Virus record (IMG/VR): IMGVR_UViG_3300031999_000169
Span: 1-27,108 of that record
Source: a virus
Reading direction: 5' to 3' (one strand)
DNA length: 27,108 nt
In this document: positions 1-27,108 of the stretch, piece by piece
Numbering within the stretch: position 1 is the first letter of the stretch
Layout: every line of letters starts with the position of its first letter
Notes under the pieces: model-generated
Database searches by the model: none
Seen by the model: only the letters and a program-made list of their open reading frames with translations
Told to the model about the DNA's origin: nothing
Translations under genes and position numbers: made by a program

Positions 1-2
1 CA

Positions 3-482
3 AGAGCGCCGTATCTCGATAAACTTGCGAACCACCAAATTTCCAAAATCTTCTTTAGTACACTAGATGATGTTATTGATCTATCAGCGACAGCGGCAGA
101 CGTGAATTTGCCCGATGTCATTCTTCCAAACATCACTGGAACCATAGACATGGTTTACGTTGGAATAATAGTCAACGAACTTGAGAATACAAGTGCTTCA
201 GGAGCTAACGGAATTAATGTAGCTCAAAACATACGGATTAAGAAGTCAGCTGGAGCGTGGGGAACAGATGACATCGCAGCGATTGCTTTAGTCGATAATC
301 AATGGCTGATTCCTGCATCAACAGCGGGTTTGTCTCGCTTTCAAGGTGGAACGATTAATGTTGCAAGTGAGGTTGATTCCTTTAATGCAACGTATAATCT
401 GAGATTTGAGGATGCAGACGTTGACTATGACTATTTGCGACTGAAGGATGTTCAAGTCTTTCTCATGGTTTACTATCATTAA
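3..482 (+). CDS. Virion structural protein, 5'-partial
   Basis: The reading frame is open from the first bases of the window, so the gene starts outside it; 159 residues are visible, ending HYY-stop-like (VYYH). The frame has a GTG at 102, but the sequence before it (for example ISKIFFSTLDDVIDL) reads as normal protein, so an internal start is unlikely. The protein is rich in beta-prone stretches, Asn, Thr and Gly, with no transmembrane segment and no motif I recognise. It lies after the place where the major capsid gene would end and before a lectin-like gene, so it may be a capsid decoration or head-fibre protein. That role is inferred from position only. A GAGGTG ribosome-binding site for the next gene follows the stop directly. 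Confidence 0.75.
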   Translation, partial: RAPYLDKLANHQISKIFFSTLDDVIDLSATAADVNLPDVILPNITGTIDMVYVGIIVNELENTSASGANGINVAQNIRIKKSAGAWGTDDIAAIALVDNQWLIPASTAGLSRFQGGTINVASEVDSFNATYNLRFEDADVDYDYLRLKDVQVFLMVYYH

Positions 483-497
483 ACAGAGGTGATGTGA

Positions 498-674
498 ATG
501 GCAAACAGTTACAGTATAAGCGTTCAAATCGAGATTGGCACGAATGAAGCAAAAAAGAACGGTGTTCGAGATGCCGTGGTTCTGATGCTTAACAATGCTA
601 AGGCAGCAGGCAACATTGTGAGTGCAACGTGGAATGTGCGTGAAGTTCCAATAACGGAAGGCGGTTCAATATAA
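498..674 (+). CDS. Small hypothetical virion-module protein
   Basis: A 58-residue frame starts at an ATG preceded by AGAGGTGATG, a good Shine-Dalgarno sequence. It reads MANSYSISVQIEIGTNEAKK and ends EGGSI. No family is recognised. The composition is mildly beta-prone and there is no membrane segment. It lies 15 bases after the preceding virion gene and 20 bases before the lectin-like gene, all on the same strand, so it is probably co-transcribed with the structural operon. It could be a small decoration or accessory head protein. The strong ribosome-binding site and snug fit are the main evidence that it is real. Confidence 0.65.
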   Translation: MANSYSISVQIEIGTNEAKKNGVRDAVVLMLNNAKAAGNIVSATWNVREVPITEGGSI

Positions 675-694
675 CTTATTCGGAAGTCTAGGCC

Positions 695-1441
695 ATGGCA
701 ATTTTCACGAATGATTTTGAAGAGGGCGATTTCACAGCATGGACATCTTCAACAGGAGACTGTGACATTGTTCATGTTCCCGTCCATCATAACGCTCATG
801 CCGCACACTTCCTAGAAGATGCGAACACTGGAACTGCTTGTTACGCACGGAAAAGTCTAGTAGCGATAGATGACGTTTACACAAGAGGTTATGTTCGTTA
901 TGCACAACTTCCCACTGCCAACGCGGAAACTAGATGTTTGGCTTTGATGAGTGGTGCCACTGTGAAACTTGTCCAAGCTAATATTCGGGATGATTTTGGA
1001 GATGTGAAATGGACAATGCGCACTTTGAATGAGGCAAACAGGGATGTCACGGACATAACGCCCGTTGTTGACACATGGTATTGTATAGAATTATGGTATC
1101 ATCGCGGAGTCGCTGATGGTGAAGCAAAAATGTGGATTAACGATGTAGAAAAGGCTTCAAGAGGAGCCTTACCTTCAGATGTTGCTGTTGAAAACGTTCA
1201 GGTGATGTGTGAAGCATCGCAAGCAGTTTCAACCATAGATGTCAATAATTACATTGATTGTGTGAAGGTTGATTCTGCTTATATTGGTCTTGAAGCCGCA
1301 GGTGGTCCAACCGTCAAAAAAGGTTCTTGTGTCCCAGCAATGACCGCTCTTTTGACAAAGTTTAGCTCTCTTAAGCAGACTAGGGAGCCAAAGTTTCAGC
1401 CTCGAACCTTTCCAAAATTCACGCCGAGGAGCTTGATCTAG
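695..1441 (+). CDS. Concanavalin A-like lectin/LamG-type virion protein
   Basis: The 248-residue protein opens FTNDFEEGDFTAWTSSTGD, a hallmark of the concanavalin A-like (LamG/polysaccharide lyase-like) jelly-roll found in archaeal and viral surface proteins. The N-terminal Phe-Glu-x-Gly-Asp-Phe-x-x-Trp is followed by alternating beta strands, with TWYCIELWYHRG near residue 127 and MWINDVE near 147, both typical of this fold. The last 40 residues are basic and Pro/Phe-rich (FQPRTFPKFTPRSL) and look like a linker or capsid-attachment tail. It sits between the capsid gene and the head-tail connectors, where head decoration or head-fibre genes are common. Binding of host glycans is an inference from the fold; the actual ligand cannot be read from the sequence. 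Confidence 0.65.
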   Translation: MAIFTNDFEEGDFTAWTSSTGDCDIVHVPVHHNAHAAHFLEDANTGTACYARKSLVAIDDVYTRGYVRYAQLPTANAETRCLALMSGATVKLVQANIRDDFGDVKWTMRTLNEANRDVTDITPVVDTWYCIELWYHRGVADGEAKMWINDVEKASRGALPSDVAVENVQVMCEASQAVSTIDVNNYIDCVKVDSAYIGLEAAGGPTVKKGSCVPAMTALLTKFSSLKQTREPKFQPRTFPKFTPRSLI

Positions 1442-1648
1442 TTGAGTTTTTTCTGTACTCACATAATCGCAAAAGAACAGTTGCCGGGAGCGACGTCAGT
1501 AATCACAATCGCAGTATCAGTATTCTTCGCATTTACCGTTGAGGACCTGAATCAAATCAGCCTAGAAGTAACATCTTTCGACCGAATCAACGTGCAATCT
1601 AGCAAGTTTGATCGGATCAACATCACGGTTACGGAGCAAACTGACTAA
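1442..1648 (+). CDS. Small hypothetical protein with FDRIN repeat
   Basis: This 68-residue frame starts at TTG directly after the stop of the lectin-like gene and stops directly before the next ATG, so it fills the gap exactly. A GAGGAG about 12 bases upstream could serve as ribosome-binding site. The middle is hydrophobic (TSVITIAVSVFFAFTV, residues about 19-34), compatible with one membrane helix or a beta core. The C-terminal half repeats a short unit, SFDRINVQSSKFDRINITV, which may form stacked beta strands. No family is recognised. The TTG start and weak ribosome-binding site make the exact N-terminus uncertain. Confidence 0.5.
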   Translation: MSFFCTHIIAKEQLPGATSVITIAVSVFFAFTVEDLNQISLEVTSFDRINVQSSKFDRINITVTEQTD

Positions 1649-1927
1649 ATGTACAAAGGCGAAACAGTAAGCAAGCAGATGACTTTCCGCGACAAAGACG
1701 GAGTCCTCATCGATCCTGACACAATCACAATCACGATTTACAATCCATCAGGAGCGAGTACTGCGACGCCGACAGCATCGAAGTCTTCAACTGGAATTTG
1801 GACGTTTGATTATACTCTTGCTTCTGATGCGCCTGTGGGAATATGGGTCATCACGGTTGCTGGTGTGAAAGGCACGTACGTGAAGAAATATGCTGAAACC
1901 TTTACGGTTGAAGCTTTACCAAGCTGA
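1649..1927 (+). CDS. Ig-like virion protein
   Basis: This 92-residue protein has the pattern of a small immunoglobulin-like beta sandwich: GETVSKQMTFRDKDGVLIDP, then strands TITITIYNPSG, TGIWTFDYTLASDAPVGIW and ITVAGVKGTYVKKYAETFTV. Proteins with this opening (a sequence asking for an input of the form 'D-x-D-G') occur between capsid and connector genes in many tailed phages and archaeal viruses, as head decoration or BppU N-terminal-like modules. The ATG abuts the preceding stop codon and its own stop overlaps the start of the connector gene. Assignment to the fold is by pattern only; the exact role in the virion is unknown. Confidence 0.6.
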   Translation: MYKGETVSKQMTFRDKDGVLIDPDTITITIYNPSGASTATPTASKSSTGIWTFDYTLASDAPVGIWVITVAGVKGTYVKKYAETFTVEALPS

Positions 1928-2541
1928 TGAACATGTATTGTGAAACAGAAGATGTAAAAGCATACAGCAAAATCGCGTACACAGACCTAGGCTACGCGAA
2001 CGATACAGCTTTCATCACGTTTCTCCAGAACCTTATAGAACTTGCGCAAAGCATTATCGACAACTATTGCCGCGTGCCTTCAGGCTTCTTTAAAATTGAC
2101 GGCCTCTCTGTCACAAACGAATTTCATGACTACGGATACCCTTGGATAAGTCTGAACTACTATCCTGTTCTCTCTGTTTCAAAAGTAGAGTACAATGATC
2201 AAGGCTACGGAATAACGGCAAACTGGGTGACTGTAACCGAACCTGATTACCTCATGAATCTGTCTGCAGGACAGCTAATGCTTGTAAATAAAACACCTGC
2301 GATCAAGGAGCAAAGTGTCAGGATCACATACATTGCTGGGTATACGGCAACACCGAGCGGCATTAAACACATATGCATTCAACTATGCACGAATATGCTT
2401 CACGGGATCCTCCAGCGGAAAGTGAGCCCACAGGTCCAGGTGAACGAGATGGTCGTCAAACTTGTTGCGGTTGAGGCTTTCAACGAAGAGCTCAAGGGCA
2501 TGCTCAGGCCCTACGTACGAAGGCTTGTGGTAGTTGGTTGA
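1927..2541 (+). CDS. Head-tail connector (gp6-like adaptor)
   Basis: The 204-residue protein begins MNMYCETEDVKAYSKI and continues with helices rich in Leu, Ile and Ala (FLQNLIELAQSIIDNYCRV), the usual opening of HK97 gp6/SPP1 gp15-type adaptors that bind below the portal. The middle has the expected beta insertion with Tyr/Pro (YPVLSVSKVEYNDQGYGI) and the C-terminal half returns to helix (IKHICIQLCTNMLHGIL). Length is at the upper end for the family. It overlaps the next gene by four bases, and the next gene is a HK97 gp10-like protein, the standard neighbour. The order connector, gp10-like, tail completion, tail tube supports the assignment. Confidence 0.75.
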   Translation: MNMYCETEDVKAYSKIAYTDLGYANDTAFITFLQNLIELAQSIIDNYCRVPSGFFKIDGLSVTNEFHDYGYPWISLNYYPVLSVSKVEYNDQGYGITANWVTVTEPDYLMNLSAGQLMLVNKTPAIKEQSVRITYIAGYTATPSGIKHICIQLCTNMLHGILQRKVSPQVQVNEMVVKLVAVEAFNEELKGMLRPYVRRLVVVG

Positions 2542-2978
2542 TCTTTTTGAGCATTCAGGTTCAGGTTTCGCAGCGGGGTTTGGATCTCTCCCTGTTTGCT
2601 GACAAAGTCGAAGAAAAACTTCTGCCTGGGCTCGTGAGAGCATCTGTGGATTATGGTTACGCTTTGATGAGTGCTAGGGCTCCAGTGAGATCTGGCAGAT
2701 TGCTTGGAAGCATTGAGAAGCGCGTTCAGGGTTTGGAAGGATCTGTCGGTCCAACTGTGCCTTACGCCGTCTACGTTGAGTATGGGACGGCGCCGCATGA
2801 AATTCGCCCGGTGTTCTCGAAGGTTTTGGCTTTCAAGGTCAATGGGAAAATGGTTTTCAGTCCGATTGTCAGGCATCCGGGGACGAAGCCGAATCCGTTT
2901 GTACGCAGAACGATGGAAGACGTTCAAAAGAAGATTCCTGAGTTGTGGAAAGAAGTGTTTGAGGAAGAAATCAAGTGA
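2538..2978 (+). CDS. HK97 gp10-like head-tail/tail-completion protein
   Basis: This 146-residue protein starts at a TTG overlapping the connector stop. It contains the diagnostic pattern of the HK97 gp10 family: helical start (ADKVEEKLLPGLVRASVDYG), then APVRSGRLLGSIEKRV, then YAVYVEYGTAPHEIRP, and a final PNPFVRRTMED. The 'aPvrTGrLr.Si' and 'Y..fvEfGT..h.i.P' motifs are those of the family. The protein is thought to join head and tail during virion completion. Its stop overlaps a GTG start at 2975, which is the beginning of a gene interrupted by the HNH insertion. Confidence 0.85.
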   Translation: MIFLSIQVQVSQRGLDLSLFADKVEEKLLPGLVRASVDYGYALMSARAPVRSGRLLGSIEKRVQGLEGSVGPTVPYAVYVEYGTAPHEIRPVFSKVLAFKVNGKMVFSPIVRHPGTKPNPFVRRTMEDVQKKIPELWKEVFEEEIK

Positions 2979-3037
2979 CAAAATATTACGATACCTTCAA
3001 CGCGTACCAAAAACATAAAAGTAAGTTTCACACCTAA
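2975..3037 (+). pseudogene. Severed 5' fragment of tail-completion gene
   Basis: A GTG overlaps the gp10-like stop in the GTGA arrangement used throughout this genome, and opens MTKYYDTFNAYQKHKSK, stopping after 20 codons. The next structural gene downstream (from 3633) begins in a different frame with GFYTSYKATFDQVK, has no start codon of its own, and shows a similar pattern of spaced Tyr/Phe. The simplest reading is that GTG 2975 is the original start of that tail gene and that the HNH gene between them was inserted after about 12 codons. The similarity of the two stretches also allows a partial duplication at the insertion point. The fragment may still be translated as a short peptide. Confidence 0.5.
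3013..3022 (+). promoter_or_regulatory. Putative archaeal TATA box of the HNH gene
   Basis: The A/T-rich ACATAAAAGT lies about 28 bases before the HNH start at 3046. This is the spacing expected if transcription starts at or next to the ATG, giving a leaderless message. There is no Shine-Dalgarno sequence before that ATG (CCTAATCAAAAATATG), which agrees with leaderless translation. The element would give the inserted endonuclease gene its own promoter inside the tail operon. The call rests on spacing and base composition only. Confidence 0.4.
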
Positions 3038-3045
3038 TCAAAAAT

Positions 3046-3633
3046 ATGATTAGAAGACAAGTCAACTCCCGTGGGAGTGAGATTAAGAAGTGCAAATTCT
3101 GCGGACAGATCATAACATCGGAAAATTGCTATCCCTCCCTCTTCAAGACCCATAATTATGCTTGTAAAGGCTGTTCAAATCAGCGAGTCAAAGAGTGGCA
3201 ACAAAAACAGAGGGAATACTATAACGCATATGCCAGAAATTGGCGAGCTAAGAACAGAGAGAGATATAACGCATTAGCGCGCCAATCCTACAAGCGTAAT
3301 GTTGAAAAAATTAGAGCATGGAGAAAGGAACACGCGCAAGAAATCAACGCTAAAAACACCTTAGCAACAAAGAGAAAAAGACTGAAATTGCGTCAGGAAA
3401 TCCTTTCCCTCTTTGACAATAAATGCCCGAAATGCGGCTTTTCAGATCCTCGTGCCTTACAGATTGATCATATCCGTGGAGGTGGGAGAAAGGATCTCAA
3501 TAATAGTAAGTGTCGAAGCACCTACTACCTCCGCGTACTCCAAAGCATCAAGTCTGGCGAGAAAACATACCAGATACTTTGCGCTAATTGTAACGCTATC
3601 AAAATGTTCGAAAATGGAGAGTTGAAAACATAG
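3046..3633 (+). CDS. HNH homing endonuclease
   Basis: The 195-residue protein has an N-terminal zinc site (CKFCGQ near residue 16, then CKGCSNQ near residue 40), a long basic helical middle with repeated Tyr/Arg/Asn units (REYYNAYARNWRAKNRERYN), and a C-terminal HNH nuclease. The nuclease shows CPKCGF, the DHIRGGG histidine and a final ILCANCNAIKMFENGE. In HNH enzymes the DH pair and the late Asn/Cys residues bind the metal at the cleavage site. Such free-standing enzymes invade phage structural genes. Here the gene sits inside a tail-completion gene and is nearly all of the inserted DNA. There are no flanking sequences long enough for a group I intron. It is likely a selfish gene with no virion role. 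Confidence 0.9.
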   Translation: MIRRQVNSRGSEIKKCKFCGQIITSENCYPSLFKTHNYACKGCSNQRVKEWQQKQREYYNAYARNWRAKNRERYNALARQSYKRNVEKIRAWRKEHAQEINAKNTLATKRKRLKLRQEILSLFDNKCPKCGFSDPRALQIDHIRGGGRKDLNNSKCRSTYYLRVLQSIKSGEKTYQILCANCNAIKMFENGELKT

Positions 3634-4049
3634 GATTCTACACTTCATACAAAGCCACATTTGACCAGGTCAAGGCAGATGTCCAGGCAATAACAAGTAT
3701 CAAGAACGTTGTTCTCGGCGAACAGTTCAAAGTCACTGATTTGCCTATGGCCGTGATCAATCCCGAGCCCACGGACATTAGCCAAGCAGTTTTCGGGTCA
3801 ATGCTTGAATGTAAAATCACTTTCAGCGTGGTCCTGATGATTCGTGAAACGGAGCCTACTAACTGGTTTACAGATATCGTTTCACTGATGGGTGACGTCG
3901 TCGACAAGATCCTGAGTGACCGAACCCTTAGCAACACCGTGAAAGATGTACTTCCCACATTCTTCAGTCCAGGTGAGATCCGCACCGGGAACAAGCTGTA
4001 CTTTGGCGGCGTAATCAGGTTTTCAGCTTTATTGCTCTTCATTCCTTGA
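3633..4049 (+). pseudogene. Tail-completion/tail-terminator gene lacking its start
   Basis: The frame is open from 3594 and reads coherent protein from GFYTSYKATFDQVKADVQ onward, through ITSIKNVVLGEQFKVTDLP, a beta-rich middle (MLECKITFSVVLMIRE) and TGNKLYFGGVIRFSALLLF to the stop. No ATG, GTG or TTG lies upstream of TTG 3741, yet the 36 codons before that TTG clearly belong to the protein. It follows the gp10-like gene, where minor tail or tail-terminator proteins of about 140 residues sit. The HNH gene ends exactly at its first preserved codon. Either the protein is made from the internal TTG, from a non-standard codon such as ATA 3630, or not at all in this genome; an assembly error is also possible. 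Without it tail completion should fail, so some expression route is likely. Confidence 0.65.
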
Positions 4050-4058
4050 GGGTTCTAT

Positions 4059-4601
4059 TTGCATAAAGAGTTGAAAGAGCACCTCCTGAAACAAGTCATC
4101 AACATTTGTATGCGTGTGATAGACAAACTCGTGCCCGAGCCCAGGGCTCGTTATCCGCAGACAAAGATGGTTAAACACGTCTTCCAGCAACTCTTCAACG
4201 CGTACTGCCTGGAAGTTTGGGGCGGACGATTCGACGATGTACCCCATCAAAACCTCGAGGGCCTGCAGGACAAGAACTTCCTGCATTATCTTTCGGCAAC
4301 TCGGAAAATCCTGTTGTACGTAGGCGAGAATGATCGCTACTATAGGGCTTGGATCGGCCTAGCATTCATCGCTGCGAAAGAAGAATATGGACGAGCCCTC
4401 GAGAGCCTTAAGCAAGAAGAATTTCGTTCGAATCACCTTGAAATGTGGGAATGGACGCCGCTGCCCGTTTGTGATTCCTATTTCGAGGGGAGTAAGTCGG
4501 AATTTCTTGAAATGATGCTTACAGGTCACCTGTCAAACTTGTTGCGAAAGAGATTTGCCTCGATCCCCCCCCCACATGAGCCAACCAAACATGAAGAATA
4601 A
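4059..4601 (+). CDS. Hypothetical tail-module protein
   Basis: The 180-residue protein begins at TTG 4059 shortly after the truncated tail gene. It is mainly helical, acidic to neutral, and rich in aromatic residues (YYRAWIGLAFIAAKEEYGRAL, trimmed at both ends). No domain is recognised. A run of nine cytosines near the 3' end encodes IPPP just before the stop; such a tract is a possible slippage or sequencing-error point that could alter the last residues. Position between head-tail completion and tail tube genes suggests a role in head-tail joining or tail assembly, but this is inferred from synteny only. Another start at an internal codon cannot be excluded. Confidence 0.6.
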   Translation: MHKELKEHLLKQVINICMRVIDKLVPEPRARYPQTKMVKHVFQQLFNAYCLEVWGGRFDDVPHQNLEGLQDKNFLHYLSATRKILLYVGENDRYYRAWIGLAFIAAKEEYGRALESLKQEEFRSNHLEMWEWTPLPVCDSYFEGSKSEFLEMMLTGHLSNLLRKRFASIPPPHEPTKHEE

Positions 4602-4636
4602 ACACGATTGCAGGTAAAAGGAAGATTACAAGTAGT

Positions 4637-5107
4637 TTATGACGTTTCAACTTCATTGTTTTGCCTTAGTCTTCTATGACAAATACGGCATATTGTAATG
4701 ACTTCAAGCGGCCTAGAATAGTCATAATGGTGACGTTCTAGTTGCTCTGTAGTATTGCAGATTGAACATTTGTCACTCAAAGGAATATAATAACGAGCTA
4801 GACTTTTTGCCTTTATCTTTTCAATGTTATTCAAACTGTAAAGTTTAGCGTATTGAAGACGCTCGACACGGTGACGCTGATAGGAAATTCGGTTATTTAT
4901 GCAACGTTGGATGCGGTGAGATGATGAGTAGACCCTATTATACTCACGTCTCTTTTCAGGTGGATAATACCGTTTACTCCTAGCAATCTGTTCCTGTCTG
5001 TGCTCTTGATAATACAGTTTTTTGTCACGAAGTATTGCCTCTCTATGTGAATCGTAATATGCCTTGCAATGTTGTATGTCGTCTTCACGACTCTTGTAGG
5101 GAGTCAT
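4637..5107 (-). CDS. HNH homing endonuclease, antisense to tail operon
   Basis: This 156-residue protein lies on the opposite strand between two tail genes. It is strongly basic and has repeated Tyr-Tyr/Arg units (KAYYDSHREAILRDKKLYY, KRYYPPEKRREYNRVY), the same kind of repeat as in the HNH protein at 3046. The C-terminus carries a zinc/HNH core: CSICNTTEQLERHHYDYS, where the paired histidines are the catalytic site, then ICRICHRRLRQ. The ATG is at 5107. It is most likely a free-standing homing endonuclease placed in the gap ahead of the tail tube gene without breaking a gene. Its antisense direction means read-through from the tail operon would make antisense RNA over it. Confidence 0.85.
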   Translation of the reverse strand: MTPYKSREDDIQHCKAYYDSHREAILRDKKLYYQEHRQEQIARSKRYYPPEKRREYNRVYSSSHRIQRCINNRISYQRHRVERLQYAKLYSLNNIEKIKAKSLARYYIPLSDKCSICNTTEQLERHHYDYSRPLEVITICRICHRRLRQNNEVETS

Positions 5108-5161
5108 GAGTTACGTTATTGCAGGGAGTGGAATAAAAATCTTTACGTGAGTATCATAGGT

Positions 5162-5195
5162 ATTAAATTACCAAAAAAAGGAAAAATGGAGGTTG
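5162..5195 (+). promoter_or_regulatory. Promoter and ribosome-binding site of tail tube gene
   Basis: The gap between the antisense HNH gene and the tail tube gene is A/T-rich. ATTAAATT at about 5162-5169 resembles an archaeal TATA box and lies about 30 bases ahead of the coding start, followed by a strong ribosome-binding site GGAGGTTG about 5 bases before ATG 5200. A separate promoter would fit the need for large amounts of tail tube protein. The TATA element is judged by composition and spacing only. Confidence 0.4.
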
Positions 5196-5199
5196 AAAA

Positions 5200-5601
5200 A
5201 TGGTAAACAGTACACCAGTTATAGGACGAAACGGCAGCATCACAATCAACGGTGCTGAAGCAGGCTACATCAAAGGCGTCACATTCGACATTGATGCAGA
5301 CGTTATCAAAGACTACAAATTCACAAGCGATGTCCCCGCGGTCCTTGAGAGTGGAAACAAGAGTTTCAAGTTCAGTTTCGAGAAAATGTTCATTGACACG
5401 ACATATGCGGCTCTCGTTCTGGCAGGAACAAAGATGACGATTCTTCTTGGACCTGCAAACTGCACTCCCACGGGACAGCCAAAATACACGTTGACGAACG
5501 CGATTATTCTGCATCATGGCTGGCGCGACGAACAGAACGGCGTTGTCATAGAAAACGGGTCTGGAGAAGCAGCTACCTTAGCGATCGGAACATACTCTTA
5601 G
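5200..5601 (+). CDS. Major tail tube protein
   Basis: The 133-residue protein is beta-rich and glycine-rich with no helix-rich segments: GRNGSITINGAEAGYIKGVT, VIKDYKFTSDVPAVLESGNK, FKFSFEKMFIDTTYAALVLAG and a final GEAATLAIGTYS. The pattern 'G..G.i.ing...g.i.gv' and the end 'geaatl.ig.y' are typical of siphovirus tail tube subunits. It is followed by the two-frame tail assembly chaperone and the tape measure gene, the standard order. The gene has a strong ribosome-binding site and its own possible promoter. The polypeptide is short for the family but complete. Confidence 0.75.
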   Translation: MVNSTPVIGRNGSITINGAEAGYIKGVTFDIDADVIKDYKFTSDVPAVLESGNKSFKFSFEKMFIDTTYAALVLAGTKMTILLGPANCTPTGQPKYTLTNAIILHHGWRDEQNGVVIENGSGEAATLAIGTYS

Positions 5602-5613
5602 GAGCCTTGAAAA

Positions 5614-5991
5614 ATGTCTGCGAAGAAGAGCCCTGCTGAAGTGGGAAAAGAACTCTTTGAAAAAGAAGAAGCTGAAGGCCGTGCTGCTGCAAAGAAATTT
5701 GATCCGAAGATGCTTGTGAAGAAAGCTACTCAGAAACACATGGTTCTTGACGGCGACGAAGAAATCTATTACTATCCTTTGGTACTTGAGGATACTGCTG
5801 ATTTGAGTAAGGCCAAGACAAACGAAGAATATTCGACTATGATGCTTTGGAAAATGCTTGAGAAAGCTTATCCTGGACTGACTCTTGAGGACGTCAAGAA
5901 GTTTCCAATGGGCAAGGGCGCAAGGATCCTGCAACTCCTAATCGAAGCTGAAGGTTTTTTGCCAACGAAGAAGAAATCCGCAGTTTCATAG
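5614..5991 (+). CDS. Tail assembly chaperone, short form (lambda G-like)
   Basis: The zero-frame product has 125 residues. It starts MSAKKSPAEVGKELFEKEEA, is highly charged and helical, and has KTNEEYSTMMLWKMLEKAYP in the middle. It lies between the tail tube and tape measure genes, the invariable position of tail assembly chaperones, which coat the tape measure protein before the tube forms. Zero-frame translation passes the heptamer T TTT TTG at 5955-5961 and stops at a TAG at 5989-5991. The extended form made by slippage is given as a separate entry. Confidence 0.8.
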   Translation: MSAKKSPAEVGKELFEKEEAEGRAAAKKFDPKMLVKKATQKHMVLDGDEEIYYYPLVLEDTADLSKAKTNEEYSTMMLWKMLEKAYPGLTLEDVKKFPMGKGARILQLLIEAEGFLPTKKKSAVS

Positions 5992-6143
5992 AGTACAACG
6001 AAGACGCACAAGTCATCGGTTTCATTGCACACGAGTACGGGTACACACTTGAGTATGTTGGGAGTTTGACGCCTTTCCAAGTTTCTTTTCTTTTGAAGTG
6101 GGCTGCCTGGTTCACGGGGAAAACGAATCGCAGAAGGATATGA
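5614..6143 (+). CDS. Tail assembly chaperone, -1 frameshift extension (lambda GT-like)
   Basis: At 5955-5961 the zero-frame codons GGT TTT TTG contain the canonical slippery heptamer T TTT TTG. A slip of one base back continues with ANEEEIRSFIEYNEDAQVIG and later YGYTLEYVGSLTPFQVSFLL to a TGA at 6141-6143, one base before the tape measure ATG. The extension has no start codon of its own near its beginning, reads as well-formed protein, and fills the gap of about 150 bases exactly. The fused product would have about 176 residues. This mirrors the G/GT pair of lambda, where the minor long form recruits the tape measure protein. The heptamer, position and neighbours agree; slippage frequency cannot be judged. 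Confidence 0.85.
5955..5961 (+). promoter_or_regulatory. Programmed -1 frameshift slippery site
   Basis: TTTTTTG is read as T TTT TTG in the zero frame, matching the X XXY YYZ rule. Both the P-site and A-site tRNAs can re-pair after a one-base backward slip. The zero-frame stop is about 30 bases downstream, and the new frame runs to just before the tape measure gene. I did not find an obvious long stem-loop immediately downstream by eye. Confidence 0.85.
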
Positions 6144-6144
6144 T

Positions 6145-7629
6145 ATGAGTACAAATCTTCAAATCAATCTTAACGCAGTCGATAATGCCAGTGGCACGAT
6201 CAGTAATGTGGGCAGCAGTGCGAAGAGTCTGGTTCTCGGTTTCAACAACGTGGCTTCAAGCGCGCTGAACCTTTACAACATGGTTGATCGCGTCAGAGAT
6301 AGTCAGGTAATGTTAGATCGTGCAAACCTGACTGTGATGAAAAGCACAGAGTCCGTTCGTGATTCTCAGAACAACTTGAACAAGGTCCTTGAGAAGTTCG
6401 GGGCAGGCAGCGAACAAGCAATAGATGCTTACAACCGATTGATGCTTGCGGAAGAAAGCTTGAAGGTATCTACTGCGAGAGCAGACATGGCAGCTGAAAA
6501 TCAACGCAAAACGATATGGTCGATGGCTGTTACCACGATGCCAACAGTGATCACTGGACTCACGGGACTAAAGACAACTATTCAATATCTTCGCACCGAA
6601 TTAGAATTAACTAAAGCTGCTGCCATTGGACTTTCATTGGCCGTAGCTGCAATTCCTCTTGCGGGAATAGTCATTGCACCACAAGTCCGTGAGTTCGCGT
6701 TAAGTCTGCGAAAACAGTTTGGAATGCCAGAGTTTCCAACAATTGGCAAAAGCGGTTTATTGACGCCGCCTAGCATAACGTTGCCAAGCGGCCCGAGTGG
6801 TGCAACGGCTAATGTGACTGATTACACCCAAGCTTTGAAAAATTTAAACACCACATTAACCCAAACAACAAGCATCGTGTCAACACAAGCACCGTGGATT
6901 GAAGTTTGGCAGAAACGATGGCAGGACACAATGGATCGTATCAAGGGCGTGAATGTTGAACTTCAAAAGACGCAAGATGTAAACCAACGCGTTTTTGACA
7001 ATTTGATCCGTAGTTACAACGTGGAAAAAGCACGTGAAGCCGGCAAAGATTTCGTTGAGGCTTACACGAAAGCATGGGAATCAAGTAGTATGCTCCGCGC
7101 AATTGCGGTTGCTGTCCGTTTTGCGAATGCCATGAAAATTGATTTGCAAGATGCCGTCAACGTTCTTGATGAACTTATGCGCAAAATTGAAGCACCTGCA
7201 GAAGCGGCAAGGGGGTATGATTGGCAAAACTTGGGCGGTACCGGACCCGTGTATGGTTTAGGTCCAGGACAAATTATGCCTACCAGTTTGCTTGGACCAG
7301 CTGCGCAGTTTGCTGCAGGCGGCAAGGCTACGGACATTATCATTGACGCTGGCACCCCAATTAATTATCGTTTCGAGTTTCATGCGCCTCTCGTCGCGGT
7401 AATAGGCGGCGGAGGCGGCAGCACGCAAAACTTGAAGATGGTTGCAGGCATGATTCAGGAAAGTTTGAAACGGGTTGTCATTGAAGCCAGCAGTCCGAAT
7501 GCGCCGTCGACGGAAAAGCAGATTCGAATTTCAGGGGATGTTGGTATCCCGGCGGTTCAAATGGCAACGCAAGTGTCGACTGTGGGAACGTTGTTGCGTA
7601 TGAAGGCTGCGGAAGGAAGGGTTTACTAA
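6145..7629 (+). CDS. Tape measure protein
   Basis: The 494-residue protein begins with a beta/helix N-terminus (LQINLNAVDNASGTISNVGS), then a long helical coiled-coil-like region (residues about 50-130, with SVRDSQNNLNKVLEKFG), a hydrophobic segment near residues 155-180 (KAAAIGLSLAVAAIPLAGIV), a helical middle and a Gly-rich part (VIGGGGGSTQ). This mix of coiled coil and hydrophobic stretch just after the tail chaperone gene is characteristic. Tape measure length sets tail length; with about 1.5 angstrom per residue, the protein predicts a tail near 70-75 nm, which is short. No lytic or peptidase domain is visible. The ATG is two bases after the stop of the frameshifted chaperone. Confidence 0.85.
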   Translation: MSTNLQINLNAVDNASGTISNVGSSAKSLVLGFNNVASSALNLYNMVDRVRDSQVMLDRANLTVMKSTESVRDSQNNLNKVLEKFGAGSEQAIDAYNRLMLAEESLKVSTARADMAAENQRKTIWSMAVTTMPTVITGLTGLKTTIQYLRTELELTKAAAIGLSLAVAAIPLAGIVIAPQVREFALSLRKQFGMPEFPTIGKSGLLTPPSITLPSGPSGATANVTDYTQALKNLNTTLTQTTSIVSTQAPWIEVWQKRWQDTMDRIKGVNVELQKTQDVNQRVFDNLIRSYNVEKAREAGKDFVEAYTKAWESSSMLRAIAVAVRFANAMKIDLQDAVNVLDELMRKIEAPAEAARGYDWQNLGGTGPVYGLGPGQIMPTSLLGPAAQFAAGGKATDIIIDAGTPINYRFEFHAPLVAVIGGGGGSTQNLKMVAGMIQESLKRVVIEASSPNAPSTEKQIRISGDVGIPAVQMATQVSTVGTLLRMKAAEGRVY

Positions 7630-8612
7630 TGGTGTTGGGAGAGCAAGTTAGAAGCCTCAGTGACGAATCAAGCAAAATAGATGACTCAACCATTTATCTA
7701 CGGAATATTGCTTCTTGGGGAACTATTCACGATTATGGCAATATAGTCTTAACTGAAAATTCTCTGCTAGTTCTCAAATTCACCATGAGTGGCGCCTACG
7801 CTAGTGAATATCGTCTAAAAGTCGGAGGTGTCTCAATATGGGCTGGACATATAGGTGCAACAGGCAACCTTCTCATCTATGTCGCCGCGGGTACTGTTAA
7901 CATCTTAATGGAAAATTATGGCAACGGACAAATAAATAGCATGAAGGTGGGAATCGCAAAGTTCACTGACCAAGTCAGTTCACTTCTTGCGACTTATTCA
8001 AGCACGATAAATCTAACCGTTGCAAATCGAGAAACATGCATCGGCGCATTAAAGAATGCAGTATTCGCGGTACAATGTTTCGCATCAACTCCAGGAGGGC
8101 AGACGAATTTTGAAAATGTTGGAGACACATTAACGAATGGTGTAAGCCTTGCTGTAGACGGCGTTCAAGTAGATTGGACTGCGAGAACTCAAGACACAGG
8201 AAGTTACGAAGCCGCCTCTGCATACTATTATGGTAGCCTAAGTGTCGGCTCGGCGCATTCATTCGCGATCACAAAAGACAATGCGAATACTGTTGTAAAG
8301 ATCACGATTATTGCTACCCCATGGATTCTAGCTGCAATCGACAACGAGCCCGTAACGTTGAATTTTGCGCAGATGGGCACGTTCTACGTGATGCTTGAGC
8401 CTCTAGTTAGTGATCCGACTAAAAACAGTAAAATCGGCAAGAAAAGAGCTGTGAGTTTCGGAGACAGCACCGACTATTACAGCATTGCGACTCCTGCAGC
8501 GGGCATCATGACGCATTCATACACATTCGAAATAATTGATGTTACAAGTCAATTCTGGGTGGTTTCAGGCTTATTCGGATGCGTGAGCCATATAGCAGTT
8601 GACGAAAGATGA
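7629..8612 (+). CDS. Tail-tip/distal tail protein candidate
   Basis: This 327-residue protein overlaps the tape measure stop by one base (TAATG). It is beta-rich with many Ser, Thr and Asn. The N-terminal third (YLRNIASWGTIHDYGNIVLT, then LKFTMSGAYASEYRLKVGG) resembles a beta sandwich, and a second beta-rich part follows after about residue 130. In siphoviruses the gene after the tape measure encodes the distal tail protein that caps the tube. I infer that role from position; I do not recognise a family motif. An adhesin or tail-fibre role is the alternative. Confidence 0.6.
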   Translation: MVLGEQVRSLSDESSKIDDSTIYLRNIASWGTIHDYGNIVLTENSLLVLKFTMSGAYASEYRLKVGGVSIWAGHIGATGNLLIYVAAGTVNILMENYGNGQINSMKVGIAKFTDQVSSLLATYSSTINLTVANRETCIGALKNAVFAVQCFASTPGGQTNFENVGDTLTNGVSLAVDGVQVDWTARTQDTGSYEAASAYYYGSLSVGSAHSFAITKDNANTVVKITIIATPWILAAIDNEPVTLNFAQMGTFYVMLEPLVSDPTKNSKIGKKRAVSFGDSTDYYSIATPAAGIMTHSYTFEIIDVTSQFWVVSGLFGCVSHIAVDER

Positions 8613-8965
8613 CCGTCACTTTAGATAGCAAAACACTTGACTGCAAAAGTTTAGGCGAAGGCTCTGAAGTTGTTGCTCGCCAATGGGATGCTTGGGTTAG
8701 CGGCGCTTTCAAACGAAAAGTGAAAGTGCGAGGCATAGTGCGGGCTTGGACGTTGGACTGCGTTGAAAACGGTGTCGCATGGGCAAGTAGTCAAGCTAAA
8801 AGCTTTGAAGACACAGCGACGGCGGGGACAACTGTCGCTTTTTCTGTGACTGATGAAGTCCGAGTTATCAGCACAACAGTCTACATTTTAGCAGTGGCTA
8901 TTCAGGTTGCAGATCTTGCCGGCAAAAACATCCGATATTTCACGGTCACGCTGCAGGAAGCATAA
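8609..8965 (+). CDS. Small tail-tip protein
   Basis: The 118-residue protein starts at an ATG overlapping the preceding stop (ATGA). It is beta-rich, with LDSKTLDCKSLGEGSEVVAR, KRKVKVRGIVRAWTLDCVEN and a final NIRYFTVTLQEA. The strand pattern and size resemble a tail tube-like or distal-tail beta barrel ('...kv.G.v..w.l...e'), as found in small baseplate-hub proteins, but this is weak. It shares the tail-tip cluster with the genes on either side. No enzyme motif is present. Confidence 0.55.
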   Translation: MTVTLDSKTLDCKSLGEGSEVVARQWDAWVSGAFKRKVKVRGIVRAWTLDCVENGVAWASSQAKSFEDTATAGTTVAFSVTDEVRVISTTVYILAVAIQVADLAGKNIRYFTVTLQEA

Positions 8966-8966
8966 C

Positions 8967-9410
8967 GTGTTTTTCTCAGTACCAAAAATGAAGATTTTGA
9001 AAGTAGATACTCAAACAACTCGGCAGCAGGTGGCAGCGCAGCCGATCCCGTTCAAAATAGAAATCGACTCAGAATATCAAGACTTTTTCGAACAACTTCT
9101 CTCTTCGCAACATTGGTGGTCCAGCCGGCCCGTTGGCATTCCAGATCACCGAGCCGACGGGCACGTTGATTTCTACGATGAGCCCCACGGGCATCTCGAT
9201 CACGGACAAATCGTAGACGTCAAACTCAAAGCAAGCCGCTCTTGGAGAATGTGGAGATGGCCTCACTTTTATGTAGAAGTCTCCGGTTTAACAAATCCGA
9301 TCGGACGCTTCTGTTTCAGCGGCTGGGGAATATTAGTTCTTCAGATCTCTGGGCCCGTCCTCAATTTCACTGTTACCACTCGATTTAACACAATAATGCT
9401 GGGGACGTGA
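8967..9410 (+). CDS. Hypothetical tail-tip protein with His/Asp-rich loop
   Basis: I place the start at GTG 8967, just after the stop of the previous gene, giving 147 residues; ATG 8988 is an alternative start. Residues about 55-80 hold a striking His/Asp/Glu-rich stretch (DHRADGHVDFYDEPHGHLDH) that could bind a metal ion. The flanks are aromatic and beta-prone (RMWRWPHFYVEVSGLTNP). No peptidase or lysozyme motif matches. Proteins ending the tail-tip cluster often contact the host surface, so a metal-stabilised receptor-binding tip is possible; this is inference. It ends three bases before the next small membrane protein. Confidence 0.55.
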   Translation: MFFSVPKMKILKVDTQTTRQQVAAQPIPFKIEIDSEYQDFFEQLLSSQHWWSSRPVGIPDHRADGHVDFYDEPHGHLDHGQIVDVKLKASRSWRMWRWPHFYVEVSGLTNPIGRFCFSGWGILVLQISGPVLNFTVTTRFNTIMLGT

Positions 9411-9413
9411 AAA

Positions 9414-9650
9414 ATGGAAAGACATGCCGATGACAAGAACGAAAAATACGTGAGAAAAGACGTTCATGAAGTTCAAATGAGTAAAGTCCAAGACTTGTGT
9501 ATTGAGAAACATAAGGTTGTAGACTTCAGAATCACTGCATTAGAGGAAGCAACAAAATCTATCAATAGAAAAATCTTGGCCACGCTCATCTTCACAGTTA
9601 TGACGTTGATTTCTATCATCGTGGCAATTGCCACTCGCGCATTAACGTGA
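9414..9650 (+). CDS. Small membrane protein with coiled coil (XhlA-like layout)
   Basis: The 78-residue protein has a charged helical N-terminal part (residues 1-50, KNEKYVRKDVHEVQMSKVQD) and a single C-terminal transmembrane helix (ILATLIFTVMTLISIIVAIA, about residues 54-73). This arrangement is the same as in XhlA-type haemolysin or holin-partner proteins of phages, which sit after tail genes. It is followed by a second membrane protein. An archaeal lysis role is plausible but unproven. The alternative is a membrane-tethered accessory protein. Confidence 0.6.
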   Translation: MERHADDKNEKYVRKDVHEVQMSKVQDLCIEKHKVVDFRITALEEATKSINRKILATLIFTVMTLISIIVAIATRALT

Positions 9651-9760
9651 GGCTGAAAGCGGAATCGAAGTCTTTTCATATTGATGCTTTTTGCATCTCC
9701 TTGCTCCTAAGGGGGCTTCGGTTCCGCCAGCACTTTCTTTCTAATGGAGGTGATCGAGTA

Positions 9761-10201
9761 GTGAAAATAAACGTCTATCTTGCAGTCGTTCTCCTGCTGG
9801 TGTTGGCTGGAGTCTTCGGAGGAATCTCTCTCATTGTCGGCACGATCAACACCGATGGAATGCCCGATTTCATAGTCGTCTTTGTCAACGGCTTGAAGTA
9901 TGTTTTCTTGACTTCAGCAGTGGCGCCGTTCTTCGTGATGATCCGAAACGTCTACGGTTACTTCACCAACAAAGCTGCCAACCCAAACAGTGAGATGCAA
10001 TATGAGGGAGCAAAACTCTTGAAAACTTGGCTCATTTATGAAGGATACATTAAAGGCATCGGGATCCTAGTCGTCACCTTCGCAGCCGGAACCAAATACG
10101 CACCCTACAGCTACATGATCTCTGGATCCTTGGCCTTCATTGTTGACCTTGTTAGAAAGAGCCTCAGCGACATAGCGACAGGTCGTAACGCACCGGTCTA
10201 A
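9761..10201 (+). CDS. Multi-pass membrane protein, holin candidate
   Basis: The start is set at GTG 9761 because GGAGGTGAT at 9746-9754 is the best Shine-Dalgarno sequence in this region; an in-frame GTG at 9647 would add an unlikely basic stretch. The 146 residues have a first membrane helix (YLAVVLLLVLAGVFGGISLI), a second (FIVVFVNGLKYVFLTSAVAP), and hydrophobic stretches near residues 100-130. The C-terminus is basic (VRKSLSDIATGRNAPV). Three or four membrane passes, small size and position after the tail genes suit a holin. Archaeal virus holins are poorly defined, so the function is tentative. Confidence 0.55.
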   Translation: MKINVYLAVVLLLVLAGVFGGISLIVGTINTDGMPDFIVVFVNGLKYVFLTSAVAPFFVMIRNVYGYFTNKAANPNSEMQYEGAKLLKTWLIYEGYIKGIGILVVTFAAGTKYAPYSYMISGSLAFIVDLVRKSLSDIATGRNAPV

Positions 10202-10305
10202 GTTGAAAAGACTTCTGCGAGACTGCAGAACAGTTTTGAAACCCTCTTTTTTAAGGACTCTCTTTTTGTCAGTTTAAATTATCAAGCAGCGAGAGCTCTG
10301 AACCC
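10202..10305. terminator. Convergent gap with U-rich terminator
   Basis: The tail operon and the - strand cassette meet here. On the + strand two T-runs, at 10246-10252 and 10262-10267, follow the last tail gene by 45-65 bases without a strong stem, in keeping with the U-tract terminators of archaea. I see no equivalent T-run for the - strand genes within the gap. No gene is seen in it. Confidence 0.5.
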
Positions 10306-10656
10306 CTAACAGTAACGATCGATCTCTTCATTACCTTGAGCGCGCTGGAGAACAAATTCGTACACAGTAACTATGACTTCAGGGTTCCAAGACCCTTGAC
10401 CGTAGATCTCTTCCCAGGCTGCTTTAAATTCCCAAATGTTGCTGTAGCCTTCTTTTCGAATGTCTGCGAGTGGTATGTCACCTAACTTCTGCTTGAATTT
10501 TCGGGTTATGAGGATTCTGCCTACGGGCTTGTCGAACCAGCGAGCTCGGATTCCATAGGTTTTTCCGACTTTCCATTCATACTTGTGGGTTCTACGTGTC
10601 TGGGTTTTCCTGCCCTGTAGGGTGGCGTCAAGGTGTTTCTGTTTGAAGATAGCCAT
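10306..10656 (-). CDS. ASCH-domain protein
   Basis: The 116-residue protein matches the ASCH pattern throughout: MAIFKQKHLDATLQGRKTQT, TRRTHKYEWKVGKTYGIRA, a beta hairpin VGRILITRKFKQKLGDIP, and EGYSNIWEFKAAWEEIYGQG. ASCH is a PUA-like beta barrel found in small viral and cellular proteins and is thought to bind RNA or modified nucleosides; some members cleave modified nucleotides. The Gly-Arg-Lys-Thr-x-Thr-Arg-Arg motif lines the putative ligand pocket. The gene overlaps the end of the preceding zinc-protein gene by 29 bases and is the last of the - strand cassette. Confidence 0.85.
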   Translation of the reverse strand: MAIFKQKHLDATLQGRKTQTRRTHKYEWKVGKTYGIRARWFDKPVGRILITRKFKQKLGDIPLADIRKEGYSNIWEFKAAWEEIYGQGSWNPEVIVTVYEFVLQRAQGNEEIDRYC

Positions 10657-10903
10657 CTAAGGTCCCTGGTTTCCTATTCTTCTTTTGCCATTTAATATAA
10701 CAGATTTTGCACATTTCCTGATATTTCTTGTAGTCTGGGCCGTCTGGCCGTACGAGAACGTTCCTTATTTCGCTGTCTGGTTCGCATTCGTTGCAGTAGA
10801 GTCTTCCGCAAAGTGGGCATTGGCAGCCGCCAAGTTGTTCGTCGATGTTTTTGCCGCAGCCGTCGCAGATCTGCTTTCCTTCTTTAGTGATCGGCATTTT
10901 CAT
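10628..10903 (-). CDS. Small multi-zinc-finger protein
   Basis: This 91-residue protein carries ICDGCGKNIDEQLGGCQCPL (CxxC and CxC), GRLYCNECEPD (CxxC) and EMCKICYIKWQKK (CxxC). The spacing resembles a RING- or double-zinc-ribbon treble clef, with eight or more candidate metal ligands. Small zinc proteins of this kind are common in archaeal virus early regions and usually bind nucleic acid or protein partners. It overlaps both neighbours (20 bases upstream, 29 downstream), so translation is probably coupled. A specific role cannot be read from the sequence. Confidence 0.7.
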   Translation of the reverse strand: MKMPITKEGKQICDGCGKNIDEQLGGCQCPLCGRLYCNECEPDSEIRNVLVRPDGPDYKKYQEMCKICYIKWQKKNRKPGTLDGYLQTETP

Positions 10904-11120
10904 TCTCCTCTAATGGCGGCAGCCCCTTCTTGTCGCGGTTGATATCTCGGAGAACCATGACTTTTGCAGTGTAATAATAGCCTCCTTCTTTCAATTCGCT
11001 AGGTTCAGCAGTGATGCCGGTGAAATCTTCTTTCAAAGTTCTCGCCTGTTCGCATTGGAAAAGACTCTGGGCGCGCACCCAGATCTCTCTTCTTACTTTT
11101 GGCCAGAATTTGCCTGGCAT
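10884..11120 (-). CDS. Hypothetical small protein
   Basis: The 78-residue protein starts MPGKFWPKVRREIWVRAQSL and has the stretch LKEGGYYYTAKVMVLRDINR. The N-terminal half is basic and the last third is acidic (LPPLEENENADH). No family is recognised. It lies one base after the previous gene in the cassette and overlaps the next by 20 bases; this tight packing is the main evidence that it is translated. The basic-then-acidic composition could suit a nucleic-acid or nucleoprotein binding role, but nothing specific supports this. Confidence 0.55.
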   Translation of the reverse strand: MPGKFWPKVRREIWVRAQSLFQCEQARTLKEDFTGITAEPSELKEGGYYYTAKVMVLRDINRDKKGLPPLEENENADH

Positions 11121-11121
11121 C

Positions 11122-11607
11122 TTAATAGTCCTCTGGAAGCATGACGGTAAATTTCTCGAATTCGTTTGCTCCTATGAACACCTTGCGTTTCATGCCATCT
11201 GGAAATTCGATGAATCCAGAGTAGAACGTGTCGAGGATCCCCCTGCGAGTAATAATTTGCTGTGCTTGCGTCAACAAGTCTAGCATGTTGCACATTCGCA
11301 GATGCTTTTCCTTCTTGAACTCGCAATGCGTCGCTCCGACTACTTTGCTGCAGTATTTCTCAAAGTTATAGCGGCAGAGCTCAGATTTGCCAGCGTCCTT
11401 CTGTTCGATGCCGTGGCTGCACGTCATTTCCCAATAGCCTTGGCTCAAGAGGTTCGTTGTGACGTGAGAAATCATTCCAAAACCGTCTTTCCATTTCAGG
11501 CTCAAAATCCGCACATCCAGGAGAAAGCCATCTTCGACCGCTTGATCGCTGGTGTACTTGTAGATCAGGTTCTTCTCGTCGAACAGGCCGTCTTTCTCGT
11601 CGGTCAT
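11122..11607 (-). CDS. Protein with YT-x(2)-QA-x-EDG motif (DUF6573-like)
   Basis: The 161-residue protein opens LIYKYTSDQAVEDGFLLDV, which matches the conserved N-terminal motif of a family seen in phages, plasmids and mobile elements (domain DUF6573 as I remember it, 'iysYTr.qAi.DGvLvDv'). The C-terminal part (GFIEFPDGMKRKVFIGANEF) is beta-rich and continues the likeness. A cysteine/histidine-rich middle (CSHGIEQKDAGKSELCRYNF, KYCSKVVGATHCEF) is not typical and could bind zinc. The function of the family is not established. It sits second in the - strand cassette. Confidence 0.65.
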   Translation of the reverse strand: MTDEKDGLFDEKNLIYKYTSDQAVEDGFLLDVRILSLKWKDGFGMISHVTTNLLSQGYWEMTCSHGIEQKDAGKSELCRYNFEKYCSKVVGATHCEFKKEKHLRMCNMLDLLTQAQQIITRRGILDTFYSGFIEFPDGMKRKVFIGANEFEKFTVMLPEDY

Positions 11608-11608
11608 T

Positions 11609-11806
11609 CTAGAGTCCTCTCCAACCGCACTGTCCGCAGCTCAGGTAGGATCCTGTCAAGCGATCTTGCAGGAGTTGGTTGCCGCAGGTGGGACATTTCT
11701 CTCTCGGATCATGTAGATCATATCCTTCTGGGGTGGCGATAATCTTGTCGCCTCGCAAAGCCAAAACTCTGCTGTTTGGCGGGTTTTCTGGATTTCTGAC
11801 TTGCAT
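11609..11806 (-). CDS. Zinc-ribbon protein
   Basis: I choose the ATG at 11806 because an AGAGGT ribosome-binding site lies about 9 bases before it; a GTG at 11839 would add 11 residues. The 65-residue protein has LALRGDKIIATPEGYDL followed by a classical zinc ribbon, CPTCGNQLLQDRLTGSYLSC and GQCGWRGL, with two CxxC knuckles about 16 residues apart. It is the first gene of the cassette, directly behind a TATA-like element. Ribbon proteins of this size often act as nucleic-acid binding regulators; the role here is unknown. Confidence 0.65.
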   Translation of the reverse strand: MQVRNPENPPNSRVLALRGDKIIATPEGYDLHDPREKCPTCGNQLLQDRLTGSYLSCGQCGWRGL

Positions 11807-11809
11807 TTT

Positions 11810-11906
11810 GCTTAGACCTCTAAAAGAAGGAAGAGGCACTGCCCTACTTAAACCATAGGATGGAAGAAAGAGCTATGAGCCACCGGCTTTTTCAAGAGGT
11901 CTAAGC
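11810..11906. repeat. 12-bp perfect inverted repeat
   Basis: GCTTAGACCTCT at 11810-11821 is the exact reverse complement of AGAGGTCTAAGC at 11895-11906. The arms are 73 bases apart and lie on either side of the cassette promoter; the left arm includes the ribosome-binding site of the first cassette gene. Likely explanations are a regulator operator pair or recombinase arm-binding sites, since the integrase gene follows. Confidence 0.6.
11845..11852 (-). promoter_or_regulatory. TATA box of the - strand cassette
   Basis: Read on the - strand the sequence is TTTAAGTA, close to the archaeal TATA consensus. It lies about 40 bases before the ATG at 11806, which would place the transcription start near 11820, just ahead of the AGAGGT ribosome-binding site. 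The match is by eye. Confidence 0.45.
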
Positions 11907-11924
11907 CTGAAAAACGATTCCGGC

Positions 11925-11983
11925 AGCCCACAGCCATAAAGACTCTCTTGCTCTAACCTGATAAATCTTGCGCGCTGTGGGCT
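11925..11983. repeat. 10-bp inverted repeat, candidate integrase core/arm region
   Basis: AGCCCACAGC at 11925-11934 and GCTGTGGGCT at 11974-11983 are perfect reverse complements with a 39-base spacer. They lie just upstream of the integrase gene, a usual place for the attachment site of an integrating virus. No tRNA 3' end is recognisable here. The stretch 11853-12090 holds these repeats and the integrase promoter and no gene. Confidence 0.45.
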
Positions 11984-12048
11984 TTCTCTTCACTACCTCA
12001 GCTACCGGACCCATAAGCCACGGCGACTCTAGGGTATCTGAGGCAAAT

Positions 12049-12060
12049 GAATATATTAAG
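12049..12060 (+). promoter_or_regulatory. TATA-like element of the integrase gene
   Basis: GAATATATTAAG about 35 bases before the TTG start at 12091 resembles an archaeal TATA box and would give a very short leader containing GAGAGGG. The match is by eye. Confidence 0.4.
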
Positions 12061-12090
12061 TGTGGTGTTTTCTGTTTTGGGAGAGGGAAG

Positions 12091-13275
12091 TTGAAGGATT
12101 GGCGCCGCAAATATGAGTACGGTGTCACTCGAGGAGAGGTCCAGGCTTTTATCGATGGCAATCTCTGCGTGAGGCAGTTTTTGGCGAAGTATTCTGAGGC
12201 AAGCAAGTATAATTTCAGTCGCTATCTGTGTATGTTCTTTAAATGGTTGAGGCTCCGGAAGAGTCTTGAATTGGAGCCCGCTGAGTTTCTGCAGTTGTTA
12301 TCTGAGAAGCGTCAAGCGGTGTCGGTTGAGGATCGCTGTTGGGGACGCAACCTGGTCCTCGAGTTCACCAGGGACAATCCCGATTTGAAAGGCAAATCTC
12401 ATAGCCTTCTTTATGGCGCAATGTTCAAGAGCGTTAATCTTTTCTGCAAGGCTCACGAGGTTGACTTGACGAGCGCTCGAGGCGTTTACGGTGAGAAGAA
12501 ACGTCGTAAGTATCGTCCGGCTCCCTACACTGTTGCTTTGGCAAAGAAAGTGTTGGCCGTCGTCAATCAACGAGATCGGGCGATCTGCATGCTAGGCCTC
12601 CAGACCGGGCAAAGCGTCAAGCAAGTCCTCGACGATATCAATAGTCAGTACGATTACATAGTACGAATGATCAATCAAGGAAAGCGTAGGATCCGTTTTG
12701 ATTTTGCCGAGCGTAAGAGGAACGGATTTCAATACTATACGTTTTGTTCTCTTGATGCAATAACGGAACTGCAGAAGTGGCTCCCTATTCGCAAAAGATG
12801 GTTAGGCAGCCGAAAGAGCCCTTGCTTGTTCATTAAAAGGAACGGAGACAAATTAACTCCAGATGCCTGGAAGAGCCCGTTCAGAGAAAGGCTGCAACGT
12901 CACGGCATCTACAAAGGACCCTATAGCGTTATCTTTCATATGTTCAGAAAGATCTTTGAGTCAGAGGCGAGCCCTCCAGACCGAGGGATCAGCAAGGACT
13001 ATGTGCGGTTTATGATGGGACACGCCGTCGACGACATCAATGGAGATCAACTGGATATTCCTGGAGGAACATATGACCAAGCTCCCTTCACTCATCCCGA
13101 CGTCGTTGAAAGAGAGTACAGCAAACTGGAGCCCTACCTCAACATTTTTTCGCAGCGGGCAAGCGAGGATCCGGATCTTGCTTTGAAAATGAAGTTTGCG
13201 GAAACGTTCACTCGATATTTTGAAGAGAACCCCGGTAAGGAAGAGAAGTTTCAGGAATTCCTCAAGCGGCTCTGA
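12091..13275 (+). CDS. int: Archaeal-type tyrosine recombinase (integrase)
   Basis: I start at TTG 12091, behind GAGAGGGAAG, giving 394 residues; TTG 11968 would run through the inverted repeats. The N-terminal part (about 1-150) has the helical SAM-like arm/core-binding region (VQAFIDGNLCVRQFLAKYSE). The catalytic part includes DRAICMLGLQTGQSVKQVLD where the first catalytic arginine is expected, then SVIFHMFRKIFESEA with the H-x-x-R box, VRFMMGHAVDD with the Gly-His box, and VVEREYSKLEPYLNIF with the tyrosine nucleophile. The first arginine seems replaced, since 'TGlRisE' reads TGQSVKQ. The protein probably integrates or resolves the viral genome. Its end overlaps the convergent gene by 14 bases. 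Confidence 0.85.
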   Translation: MKDWRRKYEYGVTRGEVQAFIDGNLCVRQFLAKYSEASKYNFSRYLCMFFKWLRLRKSLELEPAEFLQLLSEKRQAVSVEDRCWGRNLVLEFTRDNPDLKGKSHSLLYGAMFKSVNLFCKAHEVDLTSARGVYGEKKRRKYRPAPYTVALAKKVLAVVNQRDRAICMLGLQTGQSVKQVLDDINSQYDYIVRMINQGKRRIRFDFAERKRNGFQYYTFCSLDAITELQKWLPIRKRWLGSRKSPCLFIKRNGDKLTPDAWKSPFRERLQRHGIYKGPYSVIFHMFRKIFESEASPPDRGISKDYVRFMMGHAVDDINGDQLDIPGGTYDQAPFTHPDVVEREYSKLEPYLNIFSQRASEDPDLALKMKFAETFTRYFEENPGKEEKFQEFLKRL

Positions 13276-13735
13276 GACGAGCCCTATGCTTGAGTACAGC
13301 TAGGGGGACCAGGGCGATTGTCAGCATTGCGAAAAGGAGCCCAAGGGGGAATTCTGGAATTGATTGTAAGTCTTCATAGATAATGATAGTATAACTTTGA
13401 GTGTTCGCTGTTGAGATTGTCAGATAGAAAGTCCCTGCCTTGTTATGAATATAGGTTACTCCGTTTGTATTGGCTGATCCGGTTTTGTAGATGTAGGCGA
13501 CATAGGAAACAGTTTCGCCTTGCGGATAGGCAGCAATCAAAAAGCCCCCCATGTCCGGATAGTTCGGATCCGGCGTGTATGCCCAAGTGATCCCCCATTC
13601 TACATGGCTGCACACAAAATAATTAGTAGTGTAGGTTTCTGAGCCGGAGCCATTGAATCTTGTTACTTCTGTCCAATTTGAGGCTTGAACTGTTGAAATC
13701 AGGGCGATAGTAATTGCCACCGTGAAAAGAGCCAA
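13262..13735 (-). CDS. Secreted protein with C-terminal IPEFP membrane anchor
   Basis: The 157-residue protein starts with a hydrophobic signal segment (LFTVAITIALISTVQA, cleavage likely after QA), followed by a beta-rich extracellular part with Tyr, Thr and Asn (TYTTNYFVCSHVEWGITWAY, VSYVAYIYKTGSANTNGVTY), and ends with IPEFPLGLLFAMLTIALVPL and a basic tail KHRARLRAA. The Pro-Glu-Phe-Pro motif before a membrane helix is common on surface proteins of Bathyarchaeia and some other archaea. The only start in frame is a TTG at 13735, yet AGAGGTGA lies about 16 bases before it, and ACG AAA AAA TTC precedes it in frame, suggesting the real start is upstream and that the A6 run carries an indel. A host-surface change in the carrier cell is a plausible role. 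Confidence 0.7.
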   Translation of the reverse strand: MALFTVAITIALISTVQASNWTEVTRFNGSGSETYTTNYFVCSHVEWGITWAYTPDPNYPDMGGFLIAAYPQGETVSYVAYIYKTGSANTNGVTYIHNKAGTFYLTISTANTQSYTIIIYEDLQSIPEFPLGLLFAMLTIALVPLAVLKHRARLRAA

Positions 13736-13828
13736 GAATTTTTTCGTTCAGTTCACCTCTTAGATGTCAAGTTTCCTTTCATTTTAACTTATCTCTCCAT
13801 GCGAGCCCTATGTCCTTTCCACTGTGAG

Positions 13829-13865
13829 TTTAAATCTGCGAGTGTTTGTAGAGTTCTTTCGCAGA
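13829..13865 (+). promoter_or_regulatory. TATA box and hairpin ahead of small RHH gene
   Basis: TTTAAATC at 13829-13836 is a good archaeal TATA box about 45 bases ahead of the TTG at 13878. It overlaps a perfect 7-bp inverted repeat, TCTGCGA at 13835-13841 and TCGCAGA at 13859-13865, which would lie at the transcription start. A repressor, perhaps one of the local RHH proteins, could bind it. Both elements are seen by eye only. Confidence 0.45.
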
Positions 13866-13877
13866 AGGCGTTAGGAA

Positions 13878-14003
13878 TTGTCGAAAATCTATGTATCCAT
13901 TCAAGTTTATGAATTGCTTGAGAAGAAGGCAAAAAAAGAGTGTTCATCTATTTCTGACCTTGTTTCTCGTCTAGTTCAATCATTTGGGCTAAACGCCAAG
14001 TGA
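13878..14003 (+). CDS. Small RHH (CopG-like) DNA-binding protein
   Basis: A 41-residue frame from TTG 13878 reads SKIYVSIQVYELLEKKAKKE followed by CSSISDLVSRLVQSFGLNAK. The first six residues form the beta strand that enters the major groove, and two helices separated by SSIS follow, the exact shape of a ribbon-helix-helix protein. The promoter and hairpin just upstream support it. Its 3' end overlaps the convergent gene at 13948 by 56 bases, so the two messages would be antisense over that span. Autoregulation of its own promoter is the normal behaviour of the family. Confidence 0.75.
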   Translation: MSKIYVSIQVYELLEKKAKKECSSISDLVSRLVQSFGLNAK

Positions 14004-14130
14004 CGTATCCAGAAAAACTTTTGATGCCATCATGTATTGCTAATTTGTCTTTTTGTGATTTGTACTCTTGCATAAGATAGTCGTAAATTTTCTGTTGAAC
14101 CGTGATACTTTTGTAGCCTGGTTTGGGCAT
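13948..14130 (-). CDS. RHH-like regulator, paralogue of the 14264 gene
   Basis: The 60-residue protein begins MPKPGYKSITVQQKIYDYLM. The divergent gene at 14264 begins MPEEGYKSITVREEIYTKLQ, so the two share P-x-x-GYKSITV-x-x-x-IY and are clearly related. KSITV is the DNA-contacting strand of an RHH protein, and the rest is helical (SGYVTWRLAQMIELDEK). The second helix region has an insertion of about 12 residues relative to the paralogue. An ATAAATAG TATA-like sequence lies about 35 bases upstream on the - strand. Divergent RHH genes facing shared operators are typical of a genetic switch. Confidence 0.7.
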   Translation of the reverse strand: MPKPGYKSITVQQKIYDYLMQEYKSQKDKLAIHDGIKSFSGYVTWRLAQMIELDEKQGQK

Positions 14131-14161
14131 ATCTCTTCCTAAAGGTAGATTACGGTACTTA

Positions 14162-14169
14162 CTATTTAT
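14162..14169 (-). promoter_or_regulatory. TATA-like element for the 13948-14130 gene
   Basis: On the - strand the sequence is ATAAATAG, about 32-39 bases ahead of the ATG at 14130, with AGGAAGAG as ribosome-binding site. Together with the + strand TATA box at 14217 it makes a divergent promoter pair. Confidence 0.4.
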
Positions 14170-14195
14170 GGTTTCTGTTTCTTAACTCTTACGAG

Positions 14196-14247
14196 TACTG
14201 TAAAGGACAGTAAATCTTAAATACTGTTAGTACTGTATAGGACAGTA
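14196..14247 (+). promoter_or_regulatory. Early-operon promoter with two palindromic operators
   Basis: Two near-identical 17-bp palindromes, TACTGTAAAGGACAGTA (14196-14212) and TACTGTATAGGACAGTA (14231-14247), differ by one base and have arms TACTGT/ACAGTA. An extra half site TACTGT lies at 14222-14227. Between them TTAAATA at 14217-14223 is the TATA box of the operon starting at 14264. A dimer bound at either site would block TATA-binding protein or the start site. The centre-to-centre spacing is 35 bases. Binding by one of the flanking RHH proteins, giving autoregulation, is the likely purpose. Confidence 0.75.
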
Positions 14248-14263
14248 ACAAGGAGTTAAAGAA

Positions 14264-14398
14264 ATGCCAGAAGAAGGCTATAAATCCATCACCGTTCGCG
14301 AAGAAATATACACAAAACTCCAGAACCTTGCGGAAAAGAACAGTCGGTCAATTTCTAAACAGATTGAATATTTCCTGAAAACTTGGAAGGAGGCGTAG
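14264..14398 (+). CDS. RHH (CopG-like) regulator, first gene of early operon
   Basis: This 44-residue frame opens with the strand GYKSITVREEIYTKLQNLAE, then KNSRSISKQIEYFLKTWKEA. Strand, first helix, a turn at SRSIS and second helix give the standard RHH form with the full DNA-binding strand. AAGGAGT lies 8 bases before the ATG and the promoter with two TACTGT palindromes is 17 bases further up. It is followed at once by the ParB-Vsr fusion, whose ribosome-binding site GGAGG is inside the last codons of this gene. It probably represses its own operon. Confidence 0.8.
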   Translation: MPEEGYKSITVREEIYTKLQNLAEKNSRSISKQIEYFLKTWKEA

Positions 14399-14401
14399 GT
14401 T

Positions 14402-15367
14402 TTGGTTGATGAGTACGATCTCAGCGTTTCCAGCAAAAGTCTAGGCAAACTGTATCCGATTTTGAAGGATAAGACGGGCAACGTGATTGATGGTTTTCAT
14501 CGTCAGAACGCTGATCCTGAATGGCCTTGCGTGACCGTTGAAAGCGTGGATAATCCTGTGAAATTAGAGTTAGCGCGTTTGGCCTCAAATTTCTGCAGAC
14601 GCGAGATTCCTGAAAGTGAGATGCAACTGCGAATCAGTTTCTTGATTAAGAATGGTTTGAAAGTTGAGGAGATCGCTGATCAGACAGGAATCAGCAAGAC
14701 CACGATTTACAAGTACATGCCCAAAGAGATGAAGAATGAGATACGATCTGAGGTCGGAAGGCTCGGTGGCGAGGCAAAGGCTCATAATTTTGCTACGCAG
14801 ACGAACCAAACTGTTACGATGCAAGATATTGTTTCTTGTGACCGCTGCCACGTTTCCACGTCCACACCCGTCGAATGGAACAACCATCAACTCTGCGAAC
14901 AATGCCACAACAAAGCCCAGGCGAACCCTGACGCTTTCAACAGTTACTTCGGTTATCAGAGCAAGAAACCTGAACCAAAAGTCGTCTTAACCACAGACAC
15001 AGTCAGACCTCTTGAAAAATGGGAGGAACGTAAGGCTCACATGAGTCCTCAGCATAGCAAAATGGAAGGCATCGTAATCGCTTCATTGATTGAGTCAGGC
15101 GTCACAGGCATCATTCAAGACCATCATTTCTGTGTTCAAGAAACTATTCCCGACATTTACTTGCCAGCACAAAACCTTGCGATTTATCTTGACGGCGAAG
15201 TCCACGATCATAAACAAGAGCGAGACGAACAACTCCGCGAAATGTTGACGAAGCGGCATGGCGTGAAAGTTCTGAGTTACAGTTATGACTCAACTAGCCA
15301 GAAAGAAGTTGATCGCGTGACGAAAGAAATCTTGGCAGTTGTCAAGACGGAGGCTCTTGATGAGTAG
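14402..15367 (+). CDS. ParB-like/HTH/zinc/Vsr-like nuclease fusion
   Basis: The 321-residue protein starts at TTG behind GGAGG. Domain order: ParB/sulfiredoxin-like part (about 5-70) with the nucleotide-pocket motif GNVIDGFHR at 26-34; helix-turn-helix (about 85-108, EEIADQTGISKTTIYKYM); zinc knuckle with Cys146, Cys149, Cys165, Cys168; linker; and a C-terminal PD-(D/E)xK domain (about 215-321). In the last, IPDIYL (Asp251) and AIYLDGEVHDH (Asp264, His268, His270) match the Vsr/DUF559 catalytic pattern. The first half is clearly paralogous to the protein at 17232. I infer sequence-guided DNA nicking, by ParB/HTH targeting, in replication or conflict. Whether it can bind CTP is unknown. Confidence 0.8.
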   Translation: MVDEYDLSVSSKSLGKLYPILKDKTGNVIDGFHRQNADPEWPCVTVESVDNPVKLELARLASNFCRREIPESEMQLRISFLIKNGLKVEEIADQTGISKTTIYKYMPKEMKNEIRSEVGRLGGEAKAHNFATQTNQTVTMQDIVSCDRCHVSTSTPVEWNNHQLCEQCHNKAQANPDAFNSYFGYQSKKPEPKVVLTTDTVRPLEKWEERKAHMSPQHSKMEGIVIASLIESGVTGIIQDHHFCVQETIPDIYLPAQNLAIYLDGEVHDHKQERDEQLREMLTKRHGVKVLSYSYDSTSQKEVDRVTKEILAVVKTEALDE

Positions 15368-15449
15368 GTCGGACGTTTTCTTTGCTCGTTGCATCGAGAT
15401 TCTTGAAGGTAAGTTGAAAAAGAAGAGCCTGGAGGCTAGGCCTGAATGA
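15360..15449 (+). CDS. 29-residue peptide in overlapping operon
   Basis: An ATG overlaps the end of the ParB-Vsr gene and its TGA overlaps the next ATG in ATGA form. It reads MSRSDVFFARCIEILEGKLK and ends KKKSLEARPE: a short amphipathic basic helix. No family is recognised. The double overlap, which is the rule in this operon, is the only evidence for translation; it could also be an untranslated spacer. Confidence 0.4.
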   Translation: MSRSDVFFARCIEILEGKLKKKSLEARPE

Positions 15450-15682
15450 CTGACGTGGAAATGCGTGTAATGCGGCATAGTCACACCCAGACGGATGAGG
15501 GCGAGCCTGTCTATTCCGTCTTGTTCACAGACTGGTCCGCAGACCTCAGCAAACAAGGCCTTTCTCAGATCAAGTTGACGTTACGGAGCACTGACGAGTC
15601 GCTTTTCAAAACTTATCCTTTAGGGCGAAGAGTATCCTTGAAGCTGCATGATCCTCAGCGCAAACTTGGTGGGGCCTCTTAA
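15446..15682 (+). CDS. Hypothetical protein, early operon
   Basis: The 78-residue protein reads MRVMRHSHTQTDEGEPVYSV and then TDWSADLSKQGLSQIKLTLR, TYPLGRRVSLKLHDPQRKLG. Alternating hydrophobic residues and the final 'YPLGR.V.l.l' give the feel of a small beta barrel, with an N-terminal acidic/His-rich strand. I do not recognise a family. Start and stop overlap both neighbours (ATGA upstream, TAATG downstream), so it is coupled to the operon. Confidence 0.55.
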   Translation: MTDVEMRVMRHSHTQTDEGEPVYSVLFTDWSADLSKQGLSQIKLTLRSTDESLFKTYPLGRRVSLKLHDPQRKLGGAS

Positions 15683-15804
15683 TGCGGCTGCCGAAGCTTG
15701 TCAGTCGGCTTTTGGCTCCCGTCCTAGTTTGTTTCGGAGTCCTCGGGATCGTGATGGTGGTTGTCGGTGCACGTAAGAAGGAGGCTTCAGATGCAGCCCG
15801 CTAA
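15682..15804 (+). CDS. 40-residue single-pass membrane protein
   Basis: The frame starts at the TAATG overlap with the preceding gene and reads MRLPKLVSRLLAPVLVCFGV, then LGIVMVVVGARKKEASDAAR. It has one transmembrane helix (about residues 10-30) flanked by basic residues on both sides. Its 3' end overlaps the next start by 14 bases. Function is unknown; a membrane anchor or a small effector acting on the host membrane are possibilities. Confidence 0.55.
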   Translation: MRLPKLVSRLLAPVLVCFGVLGIVMVVVGARKKEASDAAR

Positions 15805-15913
15805 AATTGACAAGGAGTCTCAGGCTCTTTTGAAACGCCTTGATCTCTTGAAACGTGACGTCGAGGACCTGGACCTGCAGATCCAGAAGATTGTAGAGGA
15901 GGCGTCTGCATGA
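15791..15913 (+). CDS. 40-residue coiled-coil protein
   Basis: The frame MQPAKIDKESQALLKRLDLL continues KRDVEDLDLQIQKIVEEASA, a clean amphipathic heptad helix with Leu/Ile at a and d positions. AAGAAGGAGG lies about 10 bases before the ATG, inside the previous gene. The stop overlaps the next ATG. It is likely an oligomerisation partner of a neighbour; a specific role is unknown. Confidence 0.55.
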   Translation: MQPAKIDKESQALLKRLDLLKRDVEDLDLQIQKIVEEASA

Positions 15914-16674
15914 TTAGTCTCGTGCAGTTGAAAGAGCGTTTTCCAACTCAGAACGTTCCTCCATACGGCGAATGCGTCATCGTTCCCGGTACAGAGTTCG
16001 ACCCGGATTGGGAGGCAATGCTCGATGAGGGAGGTTACGGCTGCATTTTTACAGATATCAACGGCAAAGCGGTCACGTTGGTTCTGACGATAAAACGTCA
16101 TGGAGACTCTAGGAAAACTGTTCACATGCCCAGACGCATACCTGAGAAAGAGGAGCCTCCGACACCTGAACCGACAAGAAAGCATCTGCCTAGAATTAAG
16201 GGTCCGCAATGGAGTCGAGAAGACGAGAACCGATTAATCAAACGGGTCAGCGAGTTAAGCGGCACCATAAAAGGAAAATGCGGGATCCTCACGAAAGAGT
16301 TCCAGGGACGCACCCCCAATGCTTTAAAACAGAAGTTCAAGAAACTTGTGGATGCGGGCAGGGCTCAGCCGGCGAAGAGGGGACGACCAAAGAAAGTTGT
16401 TACTCGTAAGGGGCTGGAGAAGGCTCTGGAGAATGTTTGTCCGGATTGCGGTTTACCGGAGGATCTATGTTGTTGTGACGAAGAGAAGAAGGAAAGTCTG
16501 AAACAAGAGCCCAGGACTCCGCTAGAGAACCTCGTTCCTTCCGGCTTGATGCAGTTTGAGACTTACTGCAGAAAATGCGGAACACGCCGAACTGTTGAAG
16601 ATCATGATGTTTGGCGTCGGTGCCCGGTCTGCCTGGAGCCTCTGATCATCTGGAACGTTGAGGAGACCGAGTAG
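15910..16674 (+). CDS. Myb/SANT-like DNA-binding protein with two zinc sites
   Basis: The 254-residue protein has an N-terminal alpha/beta part (1-75), a Pro/Glu linker, then a Myb/SANT-like three-helix domain (about 98-148) with QWSREDENRLIKRVSEL and FQGRTPNALKQKFKKL, where the Trp, the acidic helix and the 'GRTpnal..K' recognition helix match the family. A basic AT-hook-like PAKRGRPKKV follows. After that comes CPDCGLPEDLCCC, the same zinc knuckle that opens archaeal initiation factor 1 (SUI1) proteins, and a final zinc ribbon TYCRKCGTRRTVEDHDVWRR-CPVC. It is a DNA-binding protein with several contact modules, perhaps the origin-binding or master regulatory protein. This role is inferred. 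Confidence 0.7.
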   Translation: MISLVQLKERFPTQNVPPYGECVIVPGTEFDPDWEAMLDEGGYGCIFTDINGKAVTLVLTIKRHGDSRKTVHMPRRIPEKEEPPTPEPTRKHLPRIKGPQWSREDENRLIKRVSELSGTIKGKCGILTKEFQGRTPNALKQKFKKLVDAGRAQPAKRGRPKKVVTRKGLEKALENVCPDCGLPEDLCCCDEEKKESLKQEPRTPLENLVPSGLMQFETYCRKCGTRRTVEDHDVWRRCPVCLEPLIIWNVEETE

Positions 16675-17235
16675 ATGGATCTCAAGAAAATTTACAGTGA
16701 CGACCCCCTCATCAAGTATAAGGACACTGAAATCAATCCAGAACGGACTAAACATCAAATCGACGGCGTACTCAGCGAATATGAAGTTCAAGACATCTTT
16801 TGGCATTGGAACCAGAAAGTCATTGAAAGCGGAGAACCAGGCGAAATCTATGTCATGTTCAAAATCGAAGAAACCATCGAAGGCTTACCCGTCAAAGTCG
16901 GAGTCCGCGTAGACTGCCCAACAATCTGGGACCGAGCGAAACCGAGAGGAAGACCGCCTAAAAGTGAAATAGTGAATTGGCAAGTCAGCATACGTGCTAT
17001 GCACTGGTTCATTTACACACATCTCAACAGCGCATACGCGATGCACTCAAGCAAAACAATGGCCTTCCTGCCCTATGTGCAGACGGGTAGAGGTCAACAG
17101 TTGAAAGATATGATTTTGCCTGAACTCCAAACGTACAAAGCCCTTGAGAATACGCCTGAAAAACAAGGTGGTTTTGACAGAAGCCATGTGATTGAAGCGG
17201 AAATCGTAGAAGATAAGGAGGACCCTATCCAATGA
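16675..17235 (+). CDS. Hypothetical early protein, RNase-H-like size
   Basis: The 186-residue protein begins directly after the preceding stop. It reads DLKKIYSDDPLIKYKDTEIN, VLSEYEVQDIFWHWNQKV, then beta strands (EIYVMFKIEETIEGLPVKVG), GVRVDCPTIWDRAKPRGRPP, and a helix-rich end (IRAMHWFIYTHLNSAYAMHS). The mix of beta strands with Asp (VRVDCPT) followed by helices suggests an alpha/beta enzyme or a DNA-annealing fold, but no motif is diagnostic. The stop overlaps the next ATG. Because the operon lacks a known replication protein, this is one of the candidates. Confidence 0.6.
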   Translation: MDLKKIYSDDPLIKYKDTEINPERTKHQIDGVLSEYEVQDIFWHWNQKVIESGEPGEIYVMFKIEETIEGLPVKVGVRVDCPTIWDRAKPRGRPPKSEIVNWQVSIRAMHWFIYTHLNSAYAMHSSKTMAFLPYVQTGRGQQLKDMILPELQTYKALENTPEKQGGFDRSHVIEAEIVEDKEDPIQ

Positions 17236-18383
17236 CTGTTCAGACGCCTGTAGAATTTGCTGAAAAAATCGTTGAAACCCTGGCAATCAAAGCTGAAGAA
17301 GTCGGCGATTTATTCAACATAGACGAAGACAAACAAGGCTATTTCGTAGCTACATTGTATCCGAAAAAGTTTCTGAATAAAGAACAGTTTAAAATGATGT
17401 GCGCTCTCGTCAAGGATTTGGGAGGCGAAGGCTACCTTCAAGGCGCGAAAAGTTGGATGGTGCCTGGTCCTTTGGCGAAAAAGAGCCCTACGCCGATACC
17501 CGCTGCGGGCTCTCCTCTTCCAGGGGACTTAAAAGCAGCTGGTCAATCCACTGCCAAGATCAGTCAGTCAAGCGAACTTCACATTTCCGCTCTCTCAGAG
17601 GACGAAGATGTCAAAGGTCTCAGGGGCTCGTCTAGGAAGATAGGCCGTCTCTATCCCGTTCTAGTGGATCCTTCCGGGAATGTGATCGACGGTTTTCATC
17701 GACTCAAAGCGGACCCTGACTGGCCTAAGTTTACGGTTGAAGGGATCCAGGATCCGGTGCAACTGGCTAAGGCTCGTTTGATTTCTAATGAACGACGGAA
17801 TGTTTCACCGGAAGAGAAAGGCCGATTGCTCCGAGAAATCATTGTCTATACAAATTGGAGCATGAAGCAACTTGCCGAGGAACTCGGTTGGGGCATCAGC
17901 ACAGTCTACCGCTATTTGCCTGATGACTTGAAAGATCAGACTAAAGCAGCCGCTGGGGCTCTTGGGGGCTCAGATTCTGCTCTAACCCTTAGAGCACCTG
18001 ATGGGAAACCTGTTTCAGTTGAAACTGTGAAGCCTCAAGATATCACTTATGGTAAGGCTCGTGAACTCCTTGACACTCCTGCAGGCCGTGAAGTTCTCAT
18101 TGACGCGGTAAAAGAGGCTGTAGCGAAGGGTGAAATTCCAGTTTCTCTCGATAAGGAAGAGCCCTTGTTTGCTGAAGGCATCGCAACGGTGGAAGACGAA
18201 CATGAGCCCCTGGAAGGTTCTGAGAAATCGGGTGTGGGCTCGTTTGAAACTGTTCACCGTCACAAAATTGAAGGCACTCAAGTCGGCGAGTTCACATGCA
18301 CTGAATGTAATCAACATTTCTTCATCGACCACATTTCCGCTGACAAACATAGGCTCACAAAAGTAAGGAGCGCTCCAGAATGA
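17232..18383 (+). CDS. ParB-like/HTH protein with C-terminal zinc finger
   Basis: This 383-residue protein has an N-terminal alpha/beta domain (1-80) of its own, a Ser/Pro linker, the ParB-like core with GNVIDGFHRLKADPDWP at about 152-168, an HTH (MKQLAEELGWGISTVYRYLP), a long variable part and a final C2H2-like finger (CTECNQHFFIDHISADKH). The core is paralogous to the protein at 14402, including GRLYPVLVD, VIDGFHR and DPxWPxxTVE. It lacks the Vsr-like nuclease. Six or more GAGCCC/GGGCTC hexamers fall in its coding sequence, the densest cluster in the window. It overlaps both neighbours by four bases. Partition, origin binding or regulation are possible roles. Confidence 0.75.
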   Translation: MTVQTPVEFAEKIVETLAIKAEEVGDLFNIDEDKQGYFVATLYPKKFLNKEQFKMMCALVKDLGGEGYLQGAKSWMVPGPLAKKSPTPIPAAGSPLPGDLKAAGQSTAKISQSSELHISALSEDEDVKGLRGSSRKIGRLYPVLVDPSGNVIDGFHRLKADPDWPKFTVEGIQDPVQLAKARLISNERRNVSPEEKGRLLREIIVYTNWSMKQLAEELGWGISTVYRYLPDDLKDQTKAAAGALGGSDSALTLRAPDGKPVSVETVKPQDITYGKARELLDTPAGREVLIDAVKEAVAKGEIPVSLDKEEPLFAEGIATVEDEHEPLEGSEKSGVGSFETVHRHKIEGTQVGEFTCTECNQHFFIDHISADKHRLTKVRSAPE

Positions 18384-19036
18384 GTGAACATAAATTCACT
18401 TTGCTTGACTGCTTCTGCGGGATGGGAGGAGTTTCAGACGGTTTTGCGTTTGAAGGTTTCGATGTCATGGGCACAGACATCGTTGACGCGCCTAAGATGT
18501 TGGGTTACAAGCATCATTTCATTCAAGCGAATATGTGTGACTTGAAAGGTGAAGCCTTCAAAGGTTACGATGTGATCTGGGGAAGTCCACCATGTAGAGA
18601 CTTCTCACAAATAGGTCTACTCTATGGCAAAAGATGGCGGAATCCACCTCACCCTGAAAATGGACTTGTTTTGATTGACTGTTTTCTGGACTTTGTGAAA
18701 GATGCAGCCCCTCATTTTTGGATAATGGAGAATGTGGCTAATCTCAAGAAATTCTTCAAGAAGTTCCAACCGAGGACAGAAGGATTCATCACTTACGGAA
18801 AACGCCACGTCTTTTACGGGAACTACCCGCTTTTCCTCATGCCACGTGACATGCGAGTAAAAATCCGTTGTAAAAATAAGAATGGGCACGATCAACCAAG
18901 CATGAAGTATTTGGAACCAACGCCATGTCATAATAGAGCAATTCAGTCGGCGCAACATGCTAGGATTCCTTTGGCTTGTTCTAGAGCTTTTGCCAAGGCC
19001 TGTAGGGAGCAACTCGAAATCGAGGTTTCTGTATGA
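18380..19036 (+). CDS. C5 cytosine DNA methyltransferase
   Basis: The 218-residue protein has the standard motifs in order: TLLDCFCGMGGVSDGF (motif I, S-adenosylmethionine binding), IWGSPPCRDFSQIG (motif IV, with the catalytic Pro-Cys), FWIMENVANLKKF (motif VI, Glu-Asn-Val) and a final RIPLACSRAFAKACREQLEI (motifs IX-X). Motif VIII may be RDMRVKIRC. At 218 residues it is shorter than most, since the target-recognition region is very small, as in some phage enzymes. No restriction enzyme lies next to it, so it may protect viral DNA or mark it. The recognition site cannot be read from the sequence. Confidence 0.9.
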   Translation: MSEHKFTLLDCFCGMGGVSDGFAFEGFDVMGTDIVDAPKMLGYKHHFIQANMCDLKGEAFKGYDVIWGSPPCRDFSQIGLLYGKRWRNPPHPENGLVLIDCFLDFVKDAAPHFWIMENVANLKKFFKKFQPRTEGFITYGKRHVFYGNYPLFLMPRDMRVKIRCKNKNGHDQPSMKYLEPTPCHNRAIQSAQHARIPLACSRAFAKACREQLEIEVSV

Positions 19037-19350
19037 GTGATCGTGGGCTCTACAAGAAAGTGCCTTTAGCCAAACGGGTTTGCAGTTGGATTCACTGTCA
19101 AGAACCGATTGAACGCAACCTCATTCGATCAAAAGATGGGAGACTTTGGCATTACGGTTGCTATAACGATGCAAGGGACACCCACTATCAATGCATAGAA
19201 TGTGTCGCCACGTTCGATGGAACAGAAGTCACTTTCGTAGAAGACAACTCAAGCTTTGGCGATGATTTTCGTCGACAATGGAAACCGCAGTGCCCAAGTT
19301 GCGGCGCCAATCTCAGAAGTCTCGCAAGTCAAGGAGGAATAGAATTTTGA
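19033..19350 (+). CDS. Small zinc-finger protein
   Basis: The 105-residue protein has three or four CxxC/HxxC sites: CSWIHCQEPIERNLIR, WHYGCYNDARDTHYQCIECV, and CPSCGANLRSL near the C-terminus. The first two are spaced like a LIM/treble-clef finger and the last is a zinc ribbon. Between them lie a beta strand and an acidic turn (EVTFVEDNSSFGDD). It overlaps both neighbours (ATGA upstream; its stop overlaps the next TTG). A nucleic-acid or protein-binding role is likely. Confidence 0.65.
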   Translation: MSDRGLYKKVPLAKRVCSWIHCQEPIERNLIRSKDGRLWHYGCYNDARDTHYQCIECVATFDGTEVTFVEDNSSFGDDFRRQWKPQCPSCGANLRSLASQGGIEF

Positions 19351-19844
19351 AACTTCAAGAAGCTAAGCGTCTAGCCTTCAAAGTCATGCAAACCATCGGG
19401 GATTGTTGCGAGAAGGTTGAGGTCGCGGGATCCGTCAGACGCAGACGGGGAGAAGTCCACGATATTGACATCGTTGTTATTCCGAAACCGTTTATGTGGG
19501 GTCGCATTCCGATCTTGATGAGAAGCGAGCTCGACGCCAAGCCGGGCATCGGGGGTCCGGAGCTTATTCGCATGTACGTTCCTTTCGCTAACTCGCCAGA
19601 TGGACAGGCTCAAGTTGACTTTTACGCTGCGAAACCTGAGACTTGGGGTGTCATTCTCTTGATACGGACGGGCAGCACAGACCATAACATACGCTTGTGC
19701 ACGCATGCGAAGGCGTTGGAGATGATGTTAAGCGCGTCTCGAGGCGTGGTTGAGAAGGGCATGGTTGTAGCCAGCAAGACGGAAGAAGACATCTTTAAGG
19801 CGTTGATTTTGCCGTACGTTGCGCCAGGAGACCGAGAAGTATGA
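19347..19844 (+). CDS. Minimal family X nucleotidyltransferase (polymerase beta-like)
   Basis: I start at TTG 19347, 9 bases behind AAGGAGGA, giving 165 residues. The catalytic motif VEVAGSVRRRRGEVHDID (Gly28-Ser29, Asp39, Asp41) followed by a third acid in AQVDFYAA (Asp91) is that of the DNA polymerase X fold. TGSTDHNIRLC later matches the conserved 'TGs..fN..lr' of the thumb. The protein keeps the palm and thumb but lacks the usual N-terminal 8-kDa HhH domain and C-terminal PHP part of bacterial and archaeal PolX. Viral forms could fill gaps or add terminal nucleotides. It directly follows the methyltransferase and zinc protein. Confidence 0.85.
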   Translation: MKLQEAKRLAFKVMQTIGDCCEKVEVAGSVRRRRGEVHDIDIVVIPKPFMWGRIPILMRSELDAKPGIGGPELIRMYVPFANSPDGQAQVDFYAAKPETWGVILLIRTGSTDHNIRLCTHAKALEMMLSASRGVVEKGMVVASKTEEDIFKALILPYVAPGDREV

Positions 19845-20029
19845 AGGTCTATACTGCTAAGCAAATTGACGTTATTCTCGGCGAACTCTTGGAATTGGAG
19901 AAGCTGGTCAGCCAAAACAGTTACGTTGTTTCTGCAGGCGTCAGAACCGAGTCTATCCACCGTCTTGAACGGATCCGAGAAGTCCTCCTCGAGGGCGAAG
20001 TTGTCAACATTCAGGTTCAGACTGAATAG
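19841..20029 (+). CDS. Small helical hypothetical protein
   Basis: The 62-residue protein overlaps the previous stop (ATGA). It reads MKVYTAKQIDVILGELLELE, then VSAGVRTESIHRLERIREVL and GEVVNIQVQTE. Two amphipathic helices and a short final strand are likely. The pairing with the polymerase-like gene in front recalls nucleotidyltransferase partner helices, but nothing proves it. No family is recognised. Confidence 0.5.
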   Translation: MKVYTAKQIDVILGELLELEKLVSQNSYVVSAGVRTESIHRLERIREVLLEGEVVNIQVQTE

Positions 20030-20458
20030 GTGTTTTTTTTGGGTGAAGAGGAGATAGGAGATAGAGATAGAGAGAAAGAGTATACGTATACGTATATACG
20101 TACACGTACACATACTAAACGTAGAATAACGCTCTATATTCCTGAACAGTCCAGGCTTCTAATAGACAATGTTAGAGGCGTCCTGAAACGAGAAGGAAAA
20201 AGCATAAGTAATTTCTTCATTGAGCAACTTGAGTCTTATTATCGGTTACATGAGCCTGGCAATCCTCAACAACGTCTCGACACGATTTTGAAGCTTGGTA
20301 AAGCCTATCATGCTCCGAGCCCTGTCTGCGGCTTCAAAGATTGCATGCGTGACTCCGTAACTGTTGGAGTTTTTGTTCAGAACGGCAAAGAATACGGGTT
20401 ATGCGAGAAACATTTGAAAGAAGCAAAAGACTGTGAGGGGAGCTGGAAGTTTCTATGA
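20030..20458 (+). CDS. RHH regulator with repeat-rich N-terminus and zinc tail
   Basis: The frame opens at GTG 20030; TTG 20039 after a T8 run is an alternative. Residues about 10-35 are encoded by a simple-sequence tract and read KEYTYTYIRTRTHTKRR. The RHH core follows, RRITLYIPEQSRLLIDNVRG and LKREGKSISNFFIEQLESYY. The last third has CGFKDCMRDSV and LCEKHLKEAKDC, a probable Cys/His zinc site. The T8 tract near the start and the repeats make slippage during replication or sequencing easy, so this gene may vary between strains. It overlaps the next gene by four bases (ATGA). Confidence 0.65.
   Translation: MFFLGEEEIGDRDREKEYTYTYIRTRTHTKRRITLYIPEQSRLLIDNVRGVLKREGKSISNFFIEQLESYYRLHEPGNPQQRLDTILKLGKAYHAPSPVCGFKDCMRDSVTVGVFVQNGKEYGLCEKHLKEAKDCEGSWKFL
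20080..20115. repeat. Alternating purine-pyrimidine (TA/CG) tract
   Basis: A 36-base stretch alternates purine and pyrimidine without a break, built of TATACG, TACACG and ACACAT units. It is preceded by a purine-rich stretch of GAGATA-like units (20046-20079). It codes for the Tyr/Thr/Arg-rich part of the RHH protein. Such DNA can melt easily or adopt left-handed form, and can expand or contract. Confidence 0.75.
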
Positions 20459-20655
20459 GAGTCTCATTGAAGAAATTGATTGGAATTACTGAATCCATTT
20501 TCAGATGTGAAAACTGCGGAGTCATTTATGAGAATCGAAGAAACGCTCAAGCTCTAGGAGCTAAACATGCCAAAAGCAAACAGCATATCGTACGAGGGAC
20601 TCTTTCGCTTTATTTCACCTATGATGGAACAGACAAGGAGGTTTCTGAAAAATGA
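20455..20655 (+). CDS. Small C2H2-like zinc-finger protein
   Basis: The 66-residue protein reads FRCENCGVIYENRRNAQALG, then AKHAKSKQHIVRGTLSLYFT. CxxC at residues about 16-19 and two histidines about 24-31 residues later (H and H in KHAKSKQH) suggest a single C2H2-type finger with a short loop. It overlaps the previous gene by four bases. The final strand part (TLSLYFTYDGTDKEV) may extend a beta hairpin. Small fingers like this are frequent in archaeal viruses and plasmids, usually binding DNA. Its stop overlaps the next possible start. Confidence 0.55.
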   Translation: MRVSLKKLIGITESIFRCENCGVIYENRRNAQALGAKHAKSKQHIVRGTLSLYFTYDGTDKEVSEK

Positions 20656-20792
20656 GGGTTTCAGAGCCCAGGCGAGCCCATGGGAAAAGTCCATCAAAAC
20701 TAGGTTCGAGCCCTACACAGTCAGTTAGGCTAGGTATCCAGGTTTCAAAGTTTCTTCTCGCATGTTGTCAACTTGAAAGGAGTCATAGTTGA
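20652..20792 (+). CDS. Doubtful 46-residue frame with GAGCCC cluster
   Basis: An ATG overlaps the zinc-finger stop and the frame runs to a TGA directly before ATG 20793, in the operon style. It reads MRVSEPRRAHGKSPSKLGSS and ends SKFLLACCQLERSHS. The composition is Ser/Arg-rich with low complexity and no fold. Three GAGCCC hexamers fall within 50 bases (20664, 20674, 20708). It is as likely to be a non-coding stretch with DNA sites as a gene. Confidence 0.3.
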   Translation: MRVSEPRRAHGKSPSKLGSSPTQSVRLGIQVSKFLLACCQLERSHS

Positions 20793-21032
20793 ATGAGAAA
20801 ATCTAGTGAAGGAATCAAGGATATGGTGCCATCTGAGAAAAGAGTCGAAAAACTGCATTTTGTCATGTTCGGTCAACTTAGAAGACATTCCAGAGTGCTA
20901 TATATTCCGCTGGACAGGACTGTTGTGCGGTTGTACCGTTTGAAGAAAGGAGACATCGTCAAATACGGCTTGATGGAGTTGCGTAGGGCTCCTGCTGAGG
21001 ACGAGCCCGAAGAGGAGAAGGGAGAACTGTGA
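20793..21032 (+). CDS. AbrB/SpoVT-like DNA-binding protein
   Basis: The 79-residue protein has the pattern of a swapped-hairpin AbrB domain in residues about 28-65: SRVLYIPLDRTVVRLYRLKK followed by GDIVKYGLMEL. The family consensus is 'vtIPkevr..l.lkkGD.v.v'. The N-terminal part is charged and the C-terminus is very acidic (EDEPEEEKGEL), possibly to contact a partner protein. AbrB-like proteins act as dimers in transcription control or as antitoxins. GGAG lies 11 bases before the ATG. No toxin gene is recognised next to it. Confidence 0.65.
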   Translation: MRKSSEGIKDMVPSEKRVEKLHFVMFGQLRRHSRVLYIPLDRTVVRLYRLKKGDIVKYGLMELRRAPAEDEPEEEKGEL

Positions 21033-21193
21033 GCAGTCGTCGTGATCTCAGGCCCAATCAGGTTCATGCTGTTCCCTTCAGTGTCGTGGTTGCTGTATCT
21101 AGGCATAGGCGTTTGGTTCGGGCTGGTTTGCCGTTGCTTGATTTGACGGCTGCTATGCGGAACTGGAAAAAGAGGGTTGAACGCGAATCTTGA
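21029..21193 (+). CDS. Small basic hypothetical protein
   Basis: The 54-residue frame starts at GTG overlapping the previous stop (GTGA) and ends over the next TTG. It reads SSRRDLRPNQVHAVPFSVVV and later LLDLTAAMRNWKKRVERES. An N-terminal basic part, a beta strand and a final basic amphipathic helix are seen. No family is recognised. The two-sided overlap supports translation. Confidence 0.5.
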   Translation: MSSRRDLRPNQVHAVPFSVVVAVSRHRRLVRAGLPLLDLTAAMRNWKKRVERES

Positions 21194-21354
21194 AGCAGCG
21201 TGTTGAGTGCAACATTGACGAAAACCTGTTAAAGCAGATTGATAGAGCTGCTTCTCTCTTACACTTATCAAGGACCGATTTCATCGTAACTTCATGTAAG
21301 CATTATCTTCATACCATACGCCGAAACATTGAACCTTTAAAAGTTGAATTCTGA
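21190..21354 (+). CDS. Small RHH regulator, last gene of early operon
   Basis: The 54-residue frame from TTG 21190 reads KQRVECNIDENLLKQIDRAA and SLLHLSRTDFIVTSCKHYLH. The strand (RVECNID), helix, turn (HLSRTDF) and second helix match a ribbon-helix-helix protein. It has a basic tail (RRNIEPLKVEF). It closes the operon; a T-rich stretch follows. With 13878, 13948, 14264 and 20030 it is the fifth RHH-type gene in the window. Confidence 0.65.
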   Translation: MKQRVECNIDENLLKQIDRAASLLHLSRTDFIVTSCKHYLHTIRRNIEPLKVEF

Positions 21355-21410
21355 CTCTTTTCTTTCATTAACCTCTAGTTTTCGATTCTCCGCTTTCCTC
21401 TATAGCGGAG
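21355..21410 (+). terminator. T-rich end of early operon and hairpin before packaging genes
   Basis: CTCTTTTCTTTC at 21355-21366 is a pyrimidine-rich stretch fitting an archaeal terminator. A perfect 7-bp inverted repeat follows, CTCCGCT (21388-21394) and AGCGGAG (21404-21410). Its right arm includes the first bases of the GGAGGAAG ribosome-binding site of the gene at 21421, so folding would hide that site. This could be a start-control hairpin. Confidence 0.45.
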
Positions 21411-21420
21411 GAAGTGAGCG

Positions 21421-21684
21421 GTGCCTATTATGGGGTATCGAAGAAGCAGAAGCATAGAATCACAGTTGAGACGAGCCCAACGACACTTTGTGTTAGCGGA
21501 AGCTTTCTACGATAACATACTTCATGAAGCAGTCAATAAATTGACGCCTCAACAAATCGCAGACCACGTAACCCTCACAATTCATGAATTAGACCCCGAA
21601 GCCCCTGACTATCTTCCTAATCAAGTAACAGTCATTCAAGGCGAAGTTTTGATTGAGCCAAGAGGGCAAGGAAGTTTGCAATGA
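21421..21684 (+). CDS. Hypothetical protein ahead of terminase
   Basis: The 87-residue protein starts at GTG 21421 behind GGAGGAAG. It is helical, with SRSIESQLRRAQRHFVLAEA and NKLTPQQIADHVTLTIHELD. QQIADHVT resembles the first helices of a helix-turn-helix. The C-terminus is acidic/Pro (DPEAPDYLPNQVT). No family is recognised. It is in the terminase operon, 82 bases before the small subunit, with a tiny acidic frame between. Confidence 0.55.
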   Translation: MPIMGYRRSRSIESQLRRAQRHFVLAEAFYDNILHEAVNKLTPQQIADHVTLTIHELDPEAPDYLPNQVTVIQGEVLIEPRGQGSLQ

Positions 21685-21761
21685 AAGAAGAAGAACAAGA
21701 GGACGAATGGGACTCTGAAGATTATCCAGATGAAATGGCCGAAAAATATAGGATAGTATAG
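21681..21761 (+). CDS. 26-residue acidic peptide
   Basis: An ATG overlaps the preceding stop (ATGA) and the frame reads MKEEEQEDEWDSEDYPDEMA and ends EKYRIV. Nearly half of the residues are Asp or Glu. GGAAG lies 9 bases before the ATG. It stops four bases before the terminase small subunit. Peptides this acidic can mimic DNA, but no function is recognised. Confidence 0.4.
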   Translation: MKEEEQEDEWDSEDYPDEMAEKYRIV

Positions 21762-21765
21762 ACTT

Positions 21766-22200
21766 ATGGCCAGAGCTCCAGAGCAAACCGAACAGAGAAG
21801 ACTAAAAATTATAGAGCTTCTTGGTCAAGGCTTTACTGAACGCGAAATCGCCAACCAACTTGAAGTTGCAGAAGTCACAATCTGGAAGGACATGCAAGCC
21901 CTCCGAACAGATCCCACTTGGTTCAAAAACTACATTCACGACCTTTTTCAACGAGCCCTAAACAGTCTCGATTTGAAGGACCCTGCTGACAGACGTTGCC
22001 TCTTCGCGAACATCTGTCGTCTAGTCGGCAAAACCATGCCCCTCGACGTCAAACTGGAAGCTCAGGGCAAAATCATAGTTAAAATGTGGACTCCTGAACA
22101 AGATGAGCATTCAAACGGAAATAAGGATTCCATATCTGCCACATCCAAAACAGAAACTATTCCACCAGGATCGGTATCGAGTAAAGTACAGACTGATTAG
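21766..22200 (+). CDS. Terminase small subunit
   Basis: The 144-residue protein has an N-terminal helix-turn-helix (about 12-40, RRLKIIELLGQGFTEREIAN then LEVAEVTIWKDMQA), a helical middle (YIHDLFQRALNSLDLKDPAD) and a polar Ser/Thr-rich tail. Small terminase subunits bind the packaging start site with an HTH and form a ring. It directly precedes the large subunit and shares 98 bases with it, read in a different frame; the shared part codes for the low-complexity tail here. This supports the assignment by both domain and position. Confidence 0.75.
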   Translation: MARAPEQTEQRRLKIIELLGQGFTEREIANQLEVAEVTIWKDMQALRTDPTWFKNYIHDLFQRALNSLDLKDPADRRCLFANICRLVGKTMPLDVKLEAQGKIIVKMWTPEQDEHSNGNKDSISATSKTETIPPGSVSSKVQTD

Positions 22201-23341
22201 TGCTGGCACTGGAGGAGGCAAAACCATTGCCGGCGTCTTCGAAATCCTCAGTTGGCTCATCGAAAACAACGGCAGTGTCGGCTACATCTTTGAACCCAGT
22301 TATCCAATGGTCCGACGCATCCTCATCCCAACACTCGAAAGACTCCTTGGCTTCCCAATCGAAAGCAACCCGTTAATCTCAGCTTTCAACAAAAGCGACA
22401 GCCGAATAGACCTCACAAACGGGTCCCGACTATGGTTTGGCAGTCTTGAAAACCCGGAGATGGCTGAAGGCCCTAACATCGACGTTGTACACTTGGACGA
22501 AGGCAGACTCGTCCGACACTTCGAATTAGCCTGGCAAACGATCCTCAGAAGAATACGGGGCAGCGTTCCAGGGCGTTTTCCAACAGGCGCCTTCATCACC
22601 ACAACCCCCGACGCTCCCGGCAGCGGACTCTACCGGTTCTTCGAAGACCCCTCAAACAAGGACCCCCAAAGCAAAGTTTACCGCTGGAGCATCTTCGACA
22701 ATAAATACCTCACAAAAGAATACGTCGATAGCATAGTCCGAAGCCACACAAAAGGATTAGCCGACAGATTCATTTACGGACGCTTTGCTCAGGTCGGTGG
22801 CAAAACCTTCACATTCGACAGCACCTTACACGTACGGGAAATCAACAAGGACCTGCTGAGTGAAGTGCGTTATGGTGTTGACTTCGGATGGACAAACCCA
22901 GCATGCATCCTTGCAGTAGGGCTCGATCATGACGGTCGTATGTGGGTTCTCGATGAAGTCTACGGCAGTCAACTGCCAACTGAAAAACTAATAGAGGCCC
23001 TTCAAGACTTCTACGCTCGCTACGGTCGGGGAAGAATAATCTGTGACCCCTCGGACCCGGAAACTATCGAGATGATCAGGAGAGCCGGCCTCATTGTTGA
23101 AGGCAACAAATACAAAAGGGAAGACGGGATCCGGGAGCTCGGCAGTCGCTTCACAATTCAAGGCGATGCTAAACCTCGACTGTTCATCTCCTCGAAATGT
23201 GTTAATCTGATCGGGGAATTGGCTGAGTATGATGAGAATGTGAAAGAGAATGACCATTGTACTGACGCTCTTCGGTATACAGTTTCAATTCGCCCTCGGA
23301 TGCATGGGCTCGTATCGTTCGGAGTTGTCGGGGAAAAATGA
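22103..23341 (+). CDS. Terminase large subunit (ATPase/nuclease)
   Basis: The 412-residue protein has Walker A GTGGGKT at residues 35-41, Walker B VVHLDE at 128-133, a coupling motif region TTTPDAPGSG, and the RNase H-like nuclease with VDFGWTNPACILAVG, an acid in RIICDPSDPETIEM and a late NDHCTDALRYTV. The N-terminal Gln/Pro-rich 'PHPKQKLFHQDRYRVKY' adenine-binding part is present. It packages DNA into the prohead. The start at ATG 22103 lies 98 bases inside the small-subunit gene; no later ATG gives an intact N-terminus, so the overlap is real. The stop overlaps the portal ATG. Confidence 0.95.
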   Translation: MSIQTEIRIPYLPHPKQKLFHQDRYRVKYRLISAGTGGGKTIAGVFEILSWLIENNGSVGYIFEPSYPMVRRILIPTLERLLGFPIESNPLISAFNKSDSRIDLTNGSRLWFGSLENPEMAEGPNIDVVHLDEGRLVRHFELAWQTILRRIRGSVPGRFPTGAFITTTPDAPGSGLYRFFEDPSNKDPQSKVYRWSIFDNKYLTKEYVDSIVRSHTKGLADRFIYGRFAQVGGKTFTFDSTLHVREINKDLLSEVRYGVDFGWTNPACILAVGLDHDGRMWVLDEVYGSQLPTEKLIEALQDFYARYGRGRIICDPSDPETIEMIRRAGLIVEGNKYKREDGIRELGSRFTIQGDAKPRLFISSKCVNLIGELAEYDENVKENDHCTDALRYTVSIRPRMHGLVSFGVVGEK

Positions 23342-24747
23342 ATAAGAAAAAGTGGCCATGGCCATTCAATAAGTTGCAGGCAAAACCTAACCCTGTCTCT
23401 CCTCCACGTAAGCTTCAAGGCTTCGTCACAGTGCAAGGTCCAACTTCCGGGCCTTACCTTATTTCAAGTTCAGATCAACCTCAAATAAGTGAGACTCGTA
23501 TCCGAGGCAGGCTTGAAACAGCTAAACTAATTGAAGCTTCCGTGAATCCTGCTACAGCCGTGAAAGTCAGTGTAGGCACAGTTAGCGGCGTCAAATACCC
23601 CGATGATTTCAATGATTTCCAGGATTACTTTGATGCATACAACTACATTCCCTACGTCGCTCGAGCGGTTAACATCAAGCAGTTCATGATTTGGCAAATG
23701 GGCTACGGCCTTGAATCTGAAGACGACGCGAGTAAACAAGCCATCACAGACTTGCTAACGAACTTGCAGGCAGACACAGTGTTTCGGGACGGCGCCCTTT
23801 TCGCCCTTGTCTCTGGAAACATGTACTGGCAAAAACTGAAAGACCAATCATTTAAGCCTTTGAACCCAAGTAAAATGGGCTTGAAACTTGACAGTGACCA
23901 GCAAATCACGGAATATCATTACGAACCCAGTTTCGGCAAAGTGGACCACATAAAACCCGCTGATATCTTGCATCTGAAATTCAACGCGGAGCCCTGGGCG
24001 CTCTTCGGCGTCAGTTGCCTCCGCTGTGTTTTACCAACAATCAAAGCCTTATTGTTCATGGAGGAGAAGTTGCCTTGGATTGCTAGGCGCCGTGCAGATC
24101 CAATGTTGCACATTCAAATAGGCGGCAAAGACAACCCCGTTGACAAAGATACTTATGACAGAGTCAAGAATGGCGTGATCAATCGGAAGCCTGGTGAAGA
24201 CATATTCAACGATGGCACAATCGAGCAGATTCAAGAGGTCTATCAGAGCGCAAGTGTCGGCGGACGTCAAACAGTTGAGCCTATTCTTGCTCATTTCACG
24301 CGTAATCTTGTTGCAGGGCTCGGAGTTCCAGAACCTGCCCTCGGATTCGGAGGCACCACAACAATGGCCACAGCAGAATATCAAGAGCGAATCCTAGAAG
24401 CGGAAGTCAGGGCTTACCAGCGTGTTCTCAAACGGTTCCATGAAGCCAACATATTCAGTCTTGTTCAAACCGGAAAACCGGTTAAGATGGTTTGGCGACC
24501 GATGAAAGAAGAGGATAAAACGAGTCTCAGCACCAAATTGCAGGGTGAAATTGAGCATGGCGTCGTAAGTCCAGTGTGGGCCCGCAAGATTCTAGGTTAT
24601 CCCGATGAAGCGGGGAAGGGCACGGTTATGAGTGTACAGCTTGTGCCGTCCATGGCTTCGCAAAATCTGAGTGAGGAACGACAGAAACGGCTTGAAGCTT
24701 ATGAAAAAATCAGTAAAGCACTTGATAAAGAGTCTTCTCACTCTTGA
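23338..24747 (+). CDS. Portal protein
   Basis: The 469-residue protein overlaps the terminase stop by four bases. After a polar start it has YFDAYNYIPYVARAVNIKQF, the wing-domain opening of phage portal proteins, then KPADILHLKFNAEPWALFGV, the conserved 'i.H.k.....pygls.l' region, AYQRVLKRFHEANIF near residue 360 (the stem/clip helices), and a helical crown at the C-terminus. Length is typical. The dodecameric portal is the DNA channel in the prohead and the tail-joining point. The 3' end overlaps the next gene by about 47 bases. Confidence 0.9.
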   Translation: MNKKKWPWPFNKLQAKPNPVSPPRKLQGFVTVQGPTSGPYLISSSDQPQISETRIRGRLETAKLIEASVNPATAVKVSVGTVSGVKYPDDFNDFQDYFDAYNYIPYVARAVNIKQFMIWQMGYGLESEDDASKQAITDLLTNLQADTVFRDGALFALVSGNMYWQKLKDQSFKPLNPSKMGLKLDSDQQITEYHYEPSFGKVDHIKPADILHLKFNAEPWALFGVSCLRCVLPTIKALLFMEEKLPWIARRRADPMLHIQIGGKDNPVDKDTYDRVKNGVINRKPGEDIFNDGTIEQIQEVYQSASVGGRQTVEPILAHFTRNLVAGLGVPEPALGFGGTTTMATAEYQERILEAEVRAYQRVLKRFHEANIFSLVQTGKPVKMVWRPMKEEDKTSLSTKLQGEIEHGVVSPVWARKILGYPDEAGKGTVMSVQLVPSMASQNLSEERQKRLEAYEKISKALDKESSHS

Positions 24748-24964
24748 GTTTCTCCGAGAATTAACCTACAGTTTCATGTACGTGGCCGTGGTCGATGATC
24801 GGACTTGCGATCTCTGCCTTCAATATGACAAACATGTCATGACGGGCGAAGATGCAGAAAGAACCTTCCCATATTTGACTAAGGAACCTGGAGACAGCCT
24901 ATGGTTTCCAAACAACCATCCATGGTGTAGATGCATGCTCATCCTACTTGAGGTTGGAATATAA
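24701..24964 (+). CDS. Minimal Mu gpF-like minor head protein
   Basis: The C-terminal zinc-like core of the Mu gpF/SPP1 gp7 family is clear: VVDDRTCDLCLQYDKHVMTG, then SLWFPNNHPWCRCMLI. The pattern 'D.rTC..C......G' and 'p..HpnCrC' with four cysteines and a histidine marks the domain. I start at ATG 24701 (87 residues); GTG 24671 is possible. Full family members are two to four times longer, so only the C-terminal domain is kept, perhaps because the portal or an unseen gene supplies the rest. It sits in the usual place between portal and protease/scaffold genes. Confidence 0.75.
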   Translation: MKKSVKHLIKSLLTLEFLRELTYSFMYVAVVDDRTCDLCLQYDKHVMTGEDAERTFPYLTKEPGDSLWFPNNHPWCRCMLILLEVGI

Positions 24965-26257
24965 ATGCCGAAACATCCAGACTTTCAAAAAATCTATGAC
25001 GCCTTCATGTGGCGTTATTGCAAAGACAAAACTGAATGCAAAGAAGGAAAAGACTACTATTACGCGTGGCTCAACAAACTAGGCTTAGACGACACTAAAC
25101 CGTATCAGAAGCCGCAAGAGAAATTCAACTGGACTAAATCATATCTGAAATTTCTCAAGGAAGACGAGAAAGCCAAATACTTCAAAGTTGAAGCCCTTTT
25201 CCCCCTCTCCAGCATGAACAACAACATGTACACGGAAGACGAGTTACTTCAGGCAGCCAGATCTCTTGTCGGCAAAGCTGTGGACCTGAACCATACAGAC
25301 GAGAAGCTTCCTGAAGTCACAATTTATGATGCCCAATACGAGGATAACTGTGTCGAATGCCTCCTCCGGGTGGAGAAGGAAAGTAAAGCCTTGAAACTGA
25401 TTGAGAAAGGCGAGATCCTTCAGGTCAGCATCGAGGCAGACTGTCTTCGAGGCACGGAACAGACGCCGGAAGGCAACGTGTGTCTTGGCCTCGTTTTCAC
25501 AGGTCTTGCCTTGCTCACGAAAGACGTGTTGCCTGGCGTGCCGCTTACTCGTATCATGCCGGTTGAGAAACTGGTTGAATCCTTCACAGTCACGAGTGTG
25601 ACAAACTTGAATGAACAAAACAGTCAAAATCAAGCGCCTGAACAGAATCCGGCGCCGCTTCTCACACACCCTCCCGTAACTCCACCTCTACAACAGACGC
25701 CGCCTCCGACACTAGATCCTGCAAGCCTAGAGGCAGAATGGACCGCAGCATACATCAACGAGTTGCCAAATTCCAGTTTCGCCGTAATCGAACCTGCATA
25801 CCTCGATGGCAAAACCGAGGACAAACGATGCCGACATTTGCCCTTCAAAGACAAAGACGGAACAGTTGATCTTCCGCACCTCCGCAACGCCCTAGCAAGA
25901 ATGAACCAGATTGAACCAGTCACTGACAGTATAAGTGCAGCGGATCTCCGTGTTAAGGCTCAGAACGTTTTGGTTGCGGCTGCCAAGGATGCTGGTGTTG
26001 GAGACAGTGAAGTTCTTGAGAAGATCGAAGACCTTCAAGGCAAGTATGAAGCTTTGAAAAGCGAGCTCGAGCAATTGAAGAAGCCGAAGGAAGAGCCTAA
26101 ACAAGAGCCTAAGAAAGAACCGTGTAAGTGTCTGTTGACGAAGGAAGGTTTCTGGGCTCGTTTTCATCAACTCCGCAGCGAAGGCCTAGACAAAAGTGAC
26201 GCATTTCGCATTGTGAGCCAAGAAGTCATTGCGGCAGCGGCGAAGAAATCGCAGTAA
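24965..26257 (+). CDS. Prohead protease/scaffold fusion protein
   Basis: The 430-residue protein has at least four parts. Residues 1-50 (FQKIYDAFMWRYCKDKTECK) form a small Cys-containing domain. Residues about 70-210 look like a capsid maturation protease, with FKVEALFPLSSMNNNMYTED, the candidate His in AVDLNHTDE and Ser in QVSIEADCLRG. A Pro/Gln-rich linker follows at about 217-255. A domain at about 260-345 (SSFAVIEPAYLDG, HLPFKDKDGTVDLPHLRNAL) matches a module seen in other phage head proteins. The C-terminus is a coiled coil and Lys/Glu/Pro tail (KYEALKSELEQLKKPKEEPK) suited to a scaffold. It precedes the capsid gene, as expected for scaffold/protease. Confidence 0.7.
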   Translation: MPKHPDFQKIYDAFMWRYCKDKTECKEGKDYYYAWLNKLGLDDTKPYQKPQEKFNWTKSYLKFLKEDEKAKYFKVEALFPLSSMNNNMYTEDELLQAARSLVGKAVDLNHTDEKLPEVTIYDAQYEDNCVECLLRVEKESKALKLIEKGEILQVSIEADCLRGTEQTPEGNVCLGLVFTGLALLTKDVLPGVPLTRIMPVEKLVESFTVTSVTNLNEQNSQNQAPEQNPAPLLTHPPVTPPLQQTPPPTLDPASLEAEWTAAYINELPNSSFAVIEPAYLDGKTEDKRCRHLPFKDKDGTVDLPHLRNALARMNQIEPVTDSISAADLRVKAQNVLVAAAKDAGVGDSEVLEKIEDLQGKYEALKSELEQLKKPKEEPKQEPKKEPCKCLLTKEGFWARFHQLRSEGLDKSDAFRIVSQEVIAAAAKKSQ

Positions 26258-26372
26258 TCCGGATTTTTCAGTCTCTTCAGTTCTCGAGTGAACGGTACAG
26301 CAACCCTCCGACTCTCAAGGGTGAGCCCTAGAGCGAAATGTGGGAAGTAAACTTGAAAGGAGAATGAAAAGA
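26258..26372 (+). promoter_or_regulatory. Gap before capsid gene: T-run and ribosome-binding site
   Basis: The 115-base gap holds GGATTTTTCAG (weak U-tract terminator) at about 26260, a GAGCCC hexamer at 26323, and AAAGGAGAATG, whose GGAG lies 10 bases before ATG 26373. I see no gene in it. A promoter of its own for the capsid gene is likely but no TATA box is convincing. Confidence 0.35.
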
Positions 26373-27108
26373 ATGGATGACAAACAAATTCAGGAAGCCA
26401 TCAAAAGCTTTGATGACAAAGTCAAGAGTATAGATGAGAAGATAGCTTTAGGCACGAAAGGGATTGATGATCGCATTGCGAAGGCACTTGAGCAGTTAGC
26501 TGCAAAAGAAGATCTTGCTCCTTACATGCAGATGAGTCCGCGAGAAATCTATGCTGCACAGAGAAAACGTAGCTTAATCGAGAAACTCCACACCTTCAAT
26601 GAAAGCGACGCTGCCAAAATGACCGTGAAAGAACTACTCACGAGCACAAGCAACATAGCACTGCCGACAACCGTCCAAGCCCGAGCCCTTCTAGAATTGA
26701 ACAACTGGTCAGATCTCCGCGAAATCTGCATGATCGCAGATGTCCCGAAAGGCAGCGGCAAAACAATCGACACTCAAATCATGACGCAGCCAGCATATGC
26801 AAATTGGACTGAAGGATCAGCTCTGAGTGCTGCGGATCCCACACTCACAAAACGAACCGTAACCCTGGCACCCTTCGGCAAAGTCACACAGATCTCGGAT
26901 CTACTTGCGAACACTTCAGCCTTGAATTTTGTTGAGGGACTCGGCAGAGTCCACGGTGGATGTGTCCGCCAAGGCATATTTGAAAAAGTCTGTGTCGCCC
27001 TATCCGCAGGAGCAGGTAACACCGTAAGCGCAGCCGCAACGTCAGTCTTGACGTTCGCGGATGTACGAAATGCAATCAAATTGAATGCTGCAGACGCGTT
27101 CATCGCAG
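26373..27108 (+). CDS. Major capsid protein (HK97 fold), 3'-partial
   Basis: The frame is open to the end of the window and shows 245 residues; the C-terminus is missing. I start at ATG 26373 because GGAG is 10 bases upstream; ATG 26364 is only one base from it. The first 50 residues form a charged helical delta-like part (MDDKQIQEAIKSFDDKVKSI). The mature part includes VPKGSGKTIDTQIMTQPAYA, NWTEGSALSAADPTLTKRTV, TLAPFGKVTQISDLLA (the 'g...e....ltk.tvtl.p.gk...is...l' pattern of HK97-fold capsids) and the start of the spine helix/A domain (FVEGLGRVHGGCVRQGIFEK). It forms the head shell. Confidence 0.9.
   Translation, partial: MDDKQIQEAIKSFDDKVKSIDEKIALGTKGIDDRIAKALEQLAAKEDLAPYMQMSPREIYAAQRKRSLIEKLHTFNESDAAKMTVKELLTSTSNIALPTTVQARALLELNNWSDLREICMIADVPKGSGKTIDTQIMTQPAYANWTEGSALSAADPTLTKRTVTLAPFGKVTQISDLLANTSALNFVEGLGRVHGGCVRQGIFEKVCVALSAGAGNTVSAAATSVLTFADVRNAIKLNAADAFIA

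Follow-up and report, generated by a model that had tools for sequence, protein, structure and literature searches.

What kind of control is exerted where two small RHH genes face each other across a pair of nearly identical palindromes, beside an integrase gene, in an archaeal tailed virus? Little is known of how such viruses choose to stay dormant or to multiply, and F55 of SSV1 is the best-defined archaeal case. The locus analyzed here lies in a 27,108-base IMG/VR virus record (the window) that encodes a terminase, a portal protein, and a tail-tube-like protein.

Genes and operators of the divergent RHH locus

The locus and its surroundings contain the following features.

11968 to 13275, plus strand: tyrosine-recombinase (integrase) gene directed towards the putative switch; the Pfam phage integrase match (E = 4.5e-4) is weak and below the cut-off
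13262 to 13735, minus strand: gene 3' of the left RHH gene; the translation has an N-terminal signal-like segment and a C-terminal membrane-anchor-like segment
13878 to 14003, plus strand: third RHH-like ORF, with a TTG start (VAPB_antitox, E = 0.0011, and RHH_5, E = 0.009, both below the cut-off)
13881 to 14386: replaced cassette, non-homologous in the close relative L003/L006/L056, with both flanks aligning (blastn)
13948 to 14130, minus strand: gene for the left RHH repressor (60 aa, GYKSITV strand), a divergent paralogue of the right gene, assigned from homologues and a helix-helix model
14151 to 14157: TACGGTA, a lone operator-like site just downstream of the leftward TATA-like box, on the side of the left gene
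14162 to 14169, minus strand: TATA-like box ATAAATAG of the proposed leftward promoter
14196 to 14212: operator 1, TACTGTAAAGGACAGTA, an exact TACTGT-N5-ACAGTA palindrome immediately upstream of the rightward TATA-like box
14216 to 14223, plus strand: TATA-like box CTTAAATA of the putative rightward promoter, between the palindromes
14222 to 14227: lone extra half site, TACTGT, between the two operators
14231 to 14247: operator 2, TACTGTATAGGACAGTA, an exact palindrome covering the expected transcription start, downstream of the TATA-like box and upstream of the right gene
14250 to 14255, plus strand: AAGGAG, ribosome-binding-like sequence of the right gene, read from the sequence
14264 to 14398, plus strand: gene for the right RHH repressor (44 aa, GYKSITV strand), which heads the rightward operon (RHH_5, E = 2.4e-4, and RHH_1, E = 0.03, below the cut-off)
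14402 to 15367, plus strand: HTH and DUF559 (endonuclease-like) gene, next in the rightward operon (Pfam HTH_7, 2.5e-7; DUF559, 1.7e-5)
22103 to 23341: terminase gene
23338 to 24747: portal gene

The first-pass annotation counted three RHH-like genes in this region, of which the divergent pair was borne out by the present analysis. Both switch genes of the window are RHH-like and not HTH, as judged with Pfam and PHROGs; the best Pfam matches of the small window proteins include VAPB_antitox, ParD_like, and RHH_5, and the right protein matched an Arc-like repressor in PHROGs (E = 3.2e-4). A Pfam search with the left protein itself gave no match. This protein is predicted to consist of an extended N-terminus followed by two helices (pLDDT 72, moderate confidence, from a three-sequence alignment), and it is mostly 41 to 54% identical to its chromosomal homologues over almost its full length. 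Among the relatives, both the left and the right protein of L009 scored above the RHH_1 cut-off, and the L009 model matched the RHH structures of ParD/PrpA with a Foldseek probability of 0.97 to 0.99, but with an E value of ~0.5. The two window paralogues had been described as beginning with GYKSITV; both carry this strand, at residues 5 to 11 and not at the very start. The third ORF, whose 3' end overlaps that of the left gene by 56 bp, is doubtful as a real gene, and it was rejected as a conserved part of the switch because no orthologue is present at the corresponding position in the relatives.

The intergenic region between the divergent genes is 133 bp long. The twin 17-bp palindromes noted previously are exact, differ by a single base, and flank the TATA-like box, and the third half site that had been placed between them is also present. 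In the window, the two palindromes are the sole matches at up to two mismatches (chance expectation at that tolerance, 0.61). Two exact copies were obtained in none of 60,000 dinucleotide shuffles of the 133-bp region, and none of 4,000 shuffles contained twin palindromes of any kind (identical halves; gap, 0 to 10); when stretches of 133 nt were scanned along the window, twin palindromes were confined to this region. The half sites within each operator lie about one helical turn apart. One motif is found at both promoters, and the same strand is found in both RHH proteins.

The product of the gene at 13262 to 13735 gave no match in a Pfam search. Proteins resembling it come after the left RHH gene in L005, L006, and L051, and this surface-protein-like gene is a candidate for the cargo of a lysogenic operon. 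On the other side, the HTH and DUF559 protein is 83% identical in L003 and 71% identical in L004, and its N-terminus is ParB-like, a resemblance judged by eye. The rightward gene block also includes genes for a C5 cytosine methylase (18380 to 19036) and a protein with a DNA polymerase beta thumb domain (19278 to 19844). A short gene at 15676 to 15786 (MRLPK...LLAPVLVCFGVLGI) occurs in two copies in the relative L056 (7481 to 7591 and 10280 to 10385), both with 82 to 86% DNA identity to the window copy. Among named phage records, no close relatives were found: TerL was at most 29% identical among the best matches listed, and the left RHH protein had no match.

Related loci in viruses and chromosomes

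Viral relatives were found by a search with the integrase, which is 74 to 89% identical in seven other viral contigs, and a divergent RHH pair occupies the corresponding position in every one of them. The pair varies from virus to virus, and the two members within one virus resemble each other. When 4,224 divergent ORF pairs were scanned for left-right similarity across the loci, with no RHH model used, all pairs scoring at least 69 were RHH pairs, and the best non-RHH pair scored 48.

The left protein of most of these viruses is extended by a C-terminal domain of ~70 aa, which is missing from the window and L006 proteins. The C-termini of left RHH proteins often contain the motif C-x(2)-C-x(4)-C-x-H or a shorter C...C-x-H motif, followed by AL or AI; examples are found in L009 (1565 to 1951), L105 (673 to 1173), and other left proteins. 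The domain is predicted to form a beta sheet plus helices, and it gave nothing in Pfam and no convincing fold match; it is possibly a zinc-binding sensor. Matches were present in 56 of 257 genomes, many of them to the C-terminal domain and some to the RHH part only. A Nitrososphaera viennensis gene (FR725450.1; L140, 3393 to 3773) combines an RHH-like N-terminus with the same C-terminal domain. It lies in host DNA adjoining the terminase end of Pro-Nvie1, a provirus, and no divergent RHH partner was seen there.

Comparison of the window with L003/L006/L056 by blastn gave alignments at 13358 to 13880 (76% identity) and 14387 to 15355 (84% identity) and nothing between them. The segment that does not align with L006 comprises the RHH pair and the intergenic region, and the structural genes of the two viruses are 92.6 to 97.6% identical at the DNA level. 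In its place, L006 has a different RHH pair, unrelated to that of the window, and the intergenic region there contains another 17-bp palindrome, TGTTACAAGGTGTAACA, immediately ahead of the right gene. Repressors and operators have been replaced together between these otherwise similar genomes, and we propose that an RHH pair and its operators may move between related viruses as one cassette, giving rise to different immunity types. It had been suggested that the palindromes should be sought in relatives. They are absent from the nearest viral relatives and present where a KSITV-type RHH pair occurs; since the cognate RHH pair has changed in the nearest relatives too, we did not take the absence as a refutation, and judging conservation from those relatives alone was dropped. 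Another operator type was seen in L037 (3530 to 3988) and L004 (3465 to 3925), which have QTTVTI or QKTVT strands and four intergenic repeats of the AACGGTT type.

The bases are read by residues Q9, N11, and R13 in Arc and by R4, T6, and T8 in CopG, and by homology to these proteins we take Y6, S8, and T10 to be the base contacts in both window proteins. With the contact positions set by this homology and the strands placed by eye, the mean match at the three positions in 35 loci was 2.14 of 3 within a locus versus 0.58 for other pairings, and the within-locus match also holds in 14 representatives that are <50% identical. Selection of many chromosomal pairs by their left-right similarity biases the chromosomal part of this result, and the fair test is therefore that of the eight loci found by synteny alone, in which the strands also matched within the locus (exact permutation p = 5e-5). 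Exceptions are L006 (one of three contacts) and L101 (none of three).

Beyond the individual locus, a crude 7-mer comparison over all RHH families gave no sign of a general code linking strand to operator (Mantel r = 0.001, p = 0.47), and a strand-to-operator rule across families based on shared 7-mers was abandoned, there being no signal below 60% identity. Similarly, intergenic repeats were assessed in every locus and exceeded chance (p <= 0.05) in only about a third of the regions.

The 60-aa left protein was also searched against 257 genomes of one archaeal class. Homologues were identified in 23 of them, most with a divergent partner that has a KSITV-type strand. Intergenic TACNGTA was present in 18 of 20 KSITV-type loci (window included) and in 2 of 33 other RHH pairs (Fisher p = 5e-10); the 20 loci are not independent, since most lie at a single conserved position in the chromosome, close to an adenylosuccinate-synthetase-like gene (identified by eye), and all seven chosen representatives nonetheless carry the motif. 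TACNGTA was among the top intergenic motifs even when it was not specified. The exact 17-bp operator, with the same half sites and spacing, was found in L105 (1247 to 1263), whose RHH domains are merely 42 and 44% identical to the two of the window, and in L119 (1676 to 1692). The L119 contig additionally encodes a homologue of a window protein, suggesting that it may be proviral. A widened pattern, TACYGTN5ACRGTA, was confined, among 140 loci, to those with KSITV-type proteins. In many KSITV-type loci, a site follows a TATA-like box and precedes the start codon of the right gene, like operator 2, as judged by eye. The presence of an RHH pair at a conserved chromosomal locus indicates that the module is not purely viral, and a conserved, non-proviral pair shows that it is able to serve something besides lysogeny.

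Several further observations concern related loci. In L132 to L136, L138, and L139, the KSITV-type locus is kept in host chromosomes beside the adenylosuccinate-synthetase-like gene and a CxxC protein, and L121 and L122 are without a detectable right gene and without TACNGTA sites. An exact TACCGT-N5-ACGGTA in L130 (802 to 818) precedes another RHH gene of the same locus (around 650 to 769, minus strand), which suggests that a wider regulon may extend beyond the divergent pair. The chromosomal left-gene homologues of L107, L108, L110 to L114, L118, L120 to L122, and L124 have ACG where relatives have ATG or TTG. They are preceded by a conserved GAGGG(G)AAC-like ribosome-binding sequence, with no in-frame ATG, GTG, or TTG upstream, and in L108 a stop codon directly precedes the ACG. 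An ACG start codon conserved in many archaeal species would, if true, be unusual.

A proposed immunity switch and its alternatives

The phenomenon is real, above chance, and broader than the first-pass annotation saw, and the locus very probably represents a regulatory module with shared operators. That annotation had recognized in two repressors on twin operators the layout of a lysis-lysogeny or copy-number switch. Comparison gives good support to a divergent switch beside an integrase, in which two related repressors are predicted to share operators, and a lysis-lysogeny role would fit the location, the cassette exchange, and the gene order; the copy-number half found no support, as described below. 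We consider it likely that in this locus two RHH paralogues form a CI/Cro-like immunity switch and that the archaeal tailed virus is temperate.

In the proposed switch, both divergently transcribed paralogues would read one operator unit, TACNGTA, because their DNA-contacting beta strands (YKSITV) are identical. Since operators 1 and 2 bracket the rightward BRE/TATA, bound dimers should keep out TBP/TFB; a dimer pair on either operator would prevent the transcription machinery from assembling and so silence the early operon. Occlusion of TBP/TFB is the mechanism described for archaeal viral RHH proteins (PMC5569661). At the leftward promoter, a single, weaker-looking site (TACGGTA) would be available. 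The left protein would hold the dormant state, as CI does, and the right protein, whose gene opens the lytic operon, would act like Cro and repress first the left promoter and later its own. This assignment of a likely maintenance repressor and a Cro-like partner is suggested by the gene order, because the left gene is followed by the surface-protein-like gene, which suits a dormancy operon, and the right gene opens the early operon.

A larger picture is quite possible, although we would stop short of calling it probable. Archaeal tailed viruses may have a lambdoid-style heteroimmunity, in which two RHH paralogues keep one reading strand, any change in the strand is accompanied by a change in the operators, and viruses exchange the cassette as a whole; it would have been captured by host chromosomes as well, possibly for immunity or as a standing regulator.

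One alternative is simple autoregulation: each RHH gene would damp its own promoter through the shared sites and so time the early genes, with no bistable decision for dormancy. Such an arrangement is conceivable in view of AFV6, in which AvtR (gp29) and the product of the adjacent RHH gene, gp30, have ~100 nt of protected promoter DNA in common and for which no lysogenic state is known (PMC5569661), and in view of the RHH pair kept at a conserved chromosomal locus without a lytic cycle. However, the adjoining integrase, the conserved synteny, the surface-protein-like cargo in the leftward operon, and the exchange of cassettes between close relatives, as expected for immunity specificity, make autoregulation alone unlikely. 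RHH proteins act as dimers, and the right protein could instead mix into left dimers or tetramers and alter the activity of the left protein with no competition for DNA. Paralogues within a locus are indeed often 40 to 66% identical through the dimer-forming helices, but in three loci (the window, L004, and L105) divergence of the helices (29 to 37% identity) has left the strand the same or nearly so, which argues for shared DNA reading over dimer exchange and leaves the heterodimer or anti-repressor pair quite unlikely.

RHH antitoxins autoregulate through palindromes, and the best Pfam matches of the small window proteins, given above, would suit a toxin-antitoxin system in which the endonuclease-like protein encoded at 14402 to 15367 is the toxin. 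We regard this as very unlikely: no toxin family was recognized beside the pair, and no conserved toxin neighbor was found across the relatives; the endonuclease-like gene is not beside the right RHH gene in L005 and L007 to L011, and in L004 several genes intervene; and the divergent double-RHH layout is unlike a toxin-antitoxin operon. CopG-like RHH proteins control plasmid replication, as would be in keeping with copy-number or partition control of an extrachromosomal form of the virus. Yet neither a replication initiator nor a partition ATPase (ParA) was found among the scanned ORFs of the window, and the operators are limited to one divergent promoter region, so that this function appears extremely improbable.

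If the CI/Cro-like reading is true, a double-repressor immunity switch has been rebuilt from RHH paralogues in archaeal viruses. Dozens of natural variants with predicted operators, together with a virus pair that differs in the cassette and has structural genes >92% identical, make the question of the switch testable without host culture. They also constitute a natural data set on how RHH strands read DNA and on how competing repressors stay matched during evolution.

Comparison with known repressor systems

In the texts returned by full-text searches of open papers, no archaeal tailed virus was described as having a paired-RHH switch, and the words repressor, regulator, and ribbon are absent from the main text of a survey of 38 archaeal proviruses. 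The closest layout is that of the immI region of phage P22, which, like the window, has a divergent pair of related RHH proteins. In P22, mnt and arc-ant are divergent, and Mnt and Arc use different operators. Both are described as small related RHH repressors that control one early transcription unit, one serving dormancy and the other lytic growth (PMC7549136; PMC8022706). Whereas the P22 operators are separate, in the window the reading strands match and the operator appears to be shared. The P22 pair controls an antirepressor gene (ant), but none was recognized in the window, where Pfam and PHROGs matched no antirepressor and the gene downstream of the right RHH gene is that for the HTH and DUF559 protein. 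The window locus also differs in lying beside the integrase of an archaeal virus.

The resemblance to CI and Cro of lambda is one of organization: a divergent pair of repressors is located by an integrase and exchanged as an immunity cassette, and repeated operators between the promoters for dormancy and for lytic growth are proposed to serve both proteins. In contrast to the lambda proteins, those of the window are RHH and not helix-turn-helix proteins, have no cleavable repressor domain, and would act on archaeal TATA/BRE promoters.

Among archaeal systems, the nearest in function is F55 of SSV1, a small RHH protein that binds repeated sites at early promoters, maintains lysogeny, and has been proposed as a CI analogue (PMC5569661; PMC9608457). 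F55 is a lone repressor of a spindle-shaped virus, with no paralogous partner described, and its sites are tandem ATAGATAGAGT, which is not found in the window intergenic region, where the repeats are TACNGTA. AvtR and gp30 of AFV6 are encoded by adjacent RHH genes, with a shared bound stretch of ~100 nt lying between their promoters; AvtR has two RHH units per chain and belongs to a filamentous virus, whereas the window proteins, of 44 and 60 aa, have one strand each (PMC5569661).

The cluster A mycobacteriophages, such as L5 and Bxb1, differ from the window in having a single non-RHH repressor, many stoperators genome-wide, and bacterial hosts. However, their repressors and operator sets change together and define immunity groups, and the replacement of the cassette between L006 and the window resembles the differences among such heteroimmune phages (PMC6550527).
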